DNA of 64,000 nucleotides from Chloroflexota bacterium (GTDB lineage: Bacteria > Chloroflexota > UBA11872). The stretch spans positions 1-64,000 of the forward strand of contig JAJDZD010000010.1 in NCBI GenBank assembly GCA_022824865.1, given 5' to 3'. The first letter of the stretch is position 1. Every line of letters starts with the position of its first letter. The position numbers and the translations under genes are program-made. The notes under the pieces are model-generated. The model ran no database searches. It had not been told where the DNA came from and was given only the letters and a program-made list of their open reading frames with translations. This document shows positions 1 through 64,000 of the stretch, in pieces.

Positions 1-1
1 T

Positions 2-1321
2 GGGCGGCTAGACGAGTGGGACGCGGTTCGGGCCAGCGTGTGGTCGGTGCGGACGGTGCTGTACGACCCGGACGACGGGCTGTTCAAGTGCTGGTACACG
101 GGGGCCGACCAGGAGCGCCTGCGCTGGCGGCGCATGGGCTACGCCTACAGCGAGGACGGCATCCGCTGGATCAAGCCGAAGCTGGGGCTCTTCGAGTTCA
201 ACGGGTCCACGGACAACAACATCTGTTGGGACATGCTGGGGGCGGTGATTCGCGATCCGACGGAACCCGACCTGGACCGGCGGTTCAAGATGGTCACGAA
301 AGATCTCGTAGGGAGTGGGCCGGCCCGTGCCGCCTATTCGCCAGACGGCATTCACTGGACCAAGGGGCCGAAAGTCGACCTGCCGGCGTTGGCGCACGGT
401 CCCGACATTGTGGTCCTGGCGCTGGACGAGCAGGCCACGGACCCAGATCGGCGCTACATCCTGATCTGGCAAGAGCGTGTGCCGGCCGCCAAACCAGGGC
501 CGGCAACGGTCCGGGGCAAGTTCATCGCCTACGGGCCAAGCATCGAGAAGTTCACGTCCAGTCCCGACAATCCGTTCCTTGATCCCAAGGACGGGCTGGA
601 GCAGGAGAACCACTTCCTGACGCTGGACCGCTATGGCAAGGGCTGGATTTCGGTGTACGAGTTCGGCTGGTACGTGCCCAACGGGCTCGGGGTGTTCGGA
701 CAGTACGCAGCGGACCTGCGGCTGGCCGTCAGCAAGGACGGCGAACACTTCTCGCGCATCTGCCTGACCGACAAAGTGGTCCCACGCGGCGAGCGGGGCA
801 CGTGGGACGCCGGATTCCTGGTGATTGGGGACCGGATCATCGTCAAGGACGACACGATCTACATCTACTACAGCGGACAGGGCGAGGACTGGAGCCTCTG
901 GCCGCCGGGCAACTATCCCAAAGAGTTCGGGGGCGGGAAGAGTGGGTCCGTTCGACTGACGCAGCTGGGCCTGGCGACCCTGCGGCTGGATGGGTTCACG
1001 TGCATGCAGACGGTAGACCGGGAGATCTCGGGATCGGTGGAGACGACGGCGCTGGAGATTGAGGCGGACACGCGGTTGACCGCGAACGTGGCCGAAGTGA
1101 TCGCGCGGCGGAGCTGGGTGGACGTGGATGTGCTGGACGCGGAGACGGGCGAGGTGATTCCGGGATTCAGCCGCGAGGACTGCGTGCCGCTGGCGGTCGA
1201 TAACGTGCGGGCGCGGGCTACCTGGCAGGGCATGGAACTCGGCGCCTGCGATCGGCGGCAGGTACGCCTGAGGTTCCACATTCATGGGGCGGCCCGGTTG
1301 CACGCCTATTCGCTGACGTAG
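2..1321 (+). CDS. Glycosidase-like five-bladed beta-propeller protein (5' partial)
   Basis: The reading frame is open to the first base, so the N-terminus lies outside the window; about 439 residues are visible. Repeated blades carry the pattern Y-S-x-D-G-I-x-W-x-K (for example YSEDGIRWIK and YSPDGIHWTK), typical of GH32/43/68-like propeller folds. The last ~95 residues form a separate predicted beta-sandwich (wDVDVLDAETGEVIPGF...C...ATWQG) shared with the propeller proteins at 6277 and 29136. No signal peptide can be judged. The substrate is unknown; a role in glycan recognition or hydrolysis is inferred from fold alone, and the classical GH32 catalytic motifs are not evident. Confidence 0.8.
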   Translation, partial: GRLDEWDAVRASVWSVRTVLYDPDDGLFKCWYTGADQERLRWRRMGYAYSEDGIRWIKPKLGLFEFNGSTDNNICWDMLGAVIRDPTEPDLDRRFKMVTKDLVGSGPARAAYSPDGIHWTKGPKVDLPALAHGPDIVVLALDEQATDPDRRYILIWQERVPAAKPGPATVRGKFIAYGPSIEKFTSSPDNPFLDPKDGLEQENHFLTLDRYGKGWISVYEFGWYVPNGLGVFGQYAADLRLAVSKDGEHFSRICLTDKVVPRGERGTWDAGFLVIGDRIIVKDDTIYIYYSGQGEDWSLWPPGNYPKEFGGGKSGSVRLTQLGLATLRLDGFTCMQTVDREISGSVETTALEIEADTRLTANVAEVIARRSWVDVDVLDAETGEVIPGFSREDCVPLAVDNVRARATWQGMELGACDRRQVRLRFHIHGAARLHAYSLT

Positions 1322-1428
1322 CGGGGTCGGTCGATCCGGATTCTTGCGGAATGCGCCCTGACCCGGATTGCGCGCCGGACGGTCTGACGGCCACGATGCG
1401 CGGAAGCGGAATCTCCAGGAGGACGGAC

Positions 1429-1830
1429 ATGGAACGTCAGTGCATCTCGTCAGGCAAGCCGACGGAGGCGGTGATCGGATATTCGCGAGCGGTTCGGGTG
1501 GGTCCGCACGTGTGGATCGCCGGAACGACGGGTCCGCTGCCGCCGGAGCATCCCGACGCGCCGGGGGACGCCTACGCGCAGGCGAAACACGCGATCGGGA
1601 TCATCGAGAAGGCGTTGGGCGAGGCGGGCGCGACGCTGGATGACGTGGTGCGGACAAGGGTGTTCCTGACCGACATCGACCGCGACGCGGACGCGGTGGG
1701 GCGAGCGCACCTGGAAGCGTTCGGCAATGCAATGCCGGCGTCGGCCTTCATTGGCTGCACGAGCCTGGTTGGCGGTGAGTCGGTGCTGGAGATTGAGGCG
1801 GACGCGTACGTGGACGACGGTTGCTGTTAG
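1429..1830 (+). CDS. RidA (YjgF/YER057c/UK114) family protein
   Basis: The 133-residue product matches the RidA family in length and motifs: the VWIAGTTG strand near the N-terminus, IIEKALGEAGATLDDVVRTRVFLTDI in the middle, and PASAFIGCTSLVGGESVLEIEADA at the end, corresponding to the family signature with its conserved E in the trimer-interface pocket. RidA proteins deaminate reactive enamine/imine intermediates released by PLP enzymes; some paralogues have other roles. The ATG is chosen because AGGAGG at 1417-1422 sits six bases upstream; the frame itself is open from about 1351. The usual substrate-binding Arg is present in VVRTRVF. Confidence 0.9.
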   Translation: MERQCISSGKPTEAVIGYSRAVRVGPHVWIAGTTGPLPPEHPDAPGDAYAQAKHAIGIIEKALGEAGATLDDVVRTRVFLTDIDRDADAVGRAHLEAFGNAMPASAFIGCTSLVGGESVLEIEADAYVDDGCC

Positions 1831-1876
1831 TTCCGCCAGGTCGTCGTTGCGCTCGCCAGGTGCGCAGTCCGAACGA

Positions 1877-2089
1877 CTAGCGTGCCGACGCCTTCTTATC
1901 GGGACTGCGGCCACGCTCGGAGCAGACCTTGTGGTACTCGTCCACCGAGTCCCTAAAGGCCTGACGCAGCTCCGCAACCGACGCGCCCTGGAACGTAATG
2001 ACGTCGCGAGTGTCAATCACGTCTCCGTGGAAGACGCCAGCGTCATAGTCGTACGAGACTGCGGCTCGATATCCGCCGTGATTCAACAT
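1877..2089 (-). pseudogene. hicB: Truncated orphan HicB-family antitoxin
   Basis: The 70 residues match the N-terminal HicB domain, a partial RNase H fold: YRAAVSYDYDAGVFHGDVI, then DVITFQGASVAELRQAFRDSVDEYHKVCSERG. HicB antitoxins normally continue into a ribbon-helix-helix or HTH DNA-binding domain of 30-60 residues. Here translation stops just after RSPDKKASAR, where that domain should begin. Another frame downstream on the same strand reads LVVRTAHLASATTTW, which looks like a decayed continuation. No HicA toxin is adjacent on either side (33 bp to the next gene). Probably a decaying or orphan antitoxin; a short stand-alone HicB is possible. Confidence 0.7.
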
Positions 2090-2122
2090 GGTCCAGTCTA
2101 TTCCAGGACCCAGCAGAATGGG

Positions 2123-2971
2123 CTAGGGCGCGCGCAGAATTACGTTCTCGGCGTCCAGTGCCCAGGTTTCGTGGTAGACGTGGGGGCGGGGTCGTTGGAG
2201 CTTGAGCGGCGTGGGCGGTGGGTTGTCGGGGTCCCAGAGTTCGAGCCGATCGCGGCCGCGGACCTGGTGGAACCATTCCTTTTCGCTTTCGGCCGGCTCG
2301 ATTTCGCGGCGGAGGATGAACTCGACGTAGTCGAATTCGCTCAAGGCAACCTCGGCCAGGAAGACGCGGTCGACGCCTTCGCCGTCCCAGGTGGCCATGT
2401 CGGGAAGGATGACCGGTCCGCAGCAGAGCTGGAATTTGCCGGAGTCGGGGTGGAGGTTCATGAGGCGGATGGGGAACTCGATGCGAACATCGAGTCCGGT
2501 GGTCTTGTCGCGGTAGGTGGTCTGGCCGTTGATGACCGCGCCGGCCTGGGTGGCGTCGTTGACCGCGTGGCCGTCGAGGAGACGGTCGGCGCCGGGGAGC
2601 GTGACGGGGCGGAAATCCATGTCCGCGTAGCGCTCGGGCCACGGCCTGCGGGCGACGGGCTCGGGGACGTCCGACAGACCCCGCGCGATCGGCACGCCGT
2701 GCTCGCGGGTAAAGACCGCCCGCCACTCGCCGCTGGGGATCATGAAGAACTGCTCGGTCGCGATGGTGAGCTCGGCGCGGCAGGGATAGTTGAGGTAGTG
2801 AGTGATCGACGATCCCGAATGATTGACGATGTCCATGGTCGAGTCGACCTGCATTCGCACGCGGTAGACGTCGCCAAGGTCGCCGACGAAACCGCCATCC
2901 CAGCGGTAATACGGATGGGGTTTCCTGGGATGGGTGGTCCAGGTGATGAAGGAGCGGGTGAAGTCGAGCAT
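2123..2971 (-). CDS. Hypothetical protein, 282 aa
   Basis: I do not recognise this family. The product is soluble, without a signal peptide or membrane segments, rich in aromatic and acidic residues, with a predicted beta-rich layout (many alternating strands such as DVYRVRMQVDSTMDIVNHSG and VRIEFPIRLMNLHPDSGKF). The start ATG at 2971 lies downstream of a weak GGAG-like sequence. It runs opposite to the ADP-ribosylglycohydrolase gene that begins 135 bp away, so both probably share a divergent promoter region. Codon usage resembles the neighbours, and no overlapping frame offers a better candidate. Confidence 0.65.
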   Translation of the reverse strand: MLDFTRSFITWTTHPRKPHPYYRWDGGFVGDLGDVYRVRMQVDSTMDIVNHSGSSITHYLNYPCRAELTIATEQFFMIPSGEWRAVFTREHGVPIARGLSDVPEPVARRPWPERYADMDFRPVTLPGADRLLDGHAVNDATQAGAVINGQTTYRDKTTGLDVRIEFPIRLMNLHPDSGKFQLCCGPVILPDMATWDGEGVDRVFLAEVALSEFDYVEFILRREIEPAESEKEWFHQVRGRDRLELWDPDNPPPTPLKLQRPRPHVYHETWALDAENVILRAP

Positions 2972-3106
2972 TTGACCGGCCTTGGTGGGGCGACGCGGCG
3001 GCGTTTCGGTGGCTCACAATACACTCGGCGAACGTCTGCGGATCGGCGCCCATCGTTCGGGACGCGGCGGCCGGGCCAAACCAGTCGGACCAGAGAGGAC
3101 GAGACC

Positions 3107-4120
3107 ATGAACGATTTGCGCGACAAGATCCTGGGCTGCCTGACCGGCGGGTTGCTGGGCGATGCGATGGGCGGGCCGGTTGAAGGGCTGCACTACGAGT
3201 TCATCCAGCAGCGCCACGGCGAAGTCACGGATCTGAAGGAGCACCGCGGTCTGCAGCCGGGGGCCGGGACGGACGACTCGGCGCTGAAGCACATGCTGTG
3301 CGAGGCGATCGCGCGGACGAACGGCAACGTGATGGCCTCGGACTGGGCGCAGGTGTGGCGCGAGCGCATGAACCCGTTCAAGTTCTATCCGCCGGTGGCC
3401 AGTTCCTTTTACAAGATTTCAATCGGCGGGGTCAGAGCCCGAGAGGCCGGCATCGGCAACATGATTTCCAACAGCACGGCGATGTGCATCTCGCCGATCG
3501 GCATCATCAACGCGGGCGACCCGCGCCGGGCCGTGCTGGAGGCTTACGAGGTCACCAGCCTGATTCATCGCGGCTCGCCGCAGGATGGCGCCCTGGCCAT
3601 GGCCGCCGCCACCGCCGCGGCCTTCGATCCGAACGCCAATGCCGAATCGGTCATAGAAGCGGCGGTCAGCAATCTGGACAGCGAAAGCGACGTGCCCGCG
3701 GCCATCGACACGGCGGTGAGCCTGGCGCGGTCGACTGGTGACTTTGCCGAGTTCCGCGCCGCCTACTACGCCGACCATCTGTGGGACTGGCCGCAGCAAC
3801 CCGAAGAGGGGCACAGCAACGCGGTGGACCCGCGCGAGTCGGCGTCCGTGGCGCTGGCCCTGCTGCTGCTGGCCGACGGCGACCCGAACGAGGTGGCGCT
3901 GATGTCCGCGAACTTTGGCCGCGACGCCGACTCCATCGGCGCCATGGGCGGTCCGGTGGCCGGGGCGATGGCCGGGGCCAGCGGCATTCGGCCCAAGTGG
4001 GCCGCGCAGGTGCAGGCCGCGACGCCGGTGAACCAGGATGAGTTGGCGGACATGCTGCTGGGGGTGCTTACAGCGCGGCTGAACGCTGACCGGGCGCGCA
4101 GCGAGATGCTTCTGGCCTAA
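3107..4120 (+). CDS. ADP-ribosylglycohydrolase family protein
   Basis: The 337-residue product shows the family fold. It begins with DKILGCLTGGLLGDAMGGPVEG, followed by the metal-binding GTDDSALK (TDD at residues 55-57) and the C-terminal FGRDADSIGAMGGPVAGA, which corresponds to the G-D-x-D-T/S metal ligand motif of DraG/ARH enzymes. Members hydrolyse ADP-ribose from proteins or small molecules using two Mg ions. The ATG at 3107 is preceded by GAGAGGACGAG; the frame is open much further upstream, but that extension runs antisense through the neighbouring gene and has no family similarity. Its substrate cannot be deduced here. Confidence 0.9.
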   Translation: MNDLRDKILGCLTGGLLGDAMGGPVEGLHYEFIQQRHGEVTDLKEHRGLQPGAGTDDSALKHMLCEAIARTNGNVMASDWAQVWRERMNPFKFYPPVASSFYKISIGGVRAREAGIGNMISNSTAMCISPIGIINAGDPRRAVLEAYEVTSLIHRGSPQDGALAMAAATAAAFDPNANAESVIEAAVSNLDSESDVPAAIDTAVSLARSTGDFAEFRAAYYADHLWDWPQQPEEGHSNAVDPRESASVALALLLLADGDPNEVALMSANFGRDADSIGAMGGPVAGAMAGASGIRPKWAAQVQAATPVNQDELADMLLGVLTARLNADRARSEMLLA

Positions 4121-4207
4121 GTACGAGGCGTCCGCCGTCTTCACTCGGCGACAGACAGTGGTCCTGACGTTCGCGTGGCTTTGCGGGTCGCCCTAAAGTA
4201 CGGAGCT

Positions 4208-5311
4208 ATGGCGACTCCCCGAGTTCCCACGCTCACGCGCTTCTTTCCGGCGCACGCTGAGTTACGGGCGCGGTTTGACCGCGAGGCGCGGCGGATGCCG
4301 GTGGATGTCAGCAGCCAGGCGGCCTTCGAGACTTGGCGGGGGGCGACGCGGCGGCATCTGTCCGCGATCACGGGCATGAACAGCCTGCGGCCCGCCGATC
4401 CGCAGCCGGTGGTCACCGAGTCGGTCCAGTGCGACGGTTACGTGCGGCAACGGATTGAGATTCATACGGAGCCGGGCGTGGTGATGCCCTTGTATGCGTT
4501 GCTGCCGGACGACCTGGAGGCTGGCGAGCGGCGGCCTGTCGTGATCGCGCCGCACGGGCACGGCAGCGGGGGCAAGAACATGACGGCCGGTCGGCGCGAC
4601 ATTCCGGCCGTGGCCGACGCCATCGATAAGTACAACGGCGCCTACGCGGAGCACTTTGCGCAGGCAGGGCTGATCGTGTTCGCGCCCGATGCCAGGGCCT
4701 TCGGGGAGCGGCGCGAGCCGGTGGGGCAGGCGAACGACGAAGACTCGTTCATGCGGTCGACCTGCACGCCGCTGAACAACGCGGCGATCTCGTTGGGCCA
4801 GACGGTGACCGGCATGTGGACCTGGGACCTGATGCGGCTGGTGGACTATGTGCAGTCGCGAGATGACTGCGATCCCGAGCGCATTGCGTGCGCGGGACTC
4901 AGCGGCGGTGGTCTGCAAACGCTGTGGCTGGCAGCGATGGACGACCGAATTTGCGCGGCGGTGGTGAGCGGCTACTTCTATGGGAACCGCGACTCGCTGC
5001 TGGACATCAACGACAACTGCGGCTGCAACTTCGTCCCCGGCCTCTGGCAGGCCGTGGACATGGGCGACCTGGGGGCGTTGATCGCGCCGCGTCCGCTGCT
5101 GGTGGAAACCGGCGACGAGGATCCGCTGAACGGCGCGCGCGGGCTGGACAACGTGTACGAGCAAGTGGCGATCACACGCGAGGCCTACGAGTTGCACGGC
5201 GCCGGCGACTGCCTGGTCCATGACGTGCAGCCGGGGGAGCACCGGTGGTACGGGGTAACTGCCGAGCCGTGGCTGGTGGAACTGTTGAGCGAGGCCGCTT
5301 CGACCGCATGA
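4208..5311 (+). CDS. Alpha/beta hydrolase (acetylxylan esterase / dienelactone hydrolase-like)
   Basis: This 367-residue protein has the alpha/beta-hydrolase hallmarks: the oxyanion strand VVIAPHGHGSGG, nucleophile elbow CAGLSGGG (Ser about residue 232), the acid in LLVETGDEDPLNG, and the His in QPGEHRWYG. Length and the long N-terminal cap resemble esterases of the Abhydrolase_7/AXE1 group. It lacks a signal peptide, so a cytoplasmic role is likely. The start at ATG 4208 is preferred over GTG 4175, although GGAG at 4202 sits unusually close; translation could be leaderless. It overlaps the next gene by ATGA, indicating translational coupling. Confidence 0.8.
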   Translation: MATPRVPTLTRFFPAHAELRARFDREARRMPVDVSSQAAFETWRGATRRHLSAITGMNSLRPADPQPVVTESVQCDGYVRQRIEIHTEPGVVMPLYALLPDDLEAGERRPVVIAPHGHGSGGKNMTAGRRDIPAVADAIDKYNGAYAEHFAQAGLIVFAPDARAFGERREPVGQANDEDSFMRSTCTPLNNAAISLGQTVTGMWTWDLMRLVDYVQSRDDCDPERIACAGLSGGGLQTLWLAAMDDRICAAVVSGYFYGNRDSLLDINDNCGCNFVPGLWQAVDMGDLGALIAPRPLLVETGDEDPLNGARGLDNVYEQVAITREAYELHGAGDCLVHDVQPGEHRWYGVTAEPWLVELLSEAASTA

Positions 5312-6246
5312 CGAGTGAACTCAGCACGGTGGCAATTGGCGAGATTCAAAGCAACGTTGAGGAACGAGGCATCGTCTACTTCGGAGACAACCTGCCGATC
5401 CTGCGAAAGATGGCGCCGCAATCTGTCGATCTCATCTACACGGATCCACCGTTCAACACAGGCAAGAAGCAGGCGCGGACGCAACTGCGTACAGTCCGAG
5501 ATCTCAGCGGTGACCGAACAGGGTTCAAGGGGCAACGGTATCGCTCAATCAAAGTCGCCTCACGCGCATTCGACGACGACTTTGACGACTACATGGCATT
5601 TCTGGAGCCTCGACTTGAAGAGGCACATCGCGTTCTTACTACGTCAGGTTCTCTGTATCTTCATCTCGACTATCGCGAGGTTCACTATGCCAAGGTCTTA
5701 CTCGATGGAATCTTTGGACGTGAGTGCTTTCTCAACGAGGTGATCTGGGCTTACGACTACGGTGCTCGAACTAAGAAGAAATGGCCAGCCAAGCACGACA
5801 ACATATTGGTTTATGTACGCGATCCAGAGCAGTATCTCTTTAACGTAGAGGAAGTCGAGCGCATTCCCTACATGGCCCCTGGACTGGTAGGGCCTGAGAA
5901 GGCAGCACGCGGAAAGCTCCCGACGGACACCTGGTGGCACACGATCGTTCCGACGAATGGGAGGGAACGCACGGGATATCCCACGCAAAAGCCACTCGGC
6001 ATCGTGCGCCGCATCGTCCAAGCATCATCCAGGCCTGGCGATATGGTGTTGGACTTTTTCGCTGGCAGCGGGACGCTCGGAGAGGCCGCTTACGAGCTTG
6101 GTCGGAGATTCGTGCTGGTTGACGACAACGAAGAAGCTGTTGCAGTCATGGCCAGGCGATTTGCCGAGATGGATGCCGTGAGGTTCGTTGGACTCGATGC
6201 AGGGCAAAACCAGCTCGTCGAGCGCCAAGGCCAGCTTCTTTCTTAG
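5308..6246 (+). CDS. Orphan DNA methyltransferase (DPPF, beta-class)
   Basis: The 312-residue protein carries the catalytic motif IV TDPPFNTG (DPPF at residues 46-49) before the SAM-binding motif I DFFAGSGT (251-256), with GYPTQKPL at 223-230. This order defines beta-class amino-methyltransferases acting on N6-adenine or N4-cytosine. The region between residues 60 and 210 would hold target recognition. The ATG overlaps the preceding hydrolase stop (ATGA). No restriction endonuclease, specificity subunit or Vsr gene is adjacent. The coding sequence is visibly poorer in GC and uses more A/T-ending codons than its neighbours, suggesting lateral acquisition. Confidence 0.9.
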   Translation: MTSELSTVAIGEIQSNVEERGIVYFGDNLPILRKMAPQSVDLIYTDPPFNTGKKQARTQLRTVRDLSGDRTGFKGQRYRSIKVASRAFDDDFDDYMAFLEPRLEEAHRVLTTSGSLYLHLDYREVHYAKVLLDGIFGRECFLNEVIWAYDYGARTKKKWPAKHDNILVYVRDPEQYLFNVEEVERIPYMAPGLVGPEKAARGKLPTDTWWHTIVPTNGRERTGYPTQKPLGIVRRIVQASSRPGDMVLDFFAGSGTLGEAAYELGRRFVLVDDNEEAVAVMARRFAEMDAVRFVGLDAGQNQLVERQGQLLS

Positions 6247-6276
6247 GTTGGTGTTGGTATCGCCGGAGTGGCAGGC

Positions 6277-7896
6277 GTGACCGGACTTGACTCCACCGAA
6301 CTGATCATCGGCGAGCGGCCGCAGTATTTCTTTGACAACGGGCTGATCGAAGAGATTCAGAACATCAGGCGCACGGTGCATGCGCCCAAGCAGCTTGAGC
6401 GGAATCCGGTGCTGCAGCTGGATCGGCCCTGGGAGCACTTCACCAACTTCGGGGCGGACGACTGGGCGTTGTGGCGAGACGACGATGGCGAGTTTCACTG
6501 TCTGTACACGGACATGGCACTGGACCGAGAGAAGCTGGCGCGCGAGGGCGGGACTTTGATCGACTGGCACGTCAGCCGCTTCCGGGTGATGTATGCATGG
6601 TCGGCGGACGGGCTGAACTGGGAAAAGCCAGCGATGGGCCTCGTGCACGAGGGCGGGCGCGACACCAACATCGTCCTTGGCAGCGAGACCTACGGGAACG
6701 TCTGGGGTCCGGCGGTTCTGGACGACCCACTGGAGCAGGATCCGGCGCGCCGCTACAAGATGCTCTACGAATTGGGCGCTCCTGGTTTCCGGGTAGCCGA
6801 CGAGACGCCGGGCGCCCACATCCGGCTGGCCTATTCGTCAGACGGGGTCCAGTGGACCTCTGCTGAGGAGATACCTACGTTTGGGTCCCTGGGAGATCGA
6901 CTCGGCGACACGATCTTCCCGACATTCGATCCGGATAGTGGCAGCTACCGCATCTTCACGCGCCACCCGCTGATGGAACTGGCGCCGCGCACGCGTCCGA
7001 CGCACGCGCCGATGGTTGGCGGGGCACCCAGCTTTGACGCGGTGACGGCCACGTCCAATCGGCGAGTAGTCCGCCGCATCTTCATGTGCGAGAGCCGCGA
7101 CTTCGTGAACTGGAACGAGCCGCGGCTGATCCTGGCGCCGGATCCCGTGTTGGACAACCTGGACGTGGCTTTCTACGGCATGCGGCCGTTCCGACTGAGC
7201 GGTCACTGGATTGGGTTCCTGGGCGTGTTCCACCAGGTGTCCAACACGTCGACGGTTGAACTGGTGCATAGCCGCGACGGGCGACGCTGGGAACGGCTGG
7301 CGCCGACGCATGACTGGATAGGGCTGGGCGAGCCGGGGAGCTGGTGCGCCAGCCAGATCGGGATTCCGCGCATCGTGGACGTTGGCGATGACGAGACGTG
7401 GGTGTACTTCGGCGGCGCGACTTCGCAGCACGACCTGTGGTACGCGGAGGACCAGGAGTCTTCGGAAGACTCGGCATCGCGGGCCGCGAGCGACCCTCGG
7501 TACGCGCTGGGCATCGGCAAGCTGCGGCGCAACGGGTTTGTCTCGGTTGGAGCCGGTTCGACGCGCGAGGGCATGGTGGCCACGCAGCCGTTCGTGTCGG
7601 AGGGCGACCGGCTGGTCGTTAATGCCGCGTGCGGGCCGGGCGGTTACCTGAAGGTGGAAGTTCGTGACGCGAGGGACCGGGTGCTGCCCGGACATGGACT
7701 GGACGACTGCGATGCGATTACCGGCGACAGCGTCAGCCACGCCGTCACCTGGCAGGGCGACGCCAATCTCCCGATACCGCCAGACGCGGATTCTGGAACG
7801 GTCTACACCCGATTCATCCCGCACCGGCGGCTGCGGTTCGTGGTGCGGAACGCAGAGTTGTATTCCTTCACCGTGGAGCGGTCGACCGACGGATAG
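6277..7896 (+). CDS. Glycosidase-like five-bladed beta-propeller protein
   Basis: A 539-residue protein with propeller blades of the type YAWSADGLNWEKP, YSSDGVQWTSA and HSRDGRRWERL, and a C-terminal beta-sandwich (GGYLKVEVRDARDRVLPG...DDCDAI...HAVTWQG...RLRFVVRNAELYSFTVE) shared with the proteins at window start and at 29136. No secretion signal is seen. GTG 6277 is chosen because GGAG at 6265-6268 is eight bases upstream; GTG 6268 overlaps that site. A second, degenerate copy of its last ~35 codons lies 700 bp downstream at 8551-8667. Its function is inferred from fold only. Confidence 0.8.
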   Translation: MTGLDSTELIIGERPQYFFDNGLIEEIQNIRRTVHAPKQLERNPVLQLDRPWEHFTNFGADDWALWRDDDGEFHCLYTDMALDREKLAREGGTLIDWHVSRFRVMYAWSADGLNWEKPAMGLVHEGGRDTNIVLGSETYGNVWGPAVLDDPLEQDPARRYKMLYELGAPGFRVADETPGAHIRLAYSSDGVQWTSAEEIPTFGSLGDRLGDTIFPTFDPDSGSYRIFTRHPLMELAPRTRPTHAPMVGGAPSFDAVTATSNRRVVRRIFMCESRDFVNWNEPRLILAPDPVLDNLDVAFYGMRPFRLSGHWIGFLGVFHQVSNTSTVELVHSRDGRRWERLAPTHDWIGLGEPGSWCASQIGIPRIVDVGDDETWVYFGGATSQHDLWYAEDQESSEDSASRAASDPRYALGIGKLRRNGFVSVGAGSTREGMVATQPFVSEGDRLVVNAACGPGGYLKVEVRDARDRVLPGHGLDDCDAITGDSVSHAVTWQGDANLPIPPDADSGTVYTRFIPHRRLRFVVRNAELYSFTVERSTDG

Positions 7897-7937
7897 TCAG
7901 CCCAACCCAGAGAACCGCTTGCCCGGCCCAGGCTTCT

Positions 7938-8177
7938 TCAGGCGCCGACGAACCGAACGATTAATCCGGTAATGGTTGCCGCGGCCGTTACCGAACCCAG
8001 CACGGCAATCACCATCCAGCGGGTCAAGCTGTGGAGGTCGGCCTTCCATTCAGCTCGCGAGGCCTGGATCTCGGCTCTCAACGACTGAATGTCGGCCTTA
8101 GTGGCGAAGGTCGGGAGCGCGGTCTCAATAGCGGTTAGCCGCCGCTCAATTTCAATGGCGGTCAAGTCCACCGTCAT
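7938..8177 (-). CDS. Small coiled-coil membrane-anchored protein, copy 1
   Basis: The 79-residue protein begins MTVDLTAIE, continues with a charged heptad-like helix (about residues 8-45, ATKADIQSLRAEIQASRAEW) and ends with one transmembrane helix (about residues 53-77, rich in V, I, A, T). It resembles DUF1640/XhlA-like coiled-coil tail-anchored proteins in layout, although no family can be named confidently. AGGAAAAA precedes the ATG. It is a near copy of the protein at 8269-8472, with nearly identical last 35 residues, so the pair arose by local duplication. Their role is unknown. Confidence 0.7.
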   Translation of the reverse strand: MTVDLTAIEIERRLTAIETALPTFATKADIQSLRAEIQASRAEWKADLHSLTRWMVIAVLGSVTAAATITGLIVRFVGA

Positions 8178-8492
8178 CCGGTTTTTCCTTTCCCGCCCAT
8201 GATTGCTTCAGGCTCAGCGTAGCGCCCGATCTGGAGATCCCGCCTTGCACCAGCCCTGCCACGACGCCTCAGGCGCCGATGAATCGAACGATCAATCCAG
8301 TTATGGTGGCCGCGGCCGTTACCGATCCCAGCACCGCAATCACCATCCAGCGGGTCAGGCTGTGGAGGTCGGCCTTCCATTCGGCGCGGGCGGCCTCAAG
8401 GTCGGCTTTGGTTGCCAACGTCGGAAGCATGGTTTCCAGCGTGGTCTCAATGGCGGTCAAGTCCACCGTCATACGGTTTTCCCTCTACCGCC
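7950..8492. repeat. Tandem direct duplication of the small membrane-protein gene
   Basis: About 7950-8197 and 8275-8492 align closely (for example AACCGAACGATTAATCC against AATCGAACGATCAATCC, and the block around CACCATCCAGCGGGTCAA/CAGG). Both include the gene and its ribosome binding site. The units are separated by roughly 80 bp without clear similarity. Confidence 0.75.
8269..8472 (-). CDS. Small coiled-coil membrane-anchored protein, copy 2
   Basis: A 67-residue paralogue of the protein 91 bp further along the minus strand. It starts MTVDLTAIETTLETML and shares ADLHSLTRWMVIAVLGSV and the C-terminal transmembrane helix, differing by a shorter coiled-coil arm (about 12 residues fewer). AGGGA is located upstream of the ATG, like the other copy. 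The conservation of both protein ends with a variable-length helix suggests both copies are under selection. Function is not recognised. Confidence 0.7.
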   Translation of the reverse strand: MTVDLTAIETTLETMLPTLATKADLEAARAEWKADLHSLTRWMVIAVLGSVTAAATITGLIVRFIGA

Positions 8493-8550
8493 CATGGTTG
8501 TTCCTGGAACAGTCTATCGCTTGGCGCGGAGACAGTTCTTTGCCGCGAGT

Positions 8551-8667
8551 CAATGCGCCAACTCCGGTGCCCCTTACACTCGTTTCATTGCTATCCGGAG
8601 GCTGAGGTTCGTCGTGCGAAATGCAGAGACGCTTGTTTTCGCCACTGAGCCGTCGCTCGGCCGGTAG
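8551..8667 (+). pseudogene. Detached 3' fragment of a propeller-protein gene
   Basis: In one frame this stretch reads NSGAPYTRFIAIRRLRF, then VVRNAETLVFATEPS, and a stop at 8665-8667. It aligns with the end of the 6277-7896 protein (DSGTVYTRFIPHRRLRF, VVRNAELYSFTVERS). Nothing upstream in the frame resembles the rest of that family and no start signal is visible. It is a leftover of a duplication or recombination that also produced the paired small membrane-protein genes. Confidence 0.75.
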
Positions 8668-8672
8668 CAGAA

Positions 8673-9641
8673 ATGTCATCCGCATTCGCTGAGGCCCTGG
8701 CAGCAGGAGACACCGCTGCCATCCGACGAGCGCCTAAGTCTGACCTCCACTCGCACTCCTACTTCGCTGCACCAATTGCCGACGTCGAACAATGGCTCGG
8801 CCGCGCGATTGACCGTCCGCCGCCCAGGATGGATGGCCTGGACGGCATGCGGGCCTACGCGCGCCAGGCAATCGGCCCCTACATGGACAACTGGACGGCC
8901 TTTGAATTTGTGGCAGGCGCCGCCGCGCGACACGCTCAGAGCGACGGCGTGGTTCTGCTTGAAACGAGCTTCGACATCTGGGCCGTCCGGCACCACCCCG
9001 ATGGGCTCCGCGGCCTTACGGCGCTTGCTGCGTCCTTGGAATCCAAGTTCCACGGCCAGGTCGACGTTCGGCCGGAAGTGGGGTTTTCACGCTCGTACGT
9101 GTCAAAGGATGATCTGATGACTTCGGTCTGGGAAGCCATCGAGTCGGGCGTCTTTCGATCAATCGACATGTATGCGTTCGAGGACGACTGCGATCCTGAA
9201 GCCGTACAAGACGTCTACGACCACGCGCGGTCGCACGGCCTGAAACTCAAGGCGCACGTCGGGGAATTCGGGGGTGCCGACGAGGTGAAGCGAACGGTCG
9301 AGGTACTTCAGCTTGACGAGGTGCAGCACGGGATCGCCGCCGCGGAGTCCACGGCCGTGATGAACTGGCTCTCCGACCATCGAATTCGGTTGAATATCTG
9401 CCCCACCAGCAACGTGATGTTGGGCGCCGTGGCCGACCTGGCGTCACATCCAATCCGCGCGCTGTACGACCACGGGGTGGATGTGACGATCAACACGGAC
9501 GATTTGATGATCTTTGGGCAGAGCGTTTCGGATGAGTACCTGAATCTCTTCCGTGCCGTCGTGTTCACAGGTGACGAGCTTGAGGAGATTCGGCTGCGCT
9601 CTCTCGCTGACAGCCGGACTCTGGGGCGCAGGCAGTTCTGA
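8673..9641 (+). CDS. Adenosine deaminase-like metal-dependent hydrolase
   Basis: The 322-residue TIM-barrel protein shows the adenosine/AMP deaminase motif set: SDLHSHSY (HxH at residues 26 and 28), LKAHVGEFGGAD corresponding to the HAGE segment, VQHGIAA, LNICPTSNVMLGAV and the metal-binding VTINTDDLMIF. The usual HAGE reads HVGE, keeping the catalytic Glu. It is somewhat shorter than typical adenosine deaminases (~340). The likely reaction is hydrolytic deamination of an aminopurine or related base; the exact substrate is uncertain. The ATG lies six bases after the stop of the preceding gene fragment. Confidence 0.85.
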   Translation: MSSAFAEALAAGDTAAIRRAPKSDLHSHSYFAAPIADVEQWLGRAIDRPPPRMDGLDGMRAYARQAIGPYMDNWTAFEFVAGAAARHAQSDGVVLLETSFDIWAVRHHPDGLRGLTALAASLESKFHGQVDVRPEVGFSRSYVSKDDLMTSVWEAIESGVFRSIDMYAFEDDCDPEAVQDVYDHARSHGLKLKAHVGEFGGADEVKRTVEVLQLDEVQHGIAAAESTAVMNWLSDHRIRLNICPTSNVMLGAVADLASHPIRALYDHGVDVTINTDDLMIFGQSVSDEYLNLFRAVVFTGDELEEIRLRSLADSRTLGRRQF

Positions 9642-9680
9642 ATTTTCTCGTGAGCCGGGGCACACGCGAGTTGGCAGCGG

Positions 9681-10109
9681 CTACCTTTTTGCGGGCTCCA
9701 GCCGGTCGCCTGTGATTCGCCGGTAGTAGCAGCTGTGCCGCGCCACGCCGTCCTCAAGCGTGTGGCAGACGCCCTCGTTGCGAAGTCTGACCAGGTACAA
9801 GAGCGAGTTCTGCTCGCAGTTGACGCGGACCTCGACGACGTCCAGGAAGTTGCCTGAGGTTTCGCCCTTTACCCAGAGTTGATCTCGGGACAAGCTCCAG
9901 AAGGCTGCGACGCGATTTTGCAGGGTGTAGTCCACCGCCGTCCGGTTTGCGTGAGCCAGCACTAGGACGTCACGGGATTCGACGTCCTGCGCGACAACCG
10001 GTATCACTCCGTCGCCGCTGGCCGAAGAGAAGCGCCCGAAGTCCAGCGCGATGTCGCCGCCTTCCTCGAGCTCGTCGGTTGATAGTGCTGTTGAGTCACG
10101 CCAAGCCAT
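9681..10109 (-). CDS. hisI: Phosphoribosyl-AMP cyclohydrolase-like protein (variant metal site)
   Basis: The 142-residue product aligns with HisI: GVIPVVAQDVESRDVLVLAHANR, LWVKGETSGNFLDVVEVRVNC, and GVCHTLEDGVARHSCYYR. HisI opens the ring of phosphoribosyl-AMP in histidine synthesis. Two deviations are visible. The Mg-binding D-C-D-x-D segment reads N-C-E-Q-N (residues 97-101), and the last two zinc Cys (115 and 127) are 12 apart instead of about 7. No other his gene is near. It may be an active variant or a paralogue with another substrate. Confidence 0.75.
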   Translation of the reverse strand: MAWRDSTALSTDELEEGGDIALDFGRFSSASGDGVIPVVAQDVESRDVLVLAHANRTAVDYTLQNRVAAFWSLSRDQLWVKGETSGNFLDVVEVRVNCEQNSLLYLVRLRNEGVCHTLEDGVARHSCYYRRITGDRLEPAKR

Positions 10110-10203
10110 GAGTGGTTCCCGCTATTGCGCCGAAGCGCGCTTGCTCCCCGGAGCCTACGCCGTTCTCAGGAACTCACGCTCGGGAGGAGTCAACGGCACG
10201 CGC

Positions 10204-10968
10204 CTACGTCTCTCGCCAGGGTAAGCGCCACAGGCCAAGACCCATAGCAACGATGGCGTAGGCCGCCAGCACGGCAAGCTCCAGCCAGACATCCACGCGT
10301 CCCCCAAGCGCGGCGGCAATGGCGTCGGCCGCGTAGCGCAGCGGCGACACGTACCCGAACCACTGCAGAAGCAACGGCGCCGACTCCAGCGTGAAGTACA
10401 CCGGCGAGATGATGACGAGAACGATGGCGATCAGGCTGGCGATGATGTTTCCCACCGGCAGCGACGGCGCAAAGCTCATAACGAACAGCACAATGCCGGC
10501 CAGAGCCAACACCGTCAGTAGCAGCGCGGGGGCCAGCGCCCAGGTCGGCGAGATCTCCACGCCGGCGATAAGGGCGAATCCAAGCAGAAACAGTGCGGAA
10601 AGCGTGCCCGACACGGCGGTGTACAACAGCGTTCCGACCACATAGGCGGCCTTGGAGACGGGCATGGTGATGACGAGCTTCAGATGGCCCATGAACCGCT
10701 GCGCCACGATCTGCTGCCCGACGAGCATGGCGGTGCTGAAGGACACGCCGAAGATCAGCGTCCCGGCCAGCAGGCGTTGCCAGACGGCCGCGTCGTCCGG
10801 AGCTATTGAACGAAAGACGTAGAACATGGGGATCGGGAACACCAGGGTTCCCAGCACGATGAGATACCACTGGCGGATCATCGGCAGCACGTGGATTTCC
10901 AGCACGGCCAACGAATCGCTCAGGAACTTGCGCGGGCCGGGTTGGCTGAGGCGGTCAGTTCGAGCCAT
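10204..10968 (-). CDS. ABC-2 type transporter permease
   Basis: A 254-residue membrane protein with six predicted helices and the ABC-2 permease layout: GTLIFGVSFSTAMLVGQQ, the cytoplasmic MGHLKLVITMPVSKAAYVVG coupling region, and the C-terminal YVSPLRYAADAI segment typical of DrrB/NodJ-type exporters. Its ATG overlaps the end of the ATPase gene by 14 bp, so both are translated from one message. It probably forms a homodimer exporting a lipid, drug or polysaccharide; no substrate can be assigned. Confidence 0.85.
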   Translation of the reverse strand: MARTDRLSQPGPRKFLSDSLAVLEIHVLPMIRQWYLIVLGTLVFPIPMFYVFRSIAPDDAAVWQRLLAGTLIFGVSFSTAMLVGQQIVAQRFMGHLKLVITMPVSKAAYVVGTLLYTAVSGTLSALFLLGFALIAGVEISPTWALAPALLLTVLALAGIVLFVMSFAPSLPVGNIIASLIAIVLVIISPVYFTLESAPLLLQWFGYVSPLRYAADAIAAALGGRVDVWLELAVLAAYAIVAMGLGLWRLPWRET

Positions 10969-11848
10969 TGGTCTCGCTCTCACTGCGTGCTTGCTGCGTC
11001 AGCGCCAGGTACACGTCCTCCAGGCTCGTCCGCATCACCGCGTACTCGTCGATACCCTCGGCACGTAGTTGGGCGGCCAGGTCCAGGTGGTCGTCGCCGA
11101 AGACGGTCTGGGGACCCTCGGGAGTTTCGTAGACCAACTTGTATTCATGGCCGATCGAGGCCCGCAGGTTCGCGATCGTGTCCAGCGAGATCAGGCGCCC
11201 GTCCTGGATGATGCCGATGCGGTCGCAGAGCGTCTCGGCCTCCTCCATGTAGTGGGTGGTCAGGAGCACGGCGGCGTCGCGCTGGCGGTAGCTATGAAGG
11301 ACCTCCCAGAGCCGCTGGCGGGACTCCACGTCCAGGCCAACGGTGGGTTCGTCCAGGATCAGCACGTCGGGCTGGGCCATCATGGCAATGCCCACCAGCA
11401 GCCGGCGACGGAGGCCGCCGGAAAGCCGTTCGCTGGTGAAGTCGCGGTGGGCCGTCAGGTCGAGTTCCTCGATTAACTCCTCCGCCCGCTCCCGCGCATC
11501 CCGCCGCGACAGCCCGCGTAGTACGCCAAAGATGCGCAGGTGCCGGTAAACCGACAGCCCGTCGAAGAGCCGGGCCTCCTGCGGAACCACGCCAATGCGC
11601 GACTTCGCGTCGTCCGGATTCGCCACGGCGTCGATTCCGACCACGCGCACCTCGCCGGAAGTTGGAATCAGTTCCGTGGTGATCTGACGTACCAGCGTGG
11701 TCTTGCCCGCGCCGTTTGGCCCCAACACGCCCAGGGCCTCTCCCCAGTTGACGGTCAGGGTGATGTCCCGGTTGGCCTGCGGGCCGTCTTTGTACTGCTT
11801 GTTGAGGTTGCGGACCTCGATGGGCAGCGGTCGCCCGGACGTGCTCAT
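10955..11848 (-). CDS. ABC transporter ATP-binding protein (ABC-2 exporter)
   Basis: The 297-residue ATPase has Walker A GPNGAGKTT, the Q-loop VPQEARLF, signature RLSGGLRRRL, Walker B VLILDEPTVG and switch His LLTTHYMEEAETLC. This is the DrrA/CcmA-type exporter subfamily. The start MSTSGRPLP at 11848 is favoured because family similarity begins immediately after it; an in-frame upstream extension to 11932 is possible. It is followed by its permease (overlapping), forming a two-gene operon on the minus strand that diverges from the dioxygenase gene. Confidence 0.9.
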   Translation of the reverse strand: MSTSGRPLPIEVRNLNKQYKDGPQANRDITLTVNWGEALGVLGPNGAGKTTLVRQITTELIPTSGEVRVVGIDAVANPDDAKSRIGVVPQEARLFDGLSVYRHLRIFGVLRGLSRRDARERAEELIEELDLTAHRDFTSERLSGGLRRRLLVGIAMMAQPDVLILDEPTVGLDVESRQRLWEVLHSYRQRDAAVLLTTHYMEEAETLCDRIGIIQDGRLISLDTIANLRASIGHEYKLVYETPEGPQTVFGDDHLDLAAQLRAEGIDEYAVMRTSLEDVYLALTQQARSESETNGSN

Positions 11849-12026
11849 GGACTGGAGCTCGCAGACTGGCTTGGCGGGACCGTGCAACCCAGCATGCCGG
11901 AAACCGTTGCCCTCTGAAACCACCGAGAGCAACGCGCGGGCAATTCACCTCATCGAGGAGAGACCTCATCCGGCGACACCGCCTACACTTGCCATGCGCG
12001 GCCGCCTTTCCTGCCGGAGTCGAGGC

Positions 12027-12875
12027 ATGAAGCTCACCAGCCAGCAGCGCGCCTTCTTTGAGACCTTTGGCTACCTGGGCTTTCCCGGGCGATTCGCGGA
12101 GGAAGCGGAGGCCATCACCGCCGAGTTCGAGTGCCTCTGGGCCGAGCATGGCGGCGGGCATCACGGGCAGGCGCATGACCATGAGCAGCGTTCGGCGCTG
12201 GTGCCCTTTATCGACCAGAGCGAGTACCTGAGCGCGCGGCTGGACGACCCGCGCATCAACGACGTGGCCAGCGACCTGTTGGGCGAGGACTACAACTACA
12301 CGGGCAGCGACGGCAACTTCTACGTGGGCGACACGCGCTGGCACTCCGACGGCTACGCGCGCAGCAAGTACCGGAACATCAAGTTCGCGTTTTACTTGGA
12401 TCCGGTCGACCGCGACACGGGGTGCCTGCGGGTCATTCCCGGCAGCCACCATCGGGGCGACGACTACGCGGAGGGCTTGCAGGACATTATGTCCAGCCAG
12501 CGGACCTGGACGATGGCGGAACGCGTGGGCGTCACGGGCCGGGAGATGCCGGCCGTGGCGTTGGAGACCCGTCCGGGCGACTTGCTGATGTTCAACCAGG
12601 ACCTCAAGCACGCATCCTTTGGCGGCGGCACCCGGCGGCGCATGTTCACCATCAATGTGTCCGAACGCTTTGCCGAGAAGGATCTCGACGAACTGCGCCA
12701 GGACATCGGGCACGCGGCCCGTTTCTGGATCGAGCGCGCCTACGGCAACGCCATGATCCGAACGGCCGGGCCACAGCGCATGCGTCACCTGGAACAGCGC
12801 CTGGCCAACGACAGCCACTTGCCGGAACTCGTGCGCAAGGCGCGCCAGGAGATGAGCGAGCCCTCGCGGGGGTAG
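12027..12875 (+). CDS. Phytanoyl-CoA dioxygenase (PhyH) family protein
   Basis: The 282-residue product fits the Fe(II)/2-oxoglutarate PhyH family: the metal-binding WHSDGY (H-x-D), the conserved FAFYLDPVDRDTGCLRVIPGSHHR, and the distal His in LLMFNQDLKHASFGGG followed by RRMFTINVSE with the 2-oxoglutarate-binding Arg. Such enzymes hydroxylate diverse small molecules; no substrate is suggested by the neighbours. The ATG at 12027 follows GGAGTCGAGG. It is divergently oriented from the ABC exporter operon. Confidence 0.88.
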   Translation: MKLTSQQRAFFETFGYLGFPGRFAEEAEAITAEFECLWAEHGGGHHGQAHDHEQRSALVPFIDQSEYLSARLDDPRINDVASDLLGEDYNYTGSDGNFYVGDTRWHSDGYARSKYRNIKFAFYLDPVDRDTGCLRVIPGSHHRGDDYAEGLQDIMSSQRTWTMAERVGVTGREMPAVALETRPGDLLMFNQDLKHASFGGGTRRRMFTINVSERFAEKDLDELRQDIGHAARFWIERAYGNAMIRTAGPQRMRHLEQRLANDSHLPELVRKARQEMSEPSRG

Positions 12876-12992
12876 TCACCGGCGGTGCCAGGATAGGCCG
12901 CCTGCTATGGCATGGCGGGCGGACGGTATGGTTTATGTGAGGGCACTGCGGCTCGATCGTGAGGTACCGGTGGTGATGATGCGAATGTCCTC

Positions 12993-14432
12993 GTGAGGGT
13001 CAGACCGGGCGTCACGCGGCGCAACGTGCTGCGAATGTTGGGCGGCGGAGCCGCCGCAATCATCGGCGCCGCCTGCGGCGAAGAGCCTGCTCAGCAGACT
13101 CCCTCTCCCAGCACCGGCCGCCGCGACCTGGATGCCGCCCTGCAGCGGGCTCGCACCGCGACGGCCACCGTGACCGAGCGCGCGCCGGCGCCGGGTCCGT
13201 CACTTCCGCAGCCCGGGGAGCGGCGCGAAGTGCCCGTAGCCGTCATGTCGTTGGAAGTCGCGGGCCCCAGGATTTTCGCGTTATTCGCCAATGGGCTGCT
13301 GGAGGCCGGCCGCCAGTCCGAGGGCCGCTACAAGTTCAGCGACGTGCCTCTCGATTTCTTTGCATCTGAGGATTGGAGCATGAGCCGCACGCTTGCGGCA
13401 GTGGAAGCTTCGGCCCCCGAACTCGTCGCCTATTTCGACATCGATCTTGAAGACCTGGTCGCCCACGACCAACTCACGCCGCTGGGCGACTTTCTGGCTG
13501 CCGATCCGGACTTCGATCCCGGAGCATTCTGGCCCGGCGTCCTGGAGAGCGGCCGTCACGACGGCGAGCAATTCGGGCTGCCGTTTTCAGTCTCTCCATC
13601 TTTCACACTGGTCAACGGCGAACTGGCGGCCGAGCGGGACATTGAACTGCCCGAGCCAACCCTGCAGGCCTTCACCGCCGAGGCCTTCCTGCGAACCGCG
13701 CAAGCATTCCACGAGCCTGATCCACCTGACGGTGGCCTCGGTACCCGAGGCATTCTGGGCGGAGTCCTCGCCGAGCCGACGTCGAGCGGCGACTACCTGG
13801 TGTTTCCGCCGGTGACGGTTGCGTTGCTCTCCGCGCTGGGGAGATTTCGCGATGCCAGCGGCGGCTTTACTTCACTTCAGAGCGACAAAGCTCGTGAGGT
13901 CTTGGAGTTTTACGGCGACTTAATCCACCGCCACCGCTTGCTGAAGATTGGCGACTATGACATTTTCCCGTATGTACAGGCCGGCACGTGGGGCATTGGA
14001 TTCGGAACCATCGCCTTCTCGGACATCGGCGAGTTCCGCGGCGACAATCGCGTGTACCCCTTTCCCTCGTTCGGATCGGGGCGAAACCCCACCCATACGT
14101 TCCATCTCGGCATCGTGAAGTCGGCCAGGGATCCCCAGGTTTCCTACGACGCGTTGCGGCATCTGTACTCAGCCGTCGCGCCCGCCTCGATTTTGCCGCC
14201 ACTTCGCGTGGATGCGGCAGCGGTTCGGAAGCTCATGCCCGAACTGAACGGCGACGACGAGAATGTGCTCGTGCACATGCTTGAGAACGCGGCGTTCGAC
14301 GACTCCTCGCGGTCCGAGTCGGAATCGCTCAGGGACACGATCGTTCGCGACGTATTCCTCGGTGACACGGACCCGGGCGAGGGGTTGCAGAGAGCGGTTC
14401 AGGCGATGCAGGAAAGTTCGGCCGGCAACTAA
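12993..14432 (+). CDS. Tat-exported lipoprotein, ABC-type solute-binding protein
   Basis: The 479-residue protein starts with a twin-arginine signal (TRRNVLRMLGGGAAAIIGAACG) ending in the lipobox AAC, then a low-complexity Thr/Pro linker and a two-lobe binding fold of the carbohydrate-binding SBP_bac_1 type (LEDLVAHDQLTPLGDFLAAD, GLPFSVSPSFTLVNGELAAE, YVQAGTWGIGFG). The GTG at 12993 is used because it immediately precedes the signal; no strong Shine-Dalgarno is visible. No permease genes follow, so it is an orphan component or serves a transporter encoded elsewhere. The sialidase gene downstream hints at glycan capture. Confidence 0.78.
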   Translation: MRVRPGVTRRNVLRMLGGGAAAIIGAACGEEPAQQTPSPSTGRRDLDAALQRARTATATVTERAPAPGPSLPQPGERREVPVAVMSLEVAGPRIFALFANGLLEAGRQSEGRYKFSDVPLDFFASEDWSMSRTLAAVEASAPELVAYFDIDLEDLVAHDQLTPLGDFLAADPDFDPGAFWPGVLESGRHDGEQFGLPFSVSPSFTLVNGELAAERDIELPEPTLQAFTAEAFLRTAQAFHEPDPPDGGLGTRGILGGVLAEPTSSGDYLVFPPVTVALLSALGRFRDASGGFTSLQSDKAREVLEFYGDLIHRHRLLKIGDYDIFPYVQAGTWGIGFGTIAFSDIGEFRGDNRVYPFPSFGSGRNPTHTFHLGIVKSARDPQVSYDALRHLYSAVAPASILPPLRVDAAAVRKLMPELNGDDENVLVHMLENAAFDDSSRSESESLRDTIVRDVFLGDTDPGEGLQRAVQAMQESSAGN

Positions 14433-14511
14433 CTCGCGTAGGTAGGAAATCTCGACGAGACCCTTACCCTAGGAGCACAGTGCGTTCGGAAGCCGCTATC
14501 GGGAGGCCAGC

Positions 14512-15876
14512 GTGTCCACTCCATTGGTCGAGAACGTCGACGTGTTTTTTCCGGGTCAGGGCGACACGCTGACCCAGGCGCCGGCCTATCACTGGGATCG
14601 GACGGAGGCGCCGGCGGAGGTTTCGGCAAAGGAAGGCCTCTCGGAGCAGAACGAGCCGGATTCGAATGCGATTCACACGTTCGGGGTGACCGCGAACTTC
14701 TATACCAGTACTCGAGACCCGAACGAGCTTCTAATTGCGGTCATCAGCACCGACCGCCCGATGCGCAAGCGAATGGCCCAGGCCAAGGTGACCGTCGATT
14801 TCACGAACCTGCAATACCACAACTACGACGGCTTCGGCGTCGGCATGCCCGGACTGATCGTCACGGGCGCCGGGAACGTGGTGGCCGTGTGTTGCCGGCG
14901 CCACGATTCAATGAGCGACGGCGGCCATGAAAACGACCTCCTTTCGGCGCGCAGCGTGGACGACGGCAAGACCTGGACCCGCCAGCAGGTCATCCACGCC
15001 GAAAAAGGCCAGTACACGTTCCTTGGGGCGATTGTCGAAGACCGGGTTACGCGAACGATTTTCGTGACCTTTTGGAACATTCCCGCCGATGTCCGAGATG
15101 ACCTTGGGTATTTCAGCACCTATGCCGAGCAGGGCGGCGGGTTCGGGCTCGTCAGGAGCACCGACGACGGCCAGACCTGGTCGGAAGCCGTACGCGTCAA
15201 TCCAAGCCCCAATGCCGAGGGCTGGACCGGGTGGCCCAACAACAACGAGCACGGGATTCAACTCATGGCCGGGCCGCACCGCGGTCGGCTGGTGATTCCT
15301 GGTTTCCTATATAAGGAAGGCGAGCCCGGACAGGTCCCGGGCGTGCGCGGCGGCCTGCTCTACAGCGACGACCACGGGACGACGTGGACGGTCGGCGCAG
15401 TCCTACCCAATGGATCCGACGAGGCGTCGCTGGTGGAAACCAGCGGCGGCGAGATCTACGTCAGCTATCGCCGAAACACCCAGCGCCGCGACGGCAGAAC
15501 CTACGCACGGAGCCGCGACGGCGGACGGAGCTTTTACGAACTGGGTGAGCATCCCGAAATCAGCGGCCGGCCGGTCAACGTGGGCCTCGCCCGCCATGGC
15601 TCGGGCGACGATAACCGACCGGAGATTCTCCTGTTCTCCCATCCCATCGGCGTCAACCACCGCATCCCCGGCGGTACCGAAATGACCATCTATGCGAGCA
15701 CGGACGCCGGGCGCACATGGCCAATCTCGAAAATCATCGATCCCCGACCCTGCCGCTACTCCGACCTTGCCGTTACCCCCGAGGGCACCGTGCTCTGCCT
15801 GTATAGCGTGGGCAACGTCCGTGACCTCGAGAAGATCACCGTCGCCCGCTTGAACATCGAGCAGTTCACTGCCTAG
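14512..15876 (+). CDS. Sialidase/neuraminidase-like BNR-repeat protein
   Basis: The 454-residue six-bladed propeller contains five Asp-box repeats: SVDDGKTW, STDDGQTW, SDDHGTTW, SRDGGRSF and STDAGRTW. These characterise GH33-type sialidases and related BNR proteins. Candidate catalytic residues include the Glu in NNNEHGIQL and the Tyr in CRYSDLAV. No signal peptide is predicted, so the enzyme may act on imported oligosaccharides, or it is a non-sialidase member of the superfamily. GTG 14512 follows GGGAGG. It lies 80 bp after the binding lipoprotein and is probably co-transcribed with it. Confidence 0.85.
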   Translation: MSTPLVENVDVFFPGQGDTLTQAPAYHWDRTEAPAEVSAKEGLSEQNEPDSNAIHTFGVTANFYTSTRDPNELLIAVISTDRPMRKRMAQAKVTVDFTNLQYHNYDGFGVGMPGLIVTGAGNVVAVCCRRHDSMSDGGHENDLLSARSVDDGKTWTRQQVIHAEKGQYTFLGAIVEDRVTRTIFVTFWNIPADVRDDLGYFSTYAEQGGGFGLVRSTDDGQTWSEAVRVNPSPNAEGWTGWPNNNEHGIQLMAGPHRGRLVIPGFLYKEGEPGQVPGVRGGLLYSDDHGTTWTVGAVLPNGSDEASLVETSGGEIYVSYRRNTQRRDGRTYARSRDGGRSFYELGEHPEISGRPVNVGLARHGSGDDNRPEILLFSHPIGVNHRIPGGTEMTIYASTDAGRTWPISKIIDPRPCRYSDLAVTPEGTVLCLYSVGNVRDLEKITVARLNIEQFTA

Positions 15877-15978
15877 CTGTAGTGACCACAGAAGTGTGAG
15901 ACACGGCTGACGGGCGGATGGCCGCCAAGGGAGCCGGATCGCGCGTGCGAGCTACTGTGCATCTAGGGAGCGGCTGCC

Positions 15979-17427
15979 ATGAGTACAACCGTTGAGATCA
16001 GGAAGTCCGTCCCGATCGTGGCCGATGTGGACGTTCTCGTCGTCGGCAGTGGAATCGCGGGAGCTACGGCTGCCGTAACCGCCGCGAGGAACCGAGCCAC
16101 GACAATGGTCGTCGATCGCTTTGGCTTTCCTGGCGGAGGTTCAGGACCAGGCTTGATAGGCGGCGCGCCGACTTTGGAGTTGCCCGACACAATGCCTGAC
16201 GGCCTGCCAGGGATTCCGGGCGAATTCGTGCGCCGGTGCGAGGCGTACTGCAACGCGCCGCTGCTCAATCACTACTTCCGCGATAGCCAAGTCATGATCT
16301 ACATGTGGTTGCGGATGATGCAGGAGGCCGGCGTTCAGTTCATGTTCAACGCCTACGCAGCCGACCCCATCATGGATGGAAATCAGGTAAGGGGACTGGT
16401 GGTCGAGAACAAGTCAGGCGCCCAGGCCATCCGCGCCAACGTCGTGATCGATGCCACGGGCGACGCCGATGTGGCCTGCCGAGCGGGTGCGCCAGTGGAC
16501 ACCCGCAGCACCTACGGCCATCCAGGAATGTACTTCGCCATGGCCAACGTCGACATGGAGGAATACGAGGCCCAGGTTGTCAACCGCGAGCCGAATCGGG
16601 AGGACCTGCGATGGGCCAAGGCTCTCTTCCAACGAGAGCTTGGACGTGGTGTGGGACGCCTCAACCGACTGGTTTCCTATTTCAGGCCCGCCTGGGAATC
16701 GGGCGAATACAAGATCATCCGCAAGGTCGACGATTTGGGCAGCATCCTCATGGATCACGGCCTCTTCAGGAGCGTGTCGGGCGCGCAACCTGTGCGAGAT
16801 CCGATTCGAATTGGCAAGTACGGCATTGTCGGCGCGCTGGTGGGGGTACAGGGAGGGAAAAGTCATCTGAGCGGAGACGCCGCGGTGATGACGTCACTGG
16901 AGGTGGGCTGCCGCGCGTACATCTTTGAGACGTCCCACTTCCTGCGCCAGCACATACCAGGCTTCAAAGACGCGTACCTTCACGTCGTCTCGTCCTACTT
17001 TCACTCACGGGGCGGCCGCAGCATCGTGAGCGAGTGTCCCGTAACGACGTCAGATGCCCAGGCGGGGCGGCTCTACGACGACGTGGTTTTCGTGGGCGAT
17101 GACCCGGAGAACAGGTCCGCCAAAGAAGGCGAGGCGAGGCGAGGTCGTATAGAGGGATTCGATTTCCCCTACCGGCAGTTCCTACCGCGAGGGGTCGAGG
17201 GCCTGCTGGTAACGGGACGAGCAGCCATCATCCAACCGCCGGTAATGCGGGCGCGGTGGATGATCTTCCTCATGGGACAGGCGGCAGGCGCGGCAGCAGC
17301 GCTGGCAGCCAAGACGGGCACCACGCCGCGAGCCCTGGACGTGAGGAAGTTGCAGCATTTGCTCCACCACCAGTACCAATCCCCTATGGGCAGTAACGCG
17401 CGTCTGCGCGAATTGGGGATCATCTGA
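15979..17427 (+). CDS. FAD-dependent oxidoreductase (FAD_oxidored family)
   Basis: The 482-residue protein begins with a Rossmann dinucleotide fold, DVLVVGSGIAGATAAVTAAR (GxGxxG at about residues 23-28), followed by VVDRFGFPGGGSGPGL, an internal VVIDATGDADVACRAG and the C-terminal flavin-contact strand GLLVTGRAAIIQPPVMRARW. This arrangement matches the family of putative tricarballylate- or succinate-dehydrogenase-like flavoproteins. The CxxC iron-sulphur elements seen in heterodisulfide-type relatives are absent. The substrate is unknown. GGGAGCGG lies upstream of the ATG. Confidence 0.85.
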   Translation: MSTTVEIRKSVPIVADVDVLVVGSGIAGATAAVTAARNRATTMVVDRFGFPGGGSGPGLIGGAPTLELPDTMPDGLPGIPGEFVRRCEAYCNAPLLNHYFRDSQVMIYMWLRMMQEAGVQFMFNAYAADPIMDGNQVRGLVVENKSGAQAIRANVVIDATGDADVACRAGAPVDTRSTYGHPGMYFAMANVDMEEYEAQVVNREPNREDLRWAKALFQRELGRGVGRLNRLVSYFRPAWESGEYKIIRKVDDLGSILMDHGLFRSVSGAQPVRDPIRIGKYGIVGALVGVQGGKSHLSGDAAVMTSLEVGCRAYIFETSHFLRQHIPGFKDAYLHVVSSYFHSRGGRSIVSECPVTTSDAQAGRLYDDVVFVGDDPENRSAKEGEARRGRIEGFDFPYRQFLPRGVEGLLVTGRAAIIQPPVMRARWMIFLMGQAAGAAAALAAKTGTTPRALDVRKLQHLLHHQYQSPMGSNARLRELGII

Positions 17428-17483
17428 CCTGATTCGCCGCCGTTCTTTTCGCGGAAAGAACGCTGACCGCGCCGTGGACGAGA

Positions 17484-17726
17484 ATGGGAATACAGCCGAG
17501 CGTGGCGATGGTACACAGCCTGCGGAAGATGGAGGCGGCGCTGCTGCGTGAGGCGAACGTGGCGTCAAACGGCTGGGGTCTGCGCATTGCGGCGGGCAAC
17601 CGAGCCCACCAAGTGGTAAGCAGCCCTGTGGCGGCGGTTGAAGCGGTGGTGAAGCGCTTTGAGTTGGAAGAAGCTCGGGTACGGCGGCTGAACATGAGCC
17701 AAGCGTTCCACAGTGCCTTGGTGTAG
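17484..17726 (+). pseudogene. Relic of a polyketide synthase acyltransferase domain
   Basis: The translated stretch contains WGLRIAAGNRAHQVV, SSPVAAVEAVVKRFELE and VRRLNMSQAFHSALV before a stop. This matches the end of modular PKS acyltransferase domains, where the consensus has VSGP, then AVEAV and S-x-AFHSPL with the active-site His. Only about 70 residues remain; the catalytic GHSxG serine motif, ketosynthase and ACP domains are missing. It is a fragment of a biosynthetic gene once present or recently imported, next to an IS481-like fragment. Confidence 0.75.
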
Positions 17727-17858
17727 GTGAAGGCGCGATCGGTTATGACCGCTTGGATAGTGACCCCGGGCTGCCGGGCGAAGGCGTGGGCCCGGGTGAG
17801 GCAGTGGGCGCTAGTAGCGCGGCGCTCATCCGTGCCGGCCTCTGCACGATACCGACTT
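17708..17858 (-). pseudogene. IS481-family transposase fragment
   Basis: On the minus strand the frame reads GTDERRATSAHCLTRAHAF, then ARQPGVTIQAVITDRAFTY. This follows the IS481 DDE core pattern (DERA-x-AAAFL-x-RA...VTDNG) with the second catalytic Asp inside ITD. The NG after it is changed and no complete ORF or terminal inverted repeats remain. It abuts the PKS relic. Confidence 0.65.
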
Positions 17859-18000
17859 GAAGCCTCCTGACAGCGCGCCTACGATTGCTCCTGGGGCGCC
17901 GGGGCGGCTGAGCGTAGCGCGCAATCTGAATGCATCAATGGTGGCACACGGGTGCCACGACCCGTGCCCGATTGCACCCGCGCGGAGGGAGTGCGCAGGG

Positions 18001-18843
18001 ATGTATCGGACCGTTCGAGTCGCGGCGCTTTCCATCAAACCCAAGAAATGGGATAAGCCAGCCAACGCCGACAAGCTCGAGGCGTACGTGCGTCAAGCCG
18101 CTCGCCAGGCGCCCGAGTTGATCGTAGCCCCGGAGGGGTTTCTCGAGGGCTACGTGGTCATGGACGTGGTGGCGCACCCCGAGAAGGCCGCGCTGATGCA
18201 CGAGATCGCCGAGCCGCGTGACGGGCCTTATGTTCGGCGGTTTCGACGCCTGGCGCGCGAGCTGCGCGTCAACCTGTGCTTTGGCTTCGCCGAGCGGGTG
18301 GGCCGTGAGGTCTACAACTGCGCCGCGTTCATCGGACCCGATGGGCAGATCCGCGGGACCTATCACAAGACCTACTTTGCCGAAGGCACGCATCCCACCT
18401 GGTCGTTCAACCGGATAGGCACGAAGATCCGAGCCTTCGATACGGCGCTGGGACGCGCCGGCATCGTGATCTGCGCCGACCGTGCCAACCCGTTGATCAG
18501 CCGAACGCTGGTGTTGGACGGGGCGCAGTTCATCCTGATCCCATCCTATGGCTCACGCAAGAAGTGGCAGAACCAAGCCGTGCTGGCACGGGGGCGCGAA
18601 AACGGCGTGCCCGTGGTGCAAGCCAATGTGGGCGTGAACCTGATTGTGAGCAAGGGTGAAGTGGTCGCCTACAAATGGGGTGTGGATCAGATCACCAGCG
18701 CCGAGATCGAAGTGCCAATGCCTCCCTCGCCCGCCGGGGCACGTCAGGCCGAGCGAACCTACCTCGCCGAGCGGGGTCCGGAGATGGCGCGCCGCTATCG
18801 ACGCATGATGACGAGGCTGGCAAAGGCTGCGAACGACCGCTGA
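18001..18843 (+). CDS. Carbon-nitrogen hydrolase (nitrilase superfamily)
   Basis: The 280-residue protein has the complete nitrilase catalytic triad: Glu45 in IVAPEGFLEG, Lys123 in GTYHKTYFAEG and Cys159 in GIVICADRANPL. Length and motif spacing fit amidohydrolases such as N-carbamoyl or omega-amidase types, though the substrate is open. ATG 18001 is preferred because the family alignment begins there and GGAGGGA lies 12 bases upstream; the frame is open back to 17857 through unrelated relic DNA. No operon partners are evident. Confidence 0.88.
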   Translation: MYRTVRVAALSIKPKKWDKPANADKLEAYVRQAARQAPELIVAPEGFLEGYVVMDVVAHPEKAALMHEIAEPRDGPYVRRFRRLARELRVNLCFGFAERVGREVYNCAAFIGPDGQIRGTYHKTYFAEGTHPTWSFNRIGTKIRAFDTALGRAGIVICADRANPLISRTLVLDGAQFILIPSYGSRKKWQNQAVLARGRENGVPVVQANVGVNLIVSKGEVVAYKWGVDQITSAEIEVPMPPSPAGARQAERTYLAERGPEMARRYRRMMTRLAKAANDR

Positions 18844-19033
18844 CCACCGTGTGACGGCCAAGGCGATAGACCGGGCAGGCTGACGGGCTCCATCAAGCGC
18901 ACGCGGACATCACGCCCCGCGGCTCGTTCCGCGCCATGCGGACCAAAGCTTCGGCGAGGACTCGGACCCGTGGTGATTGTGCTACGCGAACCCTAGGGGC
19001 CGCTCGTCGCGACGCTACTCGTCGCAGCAAAAT

Positions 19034-19067
19034 TGTAACGGGCGGGCTGTGGAACCCGCCCGTTACA
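19034..19067 (-). terminator. Intrinsic terminator for the 19082 lipoprotein gene
   Basis: A perfect 13-bp stem (TGTAACGGGCGGG pairing with CCCGCCCGTTACA) encloses an 8-nt loop. On the minus strand it begins 15 bases after the stop codon and is followed by ATTTTGC. Confidence 0.85.
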
Positions 19068-19081
19068 CAACGACGTCCTAG

Positions 19082-20578
19082 CTACGCGAGCGGCGGCAGG
19101 CCGAGCTTCTGGCGATTCTGGTCGTATTGATCTCGCTGAGAGATCAGGTCCCTGCGGGCGTAATCCAGCATCTGCGGTACAACCTCATCGACCGACTTTT
19201 CACCGATGAACGCCAATTCGGCGAAGTTCCGCCACTCATAGAACTCCCAGAAGTTCGGGAGCTGCATCATCATGGGCTTCTTGTCCTCATACTCCATGAA
19301 GGTCTTCTGCCACTTCATGCCTTCCGGCGGCGCCGCAAGCGTCTCCGGTCGATCGAGGGAAGACTTCAAGATCGGGAACGTGCCGCGCTCAATGGCAATC
19401 CGATCCTGGAATACGGGGCCGGCCGTGAAGAGCGAAAAGTCAGCGGCCTCCTCCACCACGCCAAACGTTGTTGCGGCACTCGTCACCAGGTTGCCCGTGC
19501 TCGACCACCAGTGCCCCGGATTGCCGGTTCTCCCGACAGGCTGCGGACAGAGCGACCATTGGAACCGGTCCTTGATCCGCGGTATGAAGAACCCCGTATA
19601 GCCGGCCCACCAAAGATTGACCCACGCCTTTCCAGCAGTCATTGGGTCGCCGAACTCGCCGCTTATCTCTTTCGCAATGGCGGCAGGCGGCGCGACCTTG
19701 TACTTGTGAATAAGGTCAACGGCAAACTGGAAGCCGGTGTCGCCGCCGTTCTCAAAGACATAGAGCTCGGTCTCGCTCGCATTCCGGTGTGAGCGAGCGC
19801 CGTCGGCAAACATCATGGGCCCCCAGTTGAAGTCGAAACTCTGGTGGACGCCAAAGTTCCCCCACGTGCCCTTCTCAGGATCGGTGGCCTTCTTAGCGCC
19901 CTCCAGAAACTCGTTCTCATAGGACCAGCCAGGGGACGGGAATTCGATGCCGTACTCCTCGGCGAGGGTCAGGTTGAGCGCGGGTCCGTTCAGCCCGCCT
20001 TGGAACGGCATGCCGTACTGCGGCCCTTCCATCACCTGAGGTGGCAGCTCACCGTTCGCCTGCCCGTACTCGTAGTTGACCGTGTAGCTGTCCGCGTTGA
20101 AGTACCAGAACTCGGGGTTGAAATCCGGATGCTTGTCCAGAGCATCGTTGATCTGCGTGAAGCCGCCGGCCGCAACGAAATGGTTAAAGGTGCCGCCATT
20201 CAGCATGCCGACTTCGGCCTGCGTGCCGGCGGCCATCTGGATGGCGAACACGTCCTCGTATTGCGAGGGTTGCGGTACGAATCGGACATTGACGTTGGGC
20301 CGGGTCTGGGCAAACTTGCTAAGGCCCCACTGCATCGCCTCTCCACGCGGTCCGGACGTGTGATCGGTCACATACCGGAAATTCACCGGCTCCGCCTGCG
20401 GTGCTGCAGCCGGTTCGACCACCGGGGCTGGCGACGCGGCGGAAGCCGCGGCCGGGGATGCCGGTTCCTCCTCAGCCGCTTCCTCGCCGCAGGCCGCGAG
20501 TAGGGCGGTGCCCGCCAATCCAAGGGCCGCCCCAGCACTTGCGAGCAACATTCGGCGTCGGGTTACCGGACCAATCAT
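19082..20578 (-). CDS. Tat-exported lipoprotein, ABC-type carbohydrate-binding protein
   Basis: The 498-residue protein has a twin-arginine signal (TRRRMLLASAG) and lipobox LLAAC, an Ala/Pro/Glu-rich linker, then an SBP_bac_1 binding fold beginning FRYVTDHTSGPRGEAMQWGL. It shares this VTDHTSGPRG start, the FQGGLNG motif and the IPRIKDRFQWSL segment with the protein at 41959, so the two are paralogues. Start ATG 20578 is chosen by GAGGA five bases upstream; the frame is open to 20647. No permease genes are nearby. It ends with a strong terminator. Confidence 0.88.
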   Translation of the reverse strand: MIGPVTRRRMLLASAGAALGLAGTALLAACGEEAAEEEPASPAAASAASPAPVVEPAAAPQAEPVNFRYVTDHTSGPRGEAMQWGLSKFAQTRPNVNVRFVPQPSQYEDVFAIQMAAGTQAEVGMLNGGTFNHFVAAGGFTQINDALDKHPDFNPEFWYFNADSYTVNYEYGQANGELPPQVMEGPQYGMPFQGGLNGPALNLTLAEEYGIEFPSPGWSYENEFLEGAKKATDPEKGTWGNFGVHQSFDFNWGPMMFADGARSHRNASETELYVFENGGDTGFQFAVDLIHKYKVAPPAAIAKEISGEFGDPMTAGKAWVNLWWAGYTGFFIPRIKDRFQWSLCPQPVGRTGNPGHWWSSTGNLVTSAATTFGVVEEAADFSLFTAGPVFQDRIAIERGTFPILKSSLDRPETLAAPPEGMKWQKTFMEYEDKKPMMMQLPNFWEFYEWRNFAELAFIGEKSVDEVVPQMLDYARRDLISQRDQYDQNRQKLGLPPLA

Positions 20579-20888
20579 GGGATCCTCCTCAGAATGATCG
20601 CGAGCTCCGGTCACGCATCCGGACCGTGTGTCGCGGATCCCGCACACGCCCTGGATACTACGAACGCCAAAATCTCGCTGTCAAATAGTTCGTAGACAAA
20701 GGAACTGCACGGCCCCTGGACCGTCTCTGGTGGAATCGACCAGCCACCGCTGGAACCCGTCATGGCAGAGCCTCGCGTGCGGGGCTGGCCCGATAAGGGA
20801 CGGGCTCAATGGTCTCGGCGGGAAGCCGCTTGACAGGCCCTGAGCATGCACCAACAATTCCGCCTGACCGAACACATTTACGCATCGT
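20579..20888. other. Intergenic leader region between divergent genes
   Basis: About 310 bp separate the binding lipoprotein gene (minus) from the cobalamin riboswitch (plus). Promoters for both transcripts must lie here. The sequence becomes AT-rich around 20865-20888, just before the riboswitch. No convincing small gene or tRNA is seen. Confidence 0.5.
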
Positions 20889-21052
20889 TCGTTCAGGTGC
20901 CCGTCCCAGGGAGAATAGGGAAGGCGGTGAGAATCCGCCACGGTAGCGCCACTGTAAGCGGGATTTCGGGGCCGGGGCCCACTGTCGAGCAATCGATGGG
21001 AAGGGGCCGGCGATAGACCCAAGCCCGTAAGCCAGGAGACCTGCCTGAACGA
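20889..21052 (+). promoter_or_regulatory. Cobalamin (B12) riboswitch
   Basis: The element has the expected core: GAAGGCGGTGAGAATCCGCC, then CGCCACTGT at about 20947-20955 and the B12 box AAGCCAGGAGACCTGCC at about 21029-21045. A nine-bp closing stem pairs TCGTTCAGG (20889-20897) with CCTGAACGA (21044-21052). Adenosylcobalamin binding should repress downstream translation or transcription. It leads into btuC; a small CTCTC/GAGAG hairpin at 21063-21080 may be part of the expression platform. Confidence 0.95.
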
Positions 21053-21156
21053 GAGGTGACCGCTCTCCGCTTTAAGAGAGGGTTCCTCGGAGTCAGGTCG
21101 TAGGGCCTGGCCGACGGAAGCCCTGGTTTTCAGCGGAGATTCGCTGGAGGCAGGAC

Positions 21157-22236
21157 TTGCGAGAGGCCGCTCGACCGGTTTCGGTGCGTTCATTCCGACA
21201 GTCCGGCGTTTCCGCGCGCCTTGCGGTGGGCGGCGTTGTGCTGGGCGGGCTGGTTCTGGTCACGTCGCTGATCTCGCTGAGCCTCGGGCCGGTTGATATC
21301 CCGGTGGAGCACGTGGCGGCGATCGTGCTGTCGTTCGTGGGCCTGGACGTTGCCGAGGTCGGACGCACCGAGCAGTTGGTGATCGAGCAGATCCGGCTGC
21401 CGCGGATCCTGGTGGGCGCGTTCGTGGGGATGGCCCTGGCGGTGGCCGGGGCGACGATGCAGGGGCTGTTCCGCAACCCGATGGCGGATCCCGGGATTAT
21501 CGGGGTCTCGGCGGGCGGGGCGCTGGGCGCGGTGATCGCGATTGCCACGGGGTTGACGGGGCTGTTTTTCCTGGCGCTTCCGTCGTTTGCCTTTGTGGGC
21601 GCCGTGGCGGCGACGTTCCTGGTCTACGGGATCGCGGCGGTTGGCGGGCACTTTTCGATGGCGACGCTGCTGCTGGCGGGGGTGGCGGTGAACGCGTTCC
21701 TGGGTGCGGTGATCTCCGCGATCATCATCCTGCTGCCCGACAACGAAGCGTTGCGCGAGATTCTGTTCTGGCTGGCGGGGGGGCTGGATTCGCGGGCCTG
21801 GGAGCACGTGCACATCTCGGCGCCGCTGATCGTGGGCGCGACGGTCGTGATCCTGCTGCGGGCTCGCGACCTCAACCTGCTGATGCTGGGCGACGACGAG
21901 GCACAGGCCCTGGGGGTGCGCGTAGGGGTGACGCGGGTTGCCCTGCTGGCGGCGGCCTCGCTGGCGACCGGCGCGGCGGTGGCGGTGAGCGGGACGATCG
22001 CATTCGTTGGACTGGTGACGCCGCACATCCTGCGGCTGGTGCTTGGCCCGGATCACCGCGTGTTGATTCCGTTGAGCGCGATTGCCGGGGCAGTGTTCGT
22101 GGTGGTGGCGGACACCTTTGCGCGGACGATCATCCAGCCGGCGGAGTTTCGGGTTGGCGTTCTCACGGCCTTCGTGGGGGCGCCGTTTTTCGTGTTGTTG
22201 CTGATTCGGAATAAGCGTCAGGCCTACGCGCTGTGA
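21157..22236 (+). CDS. btuC: Cobalamin/iron-siderophore-type ABC permease (BtuC/FecCD family)
   Basis: The 359-residue protein has about nine to ten membrane helices and family motifs RLPRILVGAFVGMALAVAGATMQGLFRNPMADPGIIG, the cytoplasmic coupling region around GDDEAQALGV, and FVGLVTPHILRLVLGPDHR. These are typical of FecCD/BtuC permeases. The B12 riboswitch just upstream and cobalamin genes downstream make corrinoid import the likely job. The start is a TTG with GGAGG six bases upstream. It is separated from btuF/btuD by a cobO-like gene, an unusual interruption. Confidence 0.92.
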   Translation: MREAARPVSVRSFRQSGVSARLAVGGVVLGGLVLVTSLISLSLGPVDIPVEHVAAIVLSFVGLDVAEVGRTEQLVIEQIRLPRILVGAFVGMALAVAGATMQGLFRNPMADPGIIGVSAGGALGAVIAIATGLTGLFFLALPSFAFVGAVAATFLVYGIAAVGGHFSMATLLLAGVAVNAFLGAVISAIIILLPDNEALREILFWLAGGLDSRAWEHVHISAPLIVGATVVILLRARDLNLLMLGDDEAQALGVRVGVTRVALLAAASLATGAAVAVSGTIAFVGLVTPHILRLVLGPDHRVLIPLSAIAGAVFVVVADTFARTIIQPAEFRVGVLTAFVGAPFFVLLLIRNKRQAYAL

Positions 22237-22332
22237 GCTGCACCTCAGTGATTAGTGTCAATGCCGCATCCAGCCAGTGGCTCAAGCACAGCTTGCGGCT
22301 ATTGGATGGCGATTTCAAAAGAGAAGCAATTT

Positions 22333-22914
22333 ATGTCCATAACTGAGTTAACAAACGACTTCGACCGTGAAATGCGCGATGACGAGTTCGGGGACGCCCG
22401 AGGGCTGGTTATCGTGAACACCGGGCTCGGAAAGGGCAAGACAACCGCAGCCCTGGGGGTGATGCTGCGGGCCTGGGGAAGCAATTTGCGTACCAGGATG
22501 TTTCAGTTCATCAAGAGCACGAACGCAAACTTCGGCGAACACCGAGCCGCGCGAAAGCTCGACATTCCAATTGAAGCTCACGGCGATGGCTGTACCGCTC
22601 GATCTAAGGACCTGGATGTGTCCAGGGACCTGGCCGTGGCCCAGTGGGAACGCTGCAAGAACGCAATGGCAGACGGAGGCTCCGACGTTGTGGTTCTCGA
22701 TGAGTTCAAGTATCCGCTGCACTACGGGTGGATTTCGTTCGATGACGTTGCGCATGCGCTGACGCGCCGGCCCCGGGAGATGCACGTCATCATCACGGGT
22801 CGCTACGCCCCGCAGGAATTGATTGACTTCGCTGACGTCGTGACGGAAATGGATGTCGTCAAGCATCCGTATCGGGACCAGGGCATCAAGGCCCAGCTGG
22901 GGATCGAGCTGTAG
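22333..22914 (+). CDS. cobO: Divergent cob(I)alamin adenosyltransferase (CobO/CobA-like) paralogue
   Basis: The 193-residue protein has the P-loop NTGLGKGKTTAALG (residues 29-42) and the family layout VVVLDEFKYPLHYGW and HVIITGRYAPQELIDFADVVTEM. CobO transfers 5'-deoxyadenosine from ATP to cob(I)alamin. Compared with the second copy at 25479, the otherwise conserved GDGFTWLSKD reads GDGCTARSKD and DEFTY reads DEFKY, altering the corrinoid-pocket region. The coding sequence has lower GC than its neighbours and separates btuC from btuF. It may be a laterally acquired isoform with altered function. Confidence 0.85.
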   Translation: MSITELTNDFDREMRDDEFGDARGLVIVNTGLGKGKTTAALGVMLRAWGSNLRTRMFQFIKSTNANFGEHRAARKLDIPIEAHGDGCTARSKDLDVSRDLAVAQWERCKNAMADGGSDVVVLDEFKYPLHYGWISFDDVAHALTRRPREMHVIITGRYAPQELIDFADVVTEMDVVKHPYRDQGIKAQLGIEL

Positions 22915-23255
22915 CGATGCTTGCATGGCAGCACGAGTCTCGATCCGCTCCGGTGGATCAGATCGATCACGTGAGCTCATCCATATCTTGCAATCGACTT
23001 CGAGCCCTGTGTCAGAAGGCAATCCATGCCTTGCGTGGGTGCATTAGACCTCCTGGCTGGAGTTTGAAGGAGATTGCGTTGCAGCGACCGAATCCGGCAC
23101 TCGCCGAACAGCGGTGGGCGCGCGAGCCATTGAAAGGCCCCGTGGTGTCATAGCGACAACATTCGCAATAACAATCCCGTATAGACCGACTTCTTCTTCC
23201 AACTCTTGGGCCGACACACAGAAGCGTGCGGCCGCAGAAAGGGCTTTACGTTTCA
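22915..23255. other. Intergenic region between cobO-like gene and btuF
   Basis: About 340 bp of relatively AT-richer DNA with no ORF matching a known family and no second B12 box. It may carry a promoter for btuF onward, or be the edge of the segment that brought in the divergent cobO copy. Confidence 0.5.
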
Positions 23256-24578
23256 ATGCAACGACTTCGTAGGTTCGCCATTCTGCCTCTGCTCAGTGCA
23301 GCCCTGGCATTCAGCCTCTCGGCATGCGGACCCGAATCCGAGCCACCGCCACCGGTTCAGACGGCCGCACCGCCCGCAGCCACGGCGCAGGTCGTGAGCG
23401 CTCCGGCCACGCCGGCGGCGGCGGCGACGGAGAGCCCGACCCCGCAGGCCACGGCCGAGCCGACGCCGACGGCGGCGGCGACCGCCGAGCCAACACCAAG
23501 GCCCGCGGCGACTCCAACGCCGACCCAGGAGCCCACGCCGACTCCGGAGCCGACGGCCGAGGCAACGCCTGTGGCTACGGCCACGGCAACGCCGGAAGCC
23601 ACACCCAAGCCGGCCCCGACGGAGGAAGCCACCCCTGCAGCCGCGGCGTCTGCGGAGGCGTTCCAGGGTGTGCGCGGGATCGTAGATCCATCCAACTTCG
23701 GCTGGCCGCGCGAGGTCGAGGGGCTGAACGGGGTGGTGAGCATTGCGGCGAAGCCGCTGACCATCATCACGGCGTCGGTGGGTCACGACGAGATGACGCT
23801 GGCGATCGTTCCGATCGAGCGACTCGTCGCGGTCGGCGGTTCGTCGAAGAACGCGACGTACTCGAACGTGGCCGACCTGCTGCAGGAGAAGACCGAAATC
23901 TCGCGTGACCCGGAGACGATCATTGCCCAGGAACCGGACATCATCGTCACGAGTCCCTTTTTCTCCGCCGACGGGATTGCCGCCCTGTCGAAGGCGGGGA
24001 TTCCGGTGATCCAGACCGAGCTCAAGCAGGGTCCGGAGGCCCGGATCAACAACATCCTGCTGATGGGCTACATCTACGGGGAAGAAGAGCGGGCGGTCGA
24101 GTTCGCCACGGAAGTTCGCGAGCGGTATGAGGCCCTGATCGCGGTAACCGGCGAGGTTGAGACGCAACCCCGCGTTCTGGCCCTTACGCAGTACGGGGAC
24201 AAGATCTGGACGGCGGGCAAGGACTCGACGGAAGGCGGGGTGATCTCCGCGGCCGGCGGCCTGAACGTGGCTGCGGAGGCCGGGATCGAGGGGAATCAGA
24301 CCACCAGCCTGGAGGGCGTGATTGCCATGAACCCGGAGGTGATCGTGATCGCGCAGCCGCTGGAGTTCGGCGCGGCGGAGTTCAGGCAGAGCCTGCTGGA
24401 CAATGAGGCGCTGGCAGAGCTTCCAGCGGTGAAGAACGAGGCGATCTACGTGGTGGAAAGCAAGCACTTCACCACGCTGTCCTACTGGAACATCCGCGGG
24501 GCCGAAGACCTGGCGCGCATTCTGTGGCCGGATGAGCTGGGCGATTCCGAGAGCCCGGCCTTCAGCCTGGCGGAGTAG
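23256..24578 (+). CDS. btuF: Cobalamin-binding ABC lipoprotein (BtuF-like)
   Basis: The 440-residue protein opens with a lipoprotein signal peptide (LRRFAILPLLSAALAFSLSACG). A ~110-residue Ala/Pro/Thr/Glu linker of repeated TPTPE-type units follows, then a periplasmic-binding fold of the BtuF/FhuD class (KPLTIITASVGHDEMTLAIVP, EPDIIVTSPFF, VIAMNPEVIVIAQP). In a Gram-positive-like or monoderm cell it would be tethered to the membrane outer face and deliver corrinoid to BtuC. ATG 23256 is favoured since the signal starts there; AAAGGG lies 13 bases upstream. Confidence 0.9.
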   Translation: MQRLRRFAILPLLSAALAFSLSACGPESEPPPPVQTAAPPAATAQVVSAPATPAAAATESPTPQATAEPTPTAAATAEPTPRPAATPTPTQEPTPTPEPTAEATPVATATATPEATPKPAPTEEATPAAAASAEAFQGVRGIVDPSNFGWPREVEGLNGVVSIAAKPLTIITASVGHDEMTLAIVPIERLVAVGGSSKNATYSNVADLLQEKTEISRDPETIIAQEPDIIVTSPFFSADGIAALSKAGIPVIQTELKQGPEARINNILLMGYIYGEEERAVEFATEVRERYEALIAVTGEVETQPRVLALTQYGDKIWTAGKDSTEGGVISAAGGLNVAAEAGIEGNQTTSLEGVIAMNPEVIVIAQPLEFGAAEFRQSLLDNEALAELPAVKNEAIYVVESKHFTTLSYWNIRGAEDLARILWPDELGDSESPAFSLAE

Positions 24579-24584
24579 TTGACG

Positions 24585-25475
24585 ATGCAGACCGAACGAG
24601 CAGCGTCTATCCGGGCGGACGAACTCGGCTTCCGGGTCGAGGCGAAGGCGCTGCTCGAGCGCGTGCAGTTGCACGCGGACCGGGGTCAACTGGTCGGTCT
24701 GATCGGCCCGAATGGCGCGGGGAAGTCCACGCTTCTCCGCGCCATCGCGGGCGTATTGCGGCCGCAGGAAGGCGCCGTGTGGCTGGAGGGCGAGGAGCTT
24801 GAGTCCATCCCGGCCAGGGACGTCGCGGCCCGGATGGCCCTGGTGCCGCAGATCGCGCCCTATACGCACGGGTTCACCGCGCGCGAGCTGGTGCTGATGG
24901 GTCGGTATCCGCACCTCGGTCGCTTTCAGATTGAAGGCGCAGCCGACGAGGCGATCGCGCGCGAGGCCATGGAGCTCACGGAGACGGAGGAGTTCGCCGA
25001 GCGAACGCTGGACACCCTGTCTGGCGGCGAGCGTCAGCGCGTGTTCGTTTCGCGCGCCCTGGCGCAGCAGCCACGGGTCCTCCTGCTGGACGAGCCGACG
25101 GCCAACCTGGACGTGCTGCACAAGCTGCGTGTGCTGGACCTGGTTCGGCGACTGGTGGACGAGGGACTGACGGCGGTGGCGGCCATTCATGATCTGGGAA
25201 TGGCGGCGCGCTACTGCGACCGGTTGGTCTTGCTCAGTGAAGGTCGCGTGCTGGCGGAAGGGCCGCCCGAGGCCGTGCTCGCGCCAGACATCATCGAGGC
25301 GGCGTTTGGGGTTCGATCGGCCGTCTATCGCGATCCCGTCACCGGATCGCTGGTGGTGAGCCTGATTGCCCCGGCGGACGATGCGAACGACACCTCGCGA
25401 TCGAACGGCGCCAACGGTCGAAGCGCCCATCCGACATCGGCCGTGACGCTTTCCACAGAGCCAACCGGGAGTTGA
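24585..25475 (+). CDS. btuD: Cobalamin ABC importer ATPase (BtuD/FecE family)
   Basis: The 296-residue ATPase has Walker A GPNGAGKST, Q-loop LVPQIAPYTHGFTARELVLMGRYPHLGRF (the FecE/BtuD subgroup pattern), signature TLSGGERQRV, Walker B VLLLDEPTANLD and switch His AAIHDLGMAARYC. A ~45-residue polar tail follows the nucleotide domain. GGAG overlaps the btuF stop region and sits nine bases before ATG 24585. It completes the BtuFCD importer with the genes at 21157 and 23256. Confidence 0.93.
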   Translation: MQTERAASIRADELGFRVEAKALLERVQLHADRGQLVGLIGPNGAGKSTLLRAIAGVLRPQEGAVWLEGEELESIPARDVAARMALVPQIAPYTHGFTARELVLMGRYPHLGRFQIEGAADEAIAREAMELTETEEFAERTLDTLSGGERQRVFVSRALAQQPRVLLLDEPTANLDVLHKLRVLDLVRRLVDEGLTAVAAIHDLGMAARYCDRLVLLSEGRVLAEGPPEAVLAPDIIEAAFGVRSAVYRDPVTGSLVVSLIAPADDANDTSRSNGANGRSAHPTSAVTLSTEPTGS

Positions 25476-25478
25476 CTC

Positions 25479-26054
25479 ATGACCGTTCGAGAACCTCACG
25501 CACGACCCGACGCACCGCCCAAGCGCCCACGCGGCCGACACGGTCTGGTCATCGTCAATACCGGCGAGGGCAAGGGCAAGACGACGGCCGCGCTGGGGGT
25601 GATCTTTCGGGCCTGGGGACGGGACTTCAAGATCCGGATGTTCCAGTTCATCAAGCACACCACCGCAACGTTCGGGGAGCACCGGGCGGCGATGCGGCTG
25701 GAGATCCCCATCGAGGCGCTGGGCGACGGGTTTACCTGGCTCTCGAAGGACATGGATCGAACGGCGGCGCTGGCGGTGGAGCAGTGGGGCCACTGCAAAG
25801 AGGCAATCCTGAAGGGTGAAGAAGACATCATCGTGTTGGATGAGTTCACCTACGCCATGCACTACGGCTGGGTGCCGGTTGAGGACGTGGTGGAGACGCT
25901 CAAGGCACGGCCGGCGCCGCTGCACGTGATCATCACCGGACGCTATGCGCCAGAGGAACTGATCGACTGCGCGGATTTAGTGACGGAAATGAAGATGATC
26001 AAACATCCGTATCGCGAGCAGGGCATCCGGGCGCAACGGGGGATCGAGTTCTAG
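25479..26054 (+). CDS. cobO: Cob(I)alamin adenosyltransferase (canonical copy)
   Basis: The 191-residue enzyme has a complete family profile: P-loop NTGEGKGKTTAALGV, FIKHTTATFGEHRA, ALGDGFTWLSKDMD, IIVLDEFTYAMHYGW and HPYREQGIRAQRGIEF. It adenosylates corrinoids using ATP. GGGAG precedes the ATG; the gene starts three bases after btuD stops and ends two bases before cobT, so it belongs to the same operon. It shares overall layout with the divergent copy at 22333 but keeps the canonical pocket motifs. Confidence 0.94.
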   Translation: MTVREPHARPDAPPKRPRGRHGLVIVNTGEGKGKTTAALGVIFRAWGRDFKIRMFQFIKHTTATFGEHRAAMRLEIPIEALGDGFTWLSKDMDRTAALAVEQWGHCKEAILKGEEDIIVLDEFTYAMHYGWVPVEDVVETLKARPAPLHVIITGRYAPEELIDCADLVTEMKMIKHPYREQGIRAQRGIEF

Positions 26055-26056
26055 AG

Positions 26057-27136
26057 GTGACGCTCGACGAGGTCGTCGCCAGCATTCGTCCGGCAGACAA
26101 CCAGGCGAAGCAAGCGGCGAAGCAGCGTCAGCAGCGGCTGACAAAGCCGCCGGGCAGTTTGGGTCGGCTGGAGGACGTCTCGATTCAGCTGGCCGGCATT
26201 TTCGGAACCGAGCGCCCGATCGTTCGAAACACCACCCTGATCGTGGCCGCCGCCGATCACGGAGTTGTGGCGCAGGGTGTGACCGGATATCCGCAGACCG
26301 TAACCGCCCAGATGGTGATGAACTTCCTGGCGGGCGGGGCCGCGATCAACGTGATGGCGCGAGCGCGCGGCGCTGAACTGGTGATCGTGGATGCGGGCAT
26401 TGCCACGCCGCTGCCGGCACATTCCGACCTGCGGGTTGTGGCGCCCGGGCGCGGGACCAAGGACATGACGCGGGGACCGGCAATGCGTCGGGCCCAGGCG
26501 GAAGCCTGCCTGGAGGCCGGAACCGAGCTGGCGGGGTCCGCCGCCGAGCGGGGAGCACAGGTCATTGCGACGGGCGACATGGGGATCGGCAACACCACGG
26601 CCGCCAGCGCGATCACGGCCGCGCTCACCGGTGCGTCGCCGCGTGAGACCACGGGTCGGGGGACGGGTCGCAGCGACCGGGAGTTGGAACACAAGATTGC
26701 GTGCGTGGAACGCGCGCTGGACGTCAATCGGCCGGATCCGGACTGCGGGCTGAATGTGCTGACGAGGGTGGGCGGCTTCGAGATCGGGGTGCTGGCCGGG
26801 GTGGTGCTGGGCGGGGCGCTGGCGCGACGGGTCGTCGTATTAGATGGCTATGTTTCGGGGGCCGCCGGGCTGATTGCCGCGAGCCTGTGTCCCGCAGTGC
26901 TCGACTATGTCATTGCCGGGCACCTGTCAGCCGAGCCGGGTCATCGCATTGCATTGCGGCGCTTGGGGCTGCGGCCATTGCTCGACCTGGACATGCGACT
27001 GGGCGAAGGCACCGGGGCACTGCTGGCGACGGGACTGGTTGAGATTTCGGCCGCGTGCCTGTCGGAGATGGCCACGTTTGACGAAGCCGGCGTTTCGGAC
27101 CGCGAGGCGGCGGACGCCGCTGGATCGACGGCGTGA
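26057..27136 (+). CDS. cobT: Nicotinate-nucleotide--dimethylbenzimidazole phosphoribosyltransferase
   Basis: The 359-residue protein matches CobT: KPPGSLGRLEDVSIQLAGI near the N-terminus, VAAADHGVVAQGVTGYPQTVTAQMV, TGDMGIGNTTAASAI (the substrate-contact loop) and RLGEGTGALLA with the catalytic Glu near the C-terminus. It makes alpha-ribazole phosphate from NaMN and a lower-ligand base. GTG start at 26057; the stop overlaps the cobS GTG (GTGA), indicating coupled translation. Confidence 0.95.
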   Translation: MTLDEVVASIRPADNQAKQAAKQRQQRLTKPPGSLGRLEDVSIQLAGIFGTERPIVRNTTLIVAAADHGVVAQGVTGYPQTVTAQMVMNFLAGGAAINVMARARGAELVIVDAGIATPLPAHSDLRVVAPGRGTKDMTRGPAMRRAQAEACLEAGTELAGSAAERGAQVIATGDMGIGNTTAASAITAALTGASPRETTGRGTGRSDRELEHKIACVERALDVNRPDPDCGLNVLTRVGGFEIGVLAGVVLGGALARRVVVLDGYVSGAAGLIAASLCPAVLDYVIAGHLSAEPGHRIALRRLGLRPLLDLDMRLGEGTGALLATGLVEISAACLSEMATFDEAGVSDREAADAAGSTA

Positions 27137-27894
27137 AGGGCCTGCGGATGGCCATCGGTTTTCTGACGGTATTGCCGGTGGGGCCTATTCGCCCGGGACC
27201 AATGGGCGCCGCGCGGGCCTACTTCCCGCTGGTTGGGCTCGGGCTGGGCGGGCTGCTGGCCGGGCTGGACCTTGCGGCCAGCCAGGTGTTGCCGCCGCCC
27301 GTCGTTGGCGCACTACTCGCCGCGGCTTTGCTCGTACTAACCCGCGCCCTTCACACCGAGGGTTTCCTGGACACGTGCGACGGCCTTCTGGGCGGGCGCG
27401 ACCGCGAGTCGCGGCTTGCCATCCTGCGCGACTCGCACGTAGGCGCGTTTGCCGTGGTGGGCGGCGTGAGCCTGTTGTTGCTGAAGTGGACGCTGCTGGT
27501 CGGCATTCCGGAAACCGAACGGATTGGCCTGCTGGTTCTCTTTCCCTGCCTCTCGCGCTTTGCCATGGTCACCTCGATGTCCGTATTCCCATACGCACGA
27601 ACGCAGGGACTCGGCACGGCGTTTCAGGTCGGCGCCGGCTGGCGTCAGCTCGCCACTGCGCTGGTGACGGCCGCGGTTGCCGCCGGTTTGTTGCTCGGAA
27701 TTGCCGGGCTGATATTGCTGGCGATCGCGACAGGGGTTGCCCTCGGGCTGGGACTCTGGATCAGGCGACTGCTCGGCGGCATGACGGGCGACACCTACGG
27801 GGCAACCAACGAGATTGCCGAGGTGGTAGTCCTTGTGGCCGGACTTACGCTAATTCAATTGACGCCGGAATTCGTCGGCGCACCGTTCTGGTAG
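27133..27894 (+). CDS. cobS: Adenosylcobinamide-GDP ribazoletransferase (cobalamin synthase)
   Basis: The 253-residue integral membrane protein has the CobS signature: FLTVLPVG at the N-terminus, the metal-binding HTEGFLDTCDGLLGGRDRESRLAILRDSHVGAFAVVGG, and the C-terminal GGMTGDTYGATNEIAEV. It joins alpha-ribazole(-phosphate) to adenosylcobinamide-GDP at the membrane. About six helices are predicted. Overlap with cobT and short spacing to the next gene place it inside the operon. Confidence 0.95.
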   Translation: MKGLRMAIGFLTVLPVGPIRPGPMGAARAYFPLVGLGLGGLLAGLDLAASQVLPPPVVGALLAAALLVLTRALHTEGFLDTCDGLLGGRDRESRLAILRDSHVGAFAVVGGVSLLLLKWTLLVGIPETERIGLLVLFPCLSRFAMVTSMSVFPYARTQGLGTAFQVGAGWRQLATALVTAAVAAGLLLGIAGLILLAIATGVALGLGLWIRRLLGGMTGDTYGATNEIAEVVVLVAGLTLIQLTPEFVGAPFW

Positions 27895-27904
27895 GCGCGC
27901 GGAC

Positions 27905-28543
27905 ATGAGCACCTGGTACCTCGTGCGACACGGCGAAACCGAGTGGAATCGAACGGGCCGGATGCAGGGGCACACGGGCGTGCCGCTGAGCGCCGAGGGC
28001 CGCCGCCAGGCAACCCTGCTGGCAGAGCGGTTGCGGAGCGTCGACTTCGCGGCGGTTTATTGCAGCGACCTGCCACGCGCGGCGGAAACCGCCCGGATCA
28101 TCGCCGCCGACCGCGACCTTGCGATCAGCGACGAATCGGACCTTCGCGAGTTTTCGTACGGCGAGTGGGAAGGGCTGACGCTGGAGGAAGTCGAGACGCG
28201 CTATCCGGGCGCGCTCGCCGAGCGGATCGAGGCCGGCGGCAACCTGGGATGGACCGCACCCGGCGGCGAGAGCGCAGTCGACGCGCTCCAGCGGGTTCGC
28301 CGCTTCACTACGCGTGCGAGTGAGAGTCTCGGCGTTCGGGAGGACATTCTCGTCGTGGCGCACGGCGGGTCTGTGCGCGCCCTTGCGGTCTGCCTGCTGG
28401 ATCTGGCGGACGACGATTTCTGGAAGTTCCGCGTCGACAACACCGCGCTGGCCATCGTCAGCGATCATGACAGCACCCGCGTGCTCGAGTCCTGGAACGA
28501 CACGAGCCACCTTGCATCCCCAGAGGCGACGAAGTCGGAGTGA
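27905..28543 (+). CDS. cobC: Histidine phosphatase, probable alpha-ribazole phosphatase
   Basis: The 212-residue protein has the histidine-phosphatase motif LVRHGETEWN (phosphorylated His) with the second catalytic His in VVAHGGSVRAL and the acid in LREFSYGEWEGLT. In this position, between cobS and cobU, dephosphorylation of alpha-ribazole-5'-phosphate or cobalamin-phosphate is the likely role. Broad phosphoglycerate-mutase-like activity cannot be excluded from sequence. Its stop overlaps the cobU GTG. Confidence 0.88.
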   Translation: MSTWYLVRHGETEWNRTGRMQGHTGVPLSAEGRRQATLLAERLRSVDFAAVYCSDLPRAAETARIIAADRDLAISDESDLREFSYGEWEGLTLEEVETRYPGALAERIEAGGNLGWTAPGGESAVDALQRVRRFTTRASESLGVREDILVVAHGGSVRALAVCLLDLADDDFWKFRVDNTALAIVSDHDSTRVLESWNDTSHLASPEATKSE

Positions 28544-29091
28544 GCAAGCGCCTGACCCTTGTGCTGGGCGGCGTTCGCGCCGGAAAGAGCCGCTACGCGC
28601 AGGAGTTAGCTCGGGAGGGTGGTCAAGTTCTGTACGTCGCCACGGCCGAGGCCGGCGACGAGGAGATGGCCGCTCGGATCCAGGCGCACCGGGAAGAGCG
28701 CCCATCGGACTGGGCGACGCTGGAAGAACCGATCGACGTTGCCGGAGCACTCGAGCCGCTCTTGGCGGACTCCGACACCGTGCTAATCGACTGCCTGACC
28801 CTGTGGGTCAGCAACCTGCTGCTCCAAGACCCTGACGACGGTGAGGTGCAGGCACACATCCGGTCGCAGGCCAGTCAGCTGATCGACTTGTACGAGCGAA
28901 GCAAAGCCTCCTGGATTGTCGTCAGCAACGAGGTCGGGCTCGGCGTGATACCGGCAACCAGGCTGGGACGCGACTACGCCGATGCCCTGGGGCGAGTCAA
29001 CCAGCAGTTCGCCGCCGCGGCGGATGAGGTGATCGTGATGTTCGCGGGGCTGCCGGTGGCCTTGACAGGCGGGGGCGTCACGGGCCGCTGA
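28540..29091 (+). CDS. cobU: Adenosylcobinamide kinase / GMP transferase
   Basis: The 183-residue enzyme has the CobU P-loop VLGGVRAGKSRYAQ, the guanylylation-region HREERPSDWATLEEP with the conserved His, Walker-B-like VLIDCLTLWVSNLL, and VVSNEVGLGVIPATRLGRDYADALGRVNQ. It phosphorylates and guanylylates adenosylcobinamide. GTG 28540 overlaps the preceding stop (GTGA). It is the last gene of the plus-strand cobalamin operon. Confidence 0.95.
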   Translation: MSKRLTLVLGGVRAGKSRYAQELAREGGQVLYVATAEAGDEEMAARIQAHREERPSDWATLEEPIDVAGALEPLLADSDTVLIDCLTLWVSNLLLQDPDDGEVQAHIRSQASQLIDLYERSKASWIVVSNEVGLGVIPATRLGRDYADALGRVNQQFAAAADEVIVMFAGLPVALTGGGVTGR

Positions 29092-29135
29092 ATAGGCCTC
29101 GGGTCGGCGCGGGCCGCGAACCCTGCGACCCTTCG

Positions 29136-30605
29136 CTATGCCGCCGCGAATTGAAGCGCGTAGAGCTTTGCACCGCGCATCGCGATCCGCAGGCGCAACG
29201 GCTTACCTTGTGTCGCTGGCAGCCGGGCCTTGCCTTTCCAGGTCACGACGTGGCGAATGTGGTTGCCCAAAACCCGGTCGCACTCATCCAGCGTGTAGCC
29301 CTCGATGCTCCGTCCCTGGGCGTCCTGCAGCTCAACGCGGAGGTCACCACTTGCGGATGCATCGACATTGAGCTCCAGGCGGGCGCCGGCGATAACGACT
29401 GGCTTCGTGATCAACTGTCCGCCGCCGTAGGCCGCCTCGGCGCTGACGAATCCGTCCAGACGCTGCTGGGTCCAAATCACTTGGCCGGCCGGGTTGTTCC
29501 TGCGTTTGAGCCCATGCGACTGGTCGTACGCGGTCGCGTACTGGTAGATCGAGCGGTCCCGAATGAGCATGCCGAGCGCCGAATAGAGCATCCTGGATCG
29601 CGGTCCGTCGGGATCGATACGGACATAGGGTCGACGGTCCGGGCGTTCCCAGGTGATCCCGTCGCGGCTGACGGCAAGTTGAATCTCCATCAGGCCGTCG
29701 TTCCGTCGCGTCTCCGCGTCGAGGATTTCGGCCTCGGTGAAGTGCCGGTAGACCGAGAAGGTCGAGATGTAGACGTCATCGGCCCCCGGGTACTTGACGA
29801 CCGAGGGCGTGTAGATGTCCATGTCAGGCGGGTCCTGCTCGTCGAGCGCGAGCACCGTGGGAAGCTCGCTGGTGAGTCGCGGGCCACGAATATCAACCGG
29901 CGAATCGGTGAGCTGCCACCCATCCCGCGACGTGAGGTCATCGGTTTCCCAGCGCGCGATCGCACGCCGCCAGGGCCCGTTGGCGCTCAGCGATTGCCCG
30001 TCGCGCCCGGCAGGGACCCAGCTGCGGAAATACGCCACGTAACGTCCGATCCGCTCATCCCAGAAGACCTGGTTCTGCGAGTCACCGTGCAGCGCGACGC
30101 CGTTTCCGCCTTTCCAGGTGAACCGAAGGCCGTCGGGCGACACGGAATAGCCGAACCCGAGTGGACCGAGGTCCGGATCCCAGTTAAGCCAATACCCCTT
30201 GTAGCGCTCCTCCGGAGGCGCCGTGGGGTCCTTCAAGACGCTCCCCGGCACCCTGGGAAGGAGGTTGTTTGAGCGGACGCCGTTGAGTTCAACGAGTCCG
30301 AGGTCCGGCTTTCGCCAATGGACGCCATCCAGCGACTCCGCATATCCCCAGCGATACGAGTGGAGATTGCCGGCACCCATGTTGCTGGACGCGTACCACA
30401 TTCGGGCCAAACCGTTGTCGTCAATCACGGAATTCATGAAGTGGATGTGGTGCTCCCAGGCCCGATCCCGGTGAATGGCCACCCCACCGACAATCGGCGG
30501 ATTCACTCGCAGCGACACATCGTCCGCTTGATCGATAAGCGAGAAGTCGATAAAGAGATGCTTTCGAGTGCCGAGATCGATTGGCTCGCTCGCGTGGCCT
30601 GTCAC
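29136..30605 (-). CDS. Glycosidase-like five-bladed beta-propeller protein
   Basis: The 489-residue protein has propeller repeats such as YAESLDGVHWRKP, YSVSPDGLRFTWK and AVSRDGITWERP. A C-terminal beta-sandwich (LELNVDASASGDLRVELQD, DECDRVLGNHIRHVVTWKG, LRLRIAMRGAKLYALQF) is shared with the proteins at window start and 6277. GTG 30605 precedes the family-like start TGHASEPIDLGTRKHLFIDF; a longer frame to 30701 has no similarity. It lies convergently to cobU between the two cobalamin operons and has no evident link to B12. Confidence 0.78.
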   Translation of the reverse strand: MTGHASEPIDLGTRKHLFIDFSLIDQADDVSLRVNPPIVGGVAIHRDRAWEHHIHFMNSVIDDNGLARMWYASSNMGAGNLHSYRWGYAESLDGVHWRKPDLGLVELNGVRSNNLLPRVPGSVLKDPTAPPEERYKGYWLNWDPDLGPLGFGYSVSPDGLRFTWKGGNGVALHGDSQNQVFWDERIGRYVAYFRSWVPAGRDGQSLSANGPWRRAIARWETDDLTSRDGWQLTDSPVDIRGPRLTSELPTVLALDEQDPPDMDIYTPSVVKYPGADDVYISTFSVYRHFTEAEILDAETRRNDGLMEIQLAVSRDGITWERPDRRPYVRIDPDGPRSRMLYSALGMLIRDRSIYQYATAYDQSHGLKRRNNPAGQVIWTQQRLDGFVSAEAAYGGGQLITKPVVIAGARLELNVDASASGDLRVELQDAQGRSIEGYTLDECDRVLGNHIRHVVTWKGKARLPATQGKPLRLRIAMRGAKLYALQFAAA

Positions 30606-30848
30606 ATTCCTGCCTCGACTTCTATTACCGTCTGGGCCCTGGCCTGTGCGCCGCGGTGATCCGGAGACGCGCATTGCCAGCCAGATCGTGCCGCGAGCCA
30701 AACCCTAATACAAGGTTCGAGGCCGAAGCCGCGGCCCGACGGTTCCGGGTGTCTGAACGCTTCCCCGAGGTCATGTTCGCGCGAAGCGCACGGCGGCACA
30801 CCCGCCAATCCCCGGTGGCTGAATCGAATCCGCAATGCCGGGCTGCGG

Positions 30849-31793
30849 TCAGGCGGTGGGAGCCACCGTCCGTCGCCTGCCTCGATACACAACGGCGCCA
30901 CCGCCAATTATTCGGCAGTCGTGAATCGCCACGATTTCCGGCAGCCGCTGTCGTGCCGAATGTGCGGCCCATGTGATTCGCTCGGCGTCGGCATCGAAGA
31001 GCAACCCGATGACCGTGCCGCTGTGTGCAACGTTGACGCCGAGCGCGCCAGCGTCTCTGGCCAGTTTCATTGCATGCGGGAGCCGCGGCTTTGGGAGGAT
31101 GCACTGGTTTAACTGGCTGCTGAGCGTGGCGCCTTCGCCGATCTGCCGGGGATCTCCGTTCGCCAGTCCGGCGGCGATGATTTCGAGCGCTTCTCGGAAG
31201 CGGCCCTCGTCTTGGTAAACGCCGTTGGCTCGGCTTCCCGCGTTGAAAGCCTCGGTGTCGACCTCGTCGGAAAACTCGAGCACGAGCACGCGCATCGGCG
31301 GCGGCGGCCCCAGCGTTCGGGCAATTCGACCGCCGAGATGATTGAAGAGCGCGATGCCCGGCAGCATGACGCCGTCGCTGGGCTCGATGGCCAACGCCAG
31401 GTCGGCCTGCCGCCGCGGCGAGAGCGACGAATCCAGGGCCGCCGCGGTCGCGGCAATGGCCGCCGCCACATCGGCTGTACTACTGGCCATGCCCTTCGAG
31501 CGCGGCAGGGCGCTTTGCAGTTGAAGCCGAGCGTTCAGTTCCGGGCGACCGAGCATATCCAGGGTTGACGCGACGGCCCGACGTGCCTTCGGTGCATCGC
31601 CTGGCCCGTGGACGCACCCCGAGCCGTGGGACAGCTCGACGATTGCCTGCGATCCAACGTCGATCGGGCAGGTCACCATCACGGCCACGCCATCCAGGTG
31701 ACCCTGGGCCAGTTCCCCGCAGGTTCCGGGCGACCATGCGACACCGCGCATGGCGGACGATTCGGCTCGCCGCGCAGCCGACGGCGCCTTCAT
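30849..31793 (-). CDS. pduX: L-threonine kinase (GHMP family, PduX-like)
   Basis: The 314-residue GHMP kinase starts with the PduX-type GVAWSPGTCGELAQGHLDG, followed by the ATP loop LPRSKGMASSTADVAAAI (GHMP motif 2) and the C-terminal GALGVNVAHSGTVIGLLFD (motif 3). PduX phosphorylates L-threonine to provide L-threonine-3-phosphate for the aminopropanol arm. Its ATG overlaps the cobQ stop (ATGA). Directly upstream in the same operon is the decarboxylase that would use its product, supporting the assignment. Confidence 0.88.
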   Translation of the reverse strand: MKAPSAARRAESSAMRGVAWSPGTCGELAQGHLDGVAVMVTCPIDVGSQAIVELSHGSGCVHGPGDAPKARRAVASTLDMLGRPELNARLQLQSALPRSKGMASSTADVAAAIAATAAALDSSLSPRRQADLALAIEPSDGVMLPGIALFNHLGGRIARTLGPPPPMRVLVLEFSDEVDTEAFNAGSRANGVYQDEGRFREALEIIAAGLANGDPRQIGEGATLSSQLNQCILPKPRLPHAMKLARDAGALGVNVAHSGTVIGLLFDADAERITWAAHSARQRLPEIVAIHDCRIIGGGAVVYRGRRRTVAPTA

Positions 31794-33319
31794 CGCTGAA
31801 GCCCCATGGCCTTACAGACCAACTCCATGTCCAGATGCTGACGGACGAAAGCGGCCAGCTTGTCGTACTCGACATTGGGATCCAGATCGTCGTCCGCGAA
31901 TGGCGGGCGGATGCCGCGTCGGGCGCCGGCGCAGGCAAGAATCGAGCGCCGCACGGCCCGGTTGTGGAAGAGGCCGTGCAGATAGGTGCCCAGCGTGAGC
32001 CCGTCGACGTCGATTGCTCCATCGGGCATGTCGACCGGCTGTCGTGATCGCACGTCGAGGGCGAATGGGCTGGCCAGGCCCGTCGTGGCGCTCACGCCCA
32101 TGTGGATTTCATAAGCGACAACCTCGGCGCCGCGGCATTCGCGCAGCAGACCGTGGCGGCCGAGCACGCGTCCCTTCACCTGGTGCGTTGCCTTTTGTCG
32201 GAGAAAGGTGGTCGTAGTCGGTAGCAGGCCCAGGCCCGGTGTCGATTCCGCTTTCGACTCAACGCCGTGGGGATCCAGGAGTTCCGTCCCCAACATCTGG
32301 TATCCGGCGCAGATGCCGATCACCGGTGTTCCCCGCTGACGGGCCGAGATGACCTGCTCGGCCAGACCCTGCGCGCGCAGCCAATCCAAGTCGGCGACGG
32401 TGGTCTTACTGCCGGGAATGACGATCAGGTCCGGACTGCCGAACTCCGCCGCGCGGGCCACGTACCGCATCCGCACGCCTTCTTCATGGCGAAACGGATC
32501 GAAGTCGTCGAAGTTGGAAACGTGGGGCAGGCGCATGACGGCTACGTCAATTTCGCCGGCCGTCGCCGGGGAACCGGGTTCGTCCAGGCCCACGGAGTCC
32601 TCTTCGGGAATGTGAATGTCCTTGAAGAACGGCACGACGCCGGCGACAGGCACTCCGGTTCGTTCGTGAAGAAAGTCGAGTCCGGAGGTCAGTAGCGTTA
32701 CATCGCCCCGGAACTTATTGATCACGTGCCCGCAGACCAGCGCCCGTTCCTCCGGCTCCAGCAGCACCATCGTTCCGACAAGCTGAGCAAAGATCCCGCC
32801 GCGGTCGATATCGCCAACCAGTAGCACCGGCGCGTTGGCATGCAAGGCCACCCGCATGTTGACGATGTCGTGCTGCCGGAGATTGACCTCGGCGGGACTC
32901 CCGGCACCCTCAATCACCACGATGTCGTGCTCCGCACGCAGCCGGTCGAGGGACGAGGTCACGATGGACCACAAGGTGGGTTTGAGCCGATAGTATTCGC
33001 GCGCCGCGGTCAGATGGCGCGGCCTGCCCAGCAACACCACCTGCGAACGGTTATCGGCCTCCGGCTTGAGAAGGATCGGGTTCATCTCCACGGACGGTTC
33101 AACCAGAGCGGCCGCCGCCTGAACTGCCTGAGATCGACCAATCTCGCCGCCATCAGGCGTGGCGTAGGAGTTGAGCGACATGTTTTGCGCCTTGAACGGC
33201 GCAACCCGGTAGCCGTCCTGCGCGAATATCCGGCACAGTGCCGCCGCAATGACCGACTTGCCGGCGTGGGACGAAGTCCCCTGAACCATCAGCATCCTGG
33301 CTCGCCCGTCGCTACCCAC
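31790..33319 (-). CDS. cobQ: Cobyric acid synthase, glutamine-hydrolysing
   Basis: The 509-residue protein has the N-terminal ATPase domain with VQGTSSHAGKSVIAAALCRI, then KAQNMSLNSYAT and VIEGAGSPAEVNL. The C-terminal class I-like amidotransferase domain carries the Cys in VIGICAGYQMLG and the His in GTYLHGLFHN. CobQ amidates adenosylcobyrinic acid diamide at four carboxyls. Its GTG overlaps the decarboxylase end. Length is normal for the family. Its presence without corrin-ring genes here suggests either precursor salvage or ring genes elsewhere. Confidence 0.95.
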   Translation of the reverse strand: MGSDGRARMLMVQGTSSHAGKSVIAAALCRIFAQDGYRVAPFKAQNMSLNSYATPDGGEIGRSQAVQAAAALVEPSVEMNPILLKPEADNRSQVVLLGRPRHLTAAREYYRLKPTLWSIVTSSLDRLRAEHDIVVIEGAGSPAEVNLRQHDIVNMRVALHANAPVLLVGDIDRGGIFAQLVGTMVLLEPEERALVCGHVINKFRGDVTLLTSGLDFLHERTGVPVAGVVPFFKDIHIPEEDSVGLDEPGSPATAGEIDVAVMRLPHVSNFDDFDPFRHEEGVRMRYVARAAEFGSPDLIVIPGSKTTVADLDWLRAQGLAEQVISARQRGTPVIGICAGYQMLGTELLDPHGVESKAESTPGLGLLPTTTTFLRQKATHQVKGRVLGRHGLLRECRGAEVVAYEIHMGVSATTGLASPFALDVRSRQPVDMPDGAIDVDGLTLGTYLHGLFHNRAVRRSILACAGARRGIRPPFADDDLDPNVEYDKLAAFVRQHLDMELVCKAMGLQR

Positions 33320-34406
33320 GCCTCAACACCTCCCGCAGCGCCCCGGCCAGCAGCGCGCAGTCATCAGGCCGCCGTACGGCGATGCGGATGTATTCGGGCA
33401 GGCCAAACGAGGCGCAGTCGCGCACGGCGATTCCCCGACAAAGCAGCTCGCGGCGCAGTTCGCCGGCATCGTCGACGCGCACGAGCACGAAATTGGCGGC
33501 GGAGTCCAACACCCGCAAGCCCAGCGCGCTCAACTGGGCATGCAGATACGCCTTAGCTTCCACCACGAGGGATCGCGCGGCGGTCACGTGAGCGTCGTCG
33601 GTCAGCGCTGCCAGCCCGACGGCCTGGGCGACCGCACTAACGCTCCATGACGGCTGAAGCTGACGGACGCGTTCGACCGTAGTCGTCTCGGCCAGCAGGT
33701 AGCCGAGCCGCGCGCCCGCCAGCGCGTGGTCTTTCGTCATCGATCGAAGCAGAACAACGTTGCCGCACGTCAGGAGCGAGCGCTCGTCCCACGGCGCCTC
33801 GGCAAACGGGACGTACGACGTATCCAGTACCAGCAATCCGTCGCGGCCAATAGCCGTGGTCAGCCGCTTGACGAAATCCCGATCGACATAGACACCGGTG
33901 GGATTGTTCGGGTTGCACAGGAAGGTCAGCGACGGGCGAACGTTCTCGATTGCTTGCGTGGCCGCATCGACCGACCAGGCGAATCCCCGCGCGGCAGATG
34001 CTTCGACGAAATGCACGTCGGCGCCCGCCAGTGTTGCGGCCGTTTCATACTCCCCGAACGTCGGACCCAATATCAGGCATCGGCGCCGAGGACCGAGGCA
34101 CATCCTGGCCAGCAGATGAATCAGCTCCGTTGAACCGTTCCCGACCAGGATTTCGTCAACGCCCACCTCCAGCCTTGACGACAAGGCTTCCCGCAAATCC
34201 AGACTCTGCCGATCCGGATATGCCGACAGATCGGCCTTCGCCGCAGCTTTCCTGACGAGCCGCGACGTCCCCAACGGGTTGACATTCGAACTGAAGTCCA
34301 TAACGTCGTCGCGGGCTAACCCATGGGCGCGCAACTCTTCGTCGTCCAGCCCGCCATGTACGGTTGACGCACCGGCCCACATCGATCGTTCAACCACCGA
34401 TGGCAT
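33312..34406 (-). CDS. cobD: L-threonine-O-3-phosphate decarboxylase (CobD/CobC-type, PLP)
   Basis: The 364-residue class I aminotransferase-fold enzyme has MDFSSNVNPLG at the N-terminus, ILVGNGSTELIHLLA, FLCNPNNPTGVY, and the PLP lysine in LLRSMTKDHALAGARLGY. These motifs are characteristic of the cobalamin-linked decarboxylase that forms (R)-1-aminopropan-2-ol phosphate; histidinol-phosphate aminotransferases share the fold. Position between cbiB and cobQ settles the role. It overlaps cbiB by 17 bp and cobQ by 8 bp. Confidence 0.92.
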   Translation of the reverse strand: MPSVVERSMWAGASTVHGGLDDEELRAHGLARDDVMDFSSNVNPLGTSRLVRKAAAKADLSAYPDRQSLDLREALSSRLEVGVDEILVGNGSTELIHLLARMCLGPRRRCLILGPTFGEYETAATLAGADVHFVEASAARGFAWSVDAATQAIENVRPSLTFLCNPNNPTGVYVDRDFVKRLTTAIGRDGLLVLDTSYVPFAEAPWDERSLLTCGNVVLLRSMTKDHALAGARLGYLLAETTTVERVRQLQPSWSVSAVAQAVGLAALTDDAHVTAARSLVVEAKAYLHAQLSALGLRVLDSAANFVLVRVDDAGELRRELLCRGIAVRDCASFGLPEYIRIAVRRPDDCALLAGALREVLRRG

Positions 34407-35340
34407 GCCGTAGCGCCAGCAGTCCGAGCGCTAGCAGAGCAATCAGCACCGCGGTTCGGTTGAGAACGGCAACGGCACGATCAATGTCGCGTGGAGTCGG
34501 TTCCCGCAGTCCCTCGCCCAGGCGATAGTGCCCGACTTTCTCCAATTGAACGCCTAACAGCCCGGCCATTGCGCTCATCGTCAAGCCCGCATTCGGGCTG
34601 GCGGTCTTGCTCCGGTCCCGCTGCATCACACGCCAGCCTCTTCCAATTGGAAACCCTGCGACGCATCCACTCAATAGCAGCAGAATCGCACCTAATCTGG
34701 CCGGAATTAGATTGACTGCGTCGTCAAGCCGGGCCGCGACCTTGCCCAGGTATTCGTAGACGCCGCGGTAGCCCACGACGCTGTCCATGGTGTTGACGGC
34801 TCGATATGCCACGGCGCCGGGAATCCCAAAGACCGCGAATGCCAGCCAGGGACCGACAACACTATCGGTTGTGTTCTCGGCAACCGACTCAATTGCCGCA
34901 GCTGCAACCTGCGACGAGCTAAGTGACGAAGCGTCGCGGCTGACAAGGCTCCGCAAGCTCGTGCGCGCGGAATCCAGGCGACCGTTCGCAAGCTCGCGCC
35001 TCGTCCGGTGGGCGGCCGACGAAAGTCCGGTCACCGTGAACGTGGTTCGCAACAACGCGGCACCGACAATTGCATACGCCGCAGGGTGAATCATGAATAG
35101 ATAAATCATGGCAATCCACGCAACAACAGTAGCGGTTCCGACCACCGCCACGACCATGCCGAAACCGAACACGAAGGCCGAGACGCTTCCCGTGGGCGCT
35201 ATGCGCATGAGTGCGGAAGTCAGCCTGCCAATCCAGACCACGGGATGAATGGCATTTGGAGGCTCCGGAAGCAGAATATCCAGCGCCACGGCAACCATGA
35301 GAATCGCAGCGTTCAAGGCGAACCCGTCGAACCAGGTCAT
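34390..35340 (-). CDS. cbiB: Adenosylcobinamide-phosphate synthase (membrane)
   Basis: The 316-residue integral membrane protein has the CbiB pattern LDILLPEPPNAIHPVVWIGRL at the N-terminus, then SRDASSLSSSQVAAAAIESVAENTTDSVVGPW and AYRAVNTMDSVVGYRGVYEYLGKVAARLDD. It attaches the aminopropanol (phosphate) arm to cobyric acid. It is the first gene of the minus-strand operon cbiB-cobD-cobQ-pduX. No B12 riboswitch is visible upstream of this operon. Confidence 0.95.
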   Translation of the reverse strand: MTWFDGFALNAAILMVAVALDILLPEPPNAIHPVVWIGRLTSALMRIAPTGSVSAFVFGFGMVVAVVGTATVVAWIAMIYLFMIHPAAYAIVGAALLRTTFTVTGLSSAAHRTRRELANGRLDSARTSLRSLVSRDASSLSSSQVAAAAIESVAENTTDSVVGPWLAFAVFGIPGAVAYRAVNTMDSVVGYRGVYEYLGKVAARLDDAVNLIPARLGAILLLLSGCVAGFPIGRGWRVMQRDRSKTASPNAGLTMSAMAGLLGVQLEKVGHYRLGEGLREPTPRDIDRAVAVLNRTAVLIALLALGLLALRHAIGG

Positions 35341-35855
35341 TTGCGTGTTGATGACAGCTTGGTATTCTCACATTTGAATGACTAGACATTGTACTAAAAC
35401 CCAGATTCAATTGACTCTCCGATGCCGACACCGGCCTGATCGCGTCACAGTACATTGCTTACATCATTCGTTTCCCAGCCGATGCTCCCAGGCCCTCAAT
35501 TGCCCCGGGTAGGTGAATACCGCAAGTGCCGTAAAGGCCGCCGATTCACGCTCGCTGCCAGAGGGACACACTCACGGCTCACAAGTCGTGGCTGCGCTCC
35601 TTGAGGCCTCGGCCGAACTGATTCGACCAGGGTTCACCTGGAGTCCGGCCAGCGAAACTATGCCCGAGCCGCTTTCACCGCATGACAGACCAGGGGAAAG
35701 CAGCCGACGCACCGCAGCCGCCGCAGACTCGAAGCGGTCGTGCCAACTCGAATTACCGTCTGATAGGATAGCCGCCGGTCTATCCGCACCACGTCAGATG
35801 TAGTCCACCGAGTCCCCACCGGCGGCCGCCGAAATGTGACCTGCCCCCGTTGCAC
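35341..35855. other. Intergenic region between cbiB and the ion channel gene
   Basis: About 515 bp separate two divergent genes. The part next to cbiB is AT-rich and contains a possible minus-strand -10 box TACAAT at 35388-35393, without a convincing -35. The remainder has open frames with no recognisable protein. No B12 box was found. Confidence 0.5.
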
Positions 35856-36680
35856 ATGCCACAGAACCAAGCCATGCAAACCGTCCTGGATTCGATTCGT
35901 CGGATTACCGTAGCGCCGGCGTTCGATGCCGCAATCATCGCCATCATCATTGTCAACGCCGTGTTGTTGGGGCTCGAGACATCGTCAGCGATCGATGAGA
36001 GCTATGGACGGTGGATCGACCTTGGTCACCAGGTCACGCTCATCATATTCATTGTCGAAGCTGTTCTAAAGATAACGGTGTCTTCTCCACGTATCGTCGG
36101 CTACTTCCGCGATGGTTGGAATATATTCGACTTTCTGATCATTGTGTTCGCGCTTATACCCGCAACCGGTCAATTCGCCATGATTGCCCGGCTTGCTCGT
36201 CTGCTTCGGGTGCTTCGATTGGTATCGACGGTCAAAGACTTGCGTCTCATCGTCTCGGCGCTTGTTCGCTCAATTCCAAGCGTCGGACACGTCATGCTGT
36301 TGATAGGGATCATGGTCTATATCTATGCCATCATAGGCTACCATTTATTCAGTGATCATGACCCTGACAACTGGGGGGATCTTGGAACTTCCCTGCTCAC
36401 GCTATTCAACATCATTACACTTGAAGGATGGACAGACGTTATGTTCAAATCGATGGAACTGAATGCGCTGTCCTGGATCTACTACGTCAGCTTCGTTGTG
36501 ATTGGTACGTTCGTCGTAATCAATCTATTCATTGCGATCATTCTCAATAACCTGGATGAAGCCAAACTCGAAACTCTTCGCGAGTTGGAGAAACCCGTAT
36601 CCCGCGAAGAACTATTGCGAGAAATCCGCGCTACGCAAGATCAACTCCAGCGACTCGAGCGACGCATCGACGACAACTAG
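35856..36680 (+). CDS. Single-domain voltage-gated cation channel (NaChBac-like)
   Basis: The 274-residue protein has six predicted helices. S4 (about residues 109-122) carries Arg at every third position (R112, R115, R118, R121). The pore loop FNIITLEGWTDVM (filter TLEGWT at 188-193) resembles the TLESW filter of bacterial sodium channels, and S6 ends in LFIAIILNNLDEA. A C-terminal coiled coil (about 238-272) probably tetramerises four subunits, as in NaChBac. The exact ion preference is uncertain because Ser is replaced by Gly in the filter. The local GC is lower than in surrounding genes. Confidence 0.88.
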   Translation: MPQNQAMQTVLDSIRRITVAPAFDAAIIAIIIVNAVLLGLETSSAIDESYGRWIDLGHQVTLIIFIVEAVLKITVSSPRIVGYFRDGWNIFDFLIIVFALIPATGQFAMIARLARLLRVLRLVSTVKDLRLIVSALVRSIPSVGHVMLLIGIMVYIYAIIGYHLFSDHDPDNWGDLGTSLLTLFNIITLEGWTDVMFKSMELNALSWIYYVSFVVIGTFVVINLFIAIILNNLDEAKLETLRELEKPVSREELLREIRATQDQLQRLERRIDDN

Positions 36681-36747
36681 CGCGAGGCCTACGGCTACAC
36701 CGCCGCTCGTTCTTGCGGCAATCAGGCCGAATCAATCGAGGCCGCAA

Positions 36748-37756
36748 TCAACGTGCCGCGACCGGCACTTCTCCGTCGACGCCCACCGCCTTCATCAGAC
36801 CCTTGATGTAGCCCACGGCAAAGGCTGCCGCTTGTACTTGCTTATCGGCGTCGCCCAGCATCTCCAGTACGTGGTCATAGACGATCGGGCCGTCGTAGCC
36901 GATCTCCTCGAATAATCGCATCGCCTTCAGCATGTCCACGTCACCATTGTCGATGAACGACTCCCGGAATCGTGGAACCGTGCCCGTCACGTTCCTGAAG
37001 TGAACTAAACAGATCTTCTTGCGATCCCCAAAGTGCCTGAGCGCCTCAAAGACCTTCTCCGGCATCGCCGTAATCGTCCCCACGCAGAACGTCAGGCAGT
37101 TCGAGTCGCTGGGAACGATCTCCAGCAGCCGCTTCAGGGCCGCGTGACTTCGAAGCACTCTGGCCGTGCCCGCGATTGGCAAGATGGGCGGATCGTCAGC
37201 GTGCAGCGCCAGCTTCACGCTTGCCGCTTCAGCCGTGGGGATTACAGCCTCCAAGAAGTATGTGAGGTTGTCCCACGCCTGCTGGTCAGTCACCTGCGTC
37301 CCACGCTCCAGGGGCGCCTCCCAGGAGTCTTCGCTGGCGTTCATGATCAGGTCGTAATCGAACGTTGTGATCCGGGCGCCGCCGCGTTCCGGCGTGGCTC
37401 GGGAGGTCCTCAGACCGTAGCGCCCGATACTGCTGCGCAGAGAGAAGAAGTAGACACTGGCCTTGAAACTCGCCGCCCCCAGGTTCTCGATCGAGCGTCG
37501 CCAGCTATTGATCTGCTCGTCACGTCCGGGCAGCCCCAGCTTGATCTTGTACGTCCACGCCTCCGGCATGCACGTGACATCATACCGAAGACCAGCATCC
37601 TGGACCCGATTGCGAGCCAGCAACAAATCCTGGTAGCGATAGATAGTACCCATGATGCATTGGCAGACTTGGCTTTCCCACGAACTCGGAAGCGCCTATC
37701 CGGCGCCCGAAGGCGAGCGCGTCTTCCGTCGGCTCTCCCGAAACGGCCAACCTCAC
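36748..37756 (-). pseudogene. uxuA: Mannonate dehydratase with a 4-bp duplication frameshift
   Basis: Two frames together make a complete UxuA-like protein. The first reads VRLAVSGEPTEDALAFGRRI and ends KPSLPMHHGYY. The second continues RYQDLLLARNRVQDAGL, KIKLGLPGRDEQI, LALHADDPPIL, then FCVGTITAMPEKV, LVHFRNVTGTVPRFRESFI and DGPIVYDHVLEMLGD, including the metal-binding H and D residues. The join lies at a tandem CTATCTAT on the minus strand (37639-37646). Removing one CTAT restores GYYRYQD exactly. A GGAGG lies upstream of GTG 37756. The lesion is either a genuine mutation or an assembly error; the 302-residue C-terminal frame (to 37653) lacks the first strand. Confidence 0.82.
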
Positions 37757-37848
37757 CAAAGCCTCCTGCCTCGGCCACTTCGACGTCGCCGGCAATCTAG
37801 GATTGTTGGCCGTTCGGATTGCGAGCGGCCTATCAACCCCTTAGAGCA

Positions 37849-40800
37849 TCACCCCTCTTCGGGCAGCAGCACCACGCGCACGTAGCGGTCCTCGGTCAGG
37901 TAGCGCTGGGCCGCCGCGACGACGTCTTCCAGAGTCAATGCATCCAGGCGGTCTTCAAAGTCGATGGTCCCGTCAAAGTCCAGACCCCGCTGAACCGAAG
38001 ACTGGATTTGACCAAGCCAGAAACCGTTATCCCGCAGTTGCTCTTCTCTGGGGTTGCGTAGCAACTCCTTCGCCGTGTCCAGATACTCCTGATCGCCTCC
38101 GTCTCGCAGCCAGGCCAATTCTGCGAACACTTCCATCAAGAGCTCGTCCGCACGCGCAGGATCGCTGCCGAACCCGATGGATATTCGGTACTCAGCGTCC
38201 GGCAGCAGACTTGCGCGAGCGCTCGCGCCGACACTATAGGTGCCGCCCAACTGCTCACGCAATCGCTCGCGCAGACGGGTCGTTAGCATTTCCGCCATCA
38301 CCGTTAGTGTCAGCGCCTCGTGGCGGCTCCACTCCATGTCCCCCGCAAAGTACACGCGTGTCCGGCTGCGCGGTTCGATGCCGATGTGTACCGCGTGGTC
38401 TTCCAGTTCGGTCGGCGGATCGATCCCCACGTCCTTCCAATGCTCCACGCGACCTGTGGCCGGAAGGCTGGCCAGGTAAGTCTCGGTCAGGATCCGCAGG
38501 TTTTCCCATTCAAACGCGCCCACGAAGACGAATGTCGCGTCGCCCAGATCCGCGAATCGGTCGGCATACACCACTTCGGCGCGCTCGATGCTGAGTTCGT
38601 CCACCAATTCAAGCGTTAGCGGTCGCCTGCGGAAGTGGTTCTGGCTCAGTACCGTGTTCCCAGTGTCGGAGAACACGGCATCCGGCTGGTCGGCTCGCGT
38701 TTCGGCCAGGGTCCGCAGGCTCCTCTCATACGTCGAGAAGTAGACCGGGTCCAGCCTCGGCGCCGTCGCGTACAGGGTTACCAGTTGAAACAGCGTTTCA
38801 ATGTCTTCCGGCGAAGTCTGGCCCCGAAAGCCCTCGAACAGTTCCCCGATGAACGGAGAAACCGAAACCCGTTTACCGGCCAGCAGTTTGTCCAAGGCAA
38901 CGTTGTCGTGCTCACCGACGCCGCTTCCGGCAACCAGTTGGTCGGCGTACAACGCAGACACGTGGTCGGCGTCGTCGACCAGGGAGTGCCCGCCCGGACT
39001 GAAGGCGCCAAACACAATCTCGTCGTTCTTGAAATCGGTCTGCTTGGCGATCACGGTGATTCCGTTGGACAGAGTCCACCTGACCGAGTCGATGGACTCA
39101 ATCTGCTCTTCATCGACGATGGCCCCCGGCGTTGGCAGCTCCGCGAGCAGCGGGACATCGGCGAATTCGTCGGCGTACGGCTCGACCACCAGCGAGTCAG
39201 CCTCCGCGAGTTGTGCCTGCAACACCGAGGCCAACGCTTCGTCGTCCAGCTCCTCGCCTCCTTCGGGCCGCATGACCAGGAGCACCGTATTGCCGGGCTC
39301 TGCCCAGCTGGCGGCGACCTCATGCACGTCCGTCAGCGAGATCTCGGGAAGCAACGCCTGGTACAGCTCCCACTCGGCCTCAATGCCGGGCACCGGAATC
39401 CCGTTGAGAAAGTGGTCCGTGTACTCCTGGGCAAAGGCAGCTGACTCTCGCTGGTCCCGTTCCTTGTAAATCCGTTCAATAGCACTCAGCAGGTTGGTTT
39501 TCTCTCGAGCCAGCTCACTTTGGGTGAATCCGTGCTGTCGAGCGCGTTGGGTTTCCTCCAGCACGGCCGCGAAGCCGGGCTGGACGCCGTCCTGTTCCAC
39601 CCAGGCGCCAAACTGCACGAGGTCTGTTGGGTCGACAAAACGCCCCCTCGAGCCCCCGGCCCAGAGGTAGGGCGGGTCTTCTACCTGTCCACGCTCAAAT
39701 AGCCGTGCGTTCAGCATCATGAACGCAAGCCGATCCACGACGATTCGCCGCAGGGCCGCCACGTCCTGACCAGATTCCGGGGACAGCTTTCGAAGCAGGA
39801 ACAGCTGGGTGCCCGGCGCCTCGGGATCGCTGAACACATTGACCCGGGGTTCTGAATGCTCGGGCAGGTCGAAGCGCGGCCGAGTGCTTGGCTCCGCCGC
39901 GGCCGCGCTCGTTTGGCCGGCTTCGCCCTTTGGGGGCGGTGCAAAGTGCTGGCGGATTTTGGCTTCGATTTCTTCGGTATCGATGTCGCCGACGGCAATG
40001 ACGGCCATCAAGTCAGGCCGGTACCAGCGCTCGTAGAACCCGCGCAGGCGCTCCGGCGGCGCGGTTTCGATGACCTCCAGCAATCCAATCGGACTTCGTT
40101 CGTTATATCGAGAGTCGCCGAAGATCAGCGGAAACCAGTTGTCTTGAAAGCGCGCGCCGAAGCCCCGCCGCAGACGCCACTCTTCCACGACGACTCCGCG
40201 CTCCAGTTCAACTTCTTCCGGATCGAAGGCAACCGCGTAGGCCCAGTCGCTGAGAATCTGGAATGCAGTCTCGAGAACTTCGGGATCGTCGGTGGGGATC
40301 TCCAGAAAGTAATTGGTGCTGTCGAAGCCCGTTGACGCGTTCACGTCGGGCCCAAAGTTGCTGCCGATGGACTCCAGGTATTCGACGATCTCCTGCTTGG
40401 CGAAGCGCTCCGTGCCGTTGAAGGCCATGTGCTCCACGAAGTGCGCGAGGCCTCGCTCTTCCTCTTCCTCAAGGATTGATCCAGCCTTGACGATCAGCCA
40501 TAGCTGAACCCGCTCGCGCGGCTCCTGGTTCTGGCGGATGTAATAGACCATCCCGTTGCTGAGCGTGCCGCGAGTCACGAGGGGATCAAAGGCCAGCGCG
40601 CCGTCGGCCTCCAGTTCCGTAGTCGCCGAGGGCGTGATCACCGCGGGTGTGGCCGATGCGGGTGTGGCCGCTCCCGTTGGTTCGGGACGTGGCGTGGGTG
40701 CAGGCGTGGGCTCCGCTGCTTTCGGGGTCGACGTCGGCTCTGGACGTGGCGTAGGAGTTGAAGCGGCTCGAGCGGCTGTTACCTGTGGCTGCGGACGTGC

Positions 40801-41037
40801 CGTTGGCGTCACCGCAACTCGCAAGGTTGCCGCCGTCGGCGCCGGGCTCGCAATGGGCGTCGCGGCTGTTGATCGAGCTGCGCCCTCGACAGATGACGCA
40901 ACTGGAACCGGAGCCGATGTGGCCGTGAGCTGCGGATCCGCGGCAGGGGAGGAGCTGGGATCGCATCCCGCCAGCGCCACAACTACAAACGTCACGCAGG
41001 TAGCAACTATCGCCGACGACTTCAGTCTTGCGCTCAT
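37849..41037 (-). CDS. M16-family zinc metallopeptidase lipoprotein (double domain)
   Basis: The 1062-residue protein begins with a lipoprotein signal (lipobox ALAGC, Cys25). A ~110-residue Pro/Thr/Ala linker is followed by two insulinase-type halves. The N-terminal half has the inverted zinc motif HFVEH (residues 199-203), with the downstream Glu in VVVEEWRLRRGFG. The C-terminal half lacks the motif, as in pitrilysin-like enzymes where one half is structural. It would degrade peptides at the cell surface. GGGAAAG precedes the ATG. Not obviously part of an operon. Confidence 0.92.
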   Translation of the reverse strand: MSARLKSSAIVATCVTFVVVALAGCDPSSSPAADPQLTATSAPVPVASSVEGAARSTAATPIASPAPTAATLRVAVTPTARPQPQVTAARAASTPTPRPEPTSTPKAAEPTPAPTPRPEPTGAATPASATPAVITPSATTELEADGALAFDPLVTRGTLSNGMVYYIRQNQEPRERVQLWLIVKAGSILEEEEERGLAHFVEHMAFNGTERFAKQEIVEYLESIGSNFGPDVNASTGFDSTNYFLEIPTDDPEVLETAFQILSDWAYAVAFDPEEVELERGVVVEEWRLRRGFGARFQDNWFPLIFGDSRYNERSPIGLLEVIETAPPERLRGFYERWYRPDLMAVIAVGDIDTEEIEAKIRQHFAPPPKGEAGQTSAAAAEPSTRPRFDLPEHSEPRVNVFSDPEAPGTQLFLLRKLSPESGQDVAALRRIVVDRLAFMMLNARLFERGQVEDPPYLWAGGSRGRFVDPTDLVQFGAWVEQDGVQPGFAAVLEETQRARQHGFTQSELAREKTNLLSAIERIYKERDQRESAAFAQEYTDHFLNGIPVPGIEAEWELYQALLPEISLTDVHEVAASWAEPGNTVLLVMRPEGGEELDDEALASVLQAQLAEADSLVVEPYADEFADVPLLAELPTPGAIVDEEQIESIDSVRWTLSNGITVIAKQTDFKNDEIVFGAFSPGGHSLVDDADHVSALYADQLVAGSGVGEHDNVALDKLLAGKRVSVSPFIGELFEGFRGQTSPEDIETLFQLVTLYATAPRLDPVYFSTYERSLRTLAETRADQPDAVFSDTGNTVLSQNHFRRRPLTLELVDELSIERAEVVYADRFADLGDATFVFVGAFEWENLRILTETYLASLPATGRVEHWKDVGIDPPTELEDHAVHIGIEPRSRTRVYFAGDMEWSRHEALTLTVMAEMLTTRLRERLREQLGGTYSVGASARASLLPDAEYRISIGFGSDPARADELLMEVFAELAWLRDGGDQEYLDTAKELLRNPREEQLRDNGFWLGQIQSSVQRGLDFDGTIDFEDRLDALTLEDVVAAAQRYLTEDRYVRVVLLPEEG

Positions 41038-41624
41038 CTTTCCCGTCCCGCGGTGATCACGCCCACTTCCGCCCTACCGTCTCCGCTGCAGTGTAGAAAT
41101 CTGGCGGCCATGCTGATGTGACAGATGCTACCAATGTCGCTTTCATCTTCAGTTGATAGGGCCTCCAATTCGCTATTGCCCGATTTTCAAAAAATCCCTA
41201 CGTAGAACAACACTCGGCAAGAGTCCGCACATTAATTCTCGATCAAGAATACTTTGGCTCTGAACCTTTCTTTCGCGCGAATCCGGCAAGGTGCCGACAT
41301 TGCGGCAAGAGCTTGTCCTGCCCTATTCCACGGAGTGCCCCCACTACCATCCAAGTCGTGAACGGACCGCTACCTTGCCGTCAAGCAGTCCCGCCACGGG
41401 GCTCCGAGCGTCGCCGGATGTCAGCCGCCTGCGTCTCGCCGCCCCAGATCAGATCGCTGTTCCAGGTATCGCCAAGGCTTGACTAAGAATTAAACGACCA
41501 CGCGCCCATAGACCACCGTCGCCCACTCCTCGCCCTGCAAGGCTGCCGCTCCCTTAGTGCAGGCCTTTGGCCGCCCGGCTGGACCCGCTTCCCCCGGCCT
41601 GGCACCAGGTTCGCCCGGCACGCT
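41038..41624. other. Non-coding gap upstream of the M16 protease gene
   Basis: Nearly 590 bp with no credible gene. It is AT-richer near 41160-41280 and includes an imperfect palindrome ATTCTCGATCAAGAAT at 41235-41250. The part from about 41480 may be further decayed IS30 sequence leading into the recognisable fragment. Confidence 0.5.
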
Positions 41625-41896
41625 GACCTTCCTGCACTCGAGATCGCTACCTTCTTCCGCAGCCCGTATGCGCCTTGGCGGAAAGGCGGCATCGAGAATA
41701 CCGTCGGGCGCCTGCGCTGTACCCTCCCACGCACGACCAATCTGGCCACCCTCTTGGCTGCCTGCTTCACGCGGCTCGTGCCAGCCTGCAACAATTCACC
41801 ACGCAGATGACTCGGCTACCAAGCCCCGCCGAGGTTTTCTGGACCCACTTGTTGCACTTGAAGTGTGACTCCACGTCTCCGGCTTCGCAGGGATGA
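41625..41896 (+). pseudogene. IS30-family transposase 3' relic
   Basis: The frames read ALEIATFFRSPYAPWRKGG, then IENTVGRLRCTLPRTTNLATL and, after damage, AEVFWTHLLHLKCDSTSP to a stop at 41894-41896. This is the end of an IS30 DDE transposase, including the catalytic Glu in GGIEN. The expected KCLGYQTPAEVF has a TGA in place of the Cys codon and a one-base deletion, so the copy is dead. No left end or inverted repeats were found. Confidence 0.8.
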
Positions 41897-41907
41897 CGGT
41901 TAAGCCA

Positions 41908-41940
41908 AACGGCCCGCCGCTTTGGGGGCGGCGGGCCGTT
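41908..41940 (-). terminator. Terminator of the 41959 lipoprotein gene
   Basis: A 13-bp perfect stem (AACGGCCCGCCGC with GCGGCGGGCCGTT) and seven-base loop lie 18 bases after the stop codon on the minus strand, followed by TTTGGCTT. Confidence 0.85.
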
Positions 41941-41958
41941 GTGGTGAGCGGTTGCGGA

Positions 41959-43428
41959 CTAGGCCGGAACAGGCGCCCAATCGCCGTACGAGTTGATGAC
42001 GGCGTTGGTGTCCTTGGCCATGTTGACGGCCGCTTCCTCGGGACCAACCTCGTTGACCCAAAGCTTGGACTGCCACACGCGGTGGGCGCCGCGGAACTCG
42101 TCCCAGTACGGGAAGTAGCCCGGCGTACGCGGTTCGGGCGTGGTGGCGTAGGTCTTGAGCCAGTGCATGCCCTCGGGCGGAGCCGCGAGTTGCTCGGGCG
42201 AGTCGGCCACGGTCTTGAAGACCGGGAAGTGCCCACGGTCAATGCCGACGCGGGTCTGGTATTCCGGACCGGCGAGGTAGGTGACCAACTGGACGGTCTG
42301 CTCAAGGTTGCCCAGCCGCTCGGCTGCAATCGTGACGATGTGCGGCTGGTCGTTCCAGCCATGCCGCGCGACACCCGTGTTCGGCGACACGTACATGGGA
42401 CCGACGGACCAGGTGAAGCGGTCCTTGATGCGCGGGATGCCGAACCCGGTGCTGTATACCCGGCCACCAGGCCAGATGCCGACCTTGCCGGCGGAGAACG
42501 GGTCACCGAATTCACCGGCCACGCGCTGGCGCGCTTCGTTGGTGAAGGCAACGCCCTCGGTGTGCATGGTGCCGTGGGCCCAAGTCAGGGCCTCGATGGA
42601 CTCGGGCGTGTCGAACTGTGAGACCCCTTGCTCGTTGAACCAATACTCAACGCCGTTGGACCAAAGCATTGGGCCCCAGCCGAACTGGTCGCTGGTGGGC
42701 GCCCACATGCCGTACTGGTCGTTGTCGGTGTCGGTCAACTGCCGGGAGGCCTCCATGGCGTCGTTCCAGTCCCAGTCCTCGGCGGGCTGGCCCACGCCGT
42801 TGGAGTCGAAAAGGTCGACGTTGAAGACGATGCCGTTCATTCCGCCCTGAAAGGGGAGGCCGTGCAGGCGACCGTTGGCTTGATAGAGAGCGCCTTCCCA
42901 CGGCAGCCAGCCGGTGGGGAGAACCCAATAGTCGTCCAAGGAGAATCCGAGCTTGCCAACCAGGTCGGTGATGTCGGGGAAGAAGCCGGCGGCGTAGTGG
43001 GCTTGGAAGAGGTTGCCCTCAAAGAGGATGGCCTCGGCCATGCTGCCGGCCGCCAACTGGAGGTTGACGGAGTCAAAGTAGTCACCGCCGATGACGTCAA
43101 TCTTGACTGGGATGTTGGGGAACTGGCGCGAGAACTGCTCCATCCCCCACTTCATGGCGTTGCCTCGCGGCCCGGACGTGTGGTCCGTGGCAAAGCGTAC
43201 GCTGACTTCGCCCGCTACGGGCTCAGCGGTCGGGGCCATGACGACTTTTTCGACCGTGACTGGGACTTCCTTCTCAACGATCTTTTCGACCTGTTTGACT
43301 TGGGTGACGACCTTCTCGACTACGATCGTCTCACCCTCGCCGCAGGCCGCCAGGACCGCGACCCCGGCCGCGCCAAGCGCGCCCGCGCTCCCAGCTCGAA
43401 GCATTTCTCGACGTGTCAGATTCCGCAT
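41959..43428 (-). CDS. Tat-exported lipoprotein, ABC-type carbohydrate-binding protein
   Basis: The 489-residue protein has a twin-arginine signal (TRREMLRAGSAGALG) with lipobox VLAAC, then the repetitive VVEKVVTQVKQVEKIVEKEV linker characteristic of Chloroflexota binding lipoproteins, and a two-lobe SBP_bac_1 domain starting FATDHTSGPRGNAMKWGM. It shares the TDHTSGPRG start, FQGGMNG and IPRIKDRFTWSVGP with the 19082 protein. ATG 43428 is chosen by GGAGG five bases upstream. No permeases are adjacent. Confidence 0.9.
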   Translation of the reverse strand: MRNLTRREMLRAGSAGALGAAGVAVLAACGEGETIVVEKVVTQVKQVEKIVEKEVPVTVEKVVMAPTAEPVAGEVSVRFATDHTSGPRGNAMKWGMEQFSRQFPNIPVKIDVIGGDYFDSVNLQLAAGSMAEAILFEGNLFQAHYAAGFFPDITDLVGKLGFSLDDYWVLPTGWLPWEGALYQANGRLHGLPFQGGMNGIVFNVDLFDSNGVGQPAEDWDWNDAMEASRQLTDTDNDQYGMWAPTSDQFGWGPMLWSNGVEYWFNEQGVSQFDTPESIEALTWAHGTMHTEGVAFTNEARQRVAGEFGDPFSAGKVGIWPGGRVYSTGFGIPRIKDRFTWSVGPMYVSPNTGVARHGWNDQPHIVTIAAERLGNLEQTVQLVTYLAGPEYQTRVGIDRGHFPVFKTVADSPEQLAAPPEGMHWLKTYATTPEPRTPGYFPYWDEFRGAHRVWQSKLWVNEVGPEEAAVNMAKDTNAVINSYGDWAPVPA

Positions 43429-43717
43429 ATCCCCTCCTGCGTCCCGTAGGACCCGCGGCACTTGGTTAGAGCCAAACGGATGTTAGCGCGTCCGCGCGAA
43501 TACGGAAAACCGGGAACGAGGATAGCCCACATTGAGCGAGCATCCGATCTAGTCTCGGCGGAAGCTGGACACTCGGCCAGGATGTAGCCGAGCGGTTGCA
43601 CACACGCCACCGTTGGCGGTGACGCGGGGCGTCGGAGCGTGACACGCTTGCTGCAAGCACGGCAGCGATGTCAACACGTGGCCAGACGACCTGGCGACGC
43701 TTCGGGAGCGACGTGGC

Positions 43718-43885
43718 TTACCAGCTCGCCCCGCTGCGGAGCTTAAACTTTCCGTGCTCGACCTTTTCGTCGCCGCAGGCCGTCAGCAGCGTGAGGGCCG
43801 CCGCGGCAGCCATGCTGCCCGCAAGGACGCGGCGGCGTGTGAGGCGGGGGTTCCGAGCGCGGTCTCTGGTCTGGTCGCAACGCAT
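43718..43885 (-). CDS. Short Tat-signal lipoprotein (55 aa)
   Basis: The 55-residue frame begins at ATG 43885, preceded by GGAAGGAGT at a seven-base spacing. It encodes RLTRRRVLAGSMAAAAAL, then the lipobox LLTAC and a short tail GDEKVEHGKFKLRSGASW. The signal resembles those of the binding lipoproteins nearby. The mature part is only about 19 residues, so this is either a true mini-lipoprotein or the stump of a deleted binding-protein gene that keeps its translation signals. Confidence 0.6.
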   Translation of the reverse strand: MRCDQTRDRARNPRLTRRRVLAGSMAAAAALTLLTACGDEKVEHGKFKLRSGASW

Positions 43886-43949
43886 TTGCGACTCCTTCCG
43901 GAGCTTCCTGTCTCATGCTTAGCACAAACGGGCGAACGGTGCCGCTGAA

Positions 43950-44801
43950 TCAGGGCCGACGCGCTTGGAACACTCCCCGGGGATCGACAACGGAAAGGAC
44001 ACCGGTCCGGAGCGGGAGCGTGACGCCATGGCTGAGCGGGGTGACGCAGGATCCCCGCTGAAGGAGGTAGTCGGGGTCGCGCTGGACGCGTGGGCTGGCG
44101 AACTCGCGCATGGGCCGAGCGGGGATGAGGCGCGCGACGGCGTTACCTACGGGCGCGACCGACGTGACTCCGGCGTCTTCCATGGCCTGGCCCGCGCGGT
44201 TGAAGTCGTAACCGGGATAGCCGACGTCGCGGAGGTAGACGGTGCTGTCAAACGGGATTAGTGAACCGTCCGGCCGGCGGAGGCGACGGCGCAGGGTGTC
44301 GATCTTGCGGAAGCGGAGCCTGAACGCCACTTCGAGAAGGTGAAAGGCCGTGAAGCTCTGATAGGTAACACCGAGTAGCAAAAAGCGGCCGTCAAGCTTG
44401 AAGACGGCGCCCAGCGGGCCATCCATGGACCAGGCCGACTTGCCACCTGCGGTGACGATGGTCTCCGCATGTCGTCCGATGGCGCTGACACTGTGGGTGA
44501 GGTGGCGACTGCGGGCGTTGCCGGCGCGTCGACGGATCTCGTCGGCGATGGCGCCCATATCGGACGGCGTGTTGAGCGGGTCGAAGACGAAGTCGGGAGC
44601 CTGGGCGGTTTCGTAGTTGAACGAGGGGCCGACGAGGGTGCCGGCGGAGCCGAGGATCTCTAAAAGGGCGTCGACAACGGTCGCGGCGGCCCCGACGACG
44701 TATCCCAGGCTGCGGAGCGAACTGTGGAGCATAAGGACGTCGCCGGATCGGACACCGAGACTCTTGAGGTCCGCGACGATGCGGTCTTGGGTTAGGACCA
44801 T
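43950..44801 (-). CDS. Aminoglycoside N3-acetyltransferase (AAC(3))-like protein
   Basis: The 283-residue protein matches the antibiotic acetyltransferase family. It has LKSLGVRSGDVLMLHSSLRSLGYVVG at the N-terminus, AGTLVGPSFNYE, then RSRHLTHSVSAIGRHAETIV with the catalytic-type His in HSVSAIG, and LLLGVTYQSFTAFHLLE. Family members use acetyl-CoA, but many genomic ones (YokD-like) do not confer resistance and have unknown substrates. The start at ATG 44801 was chosen because family similarity starts there; the frame continues far upstream across the divergent oxidoreductase gene. Confidence 0.82.
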   Translation of the reverse strand: MVLTQDRIVADLKSLGVRSGDVLMLHSSLRSLGYVVGAAATVVDALLEILGSAGTLVGPSFNYETAQAPDFVFDPLNTPSDMGAIADEIRRRAGNARSRHLTHSVSAIGRHAETIVTAGGKSAWSMDGPLGAVFKLDGRFLLLGVTYQSFTAFHLLEVAFRLRFRKIDTLRRRLRRPDGSLIPFDSTVYLRDVGYPGYDFNRAGQAMEDAGVTSVAPVGNAVARLIPARPMREFASPRVQRDPDYLLQRGSCVTPLSHGVTLPLRTGVLSVVDPRGVFQARRP

Positions 44802-44862
44802 GTCTGACAGGTAGATACTAGGGGCCGTGAGAGGATACGCCGCCGTTACCGAGGAGGCTGCC

Positions 44863-45882
44863 ATGCCGACGCCAAGTCCCGTTCGTTGCGCCGTGATCGG
44901 TACAAAGACCATTGCCGTCCAGCACATTCCGGTGTTGCAGACGCTGCCGGAGGCCGAGGTGGTTGCGTTGTGCGACATCGACCCGGAGGCCGTACGTGAG
45001 ATGTCGCGCCGGTTTGGCGTGGCGCAAACGTTTACGAGCGTGGACGACCTGCAGGCGTGGGGTGAGTTTGACGCGGTGTACGTGCTGGTGAGCGTGCTGG
45101 CGGTGGCCGAAGTGGCGGAACGGTTTATCCGGGCGGGGACCCCGACGTTCCTGGAAAAGCCGCCCGGGTTGTATTCGTCGGACACGGAGCGTTTGGCTGC
45201 GGCGGTGCGGGAGACCGGGACAACGGCGATGGTGGGGTTCAACCGCCGGTTCTATTCGTGTTTACAGGCGGGCCGTGAGGCGCTGCTGGACACGGGAGAC
45301 GTGGTGTCGGTGACGGTGCATGCGGACGAGGATGTAGCGGCCCAGTGGGCGGGTACGAAGTTCCCGCCGGAAGTGGCGATGCGCTGGGCGTACGCGAACA
45401 GCATTCATGCGCTGGACCTGCTGCGGTACCTGGGCGGCGACGTCAAGACGGTGAGGTCGGTGGTGCGGCAGCGGCGACTGCCGAAGCCCGACAGTTTCAA
45501 TGCGCTGCTGGAGTACGAATCGGGCGCGGTGGGACGAGCCATCGCGGATCACTTTGGGCCGAAAGGGACCGGCCATTGGTACGAGGCACGGACCGCGACC
45601 GCGGTCTTGACGTCGGCGGCAACATCGTCTTCGCCCGGCGACCGGTTGAGCTCGTGCACGCTGGTTCGGCAGGGGCGCGAGCCGGTTCGGTTTGGCCTGA
45701 CAGGGCTGGACCGGCGCTTGAAGCCGGGATTTCCCGGTGAGTCGCGGGCGTTCCTGCGCGCGGTGCAGACGGGTAAGCCTGTGTCGTTTCCGGCACCGAC
45801 GCTGGACGACGCCGTGCGTACGATGAAGCTGATCGATGAGATCACGGGGGCCGAGGAGTGGGCGCCAAGACCGGCGGGCTGA
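44863..45882 (+). CDS. Gfo/Idh/MocA-family oxidoreductase
   Basis: The 339-residue protein has a degenerate N-terminal Rossmann motif (RCAVIGTKTIAVQHIPVL), ALCDIDPEAVREMSRRFGV, the conserved E-K-P in FLEKPPGLYSSD and NRRFYS. The C-terminal half contains a SIHALDLLRYLGGD stretch, where H-x-x-D is typical of the family. It probably oxidises or reduces a sugar or inositol-like alcohol with NAD(P). The first Gly-rich loop lacks one Gly (GTKTIA rather than GxGxxG). GAGGAGG precedes the ATG. It is followed by a flavoprotein gene 31 bp on. Confidence 0.85.
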   Translation: MPTPSPVRCAVIGTKTIAVQHIPVLQTLPEAEVVALCDIDPEAVREMSRRFGVAQTFTSVDDLQAWGEFDAVYVLVSVLAVAEVAERFIRAGTPTFLEKPPGLYSSDTERLAAAVRETGTTAMVGFNRRFYSCLQAGREALLDTGDVVSVTVHADEDVAAQWAGTKFPPEVAMRWAYANSIHALDLLRYLGGDVKTVRSVVRQRRLPKPDSFNALLEYESGAVGRAIADHFGPKGTGHWYEARTATAVLTSAATSSSPGDRLSSCTLVRQGREPVRFGLTGLDRRLKPGFPGESRAFLRAVQTGKPVSFPAPTLDDAVRTMKLIDEITGAEEWAPRPAG

Positions 45883-45913
45883 GGCGGAGCGCGGCACGAC
45901 GAGGAGTGGTCTG

Positions 45914-47023
45914 ATGCGCGAGGTCTTTGACGTACTCGTGATCGGCGCGGGGCCGGGCGGAACACAGGCGGCCGTGAGCGCGGCGCACCAGATGCGCCAC
46001 GTGCTGTTACTGGATGCGAGCAAGGTGAGCCGACGACGGGGTCGGGCGTACTGGTCGAAGACGGTGAAGATCGAGGATGCGCCGGTGTTCGCGGGGATTA
46101 CCGGGGCGCAGTTTGCGAAGGCGCTGCAGGGGTGGACGGTAGGTCAGCCGGAACGGACGATCCGCCGCGGCGGCGAGGAACGCATGGCTGGAATTCGGCG
46201 GGCGGACGGGTTTGCTTTGGACCTGGAACGGCTGGACGACAGGACGTTTGAACTGACGTACGCCACGGAAGCGCTGTCGCGGGACGGGCAGGTTGGCGCG
46301 ACGACCACGGCGCGAGGCCGGACGGTGGTGGTGGCCAGCGGGTTCGAGGACGGCTGGCCGGACATCGAGACGAACGACTCGGCGGCGCGAATGTACCGCA
46401 AGTACCAATTGGTCTATCGATACGCAGGCAACAGCCGGGGCTGGCACCTGTGTATTCGCTGCGACGGCCACCTGCACGTGGACGAGCACCTCGCGGTCGT
46501 GGGGGTGGGCGACTACATCTTTGAGGTGGTACAGGGGGCGCAGGACTTCACGGACCGGATCACGGTGCTGACGAACGGCCGGCCGCATGGGATGTCGCCG
46601 CAGGTGCTGGCGGCGCTGCGCGAGCGGGGCACGGAACTAGACGAAGGAAAGATCGAGGCGCACATCGGGCAGGGGCTGAACCTGCTGGGATTCCGGATGG
46701 CGGACGGGCGGGAGCTCTTCTTCGACGGCTTCTTTGTGGACGAGGGGCTGAAGGCGAACGACGAGTTCCTACACCGATTCGACGTGGCGCACGCAGACGA
46801 CGGGTTGCTGCGGTGCAGTGCCGACCACGAAGTCCTGGATTCATCGGGCGAGCCGATTCCGGGCTTGTGGGCAGCGGGGGACATCGTAGCCGGGGAACGG
46901 AATTTGATTGCAAGCGCGTTCGCGAGCGGGCAGGACGCGGGGTTGGAGGCTTCGGACAGTTTGCGGCGGTGGGCGGCGCCAGCTGAGATTGGGACTGGCG
47001 ACTTGCCGCCACACGCCGATTGA
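45914..47023 (+). CDS. Thioredoxin-reductase-like FAD/NAD(P)-binding protein
   Basis: The 369-residue protein begins DVLVIGAGPGGTQAAVSAAH (GxGxxG), has a central CIRCDGH corresponding to the redox-active CATCDG of thioredoxin reductases, and ends with GLWAAGDIVAGERNLIASAFASGQDAGLEA, the flavin-binding motif of the family. It is longer than classical TrxR (~310-330). The CxxC suggests a disulfide reductase role, with an unknown partner. GAGGAG lies seven bases upstream. It probably shares a message with the Gfo/Idh/MocA gene. Confidence 0.82.
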   Translation: MREVFDVLVIGAGPGGTQAAVSAAHQMRHVLLLDASKVSRRRGRAYWSKTVKIEDAPVFAGITGAQFAKALQGWTVGQPERTIRRGGEERMAGIRRADGFALDLERLDDRTFELTYATEALSRDGQVGATTTARGRTVVVASGFEDGWPDIETNDSAARMYRKYQLVYRYAGNSRGWHLCIRCDGHLHVDEHLAVVGVGDYIFEVVQGAQDFTDRITVLTNGRPHGMSPQVLAALRERGTELDEGKIEAHIGQGLNLLGFRMADGRELFFDGFFVDEGLKANDEFLHRFDVAHADDGLLRCSADHEVLDSSGEPIPGLWAAGDIVAGERNLIASAFASGQDAGLEASDSLRRWAAPAEIGTGDLPPHAD

Positions 47024-47101
47024 GGCAAACTACTTTGCAATGCAAACTTTGGACAGGCAGATCGGGGTTGCACTGCGTGCAGTCATGTGGGGACGGCACT
47101 G

Positions 47102-48064
47102 ATGAGTAGCGCGGATAGCGGAACGCTGTTGCAGGCTGGCGGCGTGGTGCACCGGTATGGGGACCTGACGGCGGTGAATGACGTCTCGCTGAAAGTGCGG
47201 CGGGGCGAGGTGTTTGGGTTACTGGGTCCGAATGGGGCGGGCAAGTCAACGCTGATCGGAATTCTCTGCGGCATGTTCGCGCCCACGGCCGGGAGCGTGC
47301 ATCTGGGCGACGTGCCAGTCACACCGCGAGCGCGGAGCGCCAAGCAGCGGATTGGCGTGGTGCCTCAGGACATCGCGCTCTACGAGAAGCTGAGCGGCCG
47401 GCAGAACCTGCGATTCTTCGGGCGGGTCTATGGCCTGGGCGGGCGTCGCCTGCGGGAGCGGGTGGAGGCCGTGCTGGACGTGGTGGGGCTGAGCGATCGG
47501 GGGGACGATCGGGCGGAAACCTACTCGGGCGGCATGCAACGGCGGCTGAACCTGGCGGCGGGGCTGCTGCATGAGCCGGAGCTCTTGATCCTCGACGAGC
47601 CCACGGTGGGGGTGGATCCACAGAGCCGGAACCACATCTTCGACAACGTGGAGCGGCTGAACCAAGACAAGGGCGTCACGATCGTCTACACGACCCATTA
47701 CATGGAAGAGGCCGAGCGGCTGTGCGACCGGGTGGGGATCATCGACCACGGAAAGATTGTGGCGCTGGATACACCGCGGGCGTTGATCGAGTCGCTGGGC
47801 GGCGGGGTGATCCAGATCGGAATCGATCCGGATCAGGCGGAACAGGTCACCGAGATCCTGGCGGCGTTGGAATCGGTGCAAGCCGTGGGGCCGGGACCTG
47901 ACGAGCGGCTGCTGAACATCGAGGCCGAAAGCGCGCGGCACGCGCTGGTGGACGTGATGCAGGCGATGAACGCGGCGGCGCTGGAGGTGGAAACGGTGCG
48001 AATCCTGGAGCCGAACCTGGAGAGCGTGTTCCTGCGCTATACGGGTCGCAGCCTGAGGGACTGA
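47102..48064 (+). CDS. ABC-2 exporter ATP-binding protein
   Basis: The 320-residue ATPase has Walker A GPNGAGKST, VVPQDIALYEKLSGRQNLRFFGRVYGL, signature ETYSGGMQRRLN, Walker B LLILDEPTVGVDP and switch TTHYMEEAERLC, typical of DrrA-type exporters. A C-terminal ~80-residue domain (VIQIGIDPDQAEQVTEILA onwards) resembles the DUF4162 extension of these ATPases. Its stop is four bases before the permease start, so the pair forms an operon. Substrate unknown. Confidence 0.92.
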   Translation: MSSADSGTLLQAGGVVHRYGDLTAVNDVSLKVRRGEVFGLLGPNGAGKSTLIGILCGMFAPTAGSVHLGDVPVTPRARSAKQRIGVVPQDIALYEKLSGRQNLRFFGRVYGLGGRRLRERVEAVLDVVGLSDRGDDRAETYSGGMQRRLNLAAGLLHEPELLILDEPTVGVDPQSRNHIFDNVERLNQDKGVTIVYTTHYMEEAERLCDRVGIIDHGKIVALDTPRALIESLGGGVIQIGIDPDQAEQVTEILAALESVQAVGPGPDERLLNIEAESARHALVDVMQAMNAAALEVETVRILEPNLESVFLRYTGRSLRD

Positions 48065-48067
48065 GCG

Positions 48068-49330
48068 ATGCGAGCGACGTTGGCGTTCACGATCAAGGAA
48101 TTCCAGGTGCTGGTGCGGGATCCGGGCGGGCTGTTCGTGCTGTTCCTGATGCCGGTGATGTTCATGGTGGTGTTCAGCCTGGCGTTGGGCGGGCTGTTCG
48201 AGGAGGGAGCCGCGCGTGGCTCGGCGCGGGCGCTAGAGGTGCCGGTGGCGATCGGCGGCGCTGGCGAAGTGGCCGAGCAGGTGGTGGAGCAACTGGAGGC
48301 GACGCAGGGGCTGGCCATGGTGCGAGAGCAGGACGGGCAAACGCTGACGGCCGAGACGGTGGCTCAACTGGTCGCGGACGGCGAGTACCCGGTGGGGGTG
48401 GTGTTTCCCGAGGGCTTGACGGCGCTACTGGAAGATCCGCGCATCCTGAGGGGCGAGCAGGTCCAACCGCTGGAAGTGGACGTGATCGTGGATCCGGCGA
48501 CGACGGCGCAGGTAACGGGTCCGCTGGAAGGCGCTCTGAGTGCGGTGCTGCAGCAGGTCGTGGGACGCAGGCTGGGCGAGGCCGGGGCGGCCGTGTGGTT
48601 TGAACAGGTGACGGCGGGACTGCCGGCGGAGGTTCGCGAACAGCTGGCAGCGTCGATGCAGCAGGACGGCGAGGGCGGCGGGGCGTTGCCCGTGACTACG
48701 CGACGGCAGGTTCCGCCGGGAGTGGAGCGGGAGCAGTTCCCGGACCAGTTCCAACAGAACGCGGCGGGCTACACCGTGATGGGGGTGTTCTTTATCGCCA
48801 CGGTGATGATCGAGTCGATCTTCGTCGAGCGGCGAAGCGGGGCGATGCGGCGGCTGCGGGCGGCGCCGGTGGGCCGGGCGCCAATTCTGATCAGCAAACT
48901 CGTACCGTTCTACGTGGTGAACCTGATCCAGATCGTGATCATGTTCGCGATCGCGCGACTAGCATTCGGGCTGGACTTAGGATTTGTGCCGGCGCTGGTT
49001 ATGGTGTCGGCGGCGCTGGCTCTGGTGGCCACCGGGCTGGGCATCGCGCTGGCGGGCGTGGCTCGCTCGGAAACGCAGGGGACGGGCTTAGCGGTGATCG
49101 TGGTGCTAACGACGTCCGCGCTGGGCGGGGTGATGGTGCCGCGCTTCATCATGCCCGAGGCCATGCAACAGATCGGGAACATTACGCCGCAGGCCTGGGC
49201 CATCCAGGGCTACCAGGACGTATTGGTGCGCGGTCAGGGCGTGGGCGGCGTGTGGCTGGAAGCCGGCGTGCTGCTGATCTTCGCGGCGGTGTTTACGGCG
49301 GTTGGAATTTGGCGGTTCCGGTTCGACTAA
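48068..49330 (+). CDS. ABC-2 type transporter permease
   Basis: The 420-residue protein has one helix near the N-terminus (GGLFVLFLMPVMFMVVFSLALGGLF), a ~200-residue extracytoplasmic loop, and five C-terminal helices with the ABC-2 coupling region FVERRSGAMRRLRAAPVGRAPILISKL and the GVMVPRFIMPEAMQQIGNITPQAWAI segment. This matches YhgE/LinM-type ABC-2 permeases. With the ATPase at 47102 it would export an unidentified compound. Confidence 0.9.
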   Translation: MRATLAFTIKEFQVLVRDPGGLFVLFLMPVMFMVVFSLALGGLFEEGAARGSARALEVPVAIGGAGEVAEQVVEQLEATQGLAMVREQDGQTLTAETVAQLVADGEYPVGVVFPEGLTALLEDPRILRGEQVQPLEVDVIVDPATTAQVTGPLEGALSAVLQQVVGRRLGEAGAAVWFEQVTAGLPAEVREQLAASMQQDGEGGGALPVTTRRQVPPGVEREQFPDQFQQNAAGYTVMGVFFIATVMIESIFVERRSGAMRRLRAAPVGRAPILISKLVPFYVVNLIQIVIMFAIARLAFGLDLGFVPALVMVSAALALVATGLGIALAGVARSETQGTGLAVIVVLTTSALGGVMVPRFIMPEAMQQIGNITPQAWAIQGYQDVLVRGQGVGGVWLEAGVLLIFAAVFTAVGIWRFRFD

Positions 49331-49391
49331 GGACCGCGGGCGAGGAGATCTAGTCCCCCGGGCGGCAGGGTGACGCGAATAGCCCACGTTG

Positions 49392-50264
49392 TCAGAAGTT
49401 GACGATGACCATGCCGGCGAGGGCGGCGGTCACGCCGAGCCAGACGACCGGGCCGTGGCGTTCACGCCAGACGATGACGCCGGCGGCGGTTGTGAGCAGC
49501 ACTGAAGCAGAGGTCTGGATGGGGAAGGCGATGGTGCCGGGGATGAGTTCAAGCGCGGCCACCAGGAGCGCCAGTTGGATGACGTTGCAAAGACCCATTG
49601 CGGCGCCGGTGGCCAGCGGACCGGGCATGGCAAGGCTCTGACGCAGCGGGGGCGTTTGAGCCTGAAAGCGGCGGCGCATGGCGAAGATGGCGAGCGCTAC
49701 GGGGACGGAGACCAGGAACGAGGCCATGACGAAGTCCGGGGCGCGATCCGGGGTGGAGAGTTCGTTGAAGGCCTTGGAGGCGGAGAGGCCGGCGCCGGTG
49801 AAGACCATCATTAGCGCGACCAGCGGCCAGTACCAGCGAGACCGTGGGCCGCGCACGGCGGACCTAGGACCGACGAGCAGCGGGATTGAGATGAGCATCA
49901 GGAGGAGGCCGCCGATGGCGGGGCCAGTGGGTCGTTCGGCAAAGAAAACGATGGCGGCCAGCGTGGGCACGACGACGGACAGTCGCAGGAATATGAAGGT
50001 GATACCGACGCCGGAGCGCACGAGCAGCAGGTAGACGCCGATCATGGTTCCGGCGTACTGGATGCCTTGGACGGCGCCAAATATGACGGTAGGAGCGTCG
50101 AAGTCCAACGGGCCGCGAAGAATGGCCCAAACCGAGGCAATCAGTGCGGCCAGGCAGTAGTTGACGGCGGCGACCAGGAAGTAATCGTAACGCCGGAACT
50201 GGGCCACGCGCGTACTGAGCGCGAAGCCGACGTTGAAGACGATGTGGAGCGCAAGCAAGGCCAT
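49392..50264 (-). CDS. EamA/DMT-family transporter
   Basis: The 290-residue protein has ten predicted helices arranged as two EamA repeats. The halves end in SIPLLVGPRS and in GVTAALAGMVIVNF, and each contains a G-rich helix. DMT proteins export metabolites or amino acids; no substrate is apparent. ATG 50264 coincides with the beginning of the first helix. Convergent with the ABC-2 permease. Confidence 0.82.
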   Translation of the reverse strand: MALLALHIVFNVGFALSTRVAQFRRYDYFLVAAVNYCLAALIASVWAILRGPLDFDAPTVIFGAVQGIQYAGTMIGVYLLLVRSGVGITFIFLRLSVVVPTLAAIVFFAERPTGPAIGGLLLMLISIPLLVGPRSAVRGPRSRWYWPLVALMMVFTGAGLSASKAFNELSTPDRAPDFVMASFLVSVPVALAIFAMRRRFQAQTPPLRQSLAMPGPLATGAAMGLCNVIQLALLVAALELIPGTIAFPIQTSASVLLTTAAGVIVWRERHGPVVWLGVTAALAGMVIVNF

Positions 50265-50445
50265 GCCAAGCGCGCATGATCAGGGCAGGGGACGAGCCTG
50301 GCAATTGGGGAGTGCACAGGGCTTACGGGCAACAGTGGGCGTTGGCCGCGGTCACGGAGGGCTGAGGGCCGCGGAAGCAGAGAGGCACCCGCCCGCGACG
50401 AGGCCGGCGTCGGGAGGGCACGAGCTCGTCGCGGGCAGGGCGGGG

Positions 50446-52521
50446 TTAGCGGGGCTTTAGGTGGTCGAGTTCCTCCCTGACGAGGCGGACGACGAGGTCG
50501 TCAAGCTGCTCGATCGAGTAGCCGGAGACGTTGTGCGACGTCTCGCCCCCATAGAGGAGGAATAGGAACCGGCCCATGGTGTGCTGGGCGAGCTGGCGGA
50601 AGATGTACTCGCCTTGCTCGTCCAGGCCGCTGGAGGCGATGGTGAAGATCTTCATACCACGGCGGTTGGCCTCGATCATTTCGGCGGCGTAGTCGTAGTC
50701 CTGGGGGTAGTCCAGGTGGGGCGGGGCGTCAGCCACGAGGATGACCAGCCGGATTGCCTCGTCTAAGCGCCAGGCCGGCTTGTGGACGGCTACGTGGAGC
50801 GCTTCGTTGAGCGACTCGGGATAGTCGTCACCGCCGTCGGCGACCACGTCCTGGATGGTGCTGAGGAAGGTTGGGACGTTGGCTTCAAAGTCATAGTGGC
50901 GGGTGACAAAGTCATCGCCGCGATCGCGGTAGGTGACCATCCCGAAGCGAAGGTCGGGACGCGAGGGCAAGGCGCCGATGCGTTGCGAGACCGAGAGGAG
51001 CGTGGCCTTTATCTGGGCAATCTCGTCGGCCATGCTGCCGGTGGCGTCCAGGAGGAATAGGAGGTCGAGAGGAACCCGGTCGCCGTAGGGTTGATCGACT
51101 TCCAGCTGGATGACCCACTCCGATTCGCCGCCGCGTTCGGCGTTGAGCGACTGGCTGACGCCGTCCTTTTCAACGTGGAGACGGAAAACCCCGGCGTTAG
51201 ACGCGTCGGGGAAGGCCCGCGGGAAGAAAAGGGTCTGGCCGTTGGCGTAGGTTCGGCCCTGGAAGATTGGGGTTTGGCCGGCCGAGACGGAGACCGCGGC
51301 GTTTGGCACCGGTCGTTCGAGTGCATCGAGCACAGTGATGGTGAAGCGCTCGGAGATGTCGACGTCGTGGATCGGCGGTCCGCGGTAGTCGTCGCGGTAG
51401 CGCAGGTACTCGGTCCACGTTTCGTTGTCGTTGACCTCGCCGGCCGCGAGTTCGACGGGTCGGTACTGGCGCCGCGGGGCTGAAGCCTCGGCGGCAGCGG
51501 CTGGCGGGGCCGTCATGGACTTTTCGACGACGACCTCGCTGACCACGACCTTTTCGATCGGGACTTCCTTGGCAACAGCCCTTTCAACGGGCACTTCCTT
51601 GACCACCGTCTCGAAGGCGGCTGCCGGGGCCGCCGTCGCGGCTGGCGCTGGGGCGGATGCCGGGACGGCCATTGCGGCTGGAGGCTCCCTGACTACCGTC
51701 CGGTCGACGGTCTCGGATTCGCCGCAGGCGACTGTTGCCGCACCGACAAGTATGGAGGCTGCCGCGACCGCCCCGCCGCTGGCCATGACGGGGGTCCACA
51801 ACCGACCGGCGGCCGCGAGCAGCTTGCGCCGGATGCCGGCGAGGCGGGAGGGGGCGTGGAGACGGCTCTCGATGAAGGGCCAGAGATCCTCGGGAGGACG
51901 CGCCGTGGAAGCGCTATGCCGAAAGTAGGTCCGCAGGGAGTTGGCCAGTGACTGGTCGGAGCACGGCGCGCCCTGGCCGGACGCTCTCTCAGCATCGAGG
52001 TCCTGGAGACGTTCGCGAAGCTGGCCCAGTGCCTGTTGAAGGCTTGATTCGACGGTGTGGTCGACGGTGTCCAGGGCCAGAGCCAGCTGGGTTCCTTGCA
52101 GGTTGACGAAGTAGCGAAGGATCAGGACGTTCCGGTGGCCTGGGTCAAGGGCCGCGAGCGCCTGTTGAATAGCCTGGCCCGCACACCGGGCCGGGCCAAG
52201 CCGGTTGGATTCGGGATGTTTCCGCGGTTGGGAGGGACGGTTCGAGGCGACGCCGGGAAGCGACGCCAGCCGTCGCCGCGATGCGTCCTGGCGGACCAGG
52301 CTGCGCATGAGCCAAGGCTTGGCCGGGCAATCGCCGCTGAAGCCGTGGATGGCCCCCCAGGCGAGGCGCAGGGCGTCCCGGACCTGCTGTGCCGCCTGGT
52401 TCCGGCTTCCTGTCATCAGGATGGCCGTGCCATGGAGTTCATCCTGGTATCGGTCAATCAAGTGGCGAAAGGCCTCACGGTCGCCTTGCCGGCAGCGTTG
52501 AATCGCCTGTGTGTCGGTCAT
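50446..52521 (-). CDS. ECF-type sigma factor fused to a VWA domain, membrane-anchored
   Basis: The 691-residue protein combines parts rarely found together. Residues 1-90 resemble sigma70 region 2 (RCRQGDREAFRHLIDRYQDEL, then LRLAWGAIHGFSGDCPAKPWLMRSLV). Residues 115-178 resemble region 4 (LAALDPGHRNVLILRYFVNL with an HTH-like TVDHTVESSLQQALGQLRERL). A hydrophobic segment lies at about 246-266. A VVKEVPVERAVAKEVPIEKV repeat linker follows at 306-334. A beta domain leads into a VWA domain with the metal-binding DATGSM at 492-497. ATG 52521 has GAGG seven bases upstream. The VWA part would lie outside the membrane and the sigma part inside. Confidence 0.88.
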   Translation of the reverse strand: MTDTQAIQRCRQGDREAFRHLIDRYQDELHGTAILMTGSRNQAAQQVRDALRLAWGAIHGFSGDCPAKPWLMRSLVRQDASRRRLASLPGVASNRPSQPRKHPESNRLGPARCAGQAIQQALAALDPGHRNVLILRYFVNLQGTQLALALDTVDHTVESSLQQALGQLRERLQDLDAERASGQGAPCSDQSLANSLRTYFRHSASTARPPEDLWPFIESRLHAPSRLAGIRRKLLAAAGRLWTPVMASGGAVAAASILVGAATVACGESETVDRTVVREPPAAMAVPASAPAPAATAAPAAAFETVVKEVPVERAVAKEVPIEKVVVSEVVVEKSMTAPPAAAAEASAPRRQYRPVELAAGEVNDNETWTEYLRYRDDYRGPPIHDVDISERFTITVLDALERPVPNAAVSVSAGQTPIFQGRTYANGQTLFFPRAFPDASNAGVFRLHVEKDGVSQSLNAERGGESEWVIQLEVDQPYGDRVPLDLLFLLDATGSMADEIAQIKATLLSVSQRIGALPSRPDLRFGMVTYRDRGDDFVTRHYDFEANVPTFLSTIQDVVADGGDDYPESLNEALHVAVHKPAWRLDEAIRLVILVADAPPHLDYPQDYDYAAEMIEANRRGMKIFTIASSGLDEQGEYIFRQLAQHTMGRFLFLLYGGETSHNVSGYSIEQLDDLVVRLVREELDHLKPR

Positions 52522-52737
52522 GAGCAGCCTCATGTCTGAGTAGGAACGGTGGATTCGCATAGATAGATACGCGGGATTGGGGGGAGTCGTTCCATGAAAT
52601 GGGAGGGAAACTGCTAAGACTCTCGGTTGCGCGGAGTTGGCAGGGCGCAGAGTCAAGAGGCGTTCCGTTAAGTGGTCCTATTGGAGGTATGATGTAGTCA
52701 CTTGGCTGTATTCAAATAGTCTCTTCGTACGTAAAAC

Positions 52738-52998
52738 ATGACCACCTACGGCATTCGCGAGTTCAAGGCTCGGGTCAGCGCAATCCTGCGCGACTTAGAC
52801 GACGGGGATGACGTCATCATCACCCGTCGGGGACAGCCGTGCGCCAGACTGACGCCGGTGCGCGAGATTACCGACGACAAGCCGTCGCTGCGTTCGCTGC
52901 GGGGCGCCATGGTTGACCTGCCCGATGCGAGCTATGAGGACTTTCTGGAGATCAAGTCGTTGTGGAGGCCAGGGGCGCCGCCGTCTGACGAGGCGTAG
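52738..52998 (+). CDS. Phd/YefM-type antitoxin
   Basis: The 86-residue protein fits the Phd/YefM family: TTYGIREFKARVSAILRDL, then VIITRRGQPCARLTPVRE, which form the DNA-binding fold, and a flexible C-terminal half that would wrap the toxin. It precedes a PIN-domain toxin by eight bases, forming a classical VapBC-like pair in which antitoxin alone or in complex represses the promoter upstream of 52738. Confidence 0.88.
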   Translation: MTTYGIREFKARVSAILRDLDDGDDVIITRRGQPCARLTPVREITDDKPSLRSLRGAMVDLPDASYEDFLEIKSLWRPGAPPSDEA

Positions 52999-53006
52999 CG
53001 GGGGCA

Positions 53007-53411
53007 ATGACGACTAGTCAGCTCTGGTTCGTCGCGGACACGCACGCCTTGTGGTGGTATTTGAAGTCGCCTGAGCGTCTGAGCGCCACGGCCACTGCAG
53101 TGTTCCGGCTGGCCGAGACGGGCAATGCGACCATCGTGATACCTGCAATTGCCGTGGCCGAGTTCTACTTCCTGTCGGTGAAGCTGGGGCAACCTGTCGG
53201 GCCATCCGACCTGCTATCGGCTCTGGAGTCGGTGGGCGGAATCGAGCTCTCGGACCTGGGCCGAGCCCAGCTTGAGCAGTTGGAGTTCTGCCAGGACATT
53301 CCTGAAATGCATGACCGGCTCATTGCGGCGGAGTCGCTGACCCTTGAGGCCCCGGTGCTTACCCGGGACAAGACCCTCACGGCATCGCCACAGATTCCCA
53401 CCATCTGGTAG
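53007..53411 (+). CDS. vapC: PIN-domain toxin (VapC family)
   Basis: The 134-residue protein has PIN signatures: the first acidic residue in FVADTHALWWYL (D11), the second in IAVAEFYFLSVK, and MHDRLIAAESLTLEAPVLTRDKTL with the remaining Asp residues. VapC toxins cleave tRNA or rRNA using Mg; the target is not predictable. GGGGGCA precedes the ATG. The upstream antitoxin should neutralise it. Confidence 0.9.
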   Translation: MTTSQLWFVADTHALWWYLKSPERLSATATAVFRLAETGNATIVIPAIAVAEFYFLSVKLGQPVGPSDLLSALESVGGIELSDLGRAQLEQLEFCQDIPEMHDRLIAAESLTLEAPVLTRDKTLTASPQIPTIW

Positions 53412-53549
53412 GCCGACAGTGTCTGGTTGCATGAAAGAATCTCGGGTGCGGGGAAGAGGTGGATTCCAGCCCTGGTTCGCGGGAACGGCGGGGGCGTGGG
53501 CGCCTACACTTGGCGCACGGCCGCGCGGCAGTTCCTGTCTGGAGATGTG

Positions 53550-54500
53550 ATGCCCCTGTATTTGACTGAAGCGGACGTGGATGCGTTGGGGGATATGGCG
53601 TTGGCGCTGGAGGCGGTTGAGGGGGCGTTTGACCGGCAGGGTCGGGGCGTGGCGGGGAACGTTGGGCGACGGCGGGCGTCGGTTCCGGCCGGGTCGCTGA
53701 ATGTGATGGGCGGCGCCGACGAGGAACTGGGCGCGGCGGGAGCCAAGATTTATGGGACGTTCGGCGGCGGCGCACGGTTTGTGGTGGTGCTGTTTGACGT
53801 GGCAACGGGTTCGCTGCGGGCCGTGCTTGAGGCCGGGAGGTTGGGCGAGCTGCGGACGGGGGCCGCGAGTGGAATTTCGAGCAAGTACCTGGCGCGATCG
53901 GACAGCCGAGTGGTGGGGCTGATCGGGAGTGGTCGGCAGGCGCGAACGCAGCTTGAAGCGCTGAATGGGGTGCATGAGTTGGCCGAGGCGCGGGTGTATT
54001 CGCGGAATCCGGCGAATGTTGAGACTTATGTCAAGACGATGAGCGAGTGGGTTGACGCGGAGCTGGTTGCCTGTTCGTCAGTGGCGGAGGCTGTGCGAGG
54101 CGCGGACATCGTGGTGACGGCGACGACCGCGGCTGGGCCGGTGCTGATGGCGAACGACCTGGAGCCGGGAATGCACGTGGTGGCAATGGGGAGCAACAAC
54201 CCGGTGCATGGCGAAGTAGAACCGGCCGTCGTGGCACGGGCGGACCGGGTGTTCGTGGACGACCTGGACGGGGCGCACGTGGAGGCCGGCGACCTGATGG
54301 CGGCGGAGCGCGCCGGGGTGTTGCAGTGGGGGCAGGTTATTGAGTTGGGCCAGGTGGTGGCCGGGCAGGTGGCCGGTCGCACGGCGGACAACGAGATCAC
54401 GCTGTTCGCCTCGCAGGGAATCGCGCTGTGGGATATTGCGATGGCGCAGGCGGTGGTGGAACGGGCGGAGGCCGCGGGACGAGGCCGACAAGTTCCCTAG
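53550..54500 (+). CDS. Ornithine cyclodeaminase / mu-crystallin family protein
   Basis: The 316-residue protein carries the family pattern. [14 protein letters not shown] at the start is followed by GAKIYGTF, the NAD-binding core [15 protein letters not shown] (GxGxxA-like), [16 protein letters not shown] and [14 protein letters not shown], and [18 protein letters not shown] with the active-site Asp region. Members catalyse ornithine-to-proline conversion or reduce imines. GGAG sits five bases upstream. It ends 46 bp before dop and may be co-transcribed with it. Confidence 0.86.
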
Positions 54501-54546
54501 CCGGCGCCGGCGCTAGTATTGAGTCACTTCCCGGCACGAGCGGCGC

Positions 54547-56049
54547 ATGAACCGTCCCGCAGGCATCGAGACCGAATACGGGCTCAACTGCGAGGGCTTT
54601 GCGGGCGAACCCGATTTCGCCTACGAGGCGGCCCGACTAATCCAGGCGGCGCCGGTTGAGGGCGCGTTTCGCGGCTGGGACTACGTGGGCGAGGACCCGT
54701 ACCGTGACCTGCGGGGCGGGCGAGCGAATCGGCTGGAGCCGGACCCGCGGGATCTGACGGGGTCGACGGACCGTAGCCGAGGGATGTCGCGCGACGAGCT
54801 GCTCTCGAACACCGTGCTGCGCAACGGGGCGCGGCTGTACAACGACCACAACCATCCGGAGTACTGCACGGACGTCTGCCTGACGCTCAAGGACCTGGTG
54901 GCCCAGGACAAGGCGGGCGAGCGGGTGATGTTCGCGGCGGAGACGGCGCGGAACGCGAAGCTGGGTTATGGGCAGATCCGTTTGCTGAAGAACAACACGG
55001 ACTATCACGGCCGCAGCTACGGCTGCCACGAGAATTACCTGACCTCGCGGAGGATTCCGACTGACGACCTGATCCGGGTGACGGTGCCGTTCCTGGCGAC
55101 ACGGCAGGCGTTTGCGGGAGCCGGGCGGGTTGGGATCGAGCGTGGGGATCAGTTGCGGTTGCAGATGTCGCAGCGGGCGGATTTCTTCGAGGAAGTGACC
55201 GGGATCAACACGACGGCGCGGCGGCCGATATTCAACACGCGAGACGAGCCGCACGCGGACGCCGGGAAGTACCGGCGGCTGCACGTGATCGCAGGGGACG
55301 CGAACCGGAGCGAGTGGGCGACGGCGATGAAGGTGGGGACCACGGCCCTGGTCCTGGACTTGGCGATGAAGGGTTGGCGGCCTTCGGAGTGGCTGACGGA
55401 CCCGGTGCGGGCGATGCGGCGGGCGTCGCATGACCTGGAATTCGGCGATGTGGTCGACATAGAGCGGGGCGGGCCGGTTTCGGCTCTTGATGTTCAGCAG
55501 TGGTATTGCGAGGCAGCGCAGCGGTACCTGGGACGGGACGCGGAAACGACGTGGGTGCTGGAGGAGTGGTCGGCGGTGCTGGAGGACCTGGGGCGGAACC
55601 GGTCCCTAGCGGCGGACAGGGTGGACTGGGTGGCAAAGGAGCGCCTGATCGCCGAGATGCGTGAGGATTTTGGGCCGGAGTGGAACGACGAGGATGCGCG
55701 GCGGGTGGACCTGGGGTATCACGTGTTGGATCCGGACTGGTGCGTGTACGACATGCTGGTGGACGAGGGGCAGATGCGGCGGATCGTGAGCGATGCCGAT
55801 ATCGAGCGGGCGCTGACGACGCCGCCAGCGGGCACTCGGGCGGCGGTGCGCGGGGACGTGCTGCGGCGGTTCGGCAAGGACATCAGCGCGGTGGAATGGG
55901 ACCGGGTGGTGTTCCGAAGAAACGGGTACGACGTGACGCTGCGATTCGACGACGTTGCGGGACCCGAGGTGGACCGGCTGGGGCGGCTGGTCGGGAAGGC
56001 GCAGACACTGGATGGATTGCTGACCGCGTTGGACGCGGAGGGAAGGTGA
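54547..56049 (+). CDS. dop: Pup deamidase/depupylase
   Basis: The 500-residue protein belongs to the carboxylate-amine-ligase-like Dop/PafA family. It starts with the ATP-site GIETEYG (Glu8, Glu10) and has NGARLYNDHNHPEYC with the catalytic Asp100, then KNNTDYHGRSYGCHENYL, SQRADFF and NTRDEPHADAGKYRRLHVIAGDANRSE. The long insertion at about residues 45-88 corresponds to the Dop loop and separates it from PafA. Dop deamidates a Pup C-terminal Gln to Glu and removes Pup from targets. The next gene ends in Gly-Gly-Gln, as this enzyme would require. Confidence 0.94.
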   Translation: MNRPAGIETEYGLNCEGFAGEPDFAYEAARLIQAAPVEGAFRGWDYVGEDPYRDLRGGRANRLEPDPRDLTGSTDRSRGMSRDELLSNTVLRNGARLYNDHNHPEYCTDVCLTLKDLVAQDKAGERVMFAAETARNAKLGYGQIRLLKNNTDYHGRSYGCHENYLTSRRIPTDDLIRVTVPFLATRQAFAGAGRVGIERGDQLRLQMSQRADFFEEVTGINTTARRPIFNTRDEPHADAGKYRRLHVIAGDANRSEWATAMKVGTTALVLDLAMKGWRPSEWLTDPVRAMRRASHDLEFGDVVDIERGGPVSALDVQQWYCEAAQRYLGRDAETTWVLEEWSAVLEDLGRNRSLAADRVDWVAKERLIAEMREDFGPEWNDEDARRVDLGYHVLDPDWCVYDMLVDEGQMRRIVSDADIERALTTPPAGTRAAVRGDVLRRFGKDISAVEWDRVVFRRNGYDVTLRFDDVAGPEVDRLGRLVGKAQTLDGLLTALDAEGR

Positions 56050-56053
56050 GAAC

Positions 56054-56230
56054 ATGCGGGATCTTGTAGTTGCCGGCCGCAGTTGGCATGCGGAAACCGA
56101 GGCGCCAACGAAGCCCGCCGAGGCTCCGACGGAGCCGGCGGCGCCGGAGAAAGAGGAGGACCTGCGGGAGCGTCGGCGGCGGATTATCCGCGAGATTCCG
56201 GATCCGACGCCTCAGCCCGGCGGGCAATAG
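56054..56230 (+). CDS. pup: Candidate Pup-like modifier ending in GGQ (58 aa)
   Basis: The 58-residue frame begins at ATG 56054, four bases after the dop stop, with GGAAGG seven bases upstream. The N-terminal half is Ala/Pro/Thr/Glu-rich and disordered, followed by a charged helix (EEDLRERRRRIIREI, about residues 34-48), and the end PTPQPGGQ. Pup proteins are ~60-70 residues, disordered, end in GGQ or GGE, and lie next to dop and pafA. All of this fits. The sequence itself does not match actinobacterial Pup or the usual UBact tail, so it is a divergent member. Deamidation of the last Gln would give the ligatable Glu. Confidence 0.85.
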   Translation: MRDLVVAGRSWHAETEAPTKPAEAPTEPAAPEKEEDLRERRRRIIREIPDPTPQPGGQ

Positions 56231-56239
56231 CGCCAGCGC

Positions 56240-57736
56240 ATGGACGACATCGTCTTTGGGACCGAGATCGAGTTCGCGTCGGCCGGGGCGTTGCCGCCGG
56301 GGCAGGCGGCGCGGCTGGTGAAGTCGATCCTGTTCCAGGACCGTCGCTTCGGGCTGATCGATCCGGCGCCACGGGAGTGGGACGAGGAACCGGGGAACGG
56401 CGGGCACCTCTTTAACGGCGCGCGGCTGTACCTGGACTCGGGTCACATCGAGTACGCCTCTGCGGAGTGCCGGACGCTACGGGACATCGTGGAGCAGGAG
56501 AACGCGGCTTCGGCGGTGCTGCTGGACACGGTGGAACGGCAGGAGATGAACCGGAAGCTGTTCTTCATCAAGAACAACACGGACCACCTGGGGAATACGT
56601 TCGGGTACCACGAGAACTACTCGATCGTGACGAGTCCGCGAAGCCGGGAACTGGTGCTGGGGCTGCTGCCGTTTCTGACGACGCGGCAGCTGTACGCCGG
56701 GGCGGGGATGACACTGAATCCGCAGGAGGCGGGCGGGCGGCTGCCGTTTCACATGTCGCAGCGGGCGGCGTTCGTGTCGGTGGACGTGAGCCACCGGGTG
56801 CGGTTTGGGGGGCGGCCGATCATCAACCTGCGGGACGAGCCGCTGAGCGAGCGGACGGGGCTGCGACGGCTGCACGTGGTGGTTGGGGACGCGAATCAGT
56901 CGCAGTACGCGACGGCGCTGAAGGTGGGGAGCACGGCGCTGGTGGCGCAACTGCTGGCGGCGGGATGGAACCCCGATCTGTACCTGGACGAGGCGGTGCG
57001 GTCGATCAAGTCGATTTCGCGCAACCCGGGCGGTCCGTGGCCGGTGGAACTGGTGGACGGGCGGACGATTTCGGCGATCGACGTGCAGCGGGTCTACCTG
57101 GCGGCCGCGACTTCGGCGTTTGCGGACCGTGACGCCGATACGGACTGGACGCTGGCCGCGTGGACGGAGTGCCTGGACGGGCTGGAGACAGACCCGGAAT
57201 GCCTGGTGGGCAAGGTGGACTGGGTGACCAAGCTGGCGGAACTGCGGGAATACGCGGACGATTCGCCGGAGGGTTGGGCGGACTCGGACCTGGTAAAGCT
57301 GGACCTGGCGTATCACCACGTGGACCCGACGGTGAGCCTGTTCAGCGAACTGCAGCGACGGGGGCTGATGTACCGGCTGGTTTCGGGGCCGGTGAATCCG
57401 CTGGCGATTCCGGAGGGGACTCGGGCCGGAGCACGGGGGCGGATTGTGCGGGCGCTTTCCGAGGCGCGGGCGGACTCGCACATCGACTGGAAGGACATCC
57501 AGCACAACCTGGGCGCGCTGGCCAGTTGGGAGAACCAGCTATACCTCGTATATCAGTACATTGAGCATTGGCGGGAGCTGGATGAGTTTGGAGGCTGGTC
57601 GTTCGTGCCGTACCTGGTGGACTGGGATGGGATTGGGGTGCGGGGGCGGATATTTGAGATGCCGGATCCGTTTGAGAGCTATGAAGATGAGGCAGAGGAG
57701 TTTGCGGGGGCCGTGGAGGAGTATCTGGGCGGTTAG
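56240..57736 (+). CDS. pafA: Pup--protein ligase
   Basis: The 498-residue protein has the PafA layout: ATP/Mg site FGTEIEF (Glu9, Glu11), NGARLYLDSGHIEYASAEC with the catalytic Asp66 and no Dop loop, KNNTDHLGNTFGYHENYS, SQRAAF, NLRDEPLSERTGLRRLHVVVGDANQSQ and HWR-rich C-terminus. Relative to known PafA, the usual DVGSHPEY is one residue shorter here (DSGHIEY). The ligase forms an isopeptide bond between the Pup C-terminal Glu and a target Lys. It starts nine bases after the pup stop. The protein itself ends in Gly-Gly. Confidence 0.93.
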   Translation: MDDIVFGTEIEFASAGALPPGQAARLVKSILFQDRRFGLIDPAPREWDEEPGNGGHLFNGARLYLDSGHIEYASAECRTLRDIVEQENAASAVLLDTVERQEMNRKLFFIKNNTDHLGNTFGYHENYSIVTSPRSRELVLGLLPFLTTRQLYAGAGMTLNPQEAGGRLPFHMSQRAAFVSVDVSHRVRFGGRPIINLRDEPLSERTGLRRLHVVVGDANQSQYATALKVGSTALVAQLLAAGWNPDLYLDEAVRSIKSISRNPGGPWPVELVDGRTISAIDVQRVYLAAATSAFADRDADTDWTLAAWTECLDGLETDPECLVGKVDWVTKLAELREYADDSPEGWADSDLVKLDLAYHHVDPTVSLFSELQRRGLMYRLVSGPVNPLAIPEGTRAGARGRIVRALSEARADSHIDWKDIQHNLGALASWENQLYLVYQYIEHWRELDEFGGWSFVPYLVDWDGIGVRGRIFEMPDPFESYEDEAEEFAGAVEEYLGG

Positions 57737-57836
57737 ATCTTCGACGGTTCCGACAGTTCGACTGTATTTTTGACTTTGGTGGGCACTGAAGCGGCAGTTG
57801 GGCACATGGGTGCGGCACACCACATGAGACGAGGCC

Positions 57837-58793
57837 ATGACTGACGGCGAGTTCGATCCACTGACTTCGGTTCACTTCCACGAGACTGATCCAGGGACGA
57901 CGTGGACGAAGGCTGCGACGCCCGCGATTGAGTTCAACCCGCTGGTGCCCGCGAACGGAGTGCTAACTCCAAACGTGGTGGCCCTGGCCGGGGGCGGCTT
58001 TCGGATGTATTACACGGGATTCGCGCCCGGGTTTACGAAAACCGACCTCCTGGGCCACATCCTGAGTGCCTCCTCGACTGATGGGTGGTCGTGGACGCGC
58101 GATGACGGCGTGAGGATCGATGTCCACGGTCCGCACGCGAGCCAGCGCACGCTGTGCCCCGATGTGGTGCCGATTCCCAGGGGCGGGTATCGCATGTACT
58201 ACGAGGCCCGAAGGCCGGACGCTCCCACGGTGATTCTGAGCGCGACGTCGGCGGACGGGCTGGACTGGGAGTTGGAAGAAGGGGTCAGGATTGGCGACGG
58301 TGCGTGGTCATACGGGTCGCCGCGCTGCGTGTACTTCCCGACCGATCGGGAGCTGGCTTACCGGCTCTACTTTCACCACTACTCGTTTCCGATGGCGTCG
58401 GGTCTGGACGCGCAGAATCACATCGTGAGCGCGGTGTCACGGGACGGTCTCAACTTCGAGATGGAGCCGGGCGTGCGCATTGCCCAGGAGACCGAGCGGG
58501 AGACGTACGCCGTGTACGCCCCCGAGGTGATTCGACTGGGTGACGGAAGATTCAGGATGTTCTATGCCGGGTGGGCCGAGGGGATCGACGGGGGAATCTT
58601 CACCGCAGTTTCGGACGACGGGATCGAGTGGACGAAGTCGCCTGCGCCCCTGCTGGACCTGGACGGCCCCATGGACTGCGGCATGGTTTCGGAGCCGTGT
58701 GTGATGGAGTTGCCGGACGGACGGTTCCGGATGTTCTACGAGGCGAGGGACGGCGAGCGCCGAGCACGGATCTTGAGCGCGACCTCGGGGTGA
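57837..58793 (+). CDS. Beta-propeller glycosidase-like protein (short form)
   Basis: The 318-residue protein consists of propeller repeats (SSTDGWSWTRDDG, SATSADGLDWELEEG, AVSRDGLNFEMEPG, AVSDDGIEWTK), each followed by RMYY/RMFY strands. It lacks the C-terminal beta-sandwich found in the related proteins at 6277 and 29136. Family members include GH43-like arabinofuranosidases and phosphorylases (GH130-like), but no catalytic motif can be pinned. No signal peptide. It follows pafA by 100 bp. Confidence 0.8.
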   Translation: MTDGEFDPLTSVHFHETDPGTTWTKAATPAIEFNPLVPANGVLTPNVVALAGGGFRMYYTGFAPGFTKTDLLGHILSASSTDGWSWTRDDGVRIDVHGPHASQRTLCPDVVPIPRGGYRMYYEARRPDAPTVILSATSADGLDWELEEGVRIGDGAWSYGSPRCVYFPTDRELAYRLYFHHYSFPMASGLDAQNHIVSAVSRDGLNFEMEPGVRIAQETERETYAVYAPEVIRLGDGRFRMFYAGWAEGIDGGIFTAVSDDGIEWTKSPAPLLDLDGPMDCGMVSEPCVMELPDGRFRMFYEARDGERRARILSATSG

Positions 58794-58898
58794 GGCGTCA
58801 GATCGACTCAACGGGGAGGCGCAGTCAGGAGTCGGGCAAAGGGCAGGCTCCCAGACGTACAGCACAGCTTTGGTCACGTTGGGCAAAGGAAGAAGAAT

Positions 58899-58941
58899 CC
58901 CCCAGGGCGAGCCGGAACATCGTTCGGACTCGCCCTGGGGG
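58899..58941 (-). terminator. Terminator of the MarR gene
   Basis: The 13-bp stem CCCCCAGGGCGAG / CTCGCCCTGGGGG, with further pairing inside (GAAC/GTTC), stands 42 bases after the MarR stop on the minus strand. It is followed by a T-rich stretch (ATTCTTCTTCCTTT). Confidence 0.85.
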
Positions 58942-58982
58942 AGGGGCGGGAGCGCCGCTGTCGGGGGCAGCGGCAGCTTGGG

Positions 58983-59510
58983 TTAGGCGGGAACCTTGTC
59001 GAGGGCGACGACGAGTTGGTCGAGCTCGCCGGCGAGGGCTTCGAGGCGTCGGCCACCGTAGCCACGTTCGATCACGGCCTCGGCCTGCTGCAGCGCACCG
59101 CGGACTTCGTTCCACTTAGCGTGGCCGGCCTCGGTGAGCATGAGCTTGAAGGAGCGACGGTCGTCCGGGTCCACGTCGGCGGTGATCTGCTCGGTCTTCA
59201 CCAGACGCTTGATGAGCTCGGACGTGGCAGCCGGGCTGCGGCCGAGTTCACGCGAAAGCTGGGTCGGCGTGACCGGCTCGGTGGCGCCGGCGAGGAATTG
59301 AAGGGCCCGCGCCAGCGGCAGGGAGACACCAGCTTCGTCGCAGGCCGAATTGAGGTGACCGGCGAGGCGGTGTGATCCAACCAGCAAGCGGTGGATGGTG
59401 GACTCTTGAAGACTGTGATGACCATTGGCCGCCCCGTTGGCGGACCCGTTGCGATGCGCGGCTATCGGAACACCTCTCTTGAGACTTTGGGCCGGCGGCA
59501 CCCTTGCCAA
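58983..59510 (-). CDS. MarR-family transcriptional regulator
   Basis: The 175-residue protein has a MarR winged helix: LARALQFLAGATEPVTPTQLSREL, recognition helix RSPAATSELIKRLVKTEQI and wing VDPDDRRSFKLMLTEAG, with dimerisation helices at either end. MarR proteins usually bind small phenolic ligands and repress their own and neighbouring genes. A palindromic operator lies just after its own promoter at 59533. The first ~30 residues are polar and probably disordered. The divergently transcribed FabZ-like gene might be a co-regulated target. Confidence 0.9.
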   Translation of the reverse strand: MARVPPAQSLKRGVPIAAHRNGSANGAANGHHSLQESTIHRLLVGSHRLAGHLNSACDEAGVSLPLARALQFLAGATEPVTPTQLSRELGRSPAATSELIKRLVKTEQITADVDPDDRRSFKLMLTEAGHAKWNEVRGALQQAEAVIERGYGGRRLEALAGELDQLVVALDKVPA

Positions 59511-59532
59511 GCTCGGCCGATTGGGAATTTGG

Positions 59533-59560
59533 CGAGTTTGTGAAGGGATTCACAAACTCG
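59533..59560. promoter_or_regulatory. Probable MarR operator palindrome
   Basis: A perfect inverted repeat, CGAGTTTGTGAA then four bases and TTCACAAACTCG, lies 23 bp upstream of the MarR start codon and immediately after its predicted transcription start. The position suits autorepression. Confidence 0.75.
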
Positions 59561-59568
59561 GTGATCTA

Positions 59569-59597
59569 TTTATACGGTCTGGAATCGTTTTGCGCAA
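59569..59597 (-). promoter_or_regulatory. Predicted sigma70-type promoter of the MarR gene
   Basis: On the minus strand TTGCGC (59597-59592) and TATAAA (59574-59569) are separated by 17 bp. Transcription should begin near 59562, placing the palindrome 59533-59560 in the initially transcribed region. Confidence 0.65.
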
Positions 59598-59728
59598 GTG
59601 ACAACGGCAGAAATGTGCGTTGGAACAAGTTTCTGAGGGACCTTCCCAAATGCCGGCCGCCCCACGGCGCAGGTCCAGGGAGCGCCTGTGCCATGCTGGC
59701 CGCCACTACACGCTAGGCGAGGCCGCCC

Positions 59729-60187
59729 ATGTCTGACGCGCTGCTGAACCGAGACGGGATCGAGGCACTGATCCCGCACCGGGAACCGTTCATCTTCGTG
59801 GACCGCATCGTGGAGTTGGAATACGGCCAGCGGGCGGTGGGGATCATGGATGACGTGGCGGCGCACCACGAGCACGTGCTGAGCGGGCACTTCCCGGGGT
59901 TTCCGGTGTTGCCGGGCGCGATCATCGTGGAGGCCGTGGCGGAAGTCGGCGGCGTGGCGGCGCTGGGGATGCCTGAGAATTCAGGAAAGATCGCCATGTT
60001 GACGGGTCTGGACAAGTGGAAGTTCCGGCATCCGGCGCGTCCAGGTGACGAGTTGCGGCTGGAGGCAGAGGTGATCCGCTACCGGCGCGGGTTTGGCCGG
60101 GCGGCGGGTCGGGCAAGTATCGACGGAAAGCTGTGCGCTTCGGGGGAAATCAGTTTCGCGATTGTGGATCGGCCGGAGGGGCTGTAG
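59729..60187 (+). CDS. fabZ: 3-hydroxyacyl-ACP dehydratase (FabZ-like)
   Basis: The 152-residue hot-dog-fold protein has the FabZ motif set: IPHREPFIFVDRIVEL, the catalytic LSGHFPGFPVLPGAIIVEAVAEV (His54 and Glu68), and RHPARPGDELRLEAEV. It dehydrates 3-hydroxyacyl-ACP in fatty acid elongation. The length is normal. GAGGCCGCCC precedes the ATG. No other fatty acid genes are adjacent, so a specialised role under the MarR regulator is possible but unproven. Confidence 0.9.
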   Translation: MSDALLNRDGIEALIPHREPFIFVDRIVELEYGQRAVGIMDDVAAHHEHVLSGHFPGFPVLPGAIIVEAVAEVGGVAALGMPENSGKIAMLTGLDKWKFRHPARPGDELRLEAEVIRYRRGFGRAAGRASIDGKLCASGEISFAIVDRPEGL

Positions 60188-60281
60188 CGAGACGCCCCTT
60201 CGACAAGGGCTAAGCCGCAGAGCACGCACGGCTCGCGGCTAGAATGCGCGCAGTTTCGCCCACCCACTGACAGGATCCTCC

Positions 60282-61259
60282 GTGGCGCGCGTATTGATCA
60301 CGACCAGGATTTTCACCTCCAATCCGGCGGAAGCGGCGCTGGACATTCTCCGAGAGGCCGGGCACGAGCCGGTCATCGCCTCCGTACCAGGTGCCTACCT
60401 GGACGGCGAGCAGTTGCACGCGCAACTGTCGGGGATCGCCGGCACGATGGCCAGTAGCGAGCCATACACCGCCGAGACCTTCCGAATGTTCCCGGAGCTG
60501 CAGGTGGTCGCACGGATGGGCGTGGGCTACGACGCCATAGACCTGGAGGCGGCGCGAGATCACGAGGTGCCGGTGATGATCGCGGCGGGCACCAACGACA
60601 CGACGGTGGCGGAGACGACGGTGGCGCTGTTGCTGGCGCTGGCACGTGACCTGGGCCGGTACTTCGAGACGACGTCGGCCGGCGGCTGGGTTCGTCCTCC
60701 GACCACGGAGTTACGCGACAAGACGATCGGCTTAATCGGCCTTGGCCGCATTGGCCGCGCGGTTGTGCAACGTCTGCAGGGATTCGAGGTGGATGTCGTG
60801 GCGGCCGAGCCGTATCCGGACGCGGAGTTCGTGGCTGAGTACGGCGTCGATCTGGTGGAAATTGACGAAGTATTTCGGCGCGCCAACTTCTTGTCGCTGC
60901 ACACACCGATGAACGACGAAACTCGCGAGGTCGTGAACGAACGAACGCTCGGGTTGATGCAACCGGGCTCCTTCCTGGTCAATACGGCTCGCGGCGGACT
61001 GGTGGACGAGGCGGCGCTGCGGGCGGCGCTCGACTCGGGTCACCTGGCGGGCGCGGCGCTGGACGTGCGGACCAGCGAACCGCCGCCTGAAGGCGACGAC
61101 CTTGCCGCCCATCCGAAGGTGCTGCCGACACCGCATATGGCGGGCGTCGCCGTCGAGTCGGTGGAGCGGATGGCCATTGGCGCCGCCAGGAATGTGGTGG
61201 GCGTGCTGGAAGGCGACTGGGACCGCGAGATGGTGGTGAATGGGGTCTATCCCGCGTGA
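60282..61259 (+). CDS. D-isomer-specific 2-hydroxyacid dehydrogenase
   Basis: The 325-residue enzyme has the NAD motif TIGLIGLGRIGRAVVQRL, and catalytic residues Arg in NTARGGLVDEAAL, Glu in TSEPPPEG and His in PTPHMAGVAVE. It lacks the ACT/ASB extension of full serine-pathway SerA enzymes, so it could act on phosphoglycerate, glyoxylate or another 2-keto acid. GTG start at 60282; the stop overlaps the HAD gene GTG (GTGA), so the genes are coupled. Confidence 0.9.
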   Translation: MARVLITTRIFTSNPAEAALDILREAGHEPVIASVPGAYLDGEQLHAQLSGIAGTMASSEPYTAETFRMFPELQVVARMGVGYDAIDLEAARDHEVPVMIAAGTNDTTVAETTVALLLALARDLGRYFETTSAGGWVRPPTTELRDKTIGLIGLGRIGRAVVQRLQGFEVDVVAAEPYPDAEFVAEYGVDLVEIDEVFRRANFLSLHTPMNDETREVVNERTLGLMQPGSFLVNTARGGLVDEAALRAALDSGHLAGAALDVRTSEPPPEGDDLAAHPKVLPTPHMAGVAVESVERMAIGAARNVVGVLEGDWDREMVVNGVYPA

Positions 61260-62131
61260 CCGTCTGCGGTGCGTGCAACACGCACCACCACCACGAGCAT
61301 TCCGACCGCGAGCCCGCCGTGATCCCGGCGCGGCGGCGCGCGTTCGTGTTCGACATGGACGGGGTAATGTACCGCGGCGGTCAGCTGATTGACGGCGCCG
61401 CCGAAGCGGTGGCGACGGTTCGCAACCTGGGGCTGCCGCTGTTCTTTGTGACGAATAACTCCCGCGAAACGCCGGTGGAACTTGCGGCCAAGCTGCAGCA
61501 GATGGGAGTGGACGCGGGTCCGGAAGAGATCATCTCGGCGGTGGTCGCGACAGTGGAATACCTGAAGCGTCTGGACCCCGCCCCGTACTCGGTGTTGGTA
61601 CTGGGCGGGGTCGGGCTGGCGGCAAACATCGAGGCGGCCGGGTTCCAGCTGGCCAGCTTCGACGACGATGAGCCGGTGGACGTGGTGGTGGCCGGCTGCG
61701 ACTTTGGGCTGACCTACGACCGGCTCTCGCGAGCGACGCGGGGACTGGTGATGCACGACGCGACGTTCATCGCGGTCAACCAGGACTCGTTGCTGCCGAT
61801 GGCGAACGGGCCGATGCCGGGTGCGGGGGCAATCGTGGGGGCGCTGAAATCCGCCACCGGGATCGAGCCACTCGTGGTCGGGAAGCCATCGCCGCACCTG
61901 TTCAGCCTGGCGGCGGAGCGCAGCGAAGTGCCGACCGAGGACTTGGTGATCCTGGGGGACCTGCTGGACGCCGACATTGCGGGCGCCAACGCGATCGGGG
62001 CGACGGGCGTGCTGGTGCTGACGGGGAGTACGACCCGCAGAGCCGCTGAGGCGGCAACCGGCGAGTTACGGCCGAACCTCGTGATCGATAATCTCTATCA
62101 GCTTCCGTACGACCTTCTGCTAGCGCCGTAG
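61256..62131 (+). CDS. HAD-family phosphatase (NagD/PGP-type) with His-rich N-terminus
   Basis: The 291-residue protein has HAD motif I VFDMDGVMYRG (Asp33, Asp35), motif II FFVTNNSRETP, motif III Lys in VVGKPSPHLFSLA and motif IV ILGDLLDADIAGANAIG. This is the class IIA cap type seen in NagD and phosphoglycolate phosphatases. The first 15 residues (VCGACNTHHHHEH) combine a CxxC with a His cluster, an unusual possible metal-binding tail. It overlaps the dehydrogenase and precedes ubiD by six bases. Confidence 0.87.
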   Translation: MTVCGACNTHHHHEHSDREPAVIPARRRAFVFDMDGVMYRGGQLIDGAAEAVATVRNLGLPLFFVTNNSRETPVELAAKLQQMGVDAGPEEIISAVVATVEYLKRLDPAPYSVLVLGGVGLAANIEAAGFQLASFDDDEPVDVVVAGCDFGLTYDRLSRATRGLVMHDATFIAVNQDSLLPMANGPMPGAGAIVGALKSATGIEPLVVGKPSPHLFSLAAERSEVPTEDLVILGDLLDADIAGANAIGATGVLVLTGSTTRRAAEAATGELRPNLVIDNLYQLPYDLLLAP

Positions 62132-62137
62132 GCGGGG

Positions 62138-63595
62138 ATGGCCATGGCCTTCAAGAACCTGCGCGAGTTTCTGGACCTGCTGGAGGATCGGGACGAACTG
62201 CGACGGATCCGGGTTGAGGTGGATCGGCACCTGGAGATCACCGAGATCGCGGATCGGGTGATGAAGGCCGGCGGTCCCGCGCTGCTGTTCGAGAACGTCA
62301 AGGGCAGCGACATCCCGTTTGCCATCAACCTGCTGGGATCGCCGCAGCGCATGGCCTGGGCGTTGGGGATGGAGGAATGGTCGGAACTGGAGCGGCGGCT
62401 GGACGATCTGCTCGCAATGGCGATGGGGCCGCCGCCGAAAAGCCTGCTGGGCAAGCTGCAGGTGCTGAACGAGATCATCAAGGTCGGGCGGATCGGGCCG
62501 CGAGAGGTGAGCAACGCGCCGGTACACGAGGTGTTCGACACCGAGAATCCATCGCTGGCCGACCTGCCGATTCCGACCTGCTGGCCGCTGGACGGCGGTC
62601 CCTACATCACCTTTCCGCTGGTGCTGACCCACGACCCGCTGACTGGCAAGCGCAACGTGGGGCTGTACCGCCTGCAGAAGTTCGACAACCGCACCCTGGG
62701 GATGCACTGGCAACGGCACAAGGGAGGCGCGGAGCATTGGCGACGGAGCAAGGAAGCGCGCCGGCGAATGGAAGTTGCGGTGGCGATAGGAGTCGATCCA
62801 ACGCTGATGTACTCGGCCAGCGCGCCGTTGCCGCCGGACATCGATGAGATGGTCTTTGCCGGGTTCCTACGCGGGTCGCCCGTGGAGACGGTTAAAGCGA
62901 AGACGGTGGACATCCAGGTTCCGGCCCACGCGGAGATCGTGCTGGAGGGATGGGTCGATCCGTCGGAGTCGCGGCTGGAGGGACCATTCGGCGACCACAT
63001 CGGGTACTACTCGCTGGCGGAACCGTTCCCGGTGTTTCACCTGACGGCGGTGACGCGTCGACGGGACCCGGTCTTCGTGTCGACGATCGTGGGCGTGCCG
63101 CCGATGGAGGACGCCTGGATCGGCAAGGCGACGGAGCGGCTGTTCCTGCCGCTGGTGCGGCTGTTCGTGCCCGAGCTCGTGGACATGAACCTGCCGGTGC
63201 ACGGGGTGTTCCACAATTTCTGCATCGTGTCGATCAACAAGCGCTATCCCGGACAGGCGCGGAAGGTGATGCACGGAATCTGGGGCGTGGGTCAGCTGAT
63301 GTTCACGAAATACGTCATCGTGGTGGACCACGACGTGGACGTGCAGAATCTCAAGGAAGTGATGTGGCGAGTGGGCGCAACCACGGATCCGGCACGGGAC
63401 CTGGAGCAGGCGCGCGGGCCGATGGACCACCTGGAGTTCGCGACCACCACGGAGCACTTTGGCGGAAAGCTGGGTATCGACGCAACGCGCAAACTGCCGG
63501 AGGAGGGCTTCCCACGGGAGTGGCCGCCGGAGATCAGGATGGACGACGAGATCGTGAAGCTGGTGGACGAGCGGTGGTTGAGCTATGGGATCTGA
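62138..63595 (+). CDS. ubiD: UbiD-family decarboxylase
   Basis: The 485-residue protein matches UbiD, including LREFLDLLEDRDELRRIRVEV, NVGLYRLQKFDNRTLGMHWQRHKGGAEHW and the active-site EGPFGDHIGYYS, with the E-x(n)-R/E-D triad. UbiD enzymes use prenylated FMN (made by UbiX) to decarboxylate aromatic acids in quinone synthesis; menaquinone-type substrates are also possible. GGCGGGG precedes ATG 62138; a second ATG at 62144 is available. The UbiX partner is not in the window. Confidence 0.94.
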   Translation: MAMAFKNLREFLDLLEDRDELRRIRVEVDRHLEITEIADRVMKAGGPALLFENVKGSDIPFAINLLGSPQRMAWALGMEEWSELERRLDDLLAMAMGPPPKSLLGKLQVLNEIIKVGRIGPREVSNAPVHEVFDTENPSLADLPIPTCWPLDGGPYITFPLVLTHDPLTGKRNVGLYRLQKFDNRTLGMHWQRHKGGAEHWRRSKEARRRMEVAVAIGVDPTLMYSASAPLPPDIDEMVFAGFLRGSPVETVKAKTVDIQVPAHAEIVLEGWVDPSESRLEGPFGDHIGYYSLAEPFPVFHLTAVTRRRDPVFVSTIVGVPPMEDAWIGKATERLFLPLVRLFVPELVDMNLPVHGVFHNFCIVSINKRYPGQARKVMHGIWGVGQLMFTKYVIVVDHDVDVQNLKEVMWRVGATTDPARDLEQARGPMDHLEFATTTEHFGGKLGIDATRKLPEEGFPREWPPEIRMDDEIVKLVDERWLSYGI

Positions 63596-64000
63596 CAAGG
63601 ACACGGGGATTGACACTCAGCGAGCTAAGCGCCGACTTGCAGTCGAGAACAACAACCAGGCGTGGGAGCTGATCGAGAGCAGCCCCGACTACTTGCATGC
63701 CTCGGAATTGCTCTCGAGGGCGTATGCGTCGCATCGCCACTGGTTCGAGGTGGGCGGGCCGCTGGAGAAGCAGCGCGCCGAGCACCTGGTGGCGACGGCA
63801 GTTTCCTTTCTTGGGATTGTCTCGCTGTCGGTGCACCACGCCGATGCGTGCATCAAGCTGAGCGATGCGAACGGCGACAAGCAGACGGCGTTCGACCGGG
63901 CGGCGGCGCTCGAGTGCCTGGCGCGCTCGCACGCGTGCGCGGGGCTGGCAGACGCCGCGAACCGGCGCGAAACGGCGCGGCAGGCCGGCGAACTGATCGA
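63585..64000 (+). CDS. Hypothetical helical protein (3' partial)
   Basis: The frame begins at ATG 63585, overlapping the ubiD end in another frame, and is still open at the window edge (138 codons visible). It is predicted to be mainly alpha-helical (SDKDTGIDTQRAKRRLAVEN, WELIESSPDYLHASELL, AYASHRHWFEVGGPLEKQRA). It has tandem helices of alternating charge, resembling ferritin-like or TPR-like helical bundles, but no family is recognised. No signal peptide. Confidence 0.65.
   Translation, partial: MGSDKDTGIDTQRAKRRLAVENNNQAWELIESSPDYLHASELLSRAYASHRHWFEVGGPLEKQRAEHLVATAVSFLGIVSLSVHHADACIKLSDANGDKQTAFDRAAALECLARSHACAGLADAANRRETARQAGELI

Follow-up and report, generated by a model that had tools for sequence, protein, structure and literature searches.

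Within the window, as we call the whole 64,000-nucleotide stretch of DNA analyzed here, a dop homolog, a very short gene, and a pafA homolog follow one another in what is very probably a pupylation-type conjugation cassette with a modifier family of its own, acting by the mechanism proposed below. Our best reading is that the short gene encodes a pupylation-type modifier of a further family, the third beside Pup and UBact, and that this family works without a proteasome or ARC.

Organization of the locus

An earlier note on this DNA had described a 58-residue gene ending in PGGQ between dop and pafA, with gaps of 4 and 9 bp and a ribosome binding site of its own, and the ORF coordinates (span 54547-57736, forward strand) and the sequence before its ATG confirm this layout (Table 1). 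Several homologous loci have comparable purine-rich stretches 5' of the tag gene, and the start codons of some tag homologs are uncertain. A scan for promoters and terminators returned nothing above shuffled sequences. When 16 loci were compared, using stretches of up to 20 kb and frames of at least 90 aa, dop, pafA, and their shadow frames were the sole features common to all of them, and the next most widely shared gene cluster spanned 8 of the 16.

Table 1. Features of the dop-tag-pafA locus in the window
Feature	Position	Strand	Basis
dop, deamidase/depupylase homolog with Dop-loop, 500 aa	54547..56049	+	ORF, PF03136
Ribosome-binding-site-like GGAGGGAAGG	56037..56046	+	Read from sequence; 7 nt 5' of the tag ATG, at the end of dop
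Putative 58-aa Pup-like modifier gene, ATG start, PGGQ-stop end	56054..56230	+	ORF, conserved frame
Conserved C-terminal core RIIREIPDPTPQPGG[Q/E], residues 43-58	56180..56227	+	38 distinct DNA tails
pafA, Pup ligase homolog, 498 aa	56240..57736	+	ORF, PF03136

Distribution and conservation of the tag gene

The enzymes and the tag share one distribution. PF03136 is carried by 39 of the 41 genomes of this Chloroflexota class (the two without the enzymes, G007 and G019, are 76% and 93% complete) and by none of the 359 other Chloroflexota genomes sampled; nearly all genomes used are drafts. The tag profile, in turn, finds one copy each in 38 of the 400 genomes of the phylum, every one a PF03136 carrier, and none in the same 359 genomes outside the class. 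In 38 of the 39 carriers the tag gene lies between dop and pafA, and in the 39th (G009) a run of N, an assembly gap, crosses the site, which argues that the short gene is not a chance frame. Among viral contigs, the 14 pattern matches proved unrelated to the tag.

All 38 tails differ in their DNA and all encode the peptide PTPQPGG, followed by Q in 14 and E in 24; since the tail pattern required a terminal P[DG]PTPQPGG[QE], the constancy at this point is partly selected. A profile search without the tail filter returned the same 38 genomes, with each match extending to the last profile position. The frame is thus kept in 38 of 38 readable loci, with GGQ and GGE as the only ends, and the free variation of the frame or the GGQ that the earlier note had named as evidence against a modifier is not seen. 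As judged from 38 DNA versions of one PTPQPGG[Q/E], the peptide of the tail is under selection. That the ORF is a chance frame or a leader for translational coupling might have been suspected from its small size and tight spacing in the window. However, the peptide is retained in every readable locus through free synonymous change, even where it lies several hundred bases from pafA, and 38 distinct DNA tails encoding one peptide refute this explanation, to which we assign practically no weight.

The Dop and PafA homologs

Both flanking ORFs match Pup_ligase (PF03136) strongly, with E values of 1.1e-144 for dop and 7.7e-102 for pafA. Among the NCBIfam models, the dop product scores 410.5 bits with TIGR03688 (Dop) versus 339.5 with TIGR03686 (PafA), and the pafA product 277.5 bits with TIGR03686 versus 246.6 with TIGR03688, all four scores lying under the equivalog cut-offs of the models. 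The dop product aligns with the solved Dop 4b0r over residues 1-468 (3.3e-101), the Dop-loop region included. In a plain sequence search, the PafA homolog matches solved PafA 4b0t (5.2e-56) and solved Dop 4b0r (1.9e-56), with solved Dop marginally over solved PafA (195 versus 193.6 bits); its residues 1-56 fall outside the 4b0t alignment. It has the Pup_ligase domain, the fold, and the catalytic Asp, and lacks a Dop-loop; the best Foldseek match of its AlphaFold2 model is the Pup-PafA complex (4bjr_A, E 1.9e-26). For the enzyme alignments and the tree we used 13 of the 39 loci per enzyme plus seven outside rows, which include one partial Dop. In the tree as drawn, the PafA sequences of the class form one clade (100/100) and the Dop sequences another (100/99).

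Dop residues W44, R96, D100, H101, H161, T222, H236, and W451 and PafA residues E9, E11, D66, and R192 are identical in all 13 aligned class sequences. The Dop residues W47, R90, H95, H155, T217, H231, and W453, which PMC8599861 describes in Dop-Pup structures, map, together with PafA D64 and R201, onto positions that do not vary among the 13 class sequences, and the conserved Trp of the Dop-loop is present, class W44 corresponding to W47. Judged by these alignments, the enzymes retain their catalytic and tag-binding residues. Sequence thus shows which enzymes these are and that their active sites, like the tail of the tag, are conserved.

The tag belongs to no modeled family

In Pfam and NCBIfam the 58-residue protein has no matching family, even at E values as high as 10. 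The alignment and model scans covered 24 of the 38 known tag sequences. Weak matches of single tag proteins (FtsA_C at 0.011 in four members, a kinase inhibitor at 0.0083 in one, and others) are probable composition effects, and the tag profile reaches only E 1.5 at best against solved structures. The earlier note had held that the sequence lacks the actinobacterial helix; this needs qualifying, as AlphaFold2 predicts one helix in the free tag, at residues 31-43 and with modest confidence (mean pLDDT 65.9).

Could the tag be a very diverged true Pup, unchanged in family and function, that has lost its recognizable sequence? It occupies the position of pup and ends in GGQ or GGE as Pup does. 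Sequence similarity to Pup is not significant, although there is a hint of it for one of two Pups, perhaps through an LDE-helix region common to both: the tag profile scores the two at 4.3 and 2.4 bits, values reached by 4 and 18 of 500 shuffles, respectively. However, the Pup model PF05639 matches none of the 24 tags at E up to 10, whereas the same two Pups, fetched as controls, score 106.3 and 66.5 bits, and the tag reads PDPTPQP where Pup has its second helix. We regard a diverged Pup as quite possible, if a little short of an even chance. That the tag is instead a branch of UBact seems very unlikely to us. UBact does adjoin PafA outside Actinomycetota, and the Nitrospira example (L104) has prolines and a GE end. 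But the UBact models PF20513 and NF033388 match 0 of 24 tags, while the Nitrospira UBact matches them at 7e-20 and 5e-21; the tag profile gives the one UBact sequence compared 1.9 bits, a score reached by 58 of 500 shuffles; a profile comparison yields nothing; and the Nitrospira locus holds two PF00227 genes, with none among the shared genes of the class loci. The tails separate the two as well, as the earlier note had claimed, since all 38 tags end in PGG[Q/E] and L104 in RTGE. To our knowledge, RTGE-type tails are general in UBact. The profile check against Pup and UBact thus places the tags in neither family while recovering the fetched controls and, with the conserved frame and GGQ/GGE end, supports the earlier proposal of a new family of ubiquitin-like modifier.

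No canonical Pup or UBact scores over cut-off elsewhere in the 41 class genomes; in the UBact search the 14 control genomes also gave no match over cut-off, so that L104 is its positive control. Below cut-off there were two Pup and 10 UBact matches, and three loci were read, with one of the UBact matches among them. Two (L144 and L146) were rejected as alternative partners, their frames having no GG[Q/E] end, and the third (L145) is a 738-aa frame extending beyond the fetched stretch.

Search for a proteasome and its ATPase

The earlier note had proposed looking for mpa/arc and prcBA. The home genome has no PF00227 (proteasome family) gene, nor is there a match in 38 of the 41 class genomes. 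The other three have one isolated match each: in G026 it is a fragment resembling PrcA where a contig ends, and in both G012 and G013 a solitary protein of 247 aa, so a proteasome in some members of the class is possible. TIGR03689 (Mpa/ARC), searched in the window's family, is over cut-off in 0 of its 19 genomes, and the best match in the home genome is FtsH (AAA plus Peptidase_M41). PF16450 gave weak matches in 5 of the 41 class genomes, two of them over cut-off when frame neighbors are counted; two of the loci checked turned out to be DUF58 and a penicillin-binding protein, and by this model we found no Mpa/ARC-type OB domain in the 41 genomes.

A degradation signal for a proteasome missed in the drafts, the explanation to which the fragment and the lone proteins would lend themselves, is unlikely. 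No PF00227 gene pair, as expected of a full 20S proteasome (prcBA), was found in any of the 41 genomes, nor was an Mpa/ARC-type OB domain found in the same set, and G018, a single 3.0 Mb contig with an estimated completeness of 94%, carries the dop-tag-pafA genes but gives no PF00227 match. Since we found neither an Mpa/ARC-type ATPase nor a full 20S proteasome, a proteasome is probably not what the tag feeds.

Proposed mechanism and relation to known systems

By analogy with the homologous enzymes, we propose that the tag, predicted to be mostly unfolded but for a single short helix and bearing a proline-rich tail with GGQ or GGE at its end, would be deamidated by Dop to E where it ends in Q. 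PafA, with ATP, would then join the side-chain carboxylate of the terminal E to lysines on other proteins, and Dop would remove the tag again. Conjugates would carry the tryptic remnant EIPDPTPQPGGE on lysines, or EVPDPTPQPGGE in family f5. Tagging might either alter what its targets do or which partners they have, or deliver these targets to a common AAA+ protease, for instance FtsH.

Such a cassette resembles the Pup-PafA-Dop system of Actinomycetota (PF05639, TIGR03686, TIGR03688) in its two paralogous enzymes of one fold, its gene order, its short tag, predicted to be mostly unfolded, and the conserved active-site and tag-binding residues. Pup is disordered and forms two helices on its enzymes. 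The class tag, outside the Pup model, combines one helix, predicted for the free tag, with a PDPTPQP tail; the class further differs in its enzymes, which stay under the equivalog cut-offs, and in having neither Mpa/ARC nor a full 20S gene pair that we could find. As far as the available text of PMC3511204 goes, Pup itself has Q or E as alternative last residues, and corynebacteria lack genes for proteasome subunits yet possess pup, pafA, and dop, for which a different role has been inferred. The class is like these corynebacteria in having pupylation genes without a proteasome, but they retain the proteasomal ATPase (same text of PMC3511204), which we did not find in the class, and their tag is different. 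With the UBact system (PF20513, NF033388) the cassette shares PafA and Dop homologs outside Actinomycetota and a small tag; tail, PF00227 genes, and model matches set the two apart. The accessible part of PMC2588565 describes Pup ligases of Plesiocystis and Rhodopirellula with a four-transmembrane-segment insert and a linked membrane protein. These, too, are unlinked to proteasome genes; unlike them, the window PafA is, at 498 aa, close to solved PafA 4b0t (493 aa), which by length leaves little room for such an insert.

Implications

Our best reading is that the tag system is ancestral to the class. Going further, we consider the chances evenly balanced that this class-wide, ancestral tagging uses a modifier that originated or was remodeled independently of Pup and UBact, with a proline-rich rod replacing the second helix of Pup beside one helix, and that its conjugates are read by no proteasome or ARC, serving reversible signaling or an unknown reader. 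A 2020 survey (PMC7947786, as far as its accessible text goes) places Dop and PafA mainly in Actinobacteria and Nitrospirae, with sporadic occurrence in other phyla, and the available parts of that survey and of PMC3511204 do not name Chloroflexi. In the present sample, a single Chloroflexota class carries the system, in all but two of its 41 genomes, the sampled rest of the phylum lacks it, and the tag falls outside every modeled family. Two questions thereby become testable: which features of a tag are truly needed by PafA and Dop, now that a third and very different partner is at hand, and what role pupylation may play without a proteasome or ARC.

The dop–tag–pafA cassette

The gene for the 58-aa Pup-like protein (the tag) lies between two Pup_ligase genes, of which the first encodes a Dop-like and the third a PafA-like enzyme, as judged from their sequences. 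Among NCBIfam models, the first product scored 410.5 bits with Dop versus 339.5 with PafA, and it aligned to solved Dop (4b0r; 3.3e-101, residues 1-468) including the Dop-loop region and its Trp. The third product scored 277.5 bits with the PafA model versus 246.6 with the Dop model; a plain search by sequence hardly separated the solved enzymes, with 195 bits for Dop and 193.6 for PafA (4b0t). The best Foldseek match of its AlphaFold2 model (mean pLDDT 80.5), at E 1.9e-26, was 4bjr, the Pup–PafA complex; Dop entries ranked shortly after. Since neither window enzyme reaches the NCBIfam equivalog cut-offs, both are outlying members. Besides dop, tag and pafA, we found no gene common to all 16 compared loci. 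An ornithine cyclodeaminase/mu-crystallin family gene, which stops 46 bp upstream of dop and could share its transcript, is absent from the common set.

Coordinates of the cassette genes and of other features
Feature	Record	Position	Strand	Match or spacing
ornithine cyclodeaminase/mu-crystallin family gene	window	53427-54500	+	
dop-like gene	window	54547-56049	+	PF03136 1.1e-144
58-aa tag gene	window	56054-56230	+	4 bp after first gene
pafA-like gene	window	56240-57736	+	PF03136 7.7e-102; 9 bp after tag gene
lone 247-aa PF00227 protein	L068	1246-1986	-	41.9 bits
PafA with acidic extension	G022, L062	8849-10585	-	
split-match Dop	G031, contig C129	56136-57461		
third Pup_ligase homologue	G029, contig C77	12835-13926		210.6 bits
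Pup_ligase protein, archaeal record	L106	3983-5572	+	PF03136 1.5e-91
Pup locus, 'Bacteriophage sp.' record	L143, MT835496.1	37018-48475		

Distribution and constraint of the tag

PF03136 was found in 18 of the 19 genomes of the window's family, where short frames with a GGQ or GGE end sit between both enzyme genes, and in 39 of the 41 genomes of the class; it was not found in G007 (76% complete) or G019 (93% complete, 1.9 Mb). In the phylum sample (n=400) these 39 were the sole carriers (0/359 outside the class). A profile built from 24 tag proteins matched a single copy per genome in 38 of the 400, every one a PF03136 carrier, and in the one carrier without a match (G009) an N run spans the tag site.

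The tail DNA is distinct in 38/38 loci, with synonymous codons varying freely, and the peptide PTPQPGG is present in all, ending in Q (14) or E (24); the tail-pattern search partly preselects these PTPQPGG[Q/E] positions, the profile search does not, and all 38 of its matches extend to the final profile position. Upstream of the tail, R-I-[IV]-R-E-[IVM]-P-[DG] is almost invariant, and the N-terminal half is variable in length and sequence and P/T/E-rich throughout. The terminal residue differs between sister genera of family f1 and also within families f2 and f4. Actinobacterial Pup likewise has Q- and E-ended forms, PupQ and PupE sometimes occurring together in one organism (PMC3511204, in part).

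Relation to Pup and UBact

The window's tag had no Pfam or NCBIfam match at E up to 10, and none of the 24 tag proteins matched the Pup and UBact models (PF05639, PF20513, NF033388). These models did recover our controls: two Pups, from Nonomuraea and a 'Bacteriophage sp.' record (PF05639, 106.3 and 66.5 bits), and UBact from Nitrospira (PF20513 7.3e-20, NF033388 4.9e-21), where two PF00227 genes adjoin. Unfiltered, the tag profile gave the two Pups 4.3 and 2.4 bits, scores reached by 4/500 and 18/500 end-preserving shuffles, and UBact 1.9 bits, reached by 58/500. By this measure there is a faint hint of kinship to Pup and no hint of kinship to UBact, too little to place the tag in either family; the likeness in working is far greater than that in family. 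By our reading, a 'Bacteriophage sp.' record from human faeces (L143) encodes an ARC-type ATPase, Dop and PafA together with a Pup whose C-terminus is VQKGGQ; it looks like misfiled actinobacterial chromosomal sequence.

Active sites and descent of the enzymes

Dop–Pup structures describe Dop W47, R90, H95, H155, T217, H231 and W453, and PafA D64 and R201 are also named (PMC8599861, in part). By our count on alignments of the window enzymes to solved structures, we found the equivalents of these residues identical in 13/13 class sequences of Dop and of PafA. At the position of Dop-loop F49, 12 of the 13 class Dop sequences have Y and the other one S. Window Dop D100, the equivalent of D94, which we take to be the catalytic residue of Dop, is also identical in 13/13.

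In a 33-row tree, class PafA and class Dop each form one long-stemmed clade (100/100 and 100/99, respectively, as drawn); Nitrospira PafA is the closest outside row to the former, a placement that is unsure because its branch is long. Families f1, f2 and f5 and the f4 pairs cluster alike in both subtrees, which suggests that both enzymes descend from the class ancestor rather than from repeated transfer.

Several Pup_ligase proteins stood out individually. The G022 PafA bears a long acidic C-terminal extension; the match in a UBA2235 Dop (G031) is split in two, through either a sequencing error or a divergent stretch; and G029 has a third, weaker homologue apart from its dop–tag–pafA locus. 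A contig filed as Candidatus Woesearchaeota archaeon (L106) encodes a Pup_ligase protein with 26% identity to window PafA, and its 9.4 kb stretch holds two frames with a GE or GQ end, neither adjoining that gene.

Proteasome and Mpa/ARC searches

PF00227 had no match in the home genome and a single match in each of three of the 41 class genomes. In two, both of the window's genus (G012 and G013), the match is a lone 247-aa protein, whose gene in L068 adjoins one for a 166-aa product that has no Pfam match and presumably resembles SocA-type antitoxins. The third is a 147-aa, presumably PrcA-like fragment at the end of G026 contig C256 (L070, L150), either contamination (estimated at 6% for this assembly) or a real proteasome. 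G018, a single 3.0 Mb contig estimated as 94% complete, has dop–tag–pafA and no PF00227 match.

The Mpa/ARC model exceeded its cut-off in none of the 19 family genomes; the home genome's top match (146.5 bits, 675-aa frame) is an FtsH carrying AAA and Peptidase_M41 domains. Weak matches to PF16450, the Mpa/ARC-type OB domain, occurred in five of the 41 class genomes, two over cut-off if frame neighbours are counted: L137 is a DUF58 protein, L139 reads as similar to it, L140 is a penicillin-binding protein, and G023 also has a match.

Lineage and literature

UBA2235/UBA11872 is a class-level lineage of uncultured members in a 2023 reclassification (PMC10608941, in part), and from project names we read many of its records as sponge-derived. 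The open-access literature searched gave no report of this system in Chloroflexota or in sponges; no primary UBact paper was among the matches listed, so novelty is claimed relative to the searchable literature. 'Pupylation' and 'Chloroflexi' both appear, unconnected, in PMC7448276 and PMC10693628, and 'pupylation' is absent from the examined text portion of PMC7203096.

A proposed mechanism

The class combines a cassette, class-wide co-conservation, a strongly constrained Q/E-ended tail and intact enzyme sites. On our proposal, Dop would deamidate the tag, which would then be ligated and could be removed again. An AlphaFold2 model of modest confidence gives the tag a single helix (31-43) and an extended tail; Pup's first helix may be replaced here by this one, and its second by PDPTPQP. 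Neither a full proteasome nor ARC was found (PF00227 and PF16450 in the 41 class genomes, the Mpa/ARC model in 19), and the outcome of tagging may be non-proteasomal.
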